This document shows positions 1 to 64,000 of a DNA stretch of 64,000 nt, piece after piece. The stretch covers positions 149,791-213,790 of the forward strand of contig SWDR01000022.1 of assembly GCA_005116815.1 (NCBI GenBank), read 5' to 3'. The translations under genes were made by a program, and so were the position numbers. The number at the start of each line of letters is the position of its first letter. The first letter of the stretch is position 1. The notes under the pieces are model-generated. The model worked only from the letters and a program-made list of their open reading frames with translations. It ran no database searches and had not been told where the DNA came from. Source of the DNA: Nitrospira sp. (GTDB taxonomy: Bacteria; Nitrospirota; Nitrospiria; Nitrospirales; Nitrospiraceae).

Positions 1-102
1 TTCACGATAACACAAGTGTGAAGAGGATAGGCCGAAGGTGCATAGACAGAAGTGCTACGGCGGTGAGGAGAAGACGTGAGATGACAGGCGAACGCAGAAG
101 GG

Positions 103-534
103 TTATGCGGCGATGTTGGTCAGCAGTTTTTTGACTTCGACGTGGGCGAAGATGACGTCCGGTTCCCGCTGAAGCGCTTCGTAGTAACACCGTTCGAATC
201 CGTCTCCTTCCTCCGAAGGACGGATGAGGGCTCTGGCTTCTATGAGAAAGTGCTCCACCTCGACGGGCGAGAGTTCTGACTCATTGTCGAGCAGGTCGTC
301 GATATTCACCACGAGTTGAGAGATGGGGTGCAGCCAGGTAAACCAAGGATCGTTCAACACCAATTGCAGCAGTTGGCCGCTGGATGCCACACGGCCATTG
401 ATGCGTTCGTAGGTGACTTGCTCCGCTAGAATGAGGGCCTTATGGAGCCCCAAGAGTCCTCCGCGCACCTCAAGGAGTCTCGTCCGGAGCGGGCAGGATT
501 GCTGGGTTCTGGTTTTGTGAGAGACAGACGCCAT
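103..534 (-). CDS. hypothetical protein, paralog of the protein at 697-1131
   Basis: Intact ORF; shared motifs TYERI.G.V, VL.DPWFTWL.P, EGDGFER.YYEAL.R.PDV with the neighbouring ORF. Confidence 0.75.
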   Translation of the reverse strand: MASVSHKTRTQQSCPLRTRLLEVRGGLLGLHKALILAEQVTYERINGRVASSGQLLQLVLNDPWFTWLHPISQLVVNIDDLLDNESELSPVEVEHFLIEARALIRPSEEGDGFERCYYEALQREPDVIFAHVEVKKLLTNIAA

Positions 535-696
535 GAAATTATTTTAGCAGGTTATTTTGAAAATGGTGGCCGTCGAATATTTTTTCCGAAGGCCGATCTC
601 CGTCATGATGTGCCTATCGGCAGATTTAATTCTATTCTGTAGTGTCATGAACAGATCGTGAGCTGGCGAGAGGCGAGTGGCTTGCGCGGGAGGACG

Positions 697-1131
697 TTAG
701 GCGGCTTTTGCCAAGAGAACGCGCGTGACCTGGAAATGGGCGAGCACGACGTCAGGGGCTCGATTGAGCGCCTCGTAGTAGGCACGCTCGAATCCGTCGC
801 CCTCAATCGAGGGGCGGGTCAAGGTGCGCACCTCGGACACCAGGTGTTGGACATTGTCACTCGTGATGTCGAAGGCGTCGTCTTCGAGAAGCTGATCGAT
901 CCGGACCAACAGATCCAAGAGGGGGCAGAGCCAGGTGAACCAGGGGTCTTTGAGCACCAAGTGAATAAGCTCGTCCGTCGAGTCGACGTGGCCATGGATG
1001 CGCTCGTAGGTGAGCCGCTCCGCCACAATCAAGGCGCTATAGAGCGACAAGAGTTTCTGGTGCACCTCTCGCATCGTGAGGCGCAGAGGATCTGGGTGAG
1101 GAGCCCGACTGGATGGTGAGGTCGTTGCCAT
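697..1131 (-). CDS. hypothetical protein, paralog of the protein at 103-534
   Basis: ORF with likely start MATTSPSS at 1131; same conserved motifs as the neighbouring ORF. Confidence 0.75.
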   Translation of the reverse strand: MATTSPSSRAPHPDPLRLTMREVHQKLLSLYSALIVAERLTYERIHGHVDSTDELIHLVLKDPWFTWLCPLLDLLVRIDQLLEDDAFDITSDNVQHLVSEVRTLTRPSIEGDGFERAYYEALNRAPDVVLAHFQVTRVLLAKAA

Positions 1132-1187
1132 AGTGTAAGTGTAGCAGGCTCCTTGTGCCGGGAGAGATTTCGGGTCGGCCAGGACTG

Positions 1188-1352
1188 TTACCCCTCGAAG
1201 TAGACGACGACGGTGGCCTTCTGGCACGAGCAGCAGGCGCCTTCTTTCGTCATCGGAACCTTGCCGTCGCTCTCCGCCGCTTTGATCTGCGGGTCCTGTG
1301 TCCGTCCCACCTTGTTATAACAGTCGCTGCAATAGGTTGCTGTCTGTCCCAT
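1188..1352 (-). CDS. small Cys-rich (putative zinc-binding) protein, 54 aa
   Basis: MGQTATYCSDC...GACCSCQKATVVVYFEG, paired Cys motifs; upstream sequence ggaggg acts as a possible RBS. Confidence 0.6.
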   Translation of the reverse strand: MGQTATYCSDCYNKVGRTQDPQIKAAESDGKVPMTKEGACCSCQKATVVVYFEG

Positions 1353-1572
1353 CGTCCCTCCTTGGACTCTGTCGCACAGTGTATTGCGCTGCGTTGAACC
1401 GCCAGGAATACGGAGCGAATTAGTGCGATGAAACAGACCATATTGTTGAAGTATAGCGTCTGTTGCGGATTTGGCTAGCAGGCTGCGCGGTGATCTTTCG
1501 TTGTTCGGAGGGCGAGGGCCATTGGGTAGCCTCAGGGCTACGTCGCAGGGAGACGTACGACTGAGAACGCAG

Positions 1573-1836
1573 TTAGATGGCGTTTTCATCATCCGGCACG
1601 AGGACGGCGATGAGAAGGGCGTACGCCGCTTCGACGACCTTGGTCATCTCTTCTGCCTTCTTGTAGGCCTGCATGTATTTCTTGGGGTTGTTGGTCAGGT
1701 TCGAATAGCGGGCAGGGTTCCAGTTGTAGAGCTGCACGCGCTTGGCCCGCTCCAGGTCTTCGGAGGTGATGGGAAGTGTGAGCTCCAGAATCTCCAGTGC
1801 GTGGGCAATTTCTTTGGGGATGACGTCGTCGCTCAT
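1573..1836 (-). CDS. hypothetical protein, possibly J-domain-like
   Basis: 87 aa starting MSDDVIPKEIAHALEIL; contains NPARYSNLTNNPKKYMQAYKKAEEMTKVVEAAYALL. Confidence 0.55.
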   Translation of the reverse strand: MSDDVIPKEIAHALEILELTLPITSEDLERAKRVQLYNWNPARYSNLTNNPKKYMQAYKKAEEMTKVVEAAYALLIAVLVPDDENAI

Positions 1837-1923
1837 GATAGTACTGTGACAAAGCTGGACTGGACCTGTCAAACCATGCCGGCGGTTTTTTTGTTCATCC
1901 CACGAGCCTGCTGATCTGACGTT

Positions 1924-3162
1924 ATGGGAACTGTTCTACCGATCCTTCAAGCCGCTCCCATCTTTACGAACAAAGACTATCGTGAGGTCCTGCGCAAGGA
2001 AATGGACGCGGGCAAGATTCCGCTCAGCCTGGGGCGCGATTGCCCGGTGAAGTGCGAGTTCTGCTACGAGCTGGACCATTCCTACCGCGAAACGCTCGAC
2101 CCGCCGAAGACCAGCGACGATGACTGGAAATATATCCTCGACTACATCAGCAAGAAGCCGACGGACCCGAAACAGTTCTGGTGTCTGGGCGGCAACGAGT
2201 ACATGGAATGGACCGACCTGTTCCTCCATCCAAAGGCGATGGAATGGGTCGAGGACTTTCTCACCTACACGGACAAGAGTATCCAGTTCTTTACTGTTGG
2301 ATACGTGCACGTCCCGAAGATCCACCAACTCGTGTCGCAATTTCCAGGGCGGATCAACTTCGAATTGTCGGTCATCACCCTGAGCGACTATCGGCAGAAG
2401 CTCATGCCTCATGCGCCCTCGGTGAAGCATGTGCTGAAAGTCTTGGACGGCCCGGCGGTCTCGTCGGCGAATTTTTACGCCTTCGATGAACATACGATGT
2501 CGAAGGATGCAGCGCTGATCTCGTCGATCAACCAGAACTGTGTGCTCTGGATGGGGACGCTGACGCCGGTGCGCGGCTTGAAAGAGGACACGACCAGCCT
2601 GATGAGGCAGGGGCGGAAGCATCTGCCGGCGGAAGCGCTGCGGATTTATGAGGCGGGGCTGCCCAACCTCCAGACGATCCACACCGAGTCCTATGCGACG
2701 GCCTTTCTCAACCGGAAACGGATCGTGAGCACCTTCGATGCATTGGAGTTGGAAAAGAAGGATACGGTCGTCACGGCGGCGAGCGTGCATAAGATTCTGA
2801 CGATGTACCGGAAGAACCGGGCCAAGTTTCTCTATGTGCCGAACACGTTACTGAGCGGCGATTCGGATTGTACGGTCCTCCTGACGTTCGACGACATTGC
2901 CCGCCGGTTGACGAAGGAAAAAGTCGTGCACATTCCCAAGTGCATTATGCAGTCAGGCCGGGGACCCTATAGCGACATCACGGGCGTGACGCTGGAGCAG
3001 TTCGCGAAGAAGACCAAGGTGACGGTGAAGGTCCTGCACAAGATCGATACGCGGTACGCCAATGAGCTGCTCTATCGGAACGGTTCGCTCCAGAACTTTG
3101 TGGAGAACTATCTGCGAAGTCCGATGAGGCAGGAGTTTGACGCGCTTCCACGCCCAATTTAG
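1924..3162 (+). CDS. radical SAM family protein of unknown function
   Basis: 412 aa with N-terminal CPVKCEFCYE (CX3CX2C) 4Fe-4S motif. Confidence 0.75.
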   Translation: MGTVLPILQAAPIFTNKDYREVLRKEMDAGKIPLSLGRDCPVKCEFCYELDHSYRETLDPPKTSDDDWKYILDYISKKPTDPKQFWCLGGNEYMEWTDLFLHPKAMEWVEDFLTYTDKSIQFFTVGYVHVPKIHQLVSQFPGRINFELSVITLSDYRQKLMPHAPSVKHVLKVLDGPAVSSANFYAFDEHTMSKDAALISSINQNCVLWMGTLTPVRGLKEDTTSLMRQGRKHLPAEALRIYEAGLPNLQTIHTESYATAFLNRKRIVSTFDALELEKKDTVVTAASVHKILTMYRKNRAKFLYVPNTLLSGDSDCTVLLTFDDIARRLTKEKVVHIPKCIMQSGRGPYSDITGVTLEQFAKKTKVTVKVLHKIDTRYANELLYRNGSLQNFVENYLRSPMRQEFDALPRPI

Positions 3163-3298
3163 CAGGATGCTGAAAAAGGCCGCCAGCTTCGTTCTCGCCG
3201 CGAATGCATCCTCAACGTAGCCCAAGGCTACGCTTCCGGTGCCTTCGTCGGCTGTGGCCTTGCTGAACCGCCTTTTTGAGCATCCTGCGAAGCCTATT
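3162..3298. repeat. long imperfect palindromic intergenic repeat, copy A
   Basis: Ends gcaggatgctgaaaaaggc / gcctttttgagcatcctgc; core cctcaacgtagcccaaggctacgcttccgg; related to copies at 5459, 6257 and 58772. Confidence 0.85.
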
Positions 3299-3348
3299 CC
3301 GGTGTGCCGTACATGGAGACTACAGAAGTCCCTTGATAGGAGGTCCTT

Positions 3349-4278
3349 ATGCCAGACCGACGGTCACTCAAATTTTATCAAGCCGACGTGTTTTCGGGGG
3401 AGCCATTCGGTGGTAATCCCGTCGCCGTGTTTCCCGATGCGGGGGGCCTGACGGACGACGAGTTGCAGCAAATCGCCCGCGAGATGAATCTCTCAGAAAC
3501 GGTCTTTGTTTTTCCTCCGACGGATAAAGCCGCAGTGGTCAAACTGCGCATTTTCACACCCACGCAAGAAATTCCCTTCGCCGGTCATCCGGTCTTGGGG
3601 ACCTTCTTCATCCTGGCAGAATTGGGCATCATCCCGGTCAAAGAGTCGATGACGCGGGTGATGCAGGAGTGCAATATCGGTCTGTTTCCCGTCGAACTTC
3701 ATGCGGTCGATGGCCTGGTGGAGCGGGTCGTGATGACGCAGCCCAAGCCGGAGTTTCTGGGCCCCGTGGAGGAGGCGGAGGATCTGTATAAGGTTGCCAG
3801 TGCGCTGGGCCTGGCCAAACATGTCATTGCCGATATGAAGTGGCCGATCGAGGTCGTATCCACTGGGTTGCCCGTCATGATCGTCCCGGTCCGCACGCTG
3901 ACGGCGGTGCGATCAATCCGTCCCGATGCCTCGGCCATTACGGATGTCTGTCGACGCTTCGGCGCCAATGGCATCATGGTCTTTACGACGGTGACGGTGG
4001 AACCCACTGCGACGGTCCATGCGCGGATGTTTGCTCCGTCGATCGGCATTCTTGAGGATCCTGCGACCGGTAGCGCGAGTGGCGCCTTGGGTGCTTACCT
4101 GGTGCAGAATCGAGTGGTGGAGGTGACTCCGACGACTGAAATTGTGGTGGAGCAGGGCTATGAAATCGAGCGTCCGTCGCAAATCTTCGTGCAGGTCGAG
4201 ACGGAGCATGAGGTTATCCAAACGGTCAAGGTGGGGGGGCAGTGTGTCATGGTCGTCGAAGGCACCTTGAAATTCTAA
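3349..4278 (+). CDS. PhzF family phenazine biosynthesis-like isomerase
   Basis: [34 protein letters not shown] and [16 protein letters not shown] motifs; RBS aggagg upstream. Confidence 0.92.
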
Positions 4279-4280
4279 GG

Positions 4281-4372
4281 AAGTGCTGAGTCCTAAGTCC
4301 TGAGTCCTGAGTGGGAAGTTTGAGCCTCTTGCTTGTTCACTCAGCACTTAGGACTCAGGACTCTCTCTCCCT
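4281..4372. repeat. hairpin built from iterated gagtcct / ggactca words
   Basis: agtgctgagtcctaagtcctgagtcctgagt ... cactcagcacttaggactcaggact, starts 3 bp after the phzF-like stop codon. Confidence 0.8.
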
Positions 4373-4439
4373 CAAGCTTCTGCCGGTTTTCTCCGATCTG
4401 GTTCTATGATGCACGTGGTGTTGTAGCAAGGAGCTGACT

Positions 4440-5468
4440 ATGAAAGCTGTGCTGTTTCGGGCGCATGGTGGACCGGACAAACTCTCGTATGAAGATCTGC
4501 CGATGCCGACGATCGGCCCGGATGAGGTGCTGATCAAGGTCAAAGCCTGCGCGTTGAACCATCTCGACATCTGGATACGCCAGGGGAATCCGGCCTATCC
4601 CATGCCGATGCCGCATGTGTCAGGGTCGGATGTGGCGGGCATCGTGGAGCAAGTGGGGGCGCAAGCGGACCACGTGACGGTCGGGCAGCGCGTCTTTGTG
4701 TCGCCGGGGATCAGCTGTTGGAAGTGTGAACCATGTCTGGCGGGGCGGGATAACTTCTGCAAGTCCTACAGCCTGCTGGGGGCGATGATGCATGGGGGCT
4801 ACGCTGAGTATGTGAAGGTGCCGTTCCGCAACGTGCTGCCCATGCCCGAGAACCTCTCCTTTGAACAAGCGGCGGCCTTTCCGCTCGTCTCTGTGACCGC
4901 GTCGCACATGTTGTTTGCTCAGGCAGGTCTTCAACATGGAGAGACGGTGTTGATCATGGGGGGAGGGAGCGGGGTGGGCACCATGGCCATTCAACTGGCG
5001 AAGCTCGCCGGGGCGCGCGTGATCACGACTGTCGGGTCGGACGACAAGATTCCCAAGGCTGTCATTCTAGGAGCCGATGCCGTGATCAACCATGCGAAGG
5101 AGCATGTCGCAGAACGTGTGAAGCTGCTGACCGAAGGCCATGGGGTCGATGTGGTCTTTGAGCATATCGGCCCGGAGGTCTGGGAGAGCTGTTTGGCGTC
5201 GCTGGCAAAGGGTGGCCGCTTAATTACCTGTGGGGCGACGACCGGCGCAGAAGTGAAGGTCGATCTCCGGTACATCTATTCCCGACAATACACCATCAAG
5301 GGCTCTTACATGGGCACGCGGGCTGAACTGGTGAAGGCGGCAGAGCTGATGGGGCAGAAGCGGCTGATTCCGGTGATCGACCGCACCTATCCGCTCAAAG
5401 AGGCGAGGGCGGCGCAGGAGCAGATGATTAGCCGTAAGTTCTTCGGCAAAATCATACTCGTCTGTTGA
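4440..5468 (+). CDS. zinc-binding alcohol dehydrogenase / quinone oxidoreductase family protein
   Basis: MKAVLFRAHGGPDKL, GNPAYPMPMPHVSGSDVAGIVEQVG, C..C..C......C structural zinc region, GGGSGVGTMAIQLAK. Confidence 0.92.
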   Translation: MKAVLFRAHGGPDKLSYEDLPMPTIGPDEVLIKVKACALNHLDIWIRQGNPAYPMPMPHVSGSDVAGIVEQVGAQADHVTVGQRVFVSPGISCWKCEPCLAGRDNFCKSYSLLGAMMHGGYAEYVKVPFRNVLPMPENLSFEQAAAFPLVSVTASHMLFAQAGLQHGETVLIMGGGSGVGTMAIQLAKLAGARVITTVGSDDKIPKAVILGADAVINHAKEHVAERVKLLTEGHGVDVVFEHIGPEVWESCLASLAKGGRLITCGATTGAEVKVDLRYIYSRQYTIKGSYMGTRAELVKAAELMGQKRLIPVIDRTYPLKEARAAQEQMISRKFFGKIILVC

Positions 5469-5581
5469 AAATGCCCTCCAGCTGCGTTCTCCCCTCGTCA
5501 AAATCCTCAACGTACCCCTGAGGGTACGCCTCCGGTTTTGACTCGGCTGCGGCCTTGCTGGAAGAGCATTTTGAACAGACG
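5459..5581. repeat. long imperfect palindromic intergenic repeat, copy B
   Basis: Ends cgtctgttgaaaatgc / gcattttgaacagacg; core cctcaacgtacccctgagggtacgcctccgg; overlaps the stop codon of the preceding CDS. Confidence 0.9.
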
Positions 5582-5820
5582 TAGCTTCTAACCGTTTTGA
5601 ACGGTTCCTGCTCTCAGCGGCCGCGTTTCCTACGGTTTTTCCGATTGATCCCCTGAGCAATCCACGATTCCTCGGTCACACCTTTTTGTTCGGCCTACCC
5701 AGGCGCTCTTTTGCAGTCATCCTCTCCACGTATGCGAGTATAATAGGCTAGCAATCATACTGGGAGAACGAGCGCCGGCGTTCTTTCCACTCGACACCAC
5801 CAACGAGAGGGAGGGAAACC

Positions 5821-6255
5821 ATGTCTACCGTATCCAAGATCATGAGCAAACAGCCCAAGACCGTGGGGCCCAGTGTGTCGATCGTGAGCGCGGCCAAGAA
5901 GATGAAGGCGGCGCGAGTAGGGTCTCTGCTGGTGAAGAAGGGCAAAAAGTTGGTCGGGATCGTCACCGATACGGATATTGTCAGACGGGCGGTATCGACC
6001 AGCAAGCCGCTTGGCAAGATGACTGTGGAAAAAATTATGACGACCCCCATCTGCACGATCGAGGGGGCGCAATCCGTCAATGAGGCGCAGGATATGATGG
6101 GTGACTTGGGCGTGCGCCATCTCGCCGTCACCAAGTCCGGAGAGATTGTGGGTGTGGTGTCGGTGCGGGATGTGATGATGTTTTATAAACGGTATGCCCA
6201 ATCGAGCATTGCGCCGGAGGCGGCGTACTCTGAACCGAAGATATCGCAAGATTGA
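5821..6255 (+). CDS. CBS domain-containing protein
   Basis: Two CBS repeats: KIMSKQPKTVGPSVSIVSAAKKM...GIVTDTDIVRR and KIMTTPICTIEGAQSVNEAQDMM...GVVSVRDV. Confidence 0.92.
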   Translation: MSTVSKIMSKQPKTVGPSVSIVSAAKKMKAARVGSLLVKKGKKLVGIVTDTDIVRRAVSTSKPLGKMTVEKIMTTPICTIEGAQSVNEAQDMMGDLGVRHLAVTKSGEIVGVVSVRDVMMFYKRYAQSSIAPEAAYSEPKISQD

Positions 6256-6256
6256 C

Positions 6257-6377
6257 GGATGTTGAAAACGGCCTCCAGCATCGTGCTCGGTTCATCAAAA
6301 TCCTCAACGTACCCCTGAGGGTACGCCTCCGGTTTTGATTCACCTGCGGCCTTGCTGGAAGGCCGTTTTGAACATCC
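6257..6377. repeat. long imperfect palindromic intergenic repeat, copy C
   Basis: Ends ggatgttgaaaacggcc / ggccgttttgaacatcc; same 31-bp core as copy B; begins 2 bp after the CBS gene stop. Confidence 0.9.
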
Positions 6378-6468
6378 TGTGGTGAGGAAAAGTTAAAGGC
6401 GAAGAAGTAGAGAGAATGTCGGAAGAGTCCGAGCCTACCCCCGTACCCCTAGCCGCATACCCCTTGAC

Positions 6469-6981
6469 CTATTTCGAGAGTTCTTTGACGAGGTGGCCGA
6501 GTTCGGGGAGGATGAGTTTTTCCATCGCGAGTCTGACGGCGTTCTCAGAGCCTGGGGTGGAAAACAAAATACGGCCTTTGATGATGCCGGCGGTGGCGCG
6601 GCTCATGATGGCCGGTGAGCCGATGTCCATGTAGGTCAGGTAGCGGAAGATTTCGCCGAATCCCACGAGCCGCTTCTCCAACATCGCGTCGACTGCTTCA
6701 AAGGTTGAATCCCGCTTCGAGATGCCGGTGCCGCCATTGATGATGATGGCTTGCACGGCATCGTTCGTCAGGCCTTCCTCAATCCGGCTTGTGATCTGGG
6801 CCGGTTCATCTTTGACGAGATGGTAGGACACGACCTCATGGCCGAATTGCCGGAGAAGCTTGTGGATGGCTTGTCCGCTGGTATCGGTGTCGGGAGTCCG
6901 AGTGTCGCTGCAAGTAATCACCATGCACCCAATGGACTTGGGTGCATGGGATTTGTGTTCGTGATGTGTGGCGCTGGCCAT
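6469..6981 (-). CDS. moaB: molybdenum cofactor biosynthesis protein MoaB/Mog family
   Basis: VITCSDTRTPDTDTSGQ, IINGGTGISKRDSTFEAV, FSTPGSENAVRLAMEKLILPELGHL. Confidence 0.92.
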   Translation of the reverse strand: MASATHHEHKSHAPKSIGCMVITCSDTRTPDTDTSGQAIHKLLRQFGHEVVSYHLVKDEPAQITSRIEEGLTNDAVQAIIINGGTGISKRDSTFEAVDAMLEKRLVGFGEIFRYLTYMDIGSPAIMSRATAGIIKGRILFSTPGSENAVRLAMEKLILPELGHLVKELSK

Positions 6982-6992
6982 GGCGTAAAAGC

Positions 6993-7319
6993 TTACTTCC
7001 AGACTGAGTCAGGGTTCAGTTTGGCGACAGGCTTTCCACCCTTGATATGTTCATCGATAATGGTGGCCACGTCCGCTTCCGTCACCTTGGAGTACCAGGT
7101 GGCGTCAGGATAGACGACGACCGTGGGGCCTTGCTCGCAGGGGCCGAGGCAGGAAGAGCCGCTCACGATGACCTCGCCCGGTGTTACACCCTTCTGCATG
7201 AGGCCCATGTTGAAGGCCATGAGGAGGGAGGCGGAACCGGCGCTGCCGCAGGATGGTTTCGGGTGTCCCGGAGGACGGGAGTTGGTGCACACGACGATGT
7301 GATATTTCGGTTTCGGCAT
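6993..7319 (-). CDS. (2Fe-2S) thioredoxin-like ferredoxin
   Basis: HIVVCTNSRPPGHPKPSCG...GSSCLGPCEQGPTVVVYPD. Confidence 0.88.
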   Translation of the reverse strand: MPKPKYHIVVCTNSRPPGHPKPSCGSAGSASLLMAFNMGLMQKGVTPGEVIVSGSSCLGPCEQGPTVVVYPDATWYSKVTEADVATIIDEHIKGGKPVAKLNPDSVWK

Positions 7320-7354
7320 AGATTCTCCTTTGGACGGTACTGGCTACTGATTGT

Positions 7355-7801
7355 TTACGTTGTTGGCGCGAACGACTTCCACATATCGAGGGCTTCTTCC
7401 GGCAACTTCCAATGCTTGAGGCCCTTCATCACCCAATCGAGATAGTGTGCCTTGGGTTTGAACTTGCCGATCGGGGTGGCAGCATAGGTGGTGACGAGCA
7501 TTTTTTCGCCGGCTTCGGTCAGCACGGTCACTTGGACTTGGCGAAAGGCGCTTGGCGGCACATCGTCTTCGAATTGGTCCATCAGTTTGAGATCTTCGTC
7601 GGTCACTTCGAAGACCGCTCCCCAGACCTGCTCTCCCGGCGAGGGGGCCACGCTGGCCAGGCCGCATCGCCATTGCGAGGACCATCGGCAAAACTTGATG
7701 GTGTGTTCTGGAATAGTGGCGAGCATCAAGAACTGATGCTCCGGCGCGCGACGTTTCAGCTGCGTGGGGTTGAGATGGTCCCCGTAGAGAAAGAATTTCA
7801 T
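7355..7801 (-). CDS. gamma-glutamylcyclotransferase (AIG2-like) family protein
   Basis: FFLYGDHLNPTQL, GAVFEVTDEDLKLMDQFE. Confidence 0.75.
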   Translation of the reverse strand: MKFFLYGDHLNPTQLKRRAPEHQFLMLATIPEHTIKFCRWSSQWRCGLASVAPSPGEQVWGAVFEVTDEDLKLMDQFEDDVPPSAFRQVQVTVLTEAGEKMLVTTYAATPIGKFKPKAHYLDWVMKGLKHWKLPEEALDMWKSFAPTT

Positions 7802-7996
7802 GGGTATTTACCGCCTCAGGATACAAAGGTGTCGACTAGACCGATATTTGTAACATAACCTCTTTCACGCGCACAAGCCGCATGCGGGGCTGGCGTGCGG
7901 ACTGGCGGTGGTTCGATTGACTTCGCGTTGCTGCTCTTCCTAAGATGCAACGCGAGCTGTGTGGTTGTTGTCCTCTCGTCGAACCCCTTGTACAGG

Positions 7997-8509
7997 ATGT
8001 CCATGTCACAGAACCATTCGTCCTCTCCTGCTGTCTCTTCTTCGTTCTCGATGGTGAAGGTGATTCACTATACGGTGGTGGCCCTCCTGTTATTGGGTGG
8101 GCTGTATTATCTCTGGCTGAAGCCTCCGTCGCTCAATCCCATGGCTGATCCTCGGGCTGCCGAGGCCCTTGCGTTGGTGCAAACCCATCGGGCGCTGGGT
8201 TATCCCACAATTCTTCAGGCGATGACCGAGCACGTGCGTTCGATGAGCGATCGTCATCGGGTTGCCCGGCTGGGTGAGTGGCGGGTGAAGCTGGTGGAAG
8301 GGGATATGTACGAGATACGGGTTCAGCTGCGAGACCAAGGGGTGACGGGTCAATGGTTCGAGCGAGAATTCATTTGGCATGCCAATCTTGCGGTGAAGAA
8401 GGTCAATGCCGCGTCGCTTCCAGCTGATGGAGTGACTCCTAAAGAACCGGATAGTGAACCGTCCGGTATGCCGGCTCCGCCAATGCCTCTCGGCTCTCCA
8501 GGATACTGA
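7997..8509 (+). CDS. hypothetical membrane-anchored protein
   Basis: ORF with N-terminal TM segment VIHYTVVALLLLGGLYYLWL; possible RBS agga directly upstream of ATG at 7997. Confidence 0.6.
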   Translation: MSMSQNHSSSPAVSSSFSMVKVIHYTVVALLLLGGLYYLWLKPPSLNPMADPRAAEALALVQTHRALGYPTILQAMTEHVRSMSDRHRVARLGEWRVKLVEGDMYEIRVQLRDQGVTGQWFEREFIWHANLAVKKVNAASLPADGVTPKEPDSEPSGMPAPPMPLGSPGY

Positions 8510-8528
8510 AACAATCCGCCAGTTGAGC

Positions 8529-8597
8529 TTGTTCGTTTGGTCTATCTGGTTTATTTGGTTAGTTTCGTCCTACCAAACAAACGAGAGAGACCAGATG
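8529..8597. repeat. hairpin built from iterated tttggt / accaaa words between convergent genes
   Basis: cttgttcgtttggtctatctggtttatttggt ... accaaacaaacgagagagaccagat. Confidence 0.7.
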
Positions 8598-8611
8598 AAT
8601 CAGACAGTCTC

Positions 8612-8932
8612 CTACTTGAAGTTCTCCGGCAACGCCACCTGCACGTGATCTCCCTCGATTCGGATGTGACAGCAGGCGACGGTAATGTTCGGATTCTCGG
8701 GCCTTGCTCCAGTCTGTACGTCGAATTTCCATCCATGCCAGGGGCATTCGACGATGTGGCCCTTCAGATGTCCTTCTCCCAATGGCCCTCCCGCATGCGG
8801 GCAGGTGTTGTCGACGGCATAGAAGGATCCGTCGACATTGAAGAGCGCAATCCAGATCCCTTGGACTTCGACGGTCCGTCCGGTCCCCGGAGGAATCTCC
8901 TCCACTCTCGCAACGGTGACAAATTCAGGCAT
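8612..8932 (-). CDS. Rieske (2Fe-2S) non-heme ferredoxin
   Basis: CPHAGGPLGEGHLKGHIVECPWHGWKFDVQTG: C-x-H ... C-x2-H Rieske motif. Confidence 0.93.
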   Translation of the reverse strand: MPEFVTVARVEEIPPGTGRTVEVQGIWIALFNVDGSFYAVDNTCPHAGGPLGEGHLKGHIVECPWHGWKFDVQTGARPENPNITVACCHIRIEGDHVQVALPENFK

Positions 8933-9101
8933 GGTGCTGATCTTCCCTGTTGGAGGTCTGGTCGATGAGACGGGTCTGTATCCGAGACCCGTCATTGACT
9001 TGATTTCGACTGAGGCTTATGGCATAGACAAAGGTACGCGTCCTAAGACTAAACCAGCGCCTTCTCACAGAAGGAGCCCCGGTTGGGAATGAGGTTGCTG
9101 C

Positions 9102-9647
9102 ATGGAAATGACTCTCCTGCTCAACGCGACGTACGAGCCTCTGCGGGTGGTCCATTGGCAAAAAGCCATTGCGCTCCTCTGGCAGGGCAAAGTTGAAGTC
9201 CTCGAGGTCTACGACCGAGAGGTGCACGCGGTGTCGATCTCCTTCAAGCTTCCCTCCGTTATGCGGCTCCTCAAGCTGGTTCGCCTCAAGGACGTTCACC
9301 GGGCCGTGAAATTTTCCCGCATCAATATTTTCACCCGCGATAGTTATGCCTGCCAATATTGTCGGTTCAAGTTCAGAACCGAGGAACTGACGTTCGATCA
9401 TGTCGTCCCCATCGCCAAGGGTGGGAGAAAGACCTGGGAGAATATCGTCACGGCCTGTTGGCGTTGCAACAATAAAAAAAGCGGTCGTACGCCCGATGAA
9501 GCCGGCATGAAGCTGATGAAGAAGCCGGTCAAACCACGTTGGAACCCGGTTGTGACGATTACCATCGGAATTCGGAATACGCCAGAAAGCTGGCGCGACT
9601 ATCTCTATTGGAATATGGAGTTGGACGCCGACCCCGCCGAAACGTAA
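9102..9647 (+). CDS. HNH endonuclease family protein
   Basis: CQYCRFKFRTEELTFDHVVPIAKGGRKTWENIVTACWRCNNKKSGRTPDEAGM. Confidence 0.92.
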   Translation: MEMTLLLNATYEPLRVVHWQKAIALLWQGKVEVLEVYDREVHAVSISFKLPSVMRLLKLVRLKDVHRAVKFSRINIFTRDSYACQYCRFKFRTEELTFDHVVPIAKGGRKTWENIVTACWRCNNKKSGRTPDEAGMKLMKKPVKPRWNPVVTITIGIRNTPESWRDYLYWNMELDADPAET

Positions 9648-9650
9648 ATA

Positions 9651-9750
9651 CAGTGCTGAGTGTTAAGTTCTGAGTGCTGAGGGGGCCCGATCTTCGCACT
9701 CAGGACTCAGGACTCAGGACTCAGGACTCAGGACTCAGGACTCAGGACTC
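9651..9750. repeat. word-iterated hairpin including ~7.6 tandem copies of ACTCAGG (9698-9750)
   Basis: cagtgctgagtgttaagttctgagtgctgag ... (actcagg)7 actc, between convergent genes. Confidence 0.9.
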
Positions 9751-9755
9751 CCCAT

Positions 9756-10208
9756 TCACTGTTTCACCGTATCTAATATAATCTCGAAATCCCGTCCGCC
9801 CGGTAACGTCGGATTTTTCGCGTAGCGGCCTTCGATGTCGCCTGGCTGAGCCGGGCCTGCCTGTCCATCTCGGTCCAATCGGGCCATCACATCCAGCATT
9901 CCGCGTAATTCTGATCCCTGCACCATCACATCGGCGTTGGTGAGCTCGAATGCCACGGGGAATTGCGGGTGCTCGATTCGTGTGGCTGCGACGGGACGAG
10001 GGCTGCCAGGTCGTTTGACCATGACAAAGAGGACATCTGTCGGACGGACTTGATCGGCCAAGGCCGGCGCGATGATGACACGACCGGCCACTAGGGCTTC
10101 GCCGGTTGCCGGGTCGCAGCTATGGGCCAGGCCCAGCCAGGCTGCGATCGCGGCGAGGCCGATAATGCTACCGGCCAGTCCAAGTGTGCGTGCGGTATAG
10201 GCGGCCAT
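9756..10208 (-). CDS. CcmI/CcmH C-terminal-like (cytochrome c biogenesis periplasmic domain) protein
   Basis: VAGRVIIAPALADQVRPTDVLFVMVKRPGSPRPVAATRIEHPQFPVAFELTNADVM resembles the CcmI C-terminal domain. Confidence 0.65.
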   Translation of the reverse strand: MAAYTARTLGLAGSIIGLAAIAAWLGLAHSCDPATGEALVAGRVIIAPALADQVRPTDVLFVMVKRPGSPRPVAATRIEHPQFPVAFELTNADVMVQGSELRGMLDVMARLDRDGQAGPAQPGDIEGRYAKNPTLPGGRDFEIILDTVKQ

Positions 10209-10346
10209 GGGCACGGTTCCTTTGCAAAGGTGTAGGGCAAACCGGCGCATTATAGCGGGGGCCGGTAGAAAAGGGGAAGGCACGGTTTACGCTGCAAAAC
10301 AGGGTGTTGTATGATACGCCCCACTATTGAATTGGGAGGAACCACC

Positions 10347-11006
10347 ATGGCAGCAAATTCTGGCTTTCCGTTGTCTCTGGATGTGAAGGGTTACCCGGTG
10401 CTTGTGCTCGGGGGAGACGAGGAGGCCTCGGAAAAAACTCAACGGTTGTTGGAAGCAGGGGCGAAGGTGACCGTCGTGGCACCGTCGCTCAACGATACGC
10501 TCAAAGATTTGGCTGCGTCGGCGAAGGTGGTTCATCGTGGGCGCCATTTTCGCGACACCGATTTGGAAAGTGCGATTCTCGTGATGAATATGGTGCGGGG
10601 GGACAAGGATTTTTCCCGGGCGTTGTTCGCGAAGGCGCGGGAGAAGAAGTTCCTCTTGTGGTCGGTCGACCAGCCGGAATGCTCAACGGTGACGATGCCG
10701 GCGGTCGTGGCGTCCGGGCATCTCCGTGTCGCGATCAGCACGAGCGGAGTGGCTCCGGCTCTGTCCGGTTTCATGAAAGAAGACATGGAAAAGATCTTCG
10801 GCGAGGAGTTTGCCGCCTTTGTGGAATGGCTCGGCGAACTTCGGGAGAAGACCAAGGCGAACGAGCCGGAGTTCGAGAAACGCCGGGCCCTGTTGCGTGA
10901 GGCCTTGGACGGGTTTCGCGTATTAGGGAAGGTCCAGTATCCGAAGGTCTGGCTGGATGAACGGGCGAAGCTGGCGGTCGTGCCTGGGATCAAGGGCGAA
11001 GCGTAA
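10347..11006 (+). CDS. precorrin-2 dehydrogenase / sirohydrochlorin ferrochelatase-like (CysG N-terminal, SirC-like)
   Basis: PLSLDVKGYPVLVLGGDEEASEKTQRLLEAGAKVTVVAP, STSGVAPALSGFMKEDMEKIF. Confidence 0.88.
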   Translation: MAANSGFPLSLDVKGYPVLVLGGDEEASEKTQRLLEAGAKVTVVAPSLNDTLKDLAASAKVVHRGRHFRDTDLESAILVMNMVRGDKDFSRALFAKAREKKFLLWSVDQPECSTVTMPAVVASGHLRVAISTSGVAPALSGFMKEDMEKIFGEEFAAFVEWLGELREKTKANEPEFEKRRALLREALDGFRVLGKVQYPKVWLDERAKLAVVPGIKGEA

Positions 11007-11070
11007 GGGAGTTACGGCGTACCGTGTGAGGTGTGAACGTAAAGGGTGATGCGGAGAAGAAGGAGTCGCA

Positions 11071-11379
11071 ATGGTCTTATTGGAATTCAGTATGTCTCCA
11101 TTGGGCAAGGGAGAAAGCGTTGGCAAATATGTGTCGCGCTCGCTCGATATTATCGATAAGAGCGGAGTGGACTACCGGTTGAATCCGATGGGGACGGTGC
11201 TCGAAGGGGAATGGGATGAGGTCTTTGCCGTCGTCAAGCAATGTTATGTGCGGATGAAGAAAGATTGCGGCCGTATTTCCTGCACGATCAAAGTCGACTA
11301 CCGGAAAGGCCCCAAGGGCCGGCTCACGAGCAAAGTTGCCAGTGTAGAACGACAACTTAAACGGAAAGTGAAAACGTAA
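11071..11379 (+). CDS. MTH1187 family thiamine-binding protein
   Basis: LLEFSMSPLGKGESVGKYVSRSLDIIDKSGVDYRLNPMGTVLEGEWDEV. Confidence 0.9.
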   Translation: MVLLEFSMSPLGKGESVGKYVSRSLDIIDKSGVDYRLNPMGTVLEGEWDEVFAVVKQCYVRMKKDCGRISCTIKVDYRKGPKGRLTSKVASVERQLKRKVKT

Positions 11380-11420
11380 CTCTCTGGCGCGGTACCACAG
11401 GCTGTATCTCTGTATCTTTC

Positions 11421-11460
11421 TCGTGACGGCCGGTATCTGAAGGGATACTTGCCGTCACGA
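11421..11460. terminator. stem-loop (no U-tract)
   Basis: Perfect 10-bp arms tcgtgacggc / gccgtcacga with an inner ggtatc/gatac pairing, 40 bp after a CDS stop. Confidence 0.6.
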
Positions 11461-11687
11461 CGACTATCAAATAGTTTCCCATTTCCTGAACGCCGTTTTC
11501 ATTATCCCATCATTTTTACACGAAACCACGATTCTCGTTGGTCGTATCGTGCAGGTATGTACTTTGCGTTGTCCAACTGATAGTGCCTACGTAGTTTGTC
11601 AGTGCCTTGGGAGTATGAACTGGTTTATGCTGTAGGGTATTTTCATGCGGCAAATAGCATGGTGGTGATTCACCATAGGGTAGGGAG

Positions 11688-13307
11688 ATGTGGATGGGAA
11701 GGATCGCGCAGTTTCGGTGGACAATTCGAAATGGCTTATGGAGTCGGATCTTGGCGTTGAAGTTCAGCACCAATCGAGATTTAGATGTGACCAGATGTAT
11801 CAAGGACCCACGGAAGCTGGAGGCAGTTCCTGTCGCGCAATTGTTTCCCCGTATCGCAATTCAGCATGTATTGGTCGGTGAACGCACGCCCCTGGACGAA
11901 CAACATCCTGTAGTCCGGCACCGGATTCGTCGGTTCTTCTCGCGACTGTTCATGTTCCTGAATCGCCTCTTCCCTCCCACGGTAGAGGGACTTCCTCCCA
12001 TCGATGCGAATCCGCAAATGGCGTTGGCCCAGGCCTATACCGATCGACATCGACGGGCGGTCAGGAAAGCGGCGAAGCGGCATGGACAGCTTCCCAAGGA
12101 GGTGCTGGAGTTTCCGGTGCTTCCACAGGAACTGAAGGGGAGCCCTGATCTCGGGACCCTGGCGGTGCAAGGGCCTTTTGCCGGGTATATCAGGAAGGTG
12201 ATGAACCAGGACTCCTTTGAATGGGATCTCCGGCATTTGACCGAATATCATCCCAGGGCAGGGCTTTATCGGTTGGGCATGCGTGTTCAGTTTCAGTTGG
12301 ACCCCATGGGGAAGCGGCTGACTCCGACGAAGATCGAGTCCGCACTCGGGCTGTCCTATCCCAACGATGCGAACTGGGCCTTGGCAAGCCGCTTGGCGCT
12401 TTGTGCCCTCTCCACCCATACGAGCCTTATTCGCCACTGGAATTGGGTGCACCTGATCGGCGGTGAGACGCTGTCCATCGTGACACGCAATGTGCTCCCC
12501 ACCGATCATCCATTCTGTCGGCTGCTATGGCCCCATATCTTTGGCGCTCAGGCCAGCAACCGGCTCGGGATGGAGTCGCAGGTGGTTCCTGGAGGCGACT
12601 TCGAGTCGGTGTTCAGTTATGCACATGAGGAGATGTATCGGCTCATGGACGACAGCGTCGGAGGGTTTGATGCAAAGGCCTGGGATCCCCAAGGTTATGC
12701 CGCCAAGCGGGGCGTGTTGCATGCAGGATTCGACCAGCCAACCGAGGGGAATCTGGCCGCCTTGTTCGATGTCATGCTCCGGCATACGGCACGATATCTG
12801 GCTCTCTATTACGACAGCGATGCGGATGTCAGGGCGGATCGTGCCATGTGTGAGTGGGTGGATGCGCTGGACAAGGCCTTGTCGAACGGTCTGCCCGTGA
12901 CGTCTGGATCCCTGACTCTGGCTTCGTTGGCTCGATTAGCGGCCTGTTGCCTCTATCTTGGCACGGTGCAGCATGAACTGGTCGGGTCGTCGCTCTGGAA
13001 CTACCAGGTCTGGACGAATGTCATGCCGGTGCAAGTGGCTCGTGACGGGAGTCGTGAACCGGTGGATGTCTATCAGCGGTTATTGAACATGAATTTCATG
13101 TTGAGTACGCCGCGTGCCCCCTTGATGGCCGACCTCACGGCGGTGGTGTTGTCCGAGCCTGCCAATCCGGAACGCTCCGCACAGGCGGTTGCCGCATTCG
13201 CGGCGTTCAGACAGGAGCTGGAAGGGCTTCAGCGGGCGATGGAGGGTGAGCCGTGGATGCCGTGGAAGCTCTATCCCAAGAGCCTTGAAGTGAATATGAA
13301 TGCCTAG
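11688..13307 (+). CDS. divergent lipoxygenase-like protein
   Basis: HTSLIRHWNWVHLIGGETLSIVTRNVLPTDHPFCRLLWPH resembles the LOX Hx4H iron-binding helix and following LP..HP...LL.PH; also DLGTLAVQGPFAGYI. Confidence 0.55.
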   Translation: MWMGRIAQFRWTIRNGLWSRILALKFSTNRDLDVTRCIKDPRKLEAVPVAQLFPRIAIQHVLVGERTPLDEQHPVVRHRIRRFFSRLFMFLNRLFPPTVEGLPPIDANPQMALAQAYTDRHRRAVRKAAKRHGQLPKEVLEFPVLPQELKGSPDLGTLAVQGPFAGYIRKVMNQDSFEWDLRHLTEYHPRAGLYRLGMRVQFQLDPMGKRLTPTKIESALGLSYPNDANWALASRLALCALSTHTSLIRHWNWVHLIGGETLSIVTRNVLPTDHPFCRLLWPHIFGAQASNRLGMESQVVPGGDFESVFSYAHEEMYRLMDDSVGGFDAKAWDPQGYAAKRGVLHAGFDQPTEGNLAALFDVMLRHTARYLALYYDSDADVRADRAMCEWVDALDKALSNGLPVTSGSLTLASLARLAACCLYLGTVQHELVGSSLWNYQVWTNVMPVQVARDGSREPVDVYQRLLNMNFMLSTPRAPLMADLTAVVLSEPANPERSAQAVAAFAAFRQELEGLQRAMEGEPWMPWKLYPKSLEVNMNA

Positions 13308-13333
13308 CAGATCGCACTGGACAGGATTTCTGA

Positions 13334-13350
13334 CCGCCTGACGGAGGCGG
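13334..13350. terminator. short stem-loop after the lipoxygenase-like gene
   Basis: ccgcct gacgg aggcgg followed by ctcttt. Confidence 0.5.
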
Positions 13351-13520
13351 CTCTTTACTCTCCACGAATTGCAAGGCACAATCCCCGCGTTTCTTCAGGG
13401 TGAGTATTCGTGTCTTATCTGTTTCGCTGGCCGCTCTATCATATCCCTGAGCGGCTGGCGTACGAGCGTGGCAGCTTCCTCACCGGTGTCCCGGATTTCT
13501 GATTGACGAAAGCATCTCTC

Positions 13521-16235
13521 ATGGCCGAAGAGCTTCTCCCTTCAACACAGACCATCCTCGAACGCCCCTACATGAAGTTTGTGCCATTTGGCGTCGACGA
13601 GCGGGGTGAACGCATCAAAGATGTGAGCGGGATGATCGTGCACGATAACGTGGAGTATTTGGAAGAGTGGGTGACGCGGACGAAAGGCGCGGATGCCGCA
13701 GTCCGAGCGATGGATGATTTGTGCCGATTGCTCAATGACCGGATACGAGATCCTTCCTATCATGTCACCCTCGACCAGTTGAAGAATGTCTGGAACAGCT
13801 ACTCCTATGAGTTTACGTCCTACCTGCGTGAGTTTTGCCGGGAACAGTCGAGAGATCCTGACTTTTACATGAACGTGGGTCGAGAGAAGCATATCTCCCC
13901 GTTGATTCAGACGTTGGGACGTCCGTTCAGCCTGGCGCAAATCCATCGCATGTTTCCCTACTTCGCGCGGAAATATGCCAAGGATCTCGAGTATTCGGTG
14001 CTGGAGGTGACGGACACCTCCGCGGTGCTGAGAATGAACCTCACTGCGCGGGTCTTTGAGCAGTTCGGTCCCTATCGGAAGGCCTGCACCGCGCAAATTT
14101 GCGAATCGACGAAGGGGCGATTCGCGATGGTGCCGCCTCGCCTGCATCTCCTTCCTGAATCACGAGTGGTCGACCGAGCCTGTATTGTGAAGGGTGACGA
14201 CTACTGTGAATGGGAGGTCCGCTGGGAGCGTCAAGCCAGACGATACTCAGCCTGGCCTCTTTGGGGGATGGGCGCCGGTTTGGCTACAGCCGGGCTGATG
14301 CGCCTGGCCTACCCGTCGATGAGTCTCGGGGAAGTGATCCTGGCTGGTCTCATTCCGATATCCGTCGCCGGGATGCTCATCAACCGGCATCTTCGGCAGG
14401 AGAGCCAACAGCGGGAGGCGCTGATTCGTGAGCAGATCACGGTGGTGGAGTCGCGCCACGAAGAGTTGCGTGCCGCCTACTTGGAGCAGGAGCAGACGCG
14501 GGTCGAGTTGCGCCGGAAAGTCGCTCAGTTGACGGCCCTCCATCGAGCGGGATTACATTTCAACTCGACGCTCGATCGGGAGGCGCTGATGCAGAAAGTG
14601 CTGGAGACCCTGACCGGCGATCTCCCGTACGATCGGGTGATGGTCTCGTTTTATGACCCGATCAGACAGGTCGTCAAGGATGCGCGGGCATTCGGCGTCT
14701 CGCCAGAGATTCAGGCGTTTGTGCGTGCGCGAGAAATTCCCGTGACCGATCCCATGAGCCCGGAAGGCATTGTGCTCATCCAGGGCCAGCCTCTGTTGAT
14801 CGGGGATCTGCAAACCGTGTGGGACCGCATCCATCCATTGAATCAACAGTTGGCCCTGTTGACGCAGGCGAAGGCCTTGATCGCCGTCCCGTTGAAAACG
14901 AAAGATCGGATTCTTGGCAGTCTGACGGTGGATCGCATGCAGGAGCATAGTCTGACGCAGGACGATCTTGAGTTGATGATGACGGTCGCCAATCAAGTCG
15001 CCATTGCCTTGGACAACGCGGCCGCGTATGAGCAAATCGAAGAGTTGAACCTAGGCCTTGAAGTCAAAGTCCGTGAACGTACGGCCGAGTTGGAGCAGGC
15101 CGATCGCTTGCGGTCGCAATTCCTTTCGCACGTTTCGCATGAACTAAAGACGCCGCTGACCTCGATCAAGGGGTTCTTGCAGAATCTGTTGGATGGAGTG
15201 ACGGGGCCGCTGAATGAGAAGCAGCAACGCTACCTTTCGCGGATGTTGGACAATGCCGAGCGATTGATCCGCATGATTGAGGACTTGTTAGATCGCACCA
15301 GGATTCAGTCCGGGAGGTTGGATCTCGTGCCGAGCGAGATCGACATGGGGCATTGTGTCGGCGAGGCGGTCGAGCAGTTGCGCCTTTTGGCCCAGGCTAA
15401 ACGACAAACCCTGGATGTGGTGGTTCCTCCTGTCCCCCTGATGGTCTGGGCAGATCGGGATCGGCTGATTCAGATCGTGACAAATTTATTGCAGAATGCG
15501 GTGAAGTTTACTCCGGAGGGTGGCAGCATTCTGGTGACGGTGCGGCAGGAGAATCAGATGCTTGCCGGAGTTTCCGTGCGCGATACGGGACCTGGTATAT
15601 CCCCGGAATTTCTCGATCAAATTTTCGATCCATTCTTTCGCGTGAAGCAGGCCCGGAGCGGGACGAAAGGGTTGGGCTTGGGTTTGTCGATTGTGCGGAC
15701 GTTGGTGGAGTTACAGGGGGGGACGATCGTTGCGAAGAGTGAACCGGGGCAGGGTGCGGAGCTCTCGTTCACCATTCCGTTGCTCCCTGCTCCGGCCGCG
15801 CCGCTGGCCGGCACATCGGCGGAATCGCCGCGCATTTTGATTGTCGAGGATGATCCGGATATTCGGCAGCTCTTACAGGATCGTTTGCGAGCCAGAGGCT
15901 ATCGCGTCCACCTGGAAGTGGATGGAGTCCGAGCGTTGGAAGCCGTGCGGGCTGAGACATTCGAGGGCATGATCCTGGATATCGGCATCCCTTCTATGGA
16001 CGGGATGGATGTGCTGAGGCAGATTCGGCGATGGGATCAACAGATTCCCATTGTGATGGTGACGGCGTCAGGGTCCAAGGAATTGGCCATTCGCGCGATC
16101 GGTATGGGGGCGCAGGCTTATGTGCTGAAGCCGTTTGATATCGATGAACTCGAACGGATTGTCGATTGCTGGTTCAGATCGTCTGAGCAGAGGTCGCCAG
16201 AGTCTTCGGTGAGGCCGGTCGTGCCAGGAGAGTGA
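13521..16235 (+). CDS. hybrid sensor histidine kinase / response regulator with GAF and N-terminal V4R-like sensory domain
   Basis: [21 protein letters not shown] (HisKA), [13 protein letters not shown] and [18 protein letters not shown] (HATPase), C-terminal [21 protein letters not shown]; alternative TTG start at 13503. Confidence 0.92.
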
Positions 16236-16251
16236 GAGAGGGAGGACGATA

Positions 16252-17679
16252 GTGAGAAGAGGATGGGGTTGCGGGTGGAACAGGTTAGGATCAGTGCGCT
16301 GGATGTGGGCATTCACGATGTTCTTGGTAGGGCTCTGTTGGGGTGGCCTGCCGTGGGAGGCCACGGCACAGGTGCCGCGCATTCAAGGCCAGGGAACCGC
16401 TGCGTCAGCGATGAGCAATGCCTATGCAGCCCAAGCTGATGACCCCTCGGCGGTGCACTACAACCCGGCTGGGATGACGCAACTTTCGGGCGTGCAAGTG
16501 ATGGCGGGGGCGCTGATCGCCGGTGGATCGACGAACTTTACCAGCCCGACAGGGGCGACTGCTCGTGGAGATCGGAATGGGAGCGCCGCCTGGCCTCCTC
16601 CCGGGCACACATTCATCACGGCGAACTTGAAGGATCTCGGGGTGACGGCTTTGGGCGATCTCACGGCCGGGATCGGTCTGACGGTGCCGTTCGGCTCGCT
16701 CACCCGCTGGCCGAACGATGGGCCGTTCAGGACCGCCACCACGTTCAACACGTTGCCGCTGTTGGATATCAAGCCGACTCTGGCCTACAAGGCGACGGAC
16801 AATCTCTCGCTTGGGCTGGGTGCGGATATCTATACGTTCAGCGGACTCGTCGGCGAAGGTCAGGTTGAAAAACAGTCGGTGTGGCCTGGGGGACTGGGGA
16901 TTCCAGCAGGGTCGAAGGTGGAGCTGTCCGGCAAAGACACCGCAGCCGGGTTCAATGCCAGTCTCTTGTATACGGCGTTACGCAATACCGACGGGAAGCC
17001 GGTGGCGAATATCGGCATTGTCTATCGCAGTCAGGCCACGCTTCATTTGAGTGGAGCCTTATTGGCGAATGGCGCCAAGGTTTCGGATGCCAAGGCGACG
17101 TTGGTCTTGCCGCAAGTGATCACCGGTGCCATTGCCCTCTGGCCGGTTCGTACGTCAGAACGGGAATGGAAGTTGGAGATGGACGTCGATTATGTGGGAT
17201 GGAAGTCTGTTCGAAATCTCGACGTGACCTTGGCGAACGGTGTGACGATCCCGCAGCCGCAGAATTGGAAGAGTACCTATGCGGTCATGCTTGGCACCGA
17301 ATATAAGTGGCTGGCGCTTGAATCGCTTCCAAACTGGGAGATGGCGCTGCGGGCCGGCTATACCAACCAACAACAGCAGATGCCTGATTTGACCTACGAT
17401 CCCGGGATTCCTTCTTCGGACCTCCACATGTTTTTCGACAGCCTCTGCACGTTCATGTCGTCTGGCCCGGTCGTGGTGCTGGTGCTGCAGGGCGACAATG
17501 CGATCAAGAAGAATCGTGACCTGATGGGTGCGACCGATCCGGCCAAGGCTGAAGCGGGCACGATTCGCAAGGCGCATGGCGCGAACATCGAGTTCAACGC
17601 GGTGCATGGATCCGATTCGCCGGAGACGGCGAAGTTTGAGGTGTCGTATTTCTTTCCAGAAACAGACCTCGTCAAATAA
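16252..17679 (+). CDS. OmpP1/FadL family outer membrane protein
   Basis: [37 protein letters not shown]...[10 protein letters not shown], typical FadL N-terminus. Confidence 0.88.
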
Positions 17680-17681
17680 GG

Positions 17682-17699
17682 ACGCCTGTTGGCAGGCGT
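17682..17699. terminator. short stem-loop
   Basis: acgcctg ttgg caggcgt, directly after the FadL-like stop codon. Confidence 0.45.
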
Positions 17700-17707
17700 G
17701 AACGGCT

Positions 17708-19108
17708 GTGCGATTTCCCGTTCCACGTTGCCCCAACCTTGTTCGATGGATGTTTTGTGCGCTGTGTATGATTTTTTCCGGGTGCGCTGGTCTGGCGCAC
17801 CAGTTTCCTGCTTCATCGCCGTCTGTCGCGTCCGGTGCCGATCCGGCACTGGACGCTCAGGCCAAGCTTCTTGAGTCCGCCTATCGGGCTTATGTGCAAG
17901 AGCGGTATCCGCTGGCAACTGTGCTCTTCCAACGATTCGTCGACTCCAATCCCAGCTCTCCCAGGTTGAGTGAAGCGCGCTGGTGGCTTGCACGTTCCAA
18001 TGAGGAGCGTGGGGATCTCCCGGCGGCGCTGTCGGTCTATCGCACGGTGGTTGGGGCGGCGCTGCCATCTGTTCCGCTCGCCGGCACCTATGCCTTTCAT
18101 GCGCTCAATCGCTTGGACACCTTTCGCCGGAGCTTCGGCTCGACCTCTTTATTGGAACGGCGGCAGGTTGCGCTCTGGTTGCCGAACCAGGACTGGCTCA
18201 CGGCGCCCGATGTCGAGCTCTGGATTGCGCAGCTGGCCGACGCCGGTGTGACTTCGTTGATTTTCGAGGCAGGGGCGACAGGCCCGATGGGGGTATCTGG
18301 TCACACCACCAAGGCTCCGGTTGTCGCGGATCGGCTCAAGGCGATTGTGCCGGTCGCCCATGCCAAGGGGATGGCGGTTTTGGCGTCGCTCAATCTCCAT
18401 GAGCCTGGGTGGATGACGGCGAATCCTGAGTGGCGTACGGTCATCGCCAACGGTATGGGCCAGCAGGCCGGTTCTGTCGATATCCTTCAGCCCGAGTATC
18501 AGCGTGCCGTCGGGGACGTGGCGCAGGATTTGTTGCGCACCGACATCGATGGGCTGGTGGTGGAGGCGAGGAGGGCTCGGGGGTTCGCAGAAGAATGGAG
18601 TCCGATATCGCGACGGCTGTTCGAAGGAATGTTTGGCCCTTCTCTCGATAGCCGCGACCAACCGGTCTCGCCGGATGCCTGGCGCTGGGCCGGGTGGAAG
18701 ACGAGGACCTATCTGGGGTTTCTTGCACAACTTACCAGGCAGTTGCGTCAGACGAGACCGGGGTTTGTGACGGCGGTGGCGGTGCATGAGCAGGCGGTGC
18801 TCTCGCCGGCGGAGGCATTGACGGACTATGGAGAAGATCTGCTCGAGACCAAGCAACGAGGGTTACATGTCATCGTGCAGCCGGAGCCGATTTCGCCTGA
18901 GCGATTGAATGAGCCTGGGGCCGGGATGGAGAGGGTGCGACAACGATTGGCGCTGACGTCTGGAGATGAACGGCAACTCTGGATGGGCATGGCCCTGGGT
19001 GCTTCGGACCCAGCCTCGTTGGTCGCAGCGGTGCAAGCCTCCATTGCAGCAACAGTTGGGCAGGCCGGGCCTCATTTGTTGCTGATGAACGGGCCGCCGA
19101 TTCCTTGA
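17708..19108 (+). CDS. TPR protein with PgaB/GHL10-like glycoside hydrolase domain
   Basis: Tetratricopeptide-like N-terminus; VELWIAQLADAGVTSLIFEA, HAKGMAVLASLNLHEPGWM, DIDGLVVEARRARGF. Confidence 0.65.
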   Translation: MRFPVPRCPNLVRWMFCALCMIFSGCAGLAHQFPASSPSVASGADPALDAQAKLLESAYRAYVQERYPLATVLFQRFVDSNPSSPRLSEARWWLARSNEERGDLPAALSVYRTVVGAALPSVPLAGTYAFHALNRLDTFRRSFGSTSLLERRQVALWLPNQDWLTAPDVELWIAQLADAGVTSLIFEAGATGPMGVSGHTTKAPVVADRLKAIVPVAHAKGMAVLASLNLHEPGWMTANPEWRTVIANGMGQQAGSVDILQPEYQRAVGDVAQDLLRTDIDGLVVEARRARGFAEEWSPISRRLFEGMFGPSLDSRDQPVSPDAWRWAGWKTRTYLGFLAQLTRQLRQTRPGFVTAVAVHEQAVLSPAEALTDYGEDLLETKQRGLHVIVQPEPISPERLNEPGAGMERVRQRLALTSGDERQLWMGMALGASDPASLVAAVQASIAATVGQAGPHLLLMNGPPIP

Positions 19109-19242
19109 CAAAAGAGGCGTCGGACCACTACGATCCCAAAAAATACAGGTCGAGATTTAGGCTGAAGGCGGAGCACGATGCGAGCATTTCAGGCTTCTGC
19201 CTTACCGCACTTCGGCCTTCATTTGCTTTAGAAGGAGCGCGC

Positions 19243-19629
19243 ATGATTCCGAAAGATCTCCGGTACCACCAAGAGCATGAATGGGTGCGCGTGAGCGGCA
19301 CGCAGGCCACGGTCGGCATCAGTCATTTTGCCCAGGATGCGTTGGGCGACATCGTGTTCATCGATATGCCCAAGGTCGGCGCCATCGTGAAGGCGGGTCA
19401 GCAGATCGGCGAAGTGGAATCGACCAAGACGACCTCCACGATCTACACGCCGGTGAGCGGCACGATTGCCAAGATCAATGCCGACTTGAAGGATCACCCG
19501 GAAGTGGTGAACTCCGATCCCTATGGCAAGGGCTGGATGGTGCTGATCGACCTCTCCAATGCGGGTGAAGTCGAGGGGCTGATGACGGCAGCCCAGTACG
19601 AGGCCTTTCTCTCCACGCAAAAGCATTGA
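19243..19629 (+). CDS. gcvH: glycine cleavage system H protein
   Basis: YHQEHEWVRVSGTQATVGISHFAQDALGDIVFIDMPKVGAIVKAGQQIGEVESTKTTSTIYTPVSG. Confidence 0.96.
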   Translation: MIPKDLRYHQEHEWVRVSGTQATVGISHFAQDALGDIVFIDMPKVGAIVKAGQQIGEVESTKTTSTIYTPVSGTIAKINADLKDHPEVVNSDPYGKGWMVLIDLSNAGEVEGLMTAAQYEAFLSTQKH

Positions 19630-19638
19630 TTCGTTTCC

Positions 19639-21066
19639 ATGTCTAAGCACATCGTCATTGTCGGCGCCGGGCCTGGCGGGTATGTCGCGGCGATTCGCGC
19701 AGCCCAGCTGGGCGCCCGGGTTACGGTCATCGAATCCCACGCGCTTGGCGGCGTCTGCTTGAATTGGGGTTGCATTCCCAGCAAGGCTCTCCTCTCGGTC
19801 GTCGAGCTCGGCGACAAGGTTAGAAAATCAGAAGACATGGGGCTGCTCGTTCAGGGGCCGGTCTCGTACGATCTTGCCAAGATGGTCGCTCGAAAGAATA
19901 AAGTCGTGGCGACACTCGTGAAGGGCATTGCTACACTCTTCAAGGCCTGGAACATCGAGCAGGTGCAGGGGACCGGTTCACTACGCGATCGGCAGACGGT
20001 GATGGTGACTGCTCCCGATGGGTCGGTGCGGGATATTCAGGCCGATGCCATCGTGGTGGCGACCGGATCATCCTGGCCAAATCTGCCGCAGTTTCCCATC
20101 GACGGACAGCAATTGCTCACGAGCCAGCACCTCCTGGATCTCGATCGTATTCCTGCGAGTTTGCTGATCGTCGGGGCTGGTGTCGAAGGCTGCGAGTTCG
20201 CCGCCCTCTATAGCGGTCTCGGAACAGCGGTCACGATTGTGGAATTGATGCCACGCGTCTTGTCTTTGGAAGATGAGGATATCTCCTCGACGATGGAGCG
20301 GGAGCTGAAGAAGCGCGGGGTCACGGTCGAGACCGGAACCACGGTGGAGAAATTGGAGCGGTCACCGACTGCTGTCACCGCCTATTTGAAAGACGGTTCT
20401 CAGGTTGTGGCGGAGAAGCTGCTGGTATCCGTAGGGCGAGGGTTCAATAGCACAGGCATCGGACTGGAGCAGGTCGGGGTGCAGGTGGGACGGCGGGGAG
20501 AAATCCTCGTGAACGACCGGATGGAAACGTCGGTACCGGGGATCTATGCGATCGGCGACGTAGTCGGCAAAGTGATGTTGGCGCACGTGGCCTCGGCTCA
20601 GGGCAAAGTCGCTGTCGAAAATATCATGGGTCATGAGACGACGGTTCGCTACGACGTCATTCCTGCCGGAATTTTTACCCTGCCAGAAATCGGTCGTGTG
20701 GGGATTACGGAGCAGCAGGCGCGCGAACGGGCCCAGGCTGCCGGGCAGAACCCGGACGAGACCATTCAGGTCGGACGTTTTCGCTATGCCGGCTTGGGGA
20801 AGGCGCAGGCGACAGGGGATACGACGGGCCTCTTCAAGGTCATCGCCGAGTTACCGAGCGGCAAGATTCTCGGCGTCCATATCCTTGGGGCCCATGCGGC
20901 CGACCTCGTGCATGAAGCGGCCTTGGCGATGCAAGTCGGCGCCACGGTGACGCACATGGCCGAGATGATCCATGCCCATCCCACGCTGGCCGAAGGGTTG
21001 ATGGAAGCGGCGGAGGATGTCGAGGGGAAGGCGATTCATCAGATGCGAAAGCGGATGCCGTCATGA
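19639..21066 (+). CDS. lpdA: dihydrolipoyl dehydrogenase
   Basis: IVGAGPGGYVAAIRAAQLGARVTVIE, GGVCLNWGCIPSKALL, IYAIGDVVGKVMLAHVASAQGKVAVENI. Confidence 0.95.
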   Translation: MSKHIVIVGAGPGGYVAAIRAAQLGARVTVIESHALGGVCLNWGCIPSKALLSVVELGDKVRKSEDMGLLVQGPVSYDLAKMVARKNKVVATLVKGIATLFKAWNIEQVQGTGSLRDRQTVMVTAPDGSVRDIQADAIVVATGSSWPNLPQFPIDGQQLLTSQHLLDLDRIPASLLIVGAGVEGCEFAALYSGLGTAVTIVELMPRVLSLEDEDISSTMERELKKRGVTVETGTTVEKLERSPTAVTAYLKDGSQVVAEKLLVSVGRGFNSTGIGLEQVGVQVGRRGEILVNDRMETSVPGIYAIGDVVGKVMLAHVASAQGKVAVENIMGHETTVRYDVIPAGIFTLPEIGRVGITEQQARERAQAAGQNPDETIQVGRFRYAGLGKAQATGDTTGLFKVIAELPSGKILGVHILGAHAADLVHEAALAMQVGATVTHMAEMIHAHPTLAEGLMEAAEDVEGKAIHQMRKRMPS

Positions 21067-21539
21067 TGCAATCCTTTCTCATCAAGCTCGGGATGTTCGC
21101 CGTGACCATGGCCGTCGTGTTCTGGATCGGCTGGACCCTGCCGACCTCATTCGATCGGGACCATGATCTTGCCGCGAAATCGTTGGAGGGGTCGCCTTCT
21201 GCCAACAGGCTAAGTCCTGGGCCAGCCGCGGCAGTGAGTCTGGCCCCTGCGACCTTGCCGCCAGCTCCGCAGGTCATGGCTCCCGCGCCGCGACGATCTC
21301 ACCAGGGGCTCCTCGATCTAAACCGCGCAACGGAACAGGATTTCGATGCCCTGCCTGGGATCGGTCCCAAGTTGGCGGAACGGATCATGGCGCATCGCCA
21401 ATCGGTGGGAGCGTTTCACTCGCTCGATGAATTGCGAGCCGTCAAAGGAATTGGGAAAAAGAAGTTTGAGCGAATCCGTTCATTGGTCACGGTGACGCCA
21501 GAGTCCGTATCTCCTGACAGAGGGAAGAAAACGACATGA
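21063..21539 (+). CDS. ComEA-like helix-hairpin-helix protein
   Basis: [61 protein letters not shown]-terminal TM segment. Confidence 0.85.
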
Positions 21540-22747
21540 GTGAACTTTCCCGCCAACTCGAGTTGATCCTCCGCGGAGTGGTGGAGGTCATTCAACGGGC
21601 CGAACTTGAATCGAAACTGACACGTTCGTTGAAAGAGAATCGTCCACTTCGTGTGAAAGCCGGCTTCGATCCGACCGCGCCGGATCTGCATCTGGGCCAT
21701 ACGGTCTTGATCCACAAGCTCAAGCACTTTCAGGAGTTGGGGCACCAAGTCATTTTCCTGATCGGCGATTTCACAGGGATGATCGGCGATCCGACCGGCC
21801 AATCAGATACGCGGGTCGCGCTGTCGAAAGAAAAAGTCTTGGAGAATGCCAAGACCTACGAGCGGCAGATCTTCAAGATTCTCGATCCTGCTAAGACGCT
21901 GGTGGAGTTCAATAGCCGCTGGATGGGTACGATGACCGCGGAAGGGTTGATCCATCTGAGTGCGCATAGCAGTGTCGCGCGGATGCTGGAGCGGGACGAC
22001 TTTCATAAACGGTATCACGAGCAGAAGCCGATCAGTATCCATGAGTTCATGTATCCCCTCGTGCAGGGCTACGATTCCGTGGCGCTCAAGTCCGATGTCG
22101 AGTTGGGCGGTACCGATCAGAAATTCAATCTGCTGATGGGGCGTGAGTTGCAGCGAGATTATGGCCAAGAGCCGCAAGTGGTCATCACGATGCCGTTGCT
22201 CGAAGGCACGGACGGTGTCAAAAAAATGAGCAAGAGCCAGGGAAACTATATTGCGCTGGAAGATGCGCCGAACGACATGTTCGGCAAGCTCATGTCCGTC
22301 AGCGACGCCCTCATGCTCCGGTACTACGAACTGCTTACGACAGAGGATTTGGCCGGAGTGAAGGCGGCGCATCCTATGGAGGCGAAGCAGGCGCTTGCGG
22401 CGATGATTGTCGCCCGGTATCACGGGGCGGAAGCCGGTCAGCAGGCGAGAGCGGCCTTTCAACAGAAATTTTCAGAGCGAGAGTTTCCCGCGGAGCCTGA
22501 CGTGCGCTTGACCCTGACCCTGGCAGATTTGCGCGAGGGCCAGACGATCGGTCTCGTCGATCTCGTGGCGAAGACCGGGTTGGTTCCGAGCAAGAGCGAA
22601 GCCAGGCGGCTGATTATTCAGGGTGGGTTAGAGGTCGATGAACAGAAGCAGAGCGATGCGAACGCAGTCTTGTCGATTGTGACAGGGAAATCCTATCGAC
22701 TAAAAGTGGGTCGTCGAAAGTTTGCATTGGTTGAATTTCAGGGTTAG
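21536..22747 (+). CDS. tyrS: tyrosine--tRNA ligase
   Basis: [46 protein letters not shown]-terminal S4 domain. Confidence 0.96.
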
Positions 22748-22802
22748 TGCGAGGAGTTTCTTGACTTGGCCTAGAGGCCCGTCGTAGGATTCGATTCAGC
22801 GA

Positions 22803-22877
22803 GCGGGCGTAGCTCAGTGGTAGAGTCCTTGCTTCCCAAGCAAGTTGTCAGGGGTTCAAATCCCCTCGCCCGCTCCA
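22803..22877 (+). tRNA. tRNA-Gly (anticodon CCC), CCA encoded
   Basis: Acceptor gcgggcg/cgcccgc, anticodon stem cttgc-ttcccaa-gcaag, T-loop ggttcaaatcc, terminal CCA. Confidence 0.93.
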
Positions 22878-22982
22878 AAATAAGACTGAAACGTGAGGCG
22901 TGATGCGTCTTACGGAAGAGATGGAGGACTTGAGAGGCATGCGCTTCCAAGTCCTTTGTTGTATCTAGGCAAAGGTGGGGTG

Positions 22983-23231
22983 ATGAAAAAGACGGTCATG
23001 CTTGGATTGGCGTTCTGGTGCATCTTCACCATCACCGGCTGTCATTACTATGAAGAATATCGGGTGCTGAAATCGACGGCGGATCTGCAGGATGAGCGAG
23101 CGGAACTGCTGAAGGCCTATCGGCTCTGTTTGACCAAGTATCAAGATGAGCCTCCCAAGGCGAAAGAGATGTGTGCGCCGTACACGCAGTCCTTGAGGGA
23201 AATCGAAGTCAGGCAGCAGCATGGGCGATAG
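22983..23231 (+). CDS. putative small lipoprotein
   Basis: MKKTVMLGLAFWCIFTITGC signal and lipobox. Confidence 0.7.
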   Translation: MKKTVMLGLAFWCIFTITGCHYYEEYRVLKSTADLQDERAELLKAYRLCLTKYQDEPPKAKEMCAPYTQSLREIEVRQQHGR

Positions 23232-23258
23232 CCTGTGCGATATCAACGAGGAGGCACT

Positions 23259-23573
23259 GTGAGCCGAGGCCAATTTGTATTGTTAATCGTCGTGACGTTC
23301 GTTGGAAGTATCGTCGGTGGAGCCGTCAGCGGCTGGTGGATGGCGCCGAACTCTGCGAAGGCGCAGAAGGTGAATGGGGTCAATGCGGAAGAGTTTCTCC
23401 TGCTGGATCAGACTGGAAAGGCACGAGCTGGATTGGGACTCGACAAGAATGGCGAGGTCGGTCTGGTGCTGATGAGCCGTGATGGGAATCGGACGTTGGC
23501 CCTGTCGCCGGACGATCGGTTTGCCGTGAAGTTGTCCGATCAGAGCGGACGTGTGATCTGGTCGGCTCCTTAG
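23259..23573 (+). CDS. hypothetical membrane-anchored protein
   Basis: Likely GTG start after gaggagg RBS; TM segment FVLLIVVTFVGSIVGGAVSGWW; repeating LDQTGKARAGLGLDKNGEVGL pattern. Confidence 0.65.
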   Translation: MSRGQFVLLIVVTFVGSIVGGAVSGWWMAPNSAKAQKVNGVNAEEFLLLDQTGKARAGLGLDKNGEVGLVLMSRDGNRTLALSPDDRFAVKLSDQSGRVIWSAP

Positions 23574-23628
23574 GGTCTTCTGGGAGATGCGAGACGAGGG
23601 ACTTGCATGGTGGGCAAGAGAACAAATA

Positions 23629-23673
23629 GTTCGAAGTTCAAGGTGTTGCGATGCAAACCCCTGAACTTCGAAC
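23629..23673. terminator. hairpin between convergent genes, built from repeated gttcga/agttca words
   Basis: gttcgaagttcaagg ... cccctgaacttcgaac. Confidence 0.7.
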
Positions 23674-23694
23674 GTCGGTCTTTGTCTGGATCTG

Positions 23695-23886
23695 TTATAC
23701 GGCTTTGATGACTTTGCCGCTGCGAAGGCAGCGAGTGCAGACGCGAAGGCGCTTTGGCTGACCGTCGATCAAGGCCCTCACTGGCTGGAGATTGGGCTTG
23801 AAGATCCGCTTGGTCTTGTTATTGGCGTGACTGATGTTATTGCCGGATTGGCGTCGTTTGTCGCAGAGGTCGCATGTAAATGCCAC
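23695..23886 (-). CDS. rpmB: 50S ribosomal protein L28
   Basis: [55 protein letters not shown]. Confidence 0.95.
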
Positions 23887-24027
23887 GGGTACACTCCTTC
23901 ATCTGGTCGAATCAAGACAATATTGCGAACGGGCGAATGTACCACAGGGCCATCGGTCTTGACAAGCAGGTTGGAGGGGAATCATTGGCGGTTCTTCGGG
24001 AATGTCGGGGTTGCGAATGGAGATGGC

Positions 24028-24297
24028 ATGATGACGGGAATCGATCTGTTGGGTTTTGCGGCAGGGACATTGACGACCTATGCCTTCTGGCCACAGCTTC
24101 AGAAGACCTGGACCTCGAAGTCCGCGGGCGATGTTTCGTTGGGCATGCTGGCGATTTTCACGTCAGGCGTCTGCTTGTGGTTTCTTTACGGGGTCATTCT
24201 TGACTCCTGGCCCATCATCTTGACCAATGCCGTGACCCTGCTTCTGACCGGGGCGATCCTGATTCTCAAGTTACGGTATCGGGCTAGTGGCGGTTAG
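24028..24297 (+). CDS. SemiSWEET family sugar transporter
   Basis: LGFAAGTLTTYAFWPQLQKTWTSKSAGDVSLGMLAIFTSGVCLWFLYGVILDSWPIILTNAVTLLLTGAILILKLRY (PQ motif, 3 TM). Confidence 0.88.
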   Translation: MMTGIDLLGFAAGTLTTYAFWPQLQKTWTSKSAGDVSLGMLAIFTSGVCLWFLYGVILDSWPIILTNAVTLLLTGAILILKLRYRASGG

Positions 24298-25711
24298 TGC
24301 GACGGGCTGGAGGAGATCCGTGTGATTCAGTAGGCGCCGGTGCGAGCGTCACGATCGCAGGCACACTGACATCGAAACTCTGGTCGCCACCATCGTCGTA
24401 TCGGTCTTTTCCCACGCTATAAATCTTCTGCTGTGTCGGGCTCCACAACATCGGTAATCCGCTAAATGGATCGTAATAGGACGAGCCGACTTCCGCGAGT
24501 CGATTCGGCACGGTGGTTTGTGCGCTCGGGCGCCGCAAGACGACCTGTAATGAGGCGAGCCGCAGCCTGGCATCGGTCTCCTTCAGCTGATAGTGGAAGG
24601 GAGCCCAGTCAGGCTCGAACGGTGCGGTATTGATGAGGCGTTCAGCCATGCCGTGGCGTGCAGTCCCGGAAAGCTCCCGGAGTGTGGGCAAGGTCGTCTG
24701 TCCGGCCTCTGTCGCATGGATGATCGCATCGTAGTAGGTCGCGTACATTTCCCAGGTCTCTCTGGTCTGTAACGGGATGCCGACCAACGAGCGTCCATGT
24801 GGATGTGCGATCCGTTCAAAGGCCAGTTCCGGTAGCCGGGCGGCGCCTGCCAGCCACTGTTGGGGTGTCAGGAGAGATTCGGACGGCCGTTTCGTGATGA
24901 ATGTCCCGGCACGATCGGCCTGGACTCCAAGTGTAAATTGATGTTGCAGCGGCCAGCGGAGCGACGACTCGGTTGCCGTCAGCGGGGGCGCGATATTGGG
25001 CGTCATCGCCAATACGGTTTTGTCGACGGTTGCTTGCGACAATAAGGTCGAGAGCAGGTGGAGATCGTCGGTGATGACGATTTGCGCCATGACTTTGGTG
25101 GCGATGGTGGTGGCATCTCGAAGGACATGCCGCCACATCCGAAGGTCCTGCGTCATCCGGTGCATGCCCAGGACTGTCTGGCGGGAAAATCCGTCGGCGA
25201 TGTAGAGGCGATGGGCGAGGAACATTTCGGCAAAGCGAGGTGTCGCGTTGTGCGCGAACCCCATGTCTTCAAATGGCATCGAGAGCCAACGCTCGTATCG
25301 TGTCAGAAAGGTCCTGTCACGGCCGGTCATCTGGTGGAACCATGTCTGCATATTCTTGAACTCGGTCATCGGGCTCTCGGCGTTCCAGGCAGGAAGGATT
25401 TGCTCGGCTGAGAGTTGAATCTGCAGTTCCGCACGTCCAGGCTTCTCGTAGTTGAAGTCGCTGTTGCTGGGAGCGGCATTGGTTTCAACCCATATTTCAT
25501 GACCCGTCTTGGCGGGATCGAGCGTCGCAGCTGAGGCAAACCCGAGCAAATAGAAATAGCCATTCTCATAGGGGTCGACGAGACGCTGTTGCGGTGGCTC
25601 CAGAAGGCGAGTGAAGGCTGGGCTGGGCGGTTGTCCTTTCGAGGACCAGATCAGGCCTGAAATTTGGAAGAAGGCCCAGAGGATGAGCACGCCAATGATC
25701 AGGTGTTTCAT
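24284..25711 (-). CDS. hypothetical membrane-anchored protein
   Basis: 475 aa ORF with N-terminal TM MKHLIIGVLILWAFFQISGLIW. Confidence 0.7.
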   Translation of the reverse strand: MKHLIIGVLILWAFFQISGLIWSSKGQPPSPAFTRLLEPPQQRLVDPYENGYFYLLGFASAATLDPAKTGHEIWVETNAAPSNSDFNYEKPGRAELQIQLSAEQILPAWNAESPMTEFKNMQTWFHQMTGRDRTFLTRYERWLSMPFEDMGFAHNATPRFAEMFLAHRLYIADGFSRQTVLGMHRMTQDLRMWRHVLRDATTIATKVMAQIVITDDLHLLSTLLSQATVDKTVLAMTPNIAPPLTATESSLRWPLQHQFTLGVQADRAGTFITKRPSESLLTPQQWLAGAARLPELAFERIAHPHGRSLVGIPLQTRETWEMYATYYDAIIHATEAGQTTLPTLRELSGTARHGMAERLINTAPFEPDWAPFHYQLKETDARLRLASLQVVLRRPSAQTTVPNRLAEVGSSYYDPFSGLPMLWSPTQQKIYSVGKDRYDDGGDQSFDVSVPAIVTLAPAPTESHGSPPARRTNRH

Positions 25712-25943
25712 AGATACGTAAGTAGAAGTTATCTAGTGGACCGGCCATTCATCGGAGCCGCTCTGTACAGTGGGATCGTCATGCAGGACAGAGGTGAGCA
25801 AGGGCTATGCCGGAAGGCGGCCCGAAAAACCTCGGTCTTTTGCTCTCTTTGTCAGAGACTTCGGATCCGCGATATGTCAGACGATAAGGAGGGGAGTGAC
25901 GAACGGACATTATTGAACTTGACAACCTTCTTCCTTGTCTCCT

Positions 25944-26195
25944 AGAGTGCCCTCCACATTGTGACTCCTGGGTCAGGGAAGAGGGTGCAAGTCCCTCGCG
26001 GTCCCGCCGCTGTAAATGGGGACGAAACCCGTGAATGCCACTGGGAATGCAGTGATCGGTGATGAGTGACAAGTGATGAGTCAAGAGCGGTTGCGTAACT
26101 GCTCCACCCATCACCCAAACGCATCACACATCACTCAGACCTGGGAAGGTACGGGGAGTAGGGTGAACCATGAGCCAGAAGACCTGCCAGGAGAG
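25944..26195 (+). promoter_or_regulatory. cobalamin riboswitch with long peripheral insertion
   Basis: gggaagagGGTGCAAgtCCctCgcGGtCCCGCCgCTGTaaatgggg, GCCACTGGgAA, CTGGGAAGG, gaaccatgAGCCAGAAGACCTGCC. Confidence 0.9.
26050..26139. repeat. word-iterated hairpin (gtgatga / catcac) inserted in the riboswitch
   Basis: agtgatcggtgatgagtgacaagtgatgagt ... cacccatcacccaaacgcatcacacatcactca. Confidence 0.7.
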
Positions 26196-26256
26196 TTGAC
26201 CGACGTTCCCTCGTGGGCTGGGGAATTGGCGAGGATGAGTTGCGGATACGGAGGAG

Positions 26257-26814
26257 ATGGCGGAGTCCGATATCGTTCGTGCAGCGGTGGAAACGATTGC
26301 GGAAAGCACGGCGGACGGTATCATCGCGCCTTTGTTCTATCTGGTTCTCGGTGGCGCACCCTTGGCGCTGGCCTATAAGGCGATCAATACCTTGGACTCG
26401 ATGATCGGCCATAAGGACGAGCGATACCGATGGTTCGGCTGGGCATCGGCTCGATTGGACGATCTGGTAAATTTTATTCCGGCTCGTATTACAGCACTAT
26501 TGCTGGTGCTGTCTGCGGGAATCCTGTTTCGATCATGGTCCGTGATGCGGCGGACCTGGAGGATTCTGCTGCGTGACGGGGGATCCCATCCAAGCCCGAA
26601 CAGCGGACGCCCTGAAGCTGCGATGGCTGGCGCGCTCGGGGTCCAATTGGGAGGGATCAATCGGTACGACGGTCTTCAGATCGAGCGACCCCGCCTTGGC
26701 GATCCGGATCAGCCGTTGACGAGGGCACATATTGGTCTCGCACTTCGGCTCATGGGTTGGGCAAGTTTTTTAGGTGTCTTGTTGGGAATGGGGCTTTTAA
26801 TGGTGCAGGGATGA
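26257..26814 (+). pseudogene. cbiB: 5'-truncated adenosylcobinamide-phosphate synthase (CbiB/CobD-type)
   Basis: IVRAAVETIAESTADGIIAPLFYLVLGGAPLALAYKAINTLDSMIGHKDERYRWFGWASARLDDLVNFIPARI matches the C-terminal part of CbiB; N-terminal ~110-135 aa absent. Confidence 0.7.
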
Positions 26815-27905
26815 CGCAACCTATTCATGGCGGGAATGTCTACAAGGTCGCCCGGGAACAACACATTCCTGTTGGCCGCATCCTGGATTTCAGCGCCAGC
26901 ATCAATCCTCTGGGTTTTCCCCCCTCGGGGCGCCGCGCGATCAGCTTGGCGCTGAAACAGATTGTGCACTACCCGGATCCTGATTGTTGGTCGCTGAGGC
27001 AGGCATTGGCGCGACAATGCGCGGTCGATCCGGACATGATTCTCGTCGGCAACGGTTCAACCGAATTGATCCATCTGCTGCCCCGTGCACTCACCATCAC
27101 GTCTGCGCTTGTGATAGGTCCCACGTTCGAGGAATATGCGCATGCGCTGACGGAGGCAGGGAGTTCGGTTCAGTATGTTCACGCGACTTATGAAGAACAA
27201 TTTCGCCCTCCATTGAATGAAACGTTACGGCAACTTTCCGGTACACGGTCACGATTCGACGCCGTCTTTCTGTGCAATCCCAATAATCCGACCGGTCAGG
27301 TGATCAACCGGTTGGCTGTGCAGGAGCTTGCTGAAGCTGTCGAGCGGCGGCAGGGTTGGTTGATCGTCGATGAGGCCTTCATCGATTACTGTCCGGCTCA
27401 GTCTGTCATGCCATTGTTGCGAGAGTATCCGCGCATGATGGTGCTACGCAGTCTGACGAAGTTCTATGCGATGCCGGGGCTGCGAATCGGCTATTTGGTT
27501 GGAGGGCACAAGGTCGTGGAGCGAGTGAACGATCGTCAGCCTCCCTGGTCGGTCAATTCATTGGCTCAAGAGGTCTCACTCGCGGTGCTGCGCGATTATG
27601 CCTATGCGGCCCAAAGTCGCACCTATATGAAGAGTGAACGATCGCGCGTCATGCGCGTTCTTCGGTCTCTATCCGGTCTAAAAATCTACCCATCAGCCGC
27701 CAACTTTGTCCTGATTGAGTTTCCACTCATAACGTCTGCCGCGGAGGTAACGGCACGTTTGGCTGTTGAGAGAATTTTGGTTCGAGACTGTTCGACGATG
27801 CCAGGCCTCACATCACAGATGATTCGAGTTGCGGTCAAAACTGAAAAAGAAAATCGGCGATTGCTGACAGCCCTTGGCGCTTGCGTGGGGAAGAAAAAGC
27901 CATGA
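26811..27905 (+). CDS. cobD: threonine-phosphate decarboxylase-like PLP aminotransferase
   Basis: HGGNVYKVAREQHIPVGRILDFSASINPLGFPPSGRRAI, FLCNPNNPTGQVI, RSLTKFYAMPGLRIGYLV; ATGA overlap with the upstream ORF. Confidence 0.88.
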   Translation: MTQPIHGGNVYKVAREQHIPVGRILDFSASINPLGFPPSGRRAISLALKQIVHYPDPDCWSLRQALARQCAVDPDMILVGNGSTELIHLLPRALTITSALVIGPTFEEYAHALTEAGSSVQYVHATYEEQFRPPLNETLRQLSGTRSRFDAVFLCNPNNPTGQVINRLAVQELAEAVERRQGWLIVDEAFIDYCPAQSVMPLLREYPRMMVLRSLTKFYAMPGLRIGYLVGGHKVVERVNDRQPPWSVNSLAQEVSLAVLRDYAYAAQSRTYMKSERSRVMRVLRSLSGLKIYPSAANFVLIEFPLITSAAEVTARLAVERILVRDCSTMPGLTSQMIRVAVKTEKENRRLLTALGACVGKKKP

Positions 27906-28654
27906 AGACGCTGGGCACAGGCAGGATGCAGACTGCTTTTCGGGTCAGCCGAAAGACGCTTATTGTCGATCTTGGGGGCCTGAGAACCGTTCTGTCCTCT
28001 GCTCCAAGGGCCGGTGGAGTTACGCGAGTCAGATATATCTTGAACCATCAAGTCGCAGCCAATTCGATAGCGAAGGGTGATCGTGAGAAGAATGCGCGCT
28101 GTGCCGATCCTGCGAGAACACTCAGTCAGCTCGCCCTCTCGCTTGGTATTCGCGATCCCTTCGTCGGTCTGATGACGGCTGTTTCACTCGCGGACTTGGT
28201 TACGGTGCGAGAGGCCCGTGATGAGCTGTGGGTTGAAGGATTTGTCACGGTTGGCACGTCGAATGCCGTGCGAGCAGGGGAGCCGGTGGTCTTGGGACAA
28301 CGGATGGACAGCCAGACGCAAGCCGGGACGATCAACTTGATTCTTGTGACCAATGCTCGTCTGTCTATTTCCGCGATGGTCGGAATGGTACAAGTCGCGA
28401 CTGAAGCCAAGACAGCTGTCCTGTTGCGTGCCAAGGTGAAGAGTTGGACTGGTCGATCAGGAGCCACGGGAACGGGGACGGATGCGGTCGTGGTCGTAAG
28501 CGGGAATGGCTCTCGCCAGCGATATAGTGGAACCCACACCGTGCTCGGCGAACTCGTTGGACGGGCAATTGAGACGGCGGTGACTGATGGCTTGGCCCGC
28601 TACCTGCATTGGCATGCCCGGCACGAACCACGCCGCTCTGGAAAGAAGCCATGA
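27902..28654 (+). CDS. cbiZ: adenosylcobinamide amidohydrolase
   Basis: LSSAPRAGGVTRVRYILNHQV, VGLMTAVSLADLV, VTVGTSNAVRAG, GTINLILVTNARLS, TGTGTDAVVVVSGNG. Confidence 0.85.
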   Translation: MKTLGTGRMQTAFRVSRKTLIVDLGGLRTVLSSAPRAGGVTRVRYILNHQVAANSIAKGDREKNARCADPARTLSQLALSLGIRDPFVGLMTAVSLADLVTVREARDELWVEGFVTVGTSNAVRAGEPVVLGQRMDSQTQAGTINLILVTNARLSISAMVGMVQVATEAKTAVLLRAKVKSWTGRSGATGTGTDAVVVVSGNGSRQRYSGTHTVLGELVGRAIETAVTDGLARYLHWHARHEPRRSGKKP

Positions 28655-30222
28655 CGATATCTCGTGCGCCAAACAAAGCCATTGCCATTCTGGGAACCGG
28701 CTCCGATGTAGGGAAGACCCTCATTGTCGCAGGGATCTGCCGGCTCTTGGCTCGAAGAGGCATGCGGGTCGCGCCGTTTAAAGCGCAGAACATGGCGCTA
28801 AACTCGTTCGTCACGCTCGATGGGGGAGAGATCGGGCGAGCGCAGGCACTGCAAGCTCAAGCTTGTGGGATCGAGCCGACCGTGGACATGAATCCGATTT
28901 TACTCAAGCCCGAGTCGGATTCCCGATCTCAGGTTGTAGTGAAAGGCAAGGTCTACGAGGCGCTGAATGCGCTTGCCTACTATGAGCGGAAAGAGACCCT
29001 CTTTAAGATCGTTCGCGACTGTTATGCGCGGCTGGCTGACGAGTATGAATGCATCGTCGTTGAAGGAGCCGGGAGTGCCGCGGAGATCAACCTTCGCGAT
29101 CGGGACATGGTGAACTGGCCTGTGGTCGAGTTGGCCGATGCCTCCGTTGTATTGGTGGCGGATATCGATCGAGGCGGGGTCTTTGCTCAGATCATCGGGA
29201 CCCTCGATTTGTTAGCGCCTCACGAACGTGCGCGCGTGTGCGGCGTGATCGTGAATAAGTTTCGCGGCGATCGTCGGCTCTTTGACGATGGTGTCCGCAT
29301 GCTTGAAGCTCGTACGGGCCTGCCGGTGTTGGGAGTCGTTCCCTATCTGCGCGATCTTCGATTGGATCAAGAGGATAGTCTTGATCTCGCTCGTTCTCGG
29401 TCGGTTCAGTTTAAACCCAATCTCACAAACGTGGCGGTGGTCTTGCTTCCCCGCATGAGCAACTTCACGGACTTCAATGCGTTGGCCGCCGAGAAGGATG
29501 TGGCACTTCGGTTTGCCGCGGCGCCGGAGGATTTGCAAGAGGCGGACGTGGTGATACTTCCTGGAAGCAAAAATACGCTTGCAGATCTCGATTATCTTGT
29601 GAAGTCTGGATTTTCAATTGCCTTGGACTCGCATGTGCAGAGGGGGGGCGAATTGGTCGGAATCTGCGGTGGGTTTCAGATGCTCGGGCAAGAGATCTCA
29701 GACCCCAAGGGATTGGAGGGGGGAGGAACCGCGCCGGGGTTTGCGTTTCTCGATGTCAAGACGGAGCTCGATGCCCCCAAAATCTGTCGGCAAGTACAAG
29801 CGGTGTCGCTACTCCAAGGGGTGGAGCAGCAGGTGCCGGTCCGTGGGTATGAAATTCATATGGGGCGCACCAGCCGGGGAGCCGTCGCGGCCTGTTTTCA
29901 GATTGAGGCTGCTGAAACCTGGGGTGCCCAAGCGACAGGTGATGAAGGCGCGGCCAGTGAGAATGGCCTGGTCTGGGGCACCAGCATTCATGGCCTATTC
30001 GATCAAGCCGGCTTCCGTCGCGGCTGGTTGAACCGTGCTAGGAAGAGGAAGGGGCTCTTCCCTGTCTCCTCTCATGAGTCTGAACTCGTGACAACCCAAC
30101 TTCGTGCGGAGCTGGATCGCTGGGCAGACCATCTTCACGAGCATCTGAATATGGATCTGGTTTATGCTGCGTTAGCCGTATCCGCCTTGCCTCCTGCCTC
30201 AGACTCCGGATTAACTTCCTGA
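28651..30222 (+). CDS. cbiP: cobyric acid synthase
   Basis: ILGTGSDVGKTLIVAGICRLLARRGMRVAPFKAQNMALNSFVT, EGAGSAAEINLRDRDMVN, GICGGFQMLGQEISDP. Confidence 0.95.
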   Translation: MTISRAPNKAIAILGTGSDVGKTLIVAGICRLLARRGMRVAPFKAQNMALNSFVTLDGGEIGRAQALQAQACGIEPTVDMNPILLKPESDSRSQVVVKGKVYEALNALAYYERKETLFKIVRDCYARLADEYECIVVEGAGSAAEINLRDRDMVNWPVVELADASVVLVADIDRGGVFAQIIGTLDLLAPHERARVCGVIVNKFRGDRRLFDDGVRMLEARTGLPVLGVVPYLRDLRLDQEDSLDLARSRSVQFKPNLTNVAVVLLPRMSNFTDFNALAAEKDVALRFAAAPEDLQEADVVILPGSKNTLADLDYLVKSGFSIALDSHVQRGGELVGICGGFQMLGQEISDPKGLEGGGTAPGFAFLDVKTELDAPKICRQVQAVSLLQGVEQQVPVRGYEIHMGRTSRGAVAACFQIEAAETWGAQATGDEGAASENGLVWGTSIHGLFDQAGFRRGWLNRARKRKGLFPVSSHESELVTTQLRAELDRWADHLHEHLNMDLVYAALAVSALPPASDSGLTS

Positions 30223-31004
30223 CCGTCGACATTTTCCCTCGATACGACTTTCCCTATCTATGACCGTGGGTACCGTGGCCTCATCTCCTTGGTCTGACAT
30301 CCTTGTTTGATCCCTCTCGAGTTTCTTTTGTACGTGACCTTATCAACCTGAATGGTGAGGGGGCCCTCTGTTCATGGGCTTCCCTTGCCATTGGCCTTAG
30401 GGACTAAGGCCAGGTCGTCGTGCAGGTTCTTCTATTGTGTGAGTTCAAACAGCCAGCTCATCAGGGTCTATACAGAGGTAAGGCCTCAAGGTCAGAGCCC
30501 TGCGCGTAGTGCTCAGTGATGTCCTGGTCGGAATTCAGAGAATGACATGCCAAATCGATATTGTCTGCTACACTTTTCTCGATAGGCGAGAGGTATGAGC
30601 AGAATGATGCAGATTCTCAGATGGCAGGGACTCCGCATCTCAAGCAAAGAGACGGTGATGCCGAAGTCTGTGCTTGTGATGTGTGATGGTCATTTTTTGC
30701 CAGGACGACATCATTTTGTCACAAGGTGAACAGTTCGGTGCTGGAGTGGCAAGAAGGATGTCTGAGCACGAGTGAATAGTAACCACTCAAAACAGCGAGA
30801 TAATTCAACGGTATCTGTAGTGGTGACTGCATAAGCATTCAGTCGAGCACAACCTTTGCACTATTACCGCGTGATGAAGACGATAGCTGCGATATTTCAG
30901 CGGGAATAGACGGGTGAGAACTGATGGCTGCGTGACATCAAGAGGGCAGGATGGCGAGTGATGGGATGGAATCGTATTCCGAGGCATCAAGGAGGAGGAA
31001 GGGC

Positions 31005-31742
31005 ATGAAACAGACACGTCTGAGTTGGAGAATGGCAGCCGGGTTGACGGCGACCGTCCTGGCGCTCTATGCCAGTCCTGTGATGGCTGGGAATGAGGCG
31101 GAAGTAGCAGAACATCTCATCGAGTTAGTCAAGATCGGCCGTGGTGTCTTGTCGGAACAGATGAAGAATATCAATGACCCGGCCAAGGCCGATAAGGGGT
31201 TTACCGGCGATTACATGGCGAGCCAGGTCGTGGAACGGTTTAAAAAAACCACGAAACTCGACCTGCGGATTCCCAACGTCGTACCGCAAGCGAATCTCTA
31301 TCTCGCCTTAGTCCAAGCGGAGAAGGAAGTGGTGGACGAAGCCCAGCCGATCATCAACAAGCCAGGTATTTCCTTCAAAGGATTCATCCCTGCCCTATTT
31401 GCCAGGAGAGTCGGAGAACAGTTCTACAAGAAGTCTGGTGTCCGTATGAAGCTGACGGGGATCGACTACCGGAATGCCAATAATAAGCCGGATGACTTTG
31501 AAGCAGAAGTTTTGCGGATGTTCAACGATCCTCGTCACCCCAAAGGCCAATCCTATGTCCGGAATACGATGGTCGACGGCAAGCCGGTGCTTCGCATGAT
31601 GGATCCGGAATATGCCGGTCCGACCTGTCTGGGTTGTCACGGTTCACCGAAAGGCGATCGCGATGTGACCGGCATGAAGAAAGAGGGCTGGAAAGAAGGG
31701 GAGTTGGCCGGGGCGATCAGCGTGGTGCTTCCGCTGAAATAG
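31005..31742 (+). CDS. exported Tll0287-like (DUF3365) sensor protein with c-type heme motif
   Basis: Signal peptide ending SPVMAG; GPTCLGCHGSPKGDRDVTGMKKEGWKEGELAGAISVVLPLK (CxxCH). Confidence 0.78.
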   Translation: MKQTRLSWRMAAGLTATVLALYASPVMAGNEAEVAEHLIELVKIGRGVLSEQMKNINDPAKADKGFTGDYMASQVVERFKKTTKLDLRIPNVVPQANLYLALVQAEKEVVDEAQPIINKPGISFKGFIPALFARRVGEQFYKKSGVRMKLTGIDYRNANNKPDDFEAEVLRMFNDPRHPKGQSYVRNTMVDGKPVLRMMDPEYAGPTCLGCHGSPKGDRDVTGMKKEGWKEGELAGAISVVLPLK

Positions 31743-31815
31743 CCTGTGGACATTGGGCCTGACCTGGACATGGCATAGCACGCATTCACGTTACATCACC
31801 AAAGGAGCGCGCAAG

Positions 31816-32178
31816 ATGAGCAAGATTGTTGTGGTCGATGATTCGTACGCTGAGCTGCAGTTAATCGAAGGATGCCTCAAGGCGGCCAATTACACCGTGG
31901 TGTCCTTTCCGAATACCGAGAAGCTCGAAGACAAAGTGGCCAGCGAAAAACCTGATCTCATCGTGATGGACGTCGTGATGCCGGGCCGCAACGGGTTCCA
32001 AGCCTGCCGTGATTTGAAAGGCGATGAGCGTTGCAAGAATGTTCCGATCATTCTCTGCACCTCGAAAGGCAATGAGAGCGATAAGTTCTGGGGGCAGCAG
32101 CAAGGGGCGAACGGCCACATTGTGAAGCCATTCAAAAACGAAGAGCTGTTGGCGGCCATTAAGCGAGTGATGGGCTAA
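31816..32178 (+). CDS. CheY-like single-domain response regulator (PilH-like)
   Basis: KIVVVDDSYAELQLIEG...DLIVMDVVMPGRNGFQACRDLK...IVKPFKNEELLAAI. Confidence 0.93.
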   Translation: MSKIVVVDDSYAELQLIEGCLKAANYTVVSFPNTEKLEDKVASEKPDLIVMDVVMPGRNGFQACRDLKGDERCKNVPIILCTSKGNESDKFWGQQQGANGHIVKPFKNEELLAAIKRVMG

Positions 32179-32182
32179 GGCC

Positions 32183-32707
32183 ATGGCATCGATGCAGCAT
32201 GTCATGACCGTAGATTCCAGCAGGCCTGCGTCTGCCGCTTCCAGCTCAGGAGCCGGCCCGGGTCATTCGTCTGGATCAGCGACCATTCGTGCCGCCATCA
32301 TCTCCATGGGCGGGGAACTCTTCACGATCGACCTGCGAAGCGTACGCGAAGTGTTTGTCGTGGAATCCATCACGCCGGTTCCCGGGATGCCGTCCGGCTT
32401 GGTGGGAGTCACGAACCTGCGAGGAACGGTCATTCCGTTGCTCGACCTGCGGATGATGTTCTCGCTCGACGCAGAGACCACGTTGCAATATGCCGTCGTC
32501 GTGAAACATGGAAATTGGCAGGTGGGTGTGTTGGTCGATACGGTCCCGGAAATCCGTACCCTCTCAAAGGACCAATTCATGCCGGCTCCAACTGGCACGG
32601 GGGAGGCCGAGTTCCCCTTTGTGTCGACGGTGGTCAAACTCGAAGACCGGTTACGGGGAGTGTTAGAAACCGCAGCGGTGCTCTCGCACTTCGAGACCGC
32701 AGGGTAA
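32183..32707 (+). CDS. CheW-like chemotaxis coupling protein
   Basis: GGELFTIDLRSVREVFVVESITPVPGMPSGLVGVTNLRGTVIPLLDLRMMF. Confidence 0.92.
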   Translation: MASMQHVMTVDSSRPASAASSSGAGPGHSSGSATIRAAIISMGGELFTIDLRSVREVFVVESITPVPGMPSGLVGVTNLRGTVIPLLDLRMMFSLDAETTLQYAVVVKHGNWQVGVLVDTVPEIRTLSKDQFMPAPTGTGEAEFPFVSTVVKLEDRLRGVLETAAVLSHFETAG

Positions 32708-32787
32708 GGATGCGGAAACGTCACTATGACAGGCAGTTCACGACATGAATGCATCGATCGCTAGCTAGCTAGAAGGAGGAGGTTCCC

Positions 32788-34662
32788 ATGGCGAGGCCTA
32801 CTGTATTGCAACGGTTTGAGGACTTAAAAACACAGACGAAGCTGTTGACGGCCTTCGGCATCGTCAGCGTCATCATCGTGATTATGAGTTCGTTGGGTGT
32901 GTGGACCAATAAGCGCATCAGCCAACAGACTGACGCGATCTACGTCGACTACACCGTCCCTCTCATCGACTTCAATACGATGTTGTTCAACGTCAATAAG
33001 TATCATGAGACGCTTCTAGACCTTGCTCGAGCGCCTCGCGCCGCTGACTTCAAAGTTGACGTGGCGAAGATCGGGCCATACAAACAGGAAGTTGATCGGC
33101 TGATCGCCGCATATGAGGCGACGGTCTTGCGTGTCTCAAGCACCGGACGAGATGAAGCAAAAGATCTTGTGCTATTAAAGGGGGCGCTCGCGACATTTTT
33201 TTTACAGTCTGAAGCTGGAGTTGCTGCCATTGCTGAAAGTTTTGAATCGAAGGCATTGTCGCCTGGACAGGCGCAACAGATGCGGGAATTGGGACAACTT
33301 GCCTTGACGGTGAGTATTGCACCGGCCTTTGATGAAGTGAGTATCCGCCACTCAGAACAGATTAAGACGATGCAAGAAATTGCCAAGGATCTTAGTAATG
33401 AGGCAAAGTCGCTCGCTGCAAATGCAACCCTCGCGTTGGTGATCGGCGGAGTACTCGCGGTGTTGTTGGGATTGTCGATCGGTTACTGGGTGGCGCATAA
33501 ATTGGCGTTGGGTATTGGACAGGTTGCACACGTCGCACAGTTGGCGGCAAGCGGCAACTACCAAGCTCGCGCCAAGATTACGTCGAAGGACGAACTCGGA
33601 CAGATGGCGGCCTCGTTCAACTCCATGTTGGATCGCATTACGGCCCTGGTGACATCGGAGTCCGAGCGCGACGACATGCAAAAACGTTTGATGAGCTTTC
33701 TAGTGTTGGTCTCGGACGTCGGTAAAGGAGATTTGACAAAACGCGGTGAGGTGACGGCAGACATGTTCGGCAACCTTGCAGACGGGTTCAACCTCATGGT
33801 GACCCGGTTCGGACAGTTGCTGAAGCAGGTTCGAGAGGCTGCCGAACGCGTGAACAAATCAGCCGGGACCCTTCGGGAAAGCGCAGGACAGATGGCCGGA
33901 ACGGCGAAGCATCAAGCGGACGAATCCACCAAGACGTTGGGCGCGGTCGAGCAATTGGCCACCTCCATGCGTCAGGTTGCAGAAACCGCTGGCGCGTCTT
34001 CGGAATCGGCGAAGCAAGTGTTGCAAGCGACGGAGCGCGGACGAGTGGCCGTGGAAGAAACCGTGCAAGACATGCACAGCATTCGTTCAGCCGTGCAACG
34101 TATGTCGAAGCAGGTCAAGGCGCTGGGCGACCGGTCCTTGGAAATTTCGCAGATCGTGTCGACGATTCGAGATATCGCGAATCAGACGAATTTGCTCGCG
34201 TTGAACGCAGCCATCGAGGCGGCCGGCGCCGGCGAGGCCGGTGCCCGATTCGCGGTCGTCGCCGATCAGGTCCGAAAGCTGGCCGAAAGCTCGACGCAAG
34301 CGACGCGCGAAATCGCAGATCTTGTGAAGGTGATTCAGACGGAAACGCAAGATGCGGTGGTCGCGATGGAACAGGAAACGCAGGCGGTGGAAGCCGGATC
34401 GGCCTCCGCGTTGCGTACCGGTGAAGTGTTCAATGAAATCTCAGGAATCGCCCAACGTTCGTCAGAGTTGGCACAGACCATCGCCAGCGCGGCGGTCACC
34501 CAGACCGCGTCGACGGACCAGGTGGGTCGCTCGATTAAGGACTTCTCCGGCGGTGCCGCGGCGACGCAAAAAGTGACGGACTCTGCGCGCGTGACCGTCG
34601 AAGATATGGCGAAGCTCGCCGAAGGGCTGACGTCTTCCGTCGCCCAGTTTAAATTGGTCTAG
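32788..34662 (+). CDS. methyl-accepting chemotaxis protein
   Basis: Two TM segments, HAMP, and MA hairpin [43 protein letters not shown]. Confidence 0.95.
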
Positions 34663-34670
34663 GTCTGCTT

Positions 34671-34697
34671 CCCGGAGCATCCTCTGGATGCTCCGGG
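34671..34697. terminator. intra-operon stem-loop between MCP and CheA genes
   Basis: Perfect 12-bp arms cccggagcatcc tct ggatgctccggg; no U-tract. Confidence 0.65.
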
Positions 34698-34712
34698 TAA
34701 GAAAGGATAGGG

Positions 34713-37700
34713 ATGAGCTCCGAACTTGACCGAGACGGCCTCGTTGACATTTTCGTCGCTGAAGCGTCGGAAGCGATGGACATCCTCACCAAGGCATTCC
34801 ATCCGTCCGACGGGACGACGCCGACACCCGCACAATTGCAAGAGCAGTATGTGTGGGCCCATAAAATTCGTGGGGCGTCAGGACTTTATGGATACGAGGG
34901 GTTAGCCCTGTTGGGGGCATTGCTGGAATCGACCTTGGAAGAGGCTCCGTCTATCGAGGCCGCGCACTGGCCGAAAGCATTGGAGGCCTTACGCGGGATG
35001 GTGACCTCGTTCGAGTCTCAATTGAAAGTTGTTGCACAAGGCGGCGCTGAAGATCCCTCTGTGAGTGCGAGATGGAAAGACGAAGTGGCGAGATTATTCC
35101 AGTCTCTGCCTGCCCTGGTTGCTTCAGAAGCAACATTGCTCACGCCGGACTATCTCGTTCCGACTCTCGATCCTGAAGTCCTCTCGTATTTTGCTCCGGA
35201 AGCGGAGGAGTATCTGCAGACCATCGAGTCGCTCCTGCATCGTCTGCGTCATGACTCCAAGGATGGTGAGCCCATCCAGACCCTTTATCGCACTGCCCAT
35301 ACGCTGAAGGGGTCTGCGTACACGATCGGATTTAAGGTTGTCGGCGACATGGCTCATCCGATCGAAGATTGCATGATCGCGGTTCGTGAGGGACGGGTTG
35401 CCATGTCGTCAACGTTGGTCGGGGCGATTGGTCGAGCGGTGGACGTGATTCGTCTGCTCATGTGTCGAGACGACGAGAATATTGTGCAATTGCAGCATGA
35501 TGTGCCTCAAGTCACTCAGGCGCTTGAACTGATTCGCAGTGGGGAAGGTATAGCGGTGGAAGCGCCGGCGGTTGCTCCGATCGTGCCGGCGGCGCCCGTT
35601 GCGGCACCCGTCATGGATCGGCCTGTGGAATCTGCCAGCCCTGAAGGGGCAATATCTTCTGCCGAGCACCCTTTGACCGATGAGTATCTGTTGCCGCTTT
35701 TGGATGCCGAAGTGCTCTCCTATTTTGCCCCGGAAGCCCAGGAATATCTCGAGTCTCTCGAAGCGCAACTGCTTCGTCTGGAAAAAGAACAACACAATCC
35801 GGAAGTCATCAATCAACTCTTTCGGACCGCGCATACGCTCAAGGGGTCTGCCTACACGGTTGGATTCCAGTCCATCGGAGATTTAACGCACTATGTCGAA
35901 GATTTTATGGCCTCGGTGCGCGAGGGGCGCGTCAAGATTCTTTCCGGGCATACGGATGTCTTGTTACGATCGGTAGATGTGGTTCGCCTGTTGATGAGGA
36001 GAGATTCTTCATCCCTCGACATGCTGCGCCAGCGATTTGCTATCGCTATGCAAGGACTCAAGCAGCTCGATCAGCCCATGGCGGCTCAGGCCGTTGAGTC
36101 GAGGCCTGCCGTTCATTCGGTCGCGTCGCCGGTGGAGCAGGAGGCACAGGACCAGCAAGACGCTGAACCAGCCAAGACGGTGGACGGTAAAGCGGCGGAA
36201 GATCGCGAAGTCATCCGTGTGAGCCGCGATCGGTTGGAGCGACTCTTGAATCTGGTCGGTGAGCTCGTGATCGGCCGAGGACGACTCGAACAACGGCTGC
36301 ATATGCTGGAGAATCTTTCTCAGCAAGTTTTGGCCTGCAAAGGACGTTTGGTCGAATCGGTTCGTTCGTTTGAGGAAAAACATACCTTCACACTTCCGGC
36401 CGCCTCCTCAAGCCCGGCGTCTGTTCCCCTTCAGGGTGTGGCCGGTCTCAGCGATTTCGGCAGTCTTGAATTCGATAAGTACGACGACTTCAATATTTTG
36501 GCTCGCCGCATCAGCGAGGTCACGGCGGATATTACCGAGTCGATGACGCAGTTGAGTGGATCGATTCGCCGTTCGCATGAAGACATGAGCCACTTGGCAC
36601 AATTGACACTCGGGATGCGGGATGAAATCGCCCGGGCCCGTATGGTGCCGGTCGGCACACCGTTCACCCGCTTCCGCCGCGCCACACGAGAGATGGCTCG
36701 CGCGACCGGGAAAGAGGTGGCATTGGTCACCTCCGGTGAACATACCGAAGTGGACACAGGCGTCGTGGAGCGGCTGGTCGATCCGTTGGTACACCTTGTA
36801 CGGAATGCGGTCTATCACGGGATCGAGCCTGCAGCGGTTCGCGTGTCGAAGGGAAAGCCTGCGGCCGGGACGATCTATCTCCATGCGGCGCATCGCGGGA
36901 ATGCCGTCTTGATTGAAGTTGAAGACGATGGAGCGGGGCTCGATGTTGAAAAGATCCGGGCCAAGGCAGTGGAACGAGGGCTAATTCGCCCAGAGGTGGC
37001 CCGTGTGTTGCCAGAGTCTGAAGTGATCAAGTTTATATTCATGCCTGGATTCTCGACGGCTGACCAGATCGGTGATCAGGCCGGGCGAGGGGTCGGTATG
37101 GATGTGGTGAAACGTGTCATTGAAAGTATGAACGGCCACATCGATGTCGAGTCCATTAGAGGTGTGGGGACGAAATTCACCTTGAATCTTCCTCTGACAT
37201 TGCTAATTGCCACGGCGCTCATGGTGAAGGCGGGGAGTGAGCGGTATGCGATTCCATTGCCGTCGGTACGTGAAGTCACAATGCTGACAGCCAGTTCGCA
37301 TCAACGCATGGGCGAACGGTCGATCTTGCATATCGGCGATGAGGCGATTGAGGTGCAGCCGCTTCAGCAGTTGCTCACTCGGAATCGTGTGCCGGTAGAA
37401 GTCGGGAGACCTGTGGTCATCGTGAGAACGGCCGCTGGCATGATCGGTTTGCTGGTTGATGAATTGCTCGGCCGTCAGGAAATCGTCATTAAACCATTGG
37501 GATCCTTTAAGTCGTTGGATCGTTCCAGCTTTGGCGGCGCGACTATCGATCCGGAAGGTCGCGTAGTCCTCGTATTGGACCCGGCTCGGTTGCTGGCACG
37601 AGAGGCGCCAGTTGCGGCAGGAACAGAGGTATCGTTAGACGCGTCAGCTTCCGCAGAGGCCCTGATCCCATACGTCGAGGCACCGGAGCCAAAGGCGTCG

Positions 37701-38084
37701 GAACCGTTGATTCTCTTAATCGACGACTCCTTGAGCATCCGGAAGTTCGTAGGCCGTATGTTGGAGTCTGCCGGGTATAAAGTCGATACCGCGGTGGATG
37801 GAGAAGAAGGTCTCCGTAAAGCATCGGCGCAAAACTACCGATTAATCCTTACCGATCTTGAGATGCCGAAGCTCAATGGCTATGAAGTGATCCAGGGATT
37901 ACGCAGCCGGGCGCAGACGCAGCAGACGCCGATTATCGTGATGACGACCAGAGCCGGAGATAAACACCGACAAATGGCTCTGAATATCGGCGCGAGCTCC
38001 TATATTCCCAAGCCGGTTGAAGAGCGGGCGTTGATTCAGGAAATTGAGCGATGGATCGGTAAAGAGGCCACCGTGCGTCAATAG
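34713..38084 (+). CDS. CheA-type hybrid histidine kinase with three Hpt domains and C-terminal REC
   Basis: Hpt-like AHKIRGASGLYGYEGLA, two Hpt RTAHTLKGSAYT(I/V)GF; LVRNAVYHGIEPAAVR; GRGVGMDVVKRVIESMNGHIDVES; CheW domain; C-terminal LILLIDDSLSIRKFVGRML. Confidence 0.95.
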   Translation: MSSELDRDGLVDIFVAEASEAMDILTKAFHPSDGTTPTPAQLQEQYVWAHKIRGASGLYGYEGLALLGALLESTLEEAPSIEAAHWPKALEALRGMVTSFESQLKVVAQGGAEDPSVSARWKDEVARLFQSLPALVASEATLLTPDYLVPTLDPEVLSYFAPEAEEYLQTIESLLHRLRHDSKDGEPIQTLYRTAHTLKGSAYTIGFKVVGDMAHPIEDCMIAVREGRVAMSSTLVGAIGRAVDVIRLLMCRDDENIVQLQHDVPQVTQALELIRSGEGIAVEAPAVAPIVPAAPVAAPVMDRPVESASPEGAISSAEHPLTDEYLLPLLDAEVLSYFAPEAQEYLESLEAQLLRLEKEQHNPEVINQLFRTAHTLKGSAYTVGFQSIGDLTHYVEDFMASVREGRVKILSGHTDVLLRSVDVVRLLMRRDSSSLDMLRQRFAIAMQGLKQLDQPMAAQAVESRPAVHSVASPVEQEAQDQQDAEPAKTVDGKAAEDREVIRVSRDRLERLLNLVGELVIGRGRLEQRLHMLENLSQQVLACKGRLVESVRSFEEKHTFTLPAASSSPASVPLQGVAGLSDFGSLEFDKYDDFNILARRISEVTADITESMTQLSGSIRRSHEDMSHLAQLTLGMRDEIARARMVPVGTPFTRFRRATREMARATGKEVALVTSGEHTEVDTGVVERLVDPLVHLVRNAVYHGIEPAAVRVSKGKPAAGTIYLHAAHRGNAVLIEVEDDGAGLDVEKIRAKAVERGLIRPEVARVLPESEVIKFIFMPGFSTADQIGDQAGRGVGMDVVKRVIESMNGHIDVESIRGVGTKFTLNLPLTLLIATALMVKAGSERYAIPLPSVREVTMLTASSHQRMGERSILHIGDEAIEVQPLQQLLTRNRVPVEVGRPVVIVRTAAGMIGLLVDELLGRQEIVIKPLGSFKSLDRSSFGGATIDPEGRVVLVLDPARLLAREAPVAAGTEVSLDASASAEALIPYVEAPEPKASEPLILLIDDSLSIRKFVGRMLESAGYKVDTAVDGEEGLRKASAQNYRLILTDLEMPKLNGYEVIQGLRSRAQTQQTPIIVMTTRAGDKHRQMALNIGASSYIPKPVEERALIQEIERWIGKEATVRQ

Positions 38085-38149
38085 GCTCTCTGCCGCCTGA
38101 TTTTTCGAATGGTTGTTGTAGCCGAACTGTTGTCAGAACTGGAACGATT

Positions 38150-38668
38150 ATGAGTTTACGCGGTCATCTTAAATCGGCGAATGTACTCGTAGAGACGGCC
38201 AGCTTCTTGGTCGTTCGTCTTGGGGGGAGTTATCTGGCATTGCCTGCAGATGGCGTTCATGGGGTGCTTACGCCCGAAGAGGCCGGCCTGGAGCAGGCGG
38301 TGATGGCGACAGGGACGCTCTACCAGCCGGTTGATCTTGCGCACTTGCTCTCGGTGGTGGCCGATCTGTCAGGCCTCGAAGTACGGACGGTGTTGTATTC
38401 GAATGGGCATTCACATGGCGCGATTCGCGTCGAGCAGGTGGTCGGCCTGACGGACGTCGAACGAAAGAATTGTCTTCCGTTGCCGCCGCAGTTTCGATGC
38501 GATGAACGACGGTGGTTCGGGGGGATGATGCTGTATGAGGACCTTCTGGTGTTGATCGTGAATCCAGCCTGGATGCTGGGAGAGTTGGCAGAGGTGGTCT
38601 CTGTTGGCGCGAGGGAGACCCCGCAGCTGGTCGCCGATAGTCCACTCACAGTTGGTGGATCATGCTGA
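38150..38668 (+). CDS. CheW-like domain protein
   Basis: FLVVRLGGSYLALPADGVHGVLTPEEA...DLLVLIVNPAWML. Confidence 0.75.
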   Translation: MSLRGHLKSANVLVETASFLVVRLGGSYLALPADGVHGVLTPEEAGLEQAVMATGTLYQPVDLAHLLSVVADLSGLEVRTVLYSNGHSHGAIRVEQVVGLTDVERKNCLPLPPQFRCDERRWFGGMMLYEDLLVLIVNPAWMLGELAEVVSVGARETPQLVADSPLTVGGSC

Positions 38669-39111
38669 GGGCGGCTCGAGGGCAGCAGCAGGCTCAGACG
38701 ACGAAACGGTCGTGGAATGTGGTGGTCTTCTCCATTGGTGGGATGAAGCTGGCCGCACGGACGGAAGATGTGGGGGGCGTGTCACCCTGGACTGGCAGTA
38801 TTCCTGTGCCGAGTCGGACACCGTTCGTGCAGGCGATGCAGAAACGGGACCATCAAGTGATGCCGGTGTATGAATTGGCAAACAGGCTGAGTCGCACCTT
38901 GCAGGGAGATCCATTGCTGTGCTTGGTCGCGCGGCACGTCGATGGACCAATGGCGATCTGTATTGATGCGGCGGTACCATCTCTCGAAACGGTAGATGCC
39001 GCAGCGATTCGACCCACTGTCAGCGGCGATCTTGAAACGTTCGGGTCAGTCACAATTGGTGGAGACGATGTGACGATCGTGGCCTTGCAACGATTGGGAC
39101 GGTTAGGATAG
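38662..39111 (+). CDS. short CheW-like protein
   Basis: VVFSIGGMKLAARTEDVGGVSPWTGSIPVPSRTPFVQAM...DHQVMPVYELANRL; overlaps preceding CDS. Confidence 0.6.
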   Translation: MLRAARGQQQAQTTKRSWNVVVFSIGGMKLAARTEDVGGVSPWTGSIPVPSRTPFVQAMQKRDHQVMPVYELANRLSRTLQGDPLLCLVARHVDGPMAICIDAAVPSLETVDAAAIRPTVSGDLETFGSVTIGGDDVTIVALQRLGRLG

Positions 39112-39153
39112 GACCTCGTTCGAGGTTCAAGGTAATGGGGAAAGGAAGCTGAG

Positions 39154-40548
39154 ATGCCAAACGTGCTGGTTGCCGATGACAGTATTGCCGTTCGAAAAGT
39201 CGCGGAGCGGTTGCTGACGGAGGCTGGATTTGGAGTCACTCTTGCGGCAAATGGTGAAGAGGCGTTGGCCTATTTGGCCAGAGAGAAGCCTGACTTGGTC
39301 GTCTCAGACGTGATCATGCCGGATAAGAGCGGGTATGAAGTCTGCGCGTTTGTGCGCGCGCAGAGCGGATTGGCGAACACCCCGGTGCTCTTGATCTCCG
39401 GTATTGTCAACGAGGAGGTGACCAGGCAAGCTGAATCCTGTCATGCCGACGGAGTGTTGAAGAAACCGTTCCAGGGTACATCTCTCAAGGATCGCGTGCT
39501 TGAGTTATTGTCCAAGAGACAAGCGCCGGTTGCTCCTGCTCCGAAGCATGTTGAGCCGGTGCCAGAGACGGTTGAACCGATTCATACGGCGCGTATCAGC
39601 GATGAACAATTGGACACGTATCGGCAGACGGCTGCGCGATTGAAACCGCTTGAGGAAGAACTTCAGGTTGAACGAGACCGATCGGCACAACTCACTCAAC
39701 GAGTGGCGCAGCTTGAGGGGCAGTCTGGCAACATAAAGGAACTTGAGTCGATGTTGGCCCGAGAGCGAGAGCAGGCGGCTCAGTTGAAGAAAAAACTTGC
39801 AGAAGCCGAGCAGGCGACTGCCCGGGTGCAGGAACTCGAATCTGAATTGAAAAATGAACGCGAGCAGACGGCCGAGGTCAAGAAACAGGGAGTCGCGGTT
39901 GAGAGTCTGACGGCCCGTGTTCAGGAACTGGAAGAGGCGCTTCAGAAGGAACGTGAGGGTAGAGCGCAAGAAGCCTCGCGTCTCGCCGAGATGCAGAAGA
40001 GTGCGAGTCGTGTTCAGGAGATGGAGGCGACGTTGCATGCCGAGCGTCAGGCTGCCACGCAACTGGTCCAACAGATGACGGCGATGGAAAAGACCGTGGT
40101 CCGGTCTCAAGAGCTGGCGCAGCAATTGGCACAAGAACAGGAACGTACGAGCGACGTCACTCGCCAGGCAGCTGAGGCTGAACGACAGTCAGCCGCGCAA
40201 CTCGCGCAGACGCAAGAGCATGTGCAGGAGCTGTCTCGGCGTGTGGCTGAGCACGAACAGGTTGTGGCACGGATGAGTATCTTGGAACAAACATTGGCTG
40301 CCGAACAGGAAAAAAATCACGACCTGGCTGCGCGCCTTTCCGAGTCCCAGCGTACATCGGAACGAGTCCAAGAGTTTGAATCGTTGCTTCAGACCGAGCG
40401 TGAGCGGAATAGCCTTCTGGCTAAGCGTGCATCCGATACGGAACAGGCAGCTGAGCAGGCAACCAAACGGTTTGAAGAAATGGCGACCAAGCTTGGCGAG
40501 ATCGCAGGCTTGGCCTCTCAGCTGGGGAGTGGAAAACGGCGGTCCTGA
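39154..40548 (+). CDS. response regulator receiver domain fused to long coiled coil of ~31-aa repeats
   Basis: NVLVADDSIAVRKVAERLL...KPDLVVSDVIMPDKSGYEV; repeated xELExxLxxEREQxAxLxxxxAxxExxxARV units. Confidence 0.85.
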   Translation: MPNVLVADDSIAVRKVAERLLTEAGFGVTLAANGEEALAYLAREKPDLVVSDVIMPDKSGYEVCAFVRAQSGLANTPVLLISGIVNEEVTRQAESCHADGVLKKPFQGTSLKDRVLELLSKRQAPVAPAPKHVEPVPETVEPIHTARISDEQLDTYRQTAARLKPLEEELQVERDRSAQLTQRVAQLEGQSGNIKELESMLAREREQAAQLKKKLAEAEQATARVQELESELKNEREQTAEVKKQGVAVESLTARVQELEEALQKEREGRAQEASRLAEMQKSASRVQEMEATLHAERQAATQLVQQMTAMEKTVVRSQELAQQLAQEQERTSDVTRQAAEAERQSAAQLAQTQEHVQELSRRVAEHEQVVARMSILEQTLAAEQEKNHDLAARLSESQRTSERVQEFESLLQTERERNSLLAKRASDTEQAAEQATKRFEEMATKLGEIAGLASQLGSGKRRS

Positions 40549-40602
40549 ACCGATAGACCCCCCCTCCCGTAAGAACTGTGACAGTCGTGAAGGACTGAGG
40601 TT

Positions 40603-41550
40603 ATGGCTGCTGAGACGACAGATGATTTTCAGAAAGAGCTAATCGATCTCTTTGTTCAGGAGGCACAAGAATGGCTCCAGAACATCCATGTCGCCCTTGA
40701 CGAGTTGCAACAGGGCCCAGCGCCGGAACGGCATGCCAAGCTCATTGGGATCATTTCGGCTGGAGTGACGAACCTCGGAGGATCCGCGGCCACCATCAAT
40801 CTCCCGGATGTCGAGCAGGCCAGTTTCAAGGCGATTCCCTTCATCGAAGCCCTCCAGGATCCGACCAAATCGCTTTCCGTTCAGGACTTTCTCTCCCTGT
40901 GTAAGCAGTTAGGACAGATTCATACGGCCTTGACCCAGGCTACGGGCATTTCCTTTGAGGATGACGGGAGTGGCGCCGCCGCTGAGGCAGCCTACTCGAG
41001 TCTCTCATCTTCCGAGTTTCTGCAGGCCTTACAGGCGCTGGAGGAGAGCCAGCCGCAGGTGGCCATGTCCGGGCGGAACGTGATCCGGTCCATGATCGAG
41101 CAGATAGAAGGGCAGATTCAGGCCGGCGTTGGGCAAGTGGATGCCACGGTGATCCAGGGCTATCTGACGCGCGTGTCTGAAGCGGAAGAGTCGTTTGTGG
41201 AAGCCATCGGCCAGCAGATGCCTGCGATTTCTGAGAAGCTGAATGTTCTTGGGCTGGACGGGGACGAACCGGCCTCACGCATGGCAGCCCTCGACGTCTC
41301 ACTCCAAGACGTGGCACGGCTTCGGATCGAAGCGCAACAGGTGAACGCGGGGGCGGCTATGTTGTTTTTTACAGGGCTGCACAGTTTGCTGACGGTGGTG
41401 GCGCAGCGTCGAGTGTGTCTGGCTGCCGCACGGGTGGAAACTGTGAAGTCACGGCTTCACAGCATGGGTACAGCGATCCGCGAGTGGGCGGAGCATGGGC
41501 GTGCTCAGCGTGCCGCAATCCATCAGTTGCTTCCCTCCAGCCAGTCGTGA
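40603..41550 (+). CDS. hypothetical pseudo-Hpt-like protein of the chemosensory cluster
   Basis: EAQEWLQNIHVALDEL...GVTNLGGSAATINLPDVEQ; similar throughout to the C-terminal half of the HD-GYP protein at 42473-44563. Confidence 0.75.
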   Translation: MAAETTDDFQKELIDLFVQEAQEWLQNIHVALDELQQGPAPERHAKLIGIISAGVTNLGGSAATINLPDVEQASFKAIPFIEALQDPTKSLSVQDFLSLCKQLGQIHTALTQATGISFEDDGSGAAAEAAYSSLSSSEFLQALQALEESQPQVAMSGRNVIRSMIEQIEGQIQAGVGQVDATVIQGYLTRVSEAEESFVEAIGQQMPAISEKLNVLGLDGDEPASRMAALDVSLQDVARLRIEAQQVNAGAAMLFFTGLHSLLTVVAQRRVCLAAARVETVKSRLHSMGTAIREWAEHGRAQRAAIHQLLPSSQS

Positions 41551-41628
41551 GCCTATGCCTGATCCCCGCACAGAGGTTCGTCGAAATGTCCGCGGGAGTC
41601 GCAATCGACGAGCGAGAATGATGACCCT

Positions 41629-42435
41629 ATGACGACAGACGTGGACTATACGAAGTATTGGGGACTCCAAACCCTCCCGTTCGACAATGTGCCGGATCCG
41701 CGATTCTATGTGCCCTGCACCCAGCATGACACGGCCTATCAGTGGTTGAGTTACGGGATTCAGACCCGCAAGGGCATGCTCCTGCTCACCGGCGACATCG
41801 GGTGCGGAAAAACGCTGCTTAGCCGCCGACTGATCGGCGGGCTGTCGCCTGCACAGTATGATATTGCGCTTGTTGCTAATCCCGCACTGTCTCCATCAGA
41901 ATTATTGGATGAGGTGTTGTCTCAGTTCGGACTCGATCCCGTGCGATCAAAAGCGAGACGATTGCAGCAGCTCAATGAACGATTGCAGCTGAATGCACAA
42001 CGCGGGATCAGTTCGGTCTTGATTGTGGATGAGGCGCAAGCGATTGAACGCGTCAAAGGATTTGAGGAGCTGCGATTATTGACAAATTTCCAACTCAATG
42101 ACCGATACTTGTTGACCGTGGTGTTGATCGGTCAGCCAGAATTGCGCCATCGTGTGGCGAACATTCCACAACTCAACCAGCGCATTGCCGTTCGCGCCCA
42201 CCTGGGCCCCTTCACGGCAGAGGAGACGACGTCATATATGAAGGCCAGAATGGGCATCGCGACTCATCGAACAGATGTCTTTACGAAAGAGGCCGTGGCA
42301 GCCATTTACGAACAGACTCAGGGGATTGGGAGGCTGATCAATGCGCTCTGTGATCAATGCCTCTTTGCCGGCTCCCTCGAAAACATGGTAGAGATCGATG
42401 ACCGGCTTGTTCAGCGGGTCGGGCAATGCCGATGA
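41629..42435 (+). CDS. ExeA/MshM-like AAA ATPase
   Basis: YWGLQTLPFDNVPDPRFYVP, Walker A TGDIGCGKTLLSRRL, Walker B SSVLIVDEAQAI. Confidence 0.92.
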   Translation: MTTDVDYTKYWGLQTLPFDNVPDPRFYVPCTQHDTAYQWLSYGIQTRKGMLLLTGDIGCGKTLLSRRLIGGLSPAQYDIALVANPALSPSELLDEVLSQFGLDPVRSKARRLQQLNERLQLNAQRGISSVLIVDEAQAIERVKGFEELRLLTNFQLNDRYLLTVVLIGQPELRHRVANIPQLNQRIAVRAHLGPFTAEETTSYMKARMGIATHRTDVFTKEAVAAIYEQTQGIGRLINALCDQCLFAGSLENMVEIDDRLVQRVGQCR

Positions 42436-42472
42436 TGTATCGTCGAATGCTCAAAGAGAACGGCTGAAGGCC

Positions 42473-44563
42473 ATGAACGAATACAACGTACCCGATTGGT
42501 ATCGGATTGCACTGGATCACCTGACGGGCGTGGCTCTGGCCGTCCAGCGGCAGGATGCACTCGACTTGGAGTCAATCTCCACCCTGGCAACGGGTATTGG
42601 GGAGGCACTCAGGAGAAGTGACCAATTACTCGTGCAGGCGATGAGCGGGCCAGCTGGTCCCCCGCTGATTACCAATCTTGTGAATGTCGGGATTGTTGCG
42701 ACGAAGGTCGGGGCCGGGCTGGGATATCACGGGAAAGAGTTAGAGCGGTTGACGTTCGCAGGGCTCCTGCACGACATCGGTCTGTTTGCCGTACCGCAGT
42801 CGGTCATCAGTAAATCCAGCCGGTTGACCCATGATGAACGGATGCTGATCGAACAGCATCCGGATCTCGGCTCTGAGGCGATTCGAAAGGCTGGACCACA
42901 ATATGAGTGGCTGGCGCAAGTGGTGCGTCAAGCCCATGAGCGGTGGAACGGGCAGGGATACCCCAACAAACTGAAGGGGCGGCAGATCAGCGAGTTTGCC
43001 CAAATCATCGGGGTCGTAGATGTGTTCGATGCCTTGGTGAGCCCACGGGGCTATCGCCGGCGATATTTTCCGCATGAAGCGGTGCGAGAATTGATGGTGG
43101 CGGAACGGACGGCATTCCCGCGCGAGGTGGTGAAAGCGTTGGTCGAACAACTGTCGGCCTATCCGCTCGGCACCTCGGTGCGGTTGACCACCGGAGAGGT
43201 GGGGACCGTGAAGCGCGTCAATGCGAACTATCCGCTACGTCCGATCGTATGGATTGAGGGTGATCCAATTCGCGGCCAGGAACCACGGCAACTTGATTTG
43301 AGCTTGACCCCGCTCGTGTCCATCGTGCAAACGCTTGAACCGCCTGACGTCGCGCGGTTGTCCTTTCCGGCAATTGAAAAAAGTCCAATGCCGTCTGCGG
43401 TTGTTCCCGCAGCATCCGATCAGTTCACCTCGTTATTGGAAGGGTTGGATGCGCTGGCCAGTGCGATTCAAGGCGCCGTCGAGTCCAAGACTCCTGTACG
43501 AGAACAGGAGTCGACGTCGTTGTCGGGTGAGCGAAGATGGCTTGTTCGTTCTTCTGCGCAGGATCTGACGGATCCAAGCTTTGAGAAAGAAGTGATCGGG
43601 CTCTTTGCCCTCGAAGCGCATGAATGGCTGGCTCAAATTCAGGCGGCCTTGAGACAACTGGGTGAAGGGACTCACGAATCGGTGCGCCCGAAGCTCTACG
43701 GTATTCTCTTGCACGGTATTACCAATCTTGCCAAGTCCGCGGCCACGGTACAATTCCATGCGATTGCGCAGATGGCCTCGAACCTGCTCCCCATTCTCCA
43801 TGATGTGGGACGTCAGGAACCGCGTGCGATGACGGCAGCGCTTCAGTCGCTTCAGGATGGATTGGATCGGATCAATGTGGCGGTGCGTCGATTAGCAGGA
43901 ACTCAAGAGGACGATCCTGCGGCTGAGCAGGATGGCGTTTCTGTTGGAGCGGTGGAAGAAACGCTGGAGATATCTCCTGCTATGGCCATGGATGATTCTG
44001 CGCTTCTTCCGCAGCAGTCCACTGTCGCTGCCGGGGGTTCCAGCCCGCCGCTTCTTCATGCACTACGGGATCTGCAACAGGCTCGTGCTCGGTCGATGCA
44101 GCCGGCGCGTGATGTGCTGGAGGCCGTCATCAACCGAGCCGAGCGGGAAGCCGATGATCTCGACGTGACTGCCGTTGGACAGATTTTGACAGAGCTCGAT
44201 AGCCTCGACGATGAGTTTCTTCAAGAAGTTCGTCGCCAGGTTCCGGTCATGAGTCGTGCGCTTGAAGAACTGCGCGCACAAGGACAGATGGATTTTGTGA
44301 CGGCGTCTCAGCTCGATCCGATCGTCCAGCAGGTCGAGGTGCTCTACGACATGGCCAGCCATGTGCAAGCGACGATGATCACGATGTTTTTGCAAGGTCT
44401 GCGCTCTTTTCTCATGGTAGCTGCCTATCGGAAGACTTCGACGTTGTCGCAACGACTGGAAACCGTCCAGGGCCGGATTCAATCGTTGATTCCCATGGCG
44501 GAGCAATGGGTCAATATCGGGCGTGCCGAGCGATTGGCCATCGGTAACATTTTGCCAGTCTAG
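42473..44563 (+). CDS. HD-GYP domain protein with C-terminal pseudo-Hpt module
   Basis: LLHDIGLFAVPQSVI, AHERWNGQGYPNKLKGRQISEFAQIIGVVDVFDALVSPRGYR; C-terminal half paralogous to the 40603 CDS; alternative start 42398. Confidence 0.88.
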   Translation: MNEYNVPDWYRIALDHLTGVALAVQRQDALDLESISTLATGIGEALRRSDQLLVQAMSGPAGPPLITNLVNVGIVATKVGAGLGYHGKELERLTFAGLLHDIGLFAVPQSVISKSSRLTHDERMLIEQHPDLGSEAIRKAGPQYEWLAQVVRQAHERWNGQGYPNKLKGRQISEFAQIIGVVDVFDALVSPRGYRRRYFPHEAVRELMVAERTAFPREVVKALVEQLSAYPLGTSVRLTTGEVGTVKRVNANYPLRPIVWIEGDPIRGQEPRQLDLSLTPLVSIVQTLEPPDVARLSFPAIEKSPMPSAVVPAASDQFTSLLEGLDALASAIQGAVESKTPVREQESTSLSGERRWLVRSSAQDLTDPSFEKEVIGLFALEAHEWLAQIQAALRQLGEGTHESVRPKLYGILLHGITNLAKSAATVQFHAIAQMASNLLPILHDVGRQEPRAMTAALQSLQDGLDRINVAVRRLAGTQEDDPAAEQDGVSVGAVEETLEISPAMAMDDSALLPQQSTVAAGGSSPPLLHALRDLQQARARSMQPARDVLEAVINRAEREADDLDVTAVGQILTELDSLDDEFLQEVRRQVPVMSRALEELRAQGQMDFVTASQLDPIVQQVEVLYDMASHVQATMITMFLQGLRSFLMVAAYRKTSTLSQRLETVQGRIQSLIPMAEQWVNIGRAERLAIGNILPV

Positions 44564-44752
44564 TGTCGTCCTGCCGACTTGCACAGTTCTGTACGATTGT
44601 GACGAGAGAATCTTTCTGATCGTATAGAAATGGTGCCTCTCTCCTCTGTTCATTTCTGCAACGTCGCCGCATCTCTATGGAATTACATGGATTGTATTGC
44701 CTACCGATTGGGCAATCAGTGTGGTGCGCTGTTCCAACATCGTATTAGCTGC

Positions 44753-44994
44753 TCATCCACATGGTTATCCACAAGCCGTGCACATGTTTTGTGGACACCG
44801 AGCCTATCGATACCTACAGCTTCATTCTCTTTAGCCTTTTCCAGTGCGGAATTTCATGAGGTTGATAGTGAAAGACTGCTGGGAGAAGGCCGCTTTGCTG
44901 TCGACATCTGCCGTCATCCCCTGGAGTCAGTCGATGGCTATCTAGCTTCTCACAATCAGCTGTCCCGTCTGCGGTTGCTCAGGTGCTATCCACA
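44753..44994. promoter_or_regulatory. candidate DnaA-box cluster in noncoding region
   Basis: ttatccaca (44765-44773) plus tcatccaca (44753-44761), ctatccaca (44986-44994) and inverted tgtggacac (44790-44798). Confidence 0.35.
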
Positions 44995-45171
44995 ATCCAT
45001 CAGCTAGCCGCGAAGATTGGACGCCCAGCTAATCAGCCCGGCAGAAAAGATCGTTCTCTTCTTTCCTTGCATGCGACAAACAACGGAAGGATGGTATGAT
45101 GCCGCCGATTTACGGTCTTTCTTCGTCGAGGACGAGAAGCCTGTCAGCGTAATGAGGTGGGGGAACGGCTA

Positions 45172-45693
45172 ATGCCAAAACTTGTGACTGTCTTGCGACC
45201 CGAGAAAATTCAAGAGCAAGCTCGTATTTATGTGCGGTCGTATATCCTCATGCCGTCCGGGGTGGTTGGGCTGGTCTGTATGATTGGAGGGCTTGGATCG
45301 CTTGGCTATCAACTGCTGGCGAACCATACCTATACCTCGCTAACGTTTCTCGCCAGCTCAGGGCTGCTGCTGATCGGCGCATTGTTCGGGTGGGGGCAGA
45401 CTCGGTATCACCGTTATCTGTTGGCCGCCTTTCCGGAGGTGTATGCGGCGCGGATGCGAACGGCGGTGGTGCAAGGCAGCAAGAAGGCCAAGGCTGCGCC
45501 GGAGATGCCGGAAATCACCCATGCAGGACGAGGCTTCGTTCCGATACTGACCGTCGCCGCGGTGGCACTGATCTTCAGCGCATCGGCCGCAGCCATGCTG
45601 CAGGGGGACCTTGACCCCTTCCCGGCTGTGTTGATTCCCTGGGCGGGATTCTACTGGGCCAAGCTGTTTGGGTGGCGTGGAATTATCGGGTAG
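45172..45693 (+). CDS. hypothetical membrane protein
   Basis: Hydrophobic segments GVVGLVCMIGGLGSLGYQLL and FVPILTVAAVALIFSASAAAML. Confidence 0.7.
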   Translation: MPKLVTVLRPEKIQEQARIYVRSYILMPSGVVGLVCMIGGLGSLGYQLLANHTYTSLTFLASSGLLLIGALFGWGQTRYHRYLLAAFPEVYAARMRTAVVQGSKKAKAAPEMPEITHAGRGFVPILTVAAVALIFSASAAAMLQGDLDPFPAVLIPWAGFYWAKLFGWRGIIG

Positions 45694-45711
45694 GGGGAGA
45701 CGATCGGTTCG

Positions 45712-46800
45712 TTATCTGGTTCGCTTCTTAGGTTTTGGCTTCGAGGTTTGAGGCGCTTTGCCTCGTGCCTCTATCTGTTTCATCTTTTCCTCCAATGTGC
45801 GAACCGCCTGTCGGAGTTCGGGAAGCCGTGGAATGACGGCTTGGGCTTTGACCCACACTTCATGGGGCATGACGGGAGCCCCGGAGACGATTTGATTCGG
45901 TTCGAGGTTGCGGTTCACGCCCGCACGAGCGGCGACCATGACTTGATCGCCAATGACGATGTGATCAGCCACTCCTGCCTGCCCGCCGATCATGACATAG
46001 TTTCCCACACGAGTACTGCCGGCGATCCCGACCTGTGAGACGAGGATTGAATGGGCGCCGATCGTCACGTTATGGGCGATCTGGACCAGGTTATCGACCT
46101 TCGTGCCTTGCTTGATCAGCGTTTGGCCGAGGGTGGCTCGATCGACCGCCACATTGGCGCCGAGTTCGACGTCATCCTCGATCGTGACCCCGCCGAGCTG
46201 AGGAATCTTATAATGTCGGCCTTGATCCTGCACATAGCCGAATCCGTCGCTTCCGATGACCGTGCCGCTGTGAATGATGACCCTCGCGCCGATGGTGCAG
46301 CCTTCCCTCACGACGACGTTGGGATAGAGCAGCGTATCGTCCCCGATGGTGGTGTCGTCCCCGACAAAGACGCCGGGGTAGAGCCTCACTCGTGCCCCGA
46401 TCGTGACACGGTCTCCAAGGGTGACTCCAGGCCAGATTGAGACATCGGAACCGATTTTCGTATCGATACCCCTGACCACGGTCTGGTCGATACCTCGCGG
46501 AGGGGCGACCGGGCAAAAGAACGCGTGGGCGACTTGCGCAAACGCCAATGTCGGATTGGTGACGACGATATGAGGATTGGAGATCTCAGCCAGACGCCGA
46601 TGGGAGAGGAGCATTCCGGCAGCGGTGGGCCCGCGCGTCTTGAGCATCCGGTCCCCTGTGACGAAGGTCAGGTCGTTCGGGCCGGCTTCTTCAAAACTGG
46701 CTAGGCTTGTGATGCTGGCTTGTGGCGATCCCACAAGTTCTCCGCCGACGACATGATGGATCTGTGCCAAAGTGATGGGGGTACGTGGACTCGTGGCCAT
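45712..46800 (-). CDS. lpxD: UDP-3-O-acylglucosamine N-acyltransferase with basic C-terminal tail
   Basis: Hexapeptide repeats, IIHSGTVIGSDGFGYVQDQGRHYKIPQLGGVTIEDDVELGANVAVDRATLG; C-terminal tail KAPQTSKPKPKKRTR. Confidence 0.94.
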   Translation of the reverse strand: MATSPRTPITLAQIHHVVGGELVGSPQASITSLASFEEAGPNDLTFVTGDRMLKTRGPTAAGMLLSHRRLAEISNPHIVVTNPTLAFAQVAHAFFCPVAPPRGIDQTVVRGIDTKIGSDVSIWPGVTLGDRVTIGARVRLYPGVFVGDDTTIGDDTLLYPNVVVREGCTIGARVIIHSGTVIGSDGFGYVQDQGRHYKIPQLGGVTIEDDVELGANVAVDRATLGQTLIKQGTKVDNLVQIAHNVTIGAHSILVSQVGIAGSTRVGNYVMIGGQAGVADHIVIGDQVMVAARAGVNRNLEPNQIVSGAPVMPHEVWVKAQAVIPRLPELRQAVRTLEEKMKQIEARGKAPQTSKPKPKKRTR

Positions 46801-46804
46801 GGTA

Positions 46805-47128
46805 TTACGATTTCTTTGTGCTTTTTGGTTTAGTGGGCTTCGCTGGTTTTGCCGGCTTCTTGGCCGCGGAGGGCGAGGCCGATTTTCCCAACCGTTTTTC
46901 AACGTAGGTCACGACATGGCCCACGGTCGTCAGTCCCACCAGGTCTTGGTCCGGGATCTGGAGGTCGAAGGCTTCCTCGATCCGGTAGAGCAATTCGATC
47001 ACGGCCATCGAGTCGAGACCTAAATCGTCACGCAGATGTTGGGAGATGAGGATCGCGGCTGGATCGCGCTTCAGGTACTCACCCAAGGAGGTGCGGATCT
47101 TCAGCGATACAGTGGGGTCGGTTGCCAT
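46805..47128 (-). CDS. acyl carrier protein with Lys/Pro-rich C-terminal tail
   Basis: LRDDLGLDSMAVIELLYRIEEAFDLQIPDQDLVGLTTVGHVVTYVEKRL then GKSASPSAAKKPAKPAKPTKPKSTKKS. Confidence 0.92.
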   Translation of the reverse strand: MATDPTVSLKIRTSLGEYLKRDPAAILISQHLRDDLGLDSMAVIELLYRIEEAFDLQIPDQDLVGLTTVGHVVTYVEKRLGKSASPSAAKKPAKPAKPTKPKSTKKS

Positions 47129-47152
47129 AGGTCGATTCTCTCAGTGGTGTAC

Positions 47153-48409
47153 TTAGGTGGTCGCCTGCTTCAATACCACAGCGGCATTGTTGCTGCCAAA
47201 TCCAAAAGCGTTCAACATGGCGACTTTCACGCGACGTTCTTGTGCCGAGCGGGATAGTCCTGCCAGGGCACAAGCTGGATCCGGGTCGTCATAGTTGGCG
47301 GTTGGATGAATCTGGCCTGTGTGGAGAGCCAATACCGAGGCGATACCTCCAATGGCTCCGGCGGCACCCAGCGTGTGGCCGATCAGCGACTTGGTGGCGC
47401 TGATCGCAATTTTATCCGCGCGCGATTTAAACAGTTGCCTGATCGCCTTGGCTTCGACGGCGTCGCCGATCGACGTCGACGTGGCATGCGCATTGATGTA
47501 ATCCACCTGCCCGGGGGTGAGGCCGGCGTCCGCAAGAGCCAGCTTCATCGTATTGGCCACTTCCAGGCCGTCTTCACGAGGGATGACCATGTGATAGGCC
47601 TCGCTGGTCGCGGCATAGCCAGCAATTTCGGCATAGACTCGCGCTTTGCGCTTCTTGGCATGCGCCGCCGATTCCAAGATCAGCGCACCGGCCCCTTCAC
47701 CCATGACGAAGCCGTCGCGCAACCGATCGAACGGCCGAGAGGCCTTCTCCGGTTGATCGTTGAACTTAGACGAAAGGGCGCGCAAGGAGCAAAAACCTGC
47801 GAAGACCAGCGGTGTGATGCTGGCATCAGCTCCGACGACGATCACGACATCGGCCCGGCCCTCGCGGATACAGTGGAGCGCTTGTCCCAGGGCATGGGCG
47901 CTGGAGGAGCAGGCCGTGGAAATCGTCAGATTCGGGCCTTTGGCGCCATAGGCCATTGCGATAATGCCTGAGGCAGAATTGAGCGTGATGGTGGGAATGA
48001 AGTTCGGATGGACGCGATGGGGTTTCTGGTGCTGGTAGAGTTGCGTGATTTCACGCTCACCCATGACCATTCCACCCATACCGGCTCCCACGATCACGCC
48101 GACGCGGTGAGGATTCTCTTTCGTCATCTGAAGGCTGGAATCGGCCAGCGCTTCCTTTGCCGCCACAAGGGCAAATTGGGCGTAACGATCGACCCGGTCG
48201 CCATAGGCGTTGTCGAGAAATCGTTCGACAGAGAAGTCGCGCACCTGACCTGCGACCTTCGAGCGATAGCCATCCATGGGAAAGGGGTCGAACGACGTAA
48301 TCGCTGAGATACCGGATTGGCCTGCGAGGGCAGCCTTCCAAAACTCACCGACTCCGATACCGATCGGAGACACGACGCCTAACCCTGTGACGACAACGCG
48401 CGAACGCAT
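47153..48409 (-). CDS. beta-ketoacyl-ACP synthase (FabF family)
   Basis: RVVVTGLGVVSPIGIGVGEFW, ISTACSSSAHALGQA, NAHATSTSIGDAVEAKAI, SATKSLIGHTLGAAGAIGGI. Confidence 0.95.
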   Translation of the reverse strand: MRSRVVVTGLGVVSPIGIGVGEFWKAALAGQSGISAITSFDPFPMDGYRSKVAGQVRDFSVERFLDNAYGDRVDRYAQFALVAAKEALADSSLQMTKENPHRVGVIVGAGMGGMVMGEREITQLYQHQKPHRVHPNFIPTITLNSASGIIAMAYGAKGPNLTISTACSSSAHALGQALHCIREGRADVVIVVGADASITPLVFAGFCSLRALSSKFNDQPEKASRPFDRLRDGFVMGEGAGALILESAAHAKKRKARVYAEIAGYAATSEAYHMVIPREDGLEVANTMKLALADAGLTPGQVDYINAHATSTSIGDAVEAKAIRQLFKSRADKIAISATKSLIGHTLGAAGAIGGIASVLALHTGQIHPTANYDDPDPACALAGLSRSAQERRVKVAMLNAFGFGSNNAAVVLKQATT

Positions 48410-48491
48410 CTTCTTGAAATCCTTTTGCAAATACTCTGCTTCTACTTACCGGAAGCGCCCGGATCAGTCAACCGCTGTGGGATTAGGTGAG

Positions 48492-48570
48492 ACAGGCTGA
48501 AGTTGGGAAGGTTGAAGGCCAGAGTCCGAATACTTCAGCCTTCAGTCTTCCCCTCAGCCTTCAGCCTATC
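48492..48570. repeat. hairpin built from iterated cttcagc / gctgaag words next to the lptG-like stop
   Basis: acaggctgaagttgggaaggttgaaggc ... cttcagccttcagtcttcccctcagccttcagcct. Confidence 0.75.
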
Positions 48571-48575
48571 ACATG

Positions 48576-49667
48576 CTAATAGCGCACCTTGAGCATCAAG
48601 TAGAGGCCAAAACTTAAAAAGAGCATATTCGCCATCCATCCGGCGATCAGCGGCGTTAAGACCCCGCCACGGCCGAGTGCGATCGCGATCGAGTGCGTCG
48701 TCCAATAACAAAAACCGACGGCAAGCGCCTGACCAATTCCCATCGCCATGCTGCCCCCTCGCGTCCCGCTTCGACGCAGACTCAGCGCAATGCCGACCAG
48801 CACCATGATCACGGTGACGAACGGGAAGGCGATTCGGCTGTAATAGTCGGTCTTGAGCCGTGCGGACTGGGAGTCTTGTTGATGCCGGCGTCTGGTATAA
48901 GCCCGAATGTCATGGAACGTCATCGCTTCGGAATCGCCGGCGAGCCATGTGGTGAAGTCGTCTGGAATGAGGGTCAATACAATGGCTTGCCGGTCGAATG
49001 GGGTCGCCGACACGGTTCCATCGGGGGAAAAAAGCCGGTGCTGTCCCTGATACAGGGACCAGCTGGAATCACTATAGCGGGCTTCCTCGGCCTCAGTGAT
49101 GCCGATCAGTTGAAAATGACGATCGAATTGAAAGAGGCGCACGCCGCCCAAGCGCTCTCCGTCGACGGAGACGCTCGTCGCATGCATGAGACTGTCGGCT
49201 CCCACTCTTGTCCAGGGCTGCTGGAGTTTGACAGCCGCAGCAGGAGACTTTTTCTCGATGCGCGTGGTTCGAATCTCTTCGGACTTGCTCGCGGCTAACG
49301 GGATGACGGTGGAGCTGAAGAGTAAGAGCACAAGAGAAATCCCTGCGGCAAAAATAATGAATGGGGCAGTGATCCAGGGCAAACTGATGCCGCAACTGCG
49401 CATCGCCGTAATTTCGTGGCCGCGGGAGAGCAGGCCAAACGTGAGGAGGGTGGCCATGAGAATCGCCAGCGGCGCAATTTGGAAAGAAATTGCGGGCGCT
49501 TTCAGTAGAAAATAGGTCAGGACGTCGATCCAGTTGGCATCGTACCGCAAAAACCGGCGCACCTTCTCGAAGAAATCGATGACGAGATAGATGGTCATCA
49601 ATCCGCTGAAGCACATCGTGAAGATCTTGCCGTATTCGCGAAGGAGATAACGAAAGAGAATAGGCAT
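48576..49667 (-). CDS. lptG: LptG-like LPS export permease (YjgP/YjgQ family)
   Basis: MPILFRYLLREYGKIFTMCFSGLMTIYLVIDFFEKVRRFL; RIAFPFVTVIMVLVGIALSLRRSGTRGGSMAMGIGQALAVGF. Confidence 0.88.
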   Translation of the reverse strand: MPILFRYLLREYGKIFTMCFSGLMTIYLVIDFFEKVRRFLRYDANWIDVLTYFLLKAPAISFQIAPLAILMATLLTFGLLSRGHEITAMRSCGISLPWITAPFIIFAAGISLVLLLFSSTVIPLAASKSEEIRTTRIEKKSPAAAVKLQQPWTRVGADSLMHATSVSVDGERLGGVRLFQFDRHFQLIGITEAEEARYSDSSWSLYQGQHRLFSPDGTVSATPFDRQAIVLTLIPDDFTTWLAGDSEAMTFHDIRAYTRRRHQQDSQSARLKTDYYSRIAFPFVTVIMVLVGIALSLRRSGTRGGSMAMGIGQALAVGFCYWTTHSIAIALGRGGVLTPLIAGWMANMLFLSFGLYLMLKVRY

Positions 49668-49671
49668 AGGG

Positions 49672-50763
49672 TTACCGCCGACTCATGATGTAAAACCACA
49701 CGACCGTGGTAAGCGCAAAGATGCCGTTCGGGAGCCAGGCCCCGGCAAATGGTCGCAGGACTGCTGTCGTGACGAGAAATTCGCAGGCGACATTCAGCAT
49801 GTAGTAGACGACGACGATAACTACGCCGACCGCAAAGCCCCCCATGCTTCCTGACCGCTTCGAGACGATGCCGACTGGAACGCCCAGCAGGCAAAACACC
49901 AGTGAGGCAGTGGGAAAGGCCAGATCTTTATAATATTCCATCAATCGTCGGAGCGCGGTGGGGTCGCGCCATTGAGATTGTGTGAGTTGGGCGACAATGG
50001 CCTCGTACGACGGGCGTTCCTCCGTCGAGGAGTAGCCGCTTTGATTCAACGAGAGTTTCAAGTCATAACTCGTGAAGGCCACCTGCTCGTATTGATCGGC
50101 TTGATTCGGTCTGCTGTGAATCACGCCCTCTTGCAGGCGTAAGGCCACCTGATTGCTGGCGCTGTCGATCAAGACTTCATACTGTTGCGCCACGATGATG
50201 CGGGGATTGTCCGGATTTCGCTCATCGGAGACGAAGATGCCGGTCGTGGCCTGTTTGGGGTCCCCATCCGGGACATAGATCGTCATGTTGGGGATGGGCT
50301 CGTTGAAGGTGCCCCGCTCCAGCGCCAGCACCAGCTGATCTCGAAGGAGATTCAGCGCCACCTTCTTGAGATTGGTGGAACTCCAGGGTTGCCCCCATTG
50401 CGACAGCCACAAGGTCAATCCGAACACGAGCAGGGCAAAGAGGATGACGGGGCGAGCCAATCGCATGAGGCTCAGGCCAGCCGCCTGCATCGCCACCAAC
50501 TCCTTATCGAAGGAAAGTCGTCCGAATGCGGTGATCGAGGCGATGATCCCGGCGATCGGGAGGGTCAAGACGAGGAACGACGGCATCAGATGGGCGAAGA
50601 CTTGCAGCACAGCCACGATTCCAACACCTTTGGAGACCAGTAGTTCCACAAGGCGCAGGAGTTCCCGCGTGAGCATCACAAAGCAGAGGGCTCCGAGGCT
50701 TAAGCTAAACGGGGACAGGAGTTCGGTGAAGATGTAACGATCTAGCAGCGTTCGTAGAAACAT
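49672..50763 (-). CDS. lptF: LptF-like LPS export permease (YjgP/YjgQ family)
   Basis: LLDRYIFTELLSPFSLSLGALCFVMLTRELL; DLAFPTASLVFCLLGVPVGIVSKRSGSMGGFAVGVVIVVVYY. Confidence 0.88.
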   Translation of the reverse strand: MFLRTLLDRYIFTELLSPFSLSLGALCFVMLTRELLRLVELLVSKGVGIVAVLQVFAHLMPSFLVLTLPIAGIIASITAFGRLSFDKELVAMQAAGLSLMRLARPVILFALLVFGLTLWLSQWGQPWSSTNLKKVALNLLRDQLVLALERGTFNEPIPNMTIYVPDGDPKQATTGIFVSDERNPDNPRIIVAQQYEVLIDSASNQVALRLQEGVIHSRPNQADQYEQVAFTSYDLKLSLNQSGYSSTEERPSYEAIVAQLTQSQWRDPTALRRLMEYYKDLAFPTASLVFCLLGVPVGIVSKRSGSMGGFAVGVVIVVVYYMLNVACEFLVTTAVLRPFAGAWLPNGIFALTTVVWFYIMSRR

Positions 50764-51067
50764 TCGACAAATCATGCTCCTCGCACGGTGCGACACTATA
50801 GGCGAGCAGGCGAGGCTTGTCTAGCGGAGAGGCGGCTGGACTCTCGCGCCGAATGCTATGGGATGGCTTGACAAGATTGGAAACGCCATGGTACATGCTG
50901 CGCGATTTATAACCAAGATGGGTTTTGTGACTGATTTTGTCTCTCCAATGAGCCCGTCATGCTCACCCCGCTCGTTGTGCAGTCTTTTTTTCATCACATG
51001 TGTCACTCAGTTGGCTCCGGGATCGGTCACGTAACTACACGTGTCCGTTGAGGAAAGGAGGCGTTCT

Positions 51068-51289
51068 GTGAAGGCAAAGGGTACGGTGAAGTGGTTCAAC
51101 GATCGCAAAGGGTTTGGATTCATTCGCTTGGAGAGTGGAGATGATGTCTTCGTACATTATTCCGCCCTGCAAGGAGAAGGATTCAAGACGTTGAAAGAGG
51201 GAGAAAACGTGGAGTTCGAAGTGGTGCAAGGCGCCAAGGGGCCTCAGGCGTCGAATGTATTGAAAGCCGCCGGCGCCGAATTGTCCTAG
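51068..51289 (+). CDS. cold-shock domain protein
   Basis: [64 protein letters not shown] start after ggaaaggagg. Confidence 0.95.
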
Positions 51290-51314
51290 TTTGCCCATCC
51301 GAACATTCGAATTG

Positions 51315-51354
51315 GAAGGCCTGCTCCTCATCGGGAGCAGGCCTTCGTATTTTT
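51315..51354 (+). terminator. Rho-independent terminator of the cold-shock gene
   Basis: gaaggcctgctcc tcatc gggagcaggccttc gtattttt. Confidence 0.92.
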
Positions 51355-51440
51355 GCGGAGTGCGGCGCGCATCAGAAAACCCCATTTCGTTGACAATACG
51401 TAATGACACTGTTAGCGTTTGATCGTTGTGGAGGTTCGTC

Positions 51441-53702
51441 TTGGCGATCGACCGCAGTAAAGTTCTGCATAGCGCACAGCTCTTTGCGTCACGAGGGCAA
51501 TTTGACGCAGCCATCAATGAATGGAAGAAGCTTTCCGCCGAATCCCCAGGCGACGGAAGCATCTTCAATTCAATCGGAGAATTGCATCTCAAGCGCAGTG
51601 CGACCAACGACGCCGTCGCGGCCTTTCTGCAGGCCGCCAACGCCTTTCGTGCAGAAGGCGCCACGCTGAAGGCCATTGCCACATTCAAGAAAATTTTGAA
51701 GGTCGATCCGTCCCGGTACGACGTCTATCGGCATCTCGGCGATCTCAATGCCGAACGAGGTTTGCTGAGCAGTGCCGTGCAGGATTATCTCACCCTCGGG
51801 AAGCACTATCTCAAAGAAGGTAAAAGCAAAGACGCGCTGGACATCTATCGGCGGATCGTCACACAAGATCCCTCGAACCTGGATGCGCAGCAGCGGGTGG
51901 CGGAACTGTGCCTGCAAGAAAACATGCAGGACGAAGCCACGAAAGTCTACTTGCAACTGGGGCGCGAACGGTCGGCACAGCAGCGGTATGCGGAGGCGAA
52001 GGACGCGTATCAGGCTGTCTTGCGCATCGATCCTGCCAACAGCGAGGCCGCCCAATTCATCGACCATTTCGAAAAGACCGGTGGCGCCTCTGGGCAACCA
52101 GCGAAGTCCAGCTCGGCTCAAGGGGGCGAGCAATCAAAGAGTACGGAGCCGCTCGATCTGTTGTCGGAGGCGACTCGCCGGATCGAAGAGAAACAGTTTG
52201 CCGGCGCGGAGGCCATTCTCAATCAATTGCTGACCAAGGAGCCAGGCAATCCGGATGTCTGCCAGTTGTTCGCGAAGTTGCATCTCCAGCGTGGAGATCT
52301 CCAGGTCGCCCTCGGCGAATATCGGTACCTCGCCGGTGCGGCCTTACGCGCGCAAGATTATGCACAGGCTGAAACCCTGATCACCGATTTTCTGGCGGTC
52401 GAACCCCAGTCGGTGGCGATGCTTGAACTCTATGGGGAACTCTACGGCGAGAAAGGCGATGCCGACAATGCTGTGGCTCAGTATGGGAAGGCGATTGAGC
52501 TATTGTTGGAGCATCCCGAGCCAGGGATGCCGACGCTGCATGAGGAGCTCTTTGAAAAAGTCACGGCGCTCGCGCCGGATAGTCCCACGGTGAAAAAACT
52601 GGCGGCACTGATGCATGGCGCTCCAATGGAGGCACCGCCTGTTCCGGTTCAACCAGAGCCAGCTGTTTCTATCGTGGTAGCCGCGCCATCGATCCCAGTT
52701 CAGGACACGAGTACATTTTCGATTGCCGATGCCGCTCCAGACGATGCCAGGAGCCTGACCTCGACGATCGCCCCGCAACAGGATAGACATTTCTCCCTCG
52801 CTGGATCGGAACCGGATCCAGTGCCAGACCTGGAGCCGGTTCAGTCGGTAGAACCGGAACCGGTTACACCGAGCAGCGGTTTTTCGTTTTCGATTGCCGA
52901 GCCGGTGGCGGAAGTACCCATCGAGCCTCTCCTCTCCACGAGCGAGCAGTTTCAAGCCTATGTGGCGGCGGGGCAACATGCTGAGGCTGAGGAATGGCTC
53001 AGTCGTCTGGTGACAGCAGAGCCTCATCATTCTGAAGCCCGGGAACTCTTTGGGTACTTGCTTGAGATCAAAGGCGATACCGCCGGCGCCGCCTTGCAAT
53101 ATTCGCGAGCCCTCGAATTGCTTCTGGCAGATCCGGAGAAACAGGATGCGCCGCAGCCGGCGATTCTCTATGCCAAGGTCAAAGAGCTGGCTCCAGCCAG
53201 TCCATTAGTCGCCAAATGGGCTGCGACGTTCTCGCCGAAGACGGAAGTGACGATACAGGCCGTTGAGGCTCCAGTCTGTCCGGCGCCGGCGGACCCGGTT
53301 GACCCTGAGACGCACTACACGCTGGGCGTCGCGTACAAAAATATGGGGCTGTTAGACGAAGCGAAAGAAGAGTTTGCTTGCGCGATGAAGGGTTCTGATT
53401 TTTTCCTGGACTCCTGTCTGATGATCGCGGTCTGCTTGAAAGAGCAGGGAGAAGGTCAGTTGGCCAGTCAACAGCTTGAGCTGCTGCTGCAGAATCCGAA
53501 GTGTCAAGGCGCCAAGGCGCAAGCCATTAGTTATGAACTGGGATTACTCTACGAAGCCCAAGAGCGATGGAGTCACGCGGCCATCATTTATCAAACGATT
53601 CCGACCTTCCACGATGTACCGCAACGACTCGACTCGGTTCGTGTTCACCTCGGAACAACTCAGGCGCCCGCACCTGCACCCGAATTACGCTACGCCAACT
53701 AG
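51441..53702 (+). CDS. TPR repeat protein
   Basis: Multiple tetratricopeptide units (AIATFKKILKVDPSRYDVYRHLGDLNAERG...); Pro/Glu-rich linker; TTG start inferred. Confidence 0.88.
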   Translation: MAIDRSKVLHSAQLFASRGQFDAAINEWKKLSAESPGDGSIFNSIGELHLKRSATNDAVAAFLQAANAFRAEGATLKAIATFKKILKVDPSRYDVYRHLGDLNAERGLLSSAVQDYLTLGKHYLKEGKSKDALDIYRRIVTQDPSNLDAQQRVAELCLQENMQDEATKVYLQLGRERSAQQRYAEAKDAYQAVLRIDPANSEAAQFIDHFEKTGGASGQPAKSSSAQGGEQSKSTEPLDLLSEATRRIEEKQFAGAEAILNQLLTKEPGNPDVCQLFAKLHLQRGDLQVALGEYRYLAGAALRAQDYAQAETLITDFLAVEPQSVAMLELYGELYGEKGDADNAVAQYGKAIELLLEHPEPGMPTLHEELFEKVTALAPDSPTVKKLAALMHGAPMEAPPVPVQPEPAVSIVVAAPSIPVQDTSTFSIADAAPDDARSLTSTIAPQQDRHFSLAGSEPDPVPDLEPVQSVEPEPVTPSSGFSFSIAEPVAEVPIEPLLSTSEQFQAYVAAGQHAEAEEWLSRLVTAEPHHSEARELFGYLLEIKGDTAGAALQYSRALELLLADPEKQDAPQPAILYAKVKELAPASPLVAKWAATFSPKTEVTIQAVEAPVCPAPADPVDPETHYTLGVAYKNMGLLDEAKEEFACAMKGSDFFLDSCLMIAVCLKEQGEGQLASQQLELLLQNPKCQGAKAQAISYELGLLYEAQERWSHAAIIYQTIPTFHDVPQRLDSVRVHLGTTQAPAPAPELRYAN

Positions 53703-53778
53703 CAACTCGTCGAAACCAGCACACCTCCGATTCTCGTCGCATCGTTCCCGCTAATCCTGCCAGCTTCGTGCGTCTATT

Positions 53779-54489
53779 CTACGACTGAACGAGGTTCGGA
53801 GCTGGAAGGCCATCAAGTACAGCATGAATATTTTTCACGCAGACCAATCCCATCTGAACCCTGGCATACAGTGTCGCTGAGCCCAGATGTGGGAGCAGTA
53901 CGACCTGTTTCAGTTCAGCCAGAGCCGGGTAGAGGGCAGGCTCCTGTTCATACACGTCGAGTCCCGCTCCGGCGATCGTTCCATTCTTGAGAGCCTCTAC
54001 CAACGATTCTTCATCGACAATCGGGCCACGTGCAGTATTAATCAGGAAAGCGGTCGGTTTCATCCAGGCTAACTCACGGGCTCCGATCAGATGGTGCGTG
54101 GCCGTTGTAAGCGGAACATGGATTGTGACGATATCGGCTTCTTCAAGGAGATTTCTTAGCGAGCGGGGCTCCCATCCGGAAGAGGGGGATGAGGCTGCCA
54201 AATGTTGCCGTGAGTGATAGCGCACCGGCATCCGAAACCCCACCGCACGCTGCGCGACCGCTTGGCCGATCCGTCCCATGCCGATAATGCCCAGGGTCTT
54301 TCCAGACACTTCCGCTCCCAGGAGTTGAGTAGGGCTCCATCCCGTCCATTGGCCGGATCTGACGAGGGCATCGCCTTCGACGACGCGGCGTGCCGTCGCT
54401 AAGATGAGAGCCCAGGTCGCATCGTGTCTTCCTTCTCTGTTCAGGTGATGAGAAAGTATGGTTACATCCAGAGTATTCGGCCAAGTTTG
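53779..54489 (-). pseudogene. 5'-truncated D-2-hydroxyacid dehydrogenase
   Basis: Open frame reads DATWALILATARRVVEGDALVRSGQWTGWSPTQLLGAEVSGKTLGIIGMGRIGQAVAQRA...NTARGPIVDEESL...GAGLDVYEQEP; N-terminal catalytic half missing. Confidence 0.75.
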
Positions 54490-54662
54490 TCATCGAGTTC
54501 GTGGGGACGTTGGCATTGAGAGCAACGGGCGAAGAGTTCGCCCGGCTGCGGCTGCATGCTTCCGCGGAGCACGAGTTGGTATTTGCATCCACCACAAAAT
54601 GGACAGGCATTCCCATCCAGCTCTCGACGAATGGCCCCGATCTTCCCGATCTGTTTGTGCAT
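54462..54662 (-). CDS. small zinc-ribbon protein
   Basis: MHKQIGKIGAIRRELDGNACPFCGGCKYQLVLRG...FARCSQCQRPHEL (CxxC ... CxxC). Confidence 0.65.
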   Translation of the reverse strand: MHKQIGKIGAIRRELDGNACPFCGGCKYQLVLRGSMQPQPGELFARCSQCQRPHELDDKLGRILWM

Positions 54663-55072
54663 CGATCGCTCCTTCAAGAAGTGATGCCCGTTGAGGCGCG
54701 TTGTGCGTGTGATATTGCGATAGAGCCGCACTTTTGAAAATACCGTAGAGGTAGGTGGGGTAGAACTAATGGGGGGTGGAAATTTCTAGAAATGACTAGG
54801 CCGTTAATTGCCTATAAAACATGTTAACTATTAAGCGCTTAGAGCTCGTAGTATAATTTTTTAGATTATGTATTGTTGTGGCATGCCTCAGTCCGCAGCT
54901 GAATGCCTCGTTGAAAGTGCTGTTTGAATATGCGTGATACGTATTGGGGTGATTGGAAACGTGGGTCGAGGTTGCTATCTCAGAGAGGACGCGAGCACTT
55001 CGTTCTGCTCTGGAAGGGATATCAGCAAATCGAGAGGACGACTGCCAGAAGGCATGGATCTATTTGAGGCGT

Positions 55073-55162
55073 TGGCGGAGGGGGCGAGATTTGAACTCGC
55101 GGACCCCTTGCGAGGTCTCCAGTTTTCAAGACTGGCACGTTCGGCCGCTCCGTCACCCCTCC
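55073..55162 (-). tRNA. tRNA-Ser (anticodon TGA), CCA encoded
   Basis: Reverse complement ggaggggtgacggagcggccgaacgtgccagtcttgaaaactggagacc...ggttc-type T arm...cccctccgcca; long variable arm. Confidence 0.93.
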
Positions 55163-55225
55163 AACTCAACCTCTGTACCCGTGAGCGTTCATCATGATGC
55201 ACGCTCAGGATGTTTGGATCATATC

Positions 55226-56566
<1,341 letters not shown>

Positions 56567-56645
56567 TCAATCGGAGCGTGAAGGCTGTCCGGGCTGGCAG
56601 GGTTCGTCCCGTTGACAGGAGTCGGCAGATCGAGGACCATATCCC

Positions 56646-57659
56646 ATGCGCACGGTGATGAACCCCCCTAATCCATTTGACTCACAACACCGGGATCTCT
56701 TGGAGCCTGCGCCTCATGTCGCGCTGCAGATGTTTGAGGATGCGACCTGTGACATTCTCAGCCGGAACGACAGTCCTGATTTGCCGTTCCGATGGAGTCT
56801 CAATCCCTATCGTGGCTGTTTTCATGCGTGCGCTTATTGCTACGCCAGGCCGACACATGAGTATTGGGGATTCGGCGCCGGGACGGACTTCGAGTCCAAG
56901 ATTATTGTCAAACGTGAGGCCGCCACGTTGCTCCGCCGGACGTTCGAGAAGCCTTCCTGGAAGGGCGAATTAATTCTGTTCTCGGGGAACACCGATTGTT
57001 ATCAACCTCTGGAGGCGTCGCTGGAGCTGACGCGGGCCTGCCTAGAGGTCTGTGCTGAGTATCGGAATCCGGTCGCGATCATTACAAAAGGTGTGTTGGT
57101 GCTTCGTGATCTGGATTTGCTGCGTCGGTTGCATGAGGTTGCGTCGGTTCGTGTGTATTTCAGCATCCCATTTTCCGACGATGAGGTCGCGCGCAAGGTC
57201 GAGCCTCATGCGCCATCGAGCCGGAAACGCTTTGAGGCGATGGCAACCTTGGCGAACGCTGGCATTCCCACCGGCATCTCGCTGTCTCCACTCATTCCTG
57301 GTCTCAACGATGAGGATGTGCCTGATCTGTTGGCTCGAGCGAAACAAGCCGGGGCGGTGGAGGCGATGGCGACGTTGTTGCGTTTGTCCGGTCCTGTAGA
57401 GTCGGTGTTCTTAGAGCGTATGGAAGAGGCATTTCCCGATCGGATCACCAAGATCATGAATCGAATTCTGGAGGTGCGCGGTGGCGCAATGAGTGAGGGA
57501 GCCTTCTTTGAACGCCACCGTGGCGCAGGTCCCTATTGGGCAATGATCGAACAATTGTTTACTGTGGCCAAACGTAAAACGGGCTTTCCGGCATTGCGCG
57601 ACGAGACGGTTCCCACGACCTTTCGCAGGCCAGGGATCGAACAAATGGCCTTATTTTAG
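56646..57659 (+). CDS. PA0069-like radical SAM protein
   Basis: SLNPYRGCFHACAYCYARPTHEYWGFGAGTDFESKIIVKREAATLLRR; LFSGNTDCYQPLEASLELTRACLEV. Confidence 0.9.
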   Translation: MRTVMNPPNPFDSQHRDLLEPAPHVALQMFEDATCDILSRNDSPDLPFRWSLNPYRGCFHACAYCYARPTHEYWGFGAGTDFESKIIVKREAATLLRRTFEKPSWKGELILFSGNTDCYQPLEASLELTRACLEVCAEYRNPVAIITKGVLVLRDLDLLRRLHEVASVRVYFSIPFSDDEVARKVEPHAPSSRKRFEAMATLANAGIPTGISLSPLIPGLNDEDVPDLLARAKQAGAVEAMATLLRLSGPVESVFLERMEEAFPDRITKIMNRILEVRGGAMSEGAFFERHRGAGPYWAMIEQLFTVAKRKTGFPALRDETVPTTFRRPGIEQMALF

Positions 57660-57680
57660 CAGGGGAGGGAAGAAGCGAGG

Positions 57681-58049
57681 ATGCAACATAACCCGGGCTT
57701 TCTCAAGCTAGTGGATGCGGCACGAGGGCGAGTGAAGGAATGTACGATCGAACAGGCCAAGGACAGGCTCTATCGGGGTGAGGCGCTACATTTTCTCGAT
57801 GTGCGTGAGGATCTCGAATTTGCGAAGGATCATGCGAAGGGTGCCCGGCATTTGGGGAAAGGAATTATCGAGCGCGATGTCGAAACGCTCATTCCCAATA
57901 AAGATGAGGCTATTGTGCTGTATTGCGGAGGGGGCTACCGGTCTGTCTTAGCCGCGGATGCGCTTCAGCAGATGGGCTATACGAATGTGGTATCGATGGA
58001 TGGGGGCATCAAAGCCTGGCGGGATGCGGGCTATCCGATGGAGCGTTGA
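57681..58049 (+). CDS. rhodanese-like domain protein
   Basis: HFLDVREDLEFAKDHAKGARHLGKGIIERD, VLYCGGGYRSVLAADALQQMGYTNVVSMDGGIKAW. Confidence 0.93.
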   Translation: MQHNPGFLKLVDAARGRVKECTIEQAKDRLYRGEALHFLDVREDLEFAKDHAKGARHLGKGIIERDVETLIPNKDEAIVLYCGGGYRSVLAADALQQMGYTNVVSMDGGIKAWRDAGYPMER

Positions 58050-58080
58050 TGGGACCTCAGAGAGGCCGAGGTCCCATCAA
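58046..58080. terminator. bidirectional stem-loop terminator
   Basis: Perfect 13-bp arms ttgatgggacctc agagaggcc gaggtcccatcaa, between convergent genes. Confidence 0.85.
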
Positions 58081-58117
58081 TATTAGATCGCGGATTCGAG
58101 CTTGGCAGGTCGCAGGA

Positions 58118-58684
58118 CTACTTGCTGTTGGTGCGATCGAACTCTTTGATCACCTGGTCGGTGAGGTCGATGGTGTCCTTGTTGTAGATCACAATTTTGA
58201 CCGTTTGTTCGCTGCCCTTATCGACGACGATGGAAAACCCGCCTTTTTCCGCCACGGTCTGCGTGGCCGAGGCAATTTTCTTCATGTAGTCATCGACCAA
58301 CTCTTTCTGCTTGCCCTGTAACTCCTGATTAAATTCCTGCGCACGCTTCTGATAGTCCTGGATCTTTGCACGAAACTGGGTCTCTTTCTCTTTCTTTTCG
58401 GCGTCGCTGAGCTTCGCGATTTGTTCCTTGAGTGTCTTCTCGGTGTTGCGCAAATCTTCTTCATCCCGTGACAATAACTTTTGTCTGGTGGAGACATATT
58501 CCTTGAGCCCGTCCAAGGCCTTTCTGCCCGCTTTTGATTTCTCTAGAACTGACTGAGGATCGACGACACCCATTTTGAAGGCCTCGGCGGCTTGTGCCGT
58601 AGGGAGAGATCCGAGTAGCAACATGCCTGCGGCGACCAGGGGGAGGGTGATCCGCCCCAAGAGAATTCCTGTTGTATGCATCAC
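58118..58684 (-). CDS. OmpH/Skp family outer membrane chaperone
   Basis: Signal peptide; KMGVVDPQSVLEKSKAGRKALDGLKEYVSTRQKLL; coiled coil; GGFSIVVDKGSEQTVKIVIYNKDTIDLTDQVIKEFD. Confidence 0.9.
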   Translation of the reverse strand: MMHTTGILLGRITLPLVAAGMLLLGSLPTAQAAEAFKMGVVDPQSVLEKSKAGRKALDGLKEYVSTRQKLLSRDEEDLRNTEKTLKEQIAKLSDAEKKEKETQFRAKIQDYQKRAQEFNQELQGKQKELVDDYMKKIASATQTVAEKGGFSIVVDKGSEQTVKIVIYNKDTIDLTDQVIKEFDRTNSK

Positions 58685-58771
58685 GCGCGCTCCTTGTTGG
58701 TGAAAACTGCGATGAGTAGAACGGCTGCGAGAATAACTGGGGGGGGAGGCGCTGTCAAGAGATCGGCGGAG

Positions 58772-58896
58772 GCAGGATATTCAAAAAGTTCGTTCAGCAA
58801 GGCCGCAGCGAGTGAAGGGGCGAGGCGTACCCATAGGGTACGTTGAGGGTCTGAACGATGCGAGAACGAAGCTGGCGGACTTTTTGAACACCCTGC
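58772..58896. repeat. long imperfect palindromic intergenic repeat, copy D (inverted orientation)
   Basis: gcaggatattcaaaaagt ... actttttgaacaccctgc; core ggcgtacccatagggtacgttgaggg; abuts the stop codon of the minus-strand HD-GYP gene. Confidence 0.88.
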
Positions 58897-60470
58897 TATA
58901 CGAAGTAGCGGCTGGTATCGAACTTATACTCCGTGTTGTCGATCAAACGAATAATGTTGTGGCGGAAATCTCCGATCTCATCTTTCTCGGTGAGGTCGAT
59001 CTCCCCTCCATGCTCGACGGGGTCCCCCTGCGGATCGGTGATGATCTTGACGAATGGCCGTTCGGCATTTGCCTTGTCTACGGCTGGCTTGACCACGACG
59101 GCCAGTTCGCTTGTGTCCAACATTACCAGACTACCGATGGGGATGATACCGACACAGTTGACGAACAGTTTGAGCAGTACTGAGTCAAAGGCCTTTCCGG
59201 ACTTTGAGAACATCATGTTCAAGACTTTCGAGGGGGACATGGGCTCCCGGCGATAGACGCGGGAAGAGGTCATGGCGTCATAACAGTCTGCAATCGTGAG
59301 GATGCGACCGGTCAGTGAGACGGTCCAGGGTACCGTCAGCTTTGGATAGCCGGAAAAGTCCAGGTTCATGTGGTGTTCGAAGGAGGCCGCGGCCATGCGG
59401 CCCGGGAGATTGGTGATGCCTCTTAATTTCGAAAGCGTCAGCACCCCTTCAGTAGGGTGATTGCGCATGGCGACCCAGTCGTCATCGGTAAACTCGCCCG
59501 GTTTGTTCAGCACCTCGATAGGAATGGTGGATTTGCCCATATCATGGAACAACGCCGCGAGTCCCAGGTCGGCCAGCTCGGCTTTGGGATAGCCGGCGCG
59601 ATTAGCCAACGCAATGGACAGCAGCGACACATTGACCGAATGGTTATGGGTGTACTCATCGTGGCAGCGAAGGGTCGTCAGTCCGAGAACCGTCGCTTCG
59701 TCGTCCATCATGAGATCAACGATGTTTTGGATCGCCCGCTTCGCTTGTTTGAAGCTGACCGTTCCTCCCTCACGGACTGATTGTGTCAGTGCGCCGACTG
59801 ATCCTGCGACTTTGGCGTAGCCGTTCTTGGCGGTTGCCTTCCGCTGAATTTTGGGGTCGGTATTTTCCGTGCCGTCTGATCCCTTGATTCCACCCGTTTC
59901 GGCTCCTTCTCGGACTTTCAGCTGCCGCTGCTCTTCTAACTCGATGCCGGTGATCCCCCGCTCGGTGAATGCTTTCTGAAGGTCGTCGATGGTTGAGGTG
60001 TGCGGATCAAGGCTGACAAACAGCGCAGCAAACTCACGAAGATCTTTCGACTCTGCGGTCATGGAGAAGGTCATGCCGCCGATCTTCCACAGGTTCAAGA
60101 CGTCGATGATACTAGTGGCCACGGCCATCTGTTGGGCGTTCACCTTTAAGTGACTGTCCCCAAGAAACAAGAAGTCGTTTTGCAGTCGGAGGGTGACCGG
60201 ATGATCGTGCGCCATGGTTTTAATCAAGGTCAGCATCGTATCCACGGGTTTATCCAATGCTGAGTTGGTGCGGTCATAGATGCGGGAGCTCTTGAGCAAG
60301 ACGTTCAGCTGTGTGACCAGCTGAATGCCCAGCATGACCATTTGCTGGTCGAGAATGTCCCCGGCCTCCGATCCGCGGGCGATTTTCTGAGACAGAGACT
60401 TTTCGTGAGTGAGGATCGGCTGGGCCTGTTCGTCCGCGGCTGGGGTCTCTTTGATCTTGAAGTCACTCAC
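58896..60470 (-). CDS. HD-GYP-like phosphohydrolase domain protein
   Basis: LAALFHDMGKSTIPIEVLNKPGEFTDDDWVAMRNHPTEGVLTL; FEHHMNLDFSGYPKL; ILTIADCYDAMTSSRVYRREPMSPSKVLNMM. Confidence 0.9.
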   Translation of the reverse strand: MSDFKIKETPAADEQAQPILTHEKSLSQKIARGSEAGDILDQQMVMLGIQLVTQLNVLLKSSRIYDRTNSALDKPVDTMLTLIKTMAHDHPVTLRLQNDFLFLGDSHLKVNAQQMAVATSIIDVLNLWKIGGMTFSMTAESKDLREFAALFVSLDPHTSTIDDLQKAFTERGITGIELEEQRQLKVREGAETGGIKGSDGTENTDPKIQRKATAKNGYAKVAGSVGALTQSVREGGTVSFKQAKRAIQNIVDLMMDDEATVLGLTTLRCHDEYTHNHSVNVSLLSIALANRAGYPKAELADLGLAALFHDMGKSTIPIEVLNKPGEFTDDDWVAMRNHPTEGVLTLSKLRGITNLPGRMAAASFEHHMNLDFSGYPKLTVPWTVSLTGRILTIADCYDAMTSSRVYRREPMSPSKVLNMMFSKSGKAFDSVLLKLFVNCVGIIPIGSLVMLDTSELAVVVKPAVDKANAERPFVKIITDPQGDPVEHGGEIDLTEKDEIGDFRHNIIRLIDNTEYKFDTSRYFV

Positions 60471-60486
60471 GGCAACGGCTCCTTAC

Positions 60487-62304
60487 TTATGATGCAGCCT
60501 GTTTGAGCTGCTGCTGTCGTTGAGCTTGGGCGAGTGCCGCAGTGCAGGCTTGCCGCACAGAGGCGCCACCTTTTTTCTGCCCCAACTCAAGAGCCATCAG
60601 CGCGGCCGGGCTGGCCAGTTTTCCCAATGCTTCGGCGGCGAGGGCGGCGAGCTCTTCCTTCTTCTTCCGGTTGGTCCAGGACCATTCGGTGAACAAACTT
60701 TCAAAGTAGGGGATGACCTCATCGCCACTGGTGGCGCGCATGGCCAGAAACACCGCGCGTTTTTCACTCAGGGTTCGATCCATGAAAGTGTCAGCCGAGA
60801 TGAGGGGTGACCAGGCGGAATAGGACGCCTTATATTGACCGGTCATGAGCAGCTTGAGCGCTGCGAACCGCACCGACTCCTCGGCATCGTGCATGAACGC
60901 AATCAGTTTCATGCCGTTACCGTTTGGACGGAAGATCCCGATCGCTCGGATGACCTCTTTTCTTACCTGGATATCCGGATAGCGCACCAGTTTTTCAATG
61001 GCGTCTGCAAATCGTGGATCGTTCCATTTGAGCAGGATCGTGAGCAGATTTTTCACATAGCGGGGACGGCGGTCTGTCAATCCGCGAAGCAGGTGATCCG
61101 GTTGATCCTTCGCGAGTGCCTCGAGGGCTTCGGCTGCGATCGCTTGATGGGCTGGTGTCTCCAGATTGGCTAAGAGGGTGCATAAGGCAGGGACGGCTGC
61201 CGACGTCATCGACAGCAGCACCGCCGGCAATCCTTCCGTGGTGGCGCCGGGGATCCTATTCAAATAGGCCTCGATCATCTTCATGCGTTCGGGGCGGCCA
61301 AGGCTGTCGAGCAATGCCGCTAGTTGTGTCTTCTGATCTTCGCCGAGATCCGGTCTGACCTCAGCGGTGACATGCAAGAGTCCAAGCACGCTATCCAGCA
61401 CGACCCATTTGCCTTGGGCTGTCAATGAGTCGAGGACGTTTCCCCAAAGATCGAGGAGCTTGGTCAGAATCGCCGCAGATTTTTCCGATGCCAGGATCGC
61501 GGTGAGCATGTCCAAAAGATAGGTCGTGTTATCCCTGGTGCTCTCGGCCTCGATCTCCCTTGCCAGTTCGGCTAACTCCGTTTCGGTCACGGCATAACCT
61601 ACGTGACCGGACTGGAAGCGGCTCGCCCCTCCGCCGGCTGCCCCTCCGGCCGGCTTGTCCCCCGGGGCATTGCCGCTATCGCCTCCAATCCCCTTCTCTT
61701 TTCTGGCTTTGGCCCGTTCCCGATCCAGAAGGTCTCTGAGGCTTGACTCCGGCGCCTCCATGGTTCCAGCCGTAGGGAGTGCAAAGACATCGCCACCGGT
61801 CGAAGCCTTGGCGATCTCTTCGGCTGTGACGACTGTGATGGTCGAGAGGTTCTTTGACCATAAACGAGTCACAATATCTTCATCGTTTTCTTCGCTCGGA
61901 TCGAGGCTACCCCACAGGGAGTCGAGCAAGAATGAGAGGTCTTCAGCGGGAAGTCCTTCGAGAAATGTCAGTTCCCTGATGCCGTCCGAGTAGAGCTTGA
62001 ACGCGACGCTTTCCGTACTCGAGCCCTGATCAGCGCGATAGACGACTTCCCCGTTGAAGTACAACTCAGACCGTTGCACAAGAAACGCTAATTTGGAGTA
62101 GGTGGCGAGGTGGGCCGTGAGTCCTTCGAATAATTGTTGGAAGAACTTCTGCGCCACAGGGTTTGCAGCCCCATACGTCCGGCTGGACTTCGCGGTTTTG
62201 TCCAAGAGCGTCAGGAGCCGCTTGACGGAGGATAATTCTGGGTTTGGCGGCTCTTTTATGGGTGCGATGGGTAGGGCACTGCCCTCTGTTGTGAGATCGT
62301 CCAT
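60487..62304 (-). CDS. HEAT-repeat-like protein
   Basis: Repeated helical units (TAHQAIAAEALEALAKDQPDHLLRGL, YPDIQVRKEVIRAIGIF, AEESVRFAALKLLMTG); Gly-rich linker. Confidence 0.75.
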   Translation of the reverse strand: MDDLTTEGSALPIAPIKEPPNPELSSVKRLLTLLDKTAKSSRTYGAANPVAQKFFQQLFEGLTAHLATYSKLAFLVQRSELYFNGEVVYRADQGSSTESVAFKLYSDGIRELTFLEGLPAEDLSFLLDSLWGSLDPSEENDEDIVTRLWSKNLSTITVVTAEEIAKASTGGDVFALPTAGTMEAPESSLRDLLDRERAKARKEKGIGGDSGNAPGDKPAGGAAGGGASRFQSGHVGYAVTETELAELAREIEAESTRDNTTYLLDMLTAILASEKSAAILTKLLDLWGNVLDSLTAQGKWVVLDSVLGLLHVTAEVRPDLGEDQKTQLAALLDSLGRPERMKMIEAYLNRIPGATTEGLPAVLLSMTSAAVPALCTLLANLETPAHQAIAAEALEALAKDQPDHLLRGLTDRRPRYVKNLLTILLKWNDPRFADAIEKLVRYPDIQVRKEVIRAIGIFRPNGNGMKLIAFMHDAEESVRFAALKLLMTGQYKASYSAWSPLISADTFMDRTLSEKRAVFLAMRATSGDEVIPYFESLFTEWSWTNRKKKEELAALAAEALGKLASPAALMALELGQKKGGASVRQACTAALAQAQRQQQLKQAAS

Positions 62305-62464
62305 AGTGAATAGTCGTATCCTGGAGGTGCTGAATCGTCAAGAAAATAGCCGCTCTTCACCGACTGCTCCTCCAGGAATTACTGAGGGATTCCTCCTTCT
62401 TTCTGCCACTGCACAAGGGCATTGTGAACCCCGTGGTGCGGTCGGTAGAATCCGGTTCATCGTG

Positions 62465-63100
62465 ATGAATACGTCCAGTCACATTGTCTGTTTTGGTGAC
62501 AGCCTTACGGCAGGGTTTCAGTCGCCCACTGCTGATAATCCTCAAGGAGCTGAGACGCCCTATGGGCGATTTCTTCAAGAATTGACCGGACCTTCCGTGC
62601 GCGTCTCAGTCAGCGGCATCTGTGGTGAGCTAACCGGTGAAATGGCGATGCGATTTCGCTCGGCTGTGCTGAGCCATCAACCGACACACGTGGTGATCCT
62701 CGGCGGGACGAACGATCTTGGGTGGAATGCCGCACCGGCCGACATTATGCGCAATCTCCTGAAGATGTATGAGCTGGCTGCCGCAGCGGGGATTACGCCG
62801 GTGCCGGTCACTGTGCCATCGATCAGGGTGGGAGACGATCTGCAGAGTGAAGAGGGGCGCCGGTGGTGTGCCGAGCATCTCGATCGGCGGCGCTGGCTCA
62901 ACGGGTTGATTCTTCGCTATGCCGAATCGAAGGGGCTGGCGGCCTTCGATCTCTTTACCGCCACGGCGGAATCCGAGACACAGCAGCTGGCGGCCCGGTA
63001 TTCCAACGACGGTCTGCATCTGACCACCGCTGGCTATCGGTTATTGGCGGAGCGTTTGTACAAGGAGGTATTTGCGGCAACACTGGGGAGTCTGTCGTGA
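62465..63100 (+). CDS. GDSL/SGNH family esterase
   Basis: IVCFGDSLTAGFQSP, VVILGGTNDLGWN, YSNDGLHLTTAGYRLLAERL. Confidence 0.92.
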   Translation: MNTSSHIVCFGDSLTAGFQSPTADNPQGAETPYGRFLQELTGPSVRVSVSGICGELTGEMAMRFRSAVLSHQPTHVVILGGTNDLGWNAAPADIMRNLLKMYELAAAAGITPVPVTVPSIRVGDDLQSEEGRRWCAEHLDRRRWLNGLILRYAESKGLAAFDLFTATAESETQQLAARYSNDGLHLTTAGYRLLAERLYKEVFAATLGSLS

Positions 63101-63112
63101 CGAGCGGAGATC

Positions 63113-63427
63113 GTGATGCGTGAGGTGACCGATCGAGACTTTGATCAGGTCGTGGAACAGGCAGGGGTGCCGGTGTTGGTGGAATTTTGGAAACCGGGCT
63201 GCGGAGGGTGTCGCGCGCTGATGCGGGAATTGGAAAAACTGGAGCCCGATGTGACCGGTAAGGTGCTGATCCTGACCATGAACGTGGAGGAGAACTTTCA
63301 GATCCCGGCGGAGCTGGAGGTTCACTCGTTACCGGTGCTCGCGTTCTATCGTCAGGGAATATTCGAGCGTTTTATCGGCGGGCTGGGGACACAAGCGGAG
63401 ATTCTTACACAGCTGCGATTGACATGA
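63113..63427 (+). CDS. thioredoxin-family protein
   Basis: VLVEFWKPGCGGCRALMRELEKL...LPVLAFYRQGIFERFIGGLG. Confidence 0.88.
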   Translation: MMREVTDRDFDQVVEQAGVPVLVEFWKPGCGGCRALMRELEKLEPDVTGKVLILTMNVEENFQIPAELEVHSLPVLAFYRQGIFERFIGGLGTQAEILTQLRLT

Positions 63428-63436
63428 GAGAGGTCA

Positions 63437-64000
63437 CTACAACGTCCGCCAGGTCCGTCCATCCTGTTCAATGAGGCGATCGGCCTCGACCGGTCCGCTA
63501 GTGCCGGCCTGATATTCAGGCAGCCAGCGCAACCCTTGCTTCTGCCATCCTTCCAGAATCTTGGTGACCCAGGCCCAGGAGGCTTCGACGGCGTCGCGCC
63601 GCATGAACCGTGAGGCATCGCCGGCCATCACGTCGAGGAGCAACCGCTCATAGGCTTCCGGCGACGGGCGTCCGAAGACGTCGCTGTATTGAAAATCCAT
63701 TTCCACTGGGTGGGTCTGTGCGCGGGTGCCTGGCACCCTCGAGACGATGCGGAGCGAAAGCCCTTCCTCCGGCTGAATGCGCAGCGCCAGCACGTTTGGC
63801 GGTTGTCGCTGCTGTGCGTTGGTGTTGAACAGGATATGCGGGATGTCTTTGAATTGTACGGCGATCTCGCTGGCCCGGCGGGGGAGAGCTTTCCCGGTGC
63901 GCAGATAAAAGGGCACGCCGTCCCAGCGCCAGTTCTCTACGAAGCATTTGAGCGCGACAAAGGTTTCCGTTTTGGAGTCAGGATGAATGCCGTTCTCGCG
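63437..64000 (-). CDS. zwf: glucose-6-phosphate 1-dehydrogenase, C-terminal part (runs off the window)
   Basis: FVALKCFVENWRWDGVPFYLRTGKALPRRASEIAVQFKDIPHILF; RIQPEEGLSLRI; DFQYSDVFGRPSPEAYERLLLDVMAGDASRFMRRDAVEASW. Confidence 0.96.
   Translation of the reverse strand, partial: RENGIHPDSKTETFVALKCFVENWRWDGVPFYLRTGKALPRRASEIAVQFKDIPHILFNTNAQQRQPPNVLALRIQPEEGLSLRIVSRVPGTRAQTHPVEMDFQYSDVFGRPSPEAYERLLLDVMAGDASRFMRRDAVEASWAWVTKILEGWQKQGLRWLPEYQAGTSGPVEADRLIEQDGRTWRTL

Follow-up and report, generated by a model that had tools for sequence, protein, structure and literature searches.

Closest described systems

Polyunsaturated fatty acids are the usual substrates of lipoxygenases. According to a 2026 review, all lipoxygenases combine three fixed His residues with a His, Asn or Ser and with a terminal carboxylate, usually that of Ile and very occasionally that of Val, the canonical first sphere being 3-His-1-carboxylate and the Asn or His usually lying in the second sphere (PMC13059375). 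A Gly at this position is found in soybean LOX-1 (Gly694, PDB 1y4k), whose sequence was confirmed to read HAAVG at the same site, and hence Gly at that position does not prevent a lipoxygenase from folding and crystallising. The soybean variant is an engineered single change that keeps the canonical C-terminus and second sphere, whereas the Gly described here is natural and clade-wide.

Combination of a lipoxygenase with a heme protein is known from the catalase-LOX and AOS-LOX fusions of Anabaena, Acaryochloris and coral (PMC11719350), in which a heme oxidising domain stands ahead of the LOX domain. The arrangement reported here is alike, but the heme partner is an alpha-dioxygenase with an animal-peroxidase fold, usually encoded by a neighbouring gene of its own, and the LOX domain belongs to a clade marked by Gly and Ala. 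The partner in the Nostoc/Anabaena LOX fusion was considered as a possible dioxygenase and rejected, as it is published as catalase-related. Plant and bacterial alpha-dioxygenases (4hhr, 4kvj; PMC8720084) share with the present partner the motif holding the catalytic Tyr and the proximal His, and lipoxygenase goes unmentioned in the alpha-dioxygenase papers PMC8720084 and PMC9305512. By way of analogy only, fatty-acid oxygenases of Pseudomonas aeruginosa are genetically coupled to an oxylipin-detecting regulator in the oleate-oxylipin quorum-sensing system ODS (PMC6377657); the regulator there is of the LysR type, while at the present locus it would be a hybrid kinase with an H-NOX/V4R-like domain, whose sensing role is a proposal.

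A lipoxygenase-fold protein in Nitrospira

The window, the whole stretch of 64,000 nucleotides analysed here, comes from Nitrospira sp. (contig SWDR01000022.1 of assembly GCA_005116815.1) and contains the following features.

11688..13307, + strand: lipoxygenase-like protein of 539 aa (mini-LOX), an open frame with ATG start
12435..12452, + strand: H250-x4-H255 (H250-WNWV-H255), predicted first two metal-ligand His, 23/23 in the clade
12567..12569, + strand: Gly294, which aligns by eye with the Coffa site, the R/S stereo determinant
12972..12986, + strand: H429-E-L-V-G433, third ligand His followed by Gly (codon 12984-12986) in place of Asn/His/Ser
13302..13304, + strand: C-terminal Ala539, last codon before the stop, carboxylate predicted as the expected fourth ligand
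13521..16235, + strand: hybrid sensor histidine kinase with N-terminal H-NOX/V4R-like domain, GAF, HisKA, HATPase and receiver
16252..17429, + strand: FadL/TodX-type outer-membrane transporter, broken off at 17429/17430, intact in the related genomes G026-G028

Downstream of H255 the protein reads LPTDHPFCRLLWPH, its C-terminus reads ...LEVNMNA, and no PLAT domain was found in its 539 residues. Alignment by eye places Ala at the Gly294 position in several relatives. Searches with Pfam identified the Lipoxygenase family PF00305 with an E-value of 6.8e-6 and 25.3 bits against a curated cut-off of 23.6, covering residues 226-392 only, and no family was assigned in the NCBIfam search. Using phmmer against PDB sequences, 11R-lipoxygenase 3vf1 (E 6e-9) and CspLOX2 5med (E 2e-8) were retrieved, and the family profile matched PDB lipoxygenases with an E-value of 1e-21. 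An AlphaFold2 model, built without metal from a 24-sequence alignment, reached a pLDDT of 89.2 and a pTM of 0.91, and when it was compared with the PDB by Foldseek all 50 matches listed were lipoxygenases (TM by query length 0.58-0.71, 14-18% identity), the best being CspLOX2 with an E-value of 5.5e-16. For the N-terminal 190 and C-terminal 90 residues, homology is drawn from the fold model and not from the sequence. Judged by sequence homology and modelled fold, the protein is a member of the lipoxygenase superfamily. The preliminary description, which had proposed a divergent bacterial protein of lipoxygenase type whose ligand set is altered, is borne out by Pfam, phmmer, profile, fold and alignment; its open reading frame is real, the coordinates are exact with all three motifs in place, and the unrelated fold named there as a possible outcome of structure prediction was not seen.

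An altered predicted metal site

Besides the fold, the protein shares with CspLOX2, a cyanobacterial mini-LOX, and with other lipoxygenases the HxxxxH motif, the later third His, the place of the chain end, which aligns with the canonical terminus, and a lack of any PLAT domain found. It differs from them in having Gly433 in place of the Asn, His or Ser four residues past the third His, E or D directly after the third His, Ala539 in place of the terminal Ile/Val, and no second-sphere Gln. In the alignment with CspLOX2 (5med/5mee), QHELVG pairs with QHAAVN, so that Gly takes the place of Asn; an artefact of alignment was considered for HELVG and discarded, since pairwise and multiple alignments both set G433 on Asn. 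The second-sphere Gln, canonically three residues after this Asn, is replaced by L436. With two lipoxygenase-wide features missing, the protein is best described as a variant rather than a canonical lipoxygenase. It would hold Fe or Mn through H250, H255, H429 and the Ala539 carboxylate, and we propose that water would fill the site of the Asn/His/Ser.

Distribution and conservation of the Gly/Ala clade

The gene is present in 6/32 genomes of the window's genus, 20/176 of its family and 13/295 of a phylum-wide sample, and 27 loci were recovered when two conserved peptide patterns were run against 85,462 species genomes. Carriers belong to six phyla, namely Nitrospirota, Nitrospinota, Myxococcota (Sorangium, Pyxidicoccus), Actinomycetota (Pseudonocardia, mycobacteria and others), Pseudomonadota (Burkholderiales and relatives) and Acidobacteriota. 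Within a sample of 298 actinomycete genomes only one, the sample's centre genome, carries it, and a search of a plasmid collection gave a single weak match, to a Nostoc lipoxygenase.

Across the clade (alignment A2), H250 and H255 are kept in 23/23 rows, H429, G433 and E/D430 in 24/24 and N538 in 23/23, and the terminal residue is Ala in 21 and Gly in 2 of 23. A comparison set of 25 other LOX-like Myxococcota proteins has Asn (23) or His (2) at the Gly433 position and chains ending in Ile, Val or Leu. In the tree, the Gly/Ala rows are monophyletic (100/100) and sit on a long stem branch, and among four genomes of the window's genus dN/dS is 0.11-0.17 for the lipoxygenase-like gene and 0.05-0.06 for the kinase gene.

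These observations bear on whether this is a lone gene, degenerating or wrongly predicted, whose motif arose by chance. Such a reading could appeal to the weak Pfam score (25.3 bits) and the patchy occurrence in the genus (6/32), but it is ruled out by full-length homologues in six phyla, the dN/dS range, monophyly and the confident lipoxygenase fold, and we give it practically no weight. They also refine what had first been said of the ligand set, whose alteration is real but not peculiar to one gene, being fixed clade-wide (Gly 24/24, terminal Ala/Gly 23/23, six phyla, 100/100). Similarly, the chain does end in Ala instead of Ile, but loss of a ligand does not follow, because it is the terminal carboxylate and not the Ile side chain that binds the metal (PMC13059375). 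The three His, Gly433 and the precise chain end are conserved and the gene is under purifying selection; these sequence data argue against the suggestion of an inactive enzyme, which is not favoured.

Several lipoxygenase-like proteins outside the clade were recorded. L135 and L136 from Myxococcota carry HEAVG, L135 ending in Ile and L136 being cut; they are placed as sister to the Gly/Ala clade, although the program warns of long branches meeting there, and they possibly represent a sister group that bridges canonical lipoxygenases and the Gly clade. Neither has an alpha-dioxygenase nearby. L112, L137 and L146, also from Myxococcota, form a separate, very divergent group with a RINI terminus, and L112 adjoins a canonical lipoxygenase gene in Pyxidicoccus. 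The Nostoc cf. commune plasmid lipoxygenase (L122:3098-4939) reads QHSAIG and ends in ...NSTSG, a Gly case outside the clade; its end lies over another gene and could result from a frameshift.

Linkage to a fatty-acid alpha-dioxygenase

The gene neighbourhood is the most informative evidence. In 20/27 named loci an alpha-dioxygenase gene lies beside the lipoxygenase-like gene or is fused to it, and the remaining seven comprise three of the window's genus and four cut by contig ends. Adjacency is seen in the g14/g16 Nitrospira, Sorangium, Pyxidicoccus, Pseudonocardia, mycobacteria, Burkholderiales, Acidimicrobiia and an acidobacterium, and a single fused ORF in N. moscoviensis (L067, L030) and in G079, with lengths of 1592 and 1741 aa. 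The partner heme protein matches Arabidopsis alpha-dioxygenase 4hhr with an E-value of 2e-118 over residues 7-590 of 595. All 14 alpha-dioxygenases inspected contain the F..VYR.H motif, which holds the catalytic Tyr and proximal His as given in PMC8720084, and other alpha-dioxygenase motif patterns were unmatched in some of the 14. On this sequence evidence the partner is a fatty-acid alpha-dioxygenase. Within the window's genus no alpha-dioxygenase adjoins the lipoxygenase-like gene, and a relative at 30% identity that shares the motifs is encoded elsewhere in the genome. On contig C5 of the window's genome (G000), an alpha-dioxygenase-like heme protein (L082:10265-12520) shows homology to a 976-aa relative in G028 that stops part-way, with other sequence after it, possibly a second assembly break.

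The pairing allows a reading in which the lipoxygenase-like protein converts hydroperoxides rather than oxygenating polyunsaturated fat, isomerising or cleaving the alpha-dioxygenase product, a 2-hydroperoxy fatty acid, or supplying peroxide that primes the alpha-dioxygenase heme. The near-obligate pairing with two fusions and the altered metal surroundings would fit it, as would the fact that Sorangium and Pyxidicoccus encode canonical lipoxygenases in addition to the Gly/Ala protein, a hint that the latter does something different. The absence of an adjacent alpha-dioxygenase in the window's genus speaks against this hydroperoxide conversion, and we regard it as unlikely though worth keeping in mind.

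The neighbouring kinase and the FadL-type transporter

In the family, the hybrid kinase gene adjoins the lipoxygenase-like gene in 17 of 18 loci, the contig ending first in the 18th, and it does so also in Nitrospinota L071; in the other phyla no such kinase was found next to the lipoxygenase-like gene. The kinase start is listed as TTG 13503 in the ORF listing, and relatives begin at ATG 13521. The N-terminal domain matched no significant Pfam family, V4R reaching an E-value of only 0.13 in one relative. A model of this sensor domain (pLDDT 91, pTM 0.89) retrieved H-NOX by Foldseek with an E-value of 4e-5 but a TM of only 0.35-0.55, and, likewise at modest scores, TRAPP Bet3 and, with weaker hits, the V4R phenol sensors PoxR/MopR. 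C194, D218 and C221 are invariant and C229 is kept in 14/15, a set that may be equivalent to the MopR Zn site, and the candidate heme ligand H124, picked by eye, is kept in only 5/15. A sensor of hydrophobic ligands is a plausible role for this domain. In the Nitrospirae MAG locus L059:1698-4178, three tandem kinase sensor domains lie behind the lipoxygenase-like gene.

A FadL-type transporter gene follows 3' of the kinase gene in the window's genus and in G154. Counts in promoter and terminator scans were no higher than in shuffles. The FadL-type ORF of the window (16252-17679) turns in frame into the C-terminal half of nucleoside diphosphate kinase (NDK): as far as about 17429 the sequence corresponds to FadL of G026-G028, from 17430 onward to the NDK locus of the same three genomes, and this half is the sole NDK found in the window's genome. 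As FadL and NDK are intact and on different contigs in these relatives, the join at 17429/17430 is probably chimeric. A misassembly is the likely cause and a true rearrangement a possible one, and genes right of 17430 are accordingly not counted as neighbours of the lipoxygenase-like gene.

The strict genetic coupling to oxidising and sensing proteins could also be expected of a pseudoenzyme, in which a lipoxygenase fold serves to bind fatty acids or to scaffold the alpha-dioxygenase or the kinase without metal catalysis, and the missing fourth ligand, the missing second-sphere Gln and the long stem branch of the clade point the same way. A pure scaffold would not need the three conserved His and the exact C-terminus, and together with purifying selection these make such a pseudoenzyme rather improbable.

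A possible bacterial oxylipin pathway

The explanation we consider the most likely, with a slight leaning in its favour, is that the protein is a 3-His plus carboxylate lipoxygenase-fold metalloprotein of a distinct bacterial clade (HExxG-A), acting as a lipid oxygenase or hydroperoxide converter in one pathway with the alpha-dioxygenase. It would act at the membrane on fatty acids or lipid hydroperoxides, the two proteins would share one bacterial oxylipin pathway, and in Nitrospirota and Nitrospinota the neighbouring hybrid kinase probably senses substrate or product. Points that weigh against this explanation are the missing second-sphere Gln (L436) and the non-adjacent alpha-dioxygenase in the window's own genus. 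Production of polyunsaturated fatty acids is not known from Nitrospira, which counts against it as well. Taken together, the evidence makes the locus look less like a decaying gene than like part of a bacterial oxylipin pathway not yet studied. A more far-reaching version, which we put forward tentatively, is that of a lipoxygenase-fold class in at least six phyla that uses three His and a carboxylate only, with the fourth place free of any side chain, and, with the alpha-dioxygenase, makes a doubly processed lipid read by a dedicated hybrid kinase in nitrite oxidisers.

Searches of the open-licence literature, bioRxiv aside, brought up no account of a Nitrospira lipoxygenase, of lipoxygenases in nitrifiers or of an alpha-dioxygenase/LOX pair, which argues weakly for novelty. 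Both lipoxygenase rules of PMC13059375 would be broken by a clade that is natural, old and spread over several phyla and that carries Gly and Ala, and such a clade would offer a natural test of the role of the fourth ligand. With its strict pairing to alpha-dioxygenase, the gene points to a bacterial oxylipin pathway not yet described, and the adjoining kinase in Nitrospirota suggests lipid-oxidation signalling in nitrifiers. If true, the class with its hybrid kinase would constitute an oxylipin signalling circuit in chemolithoautotrophs.
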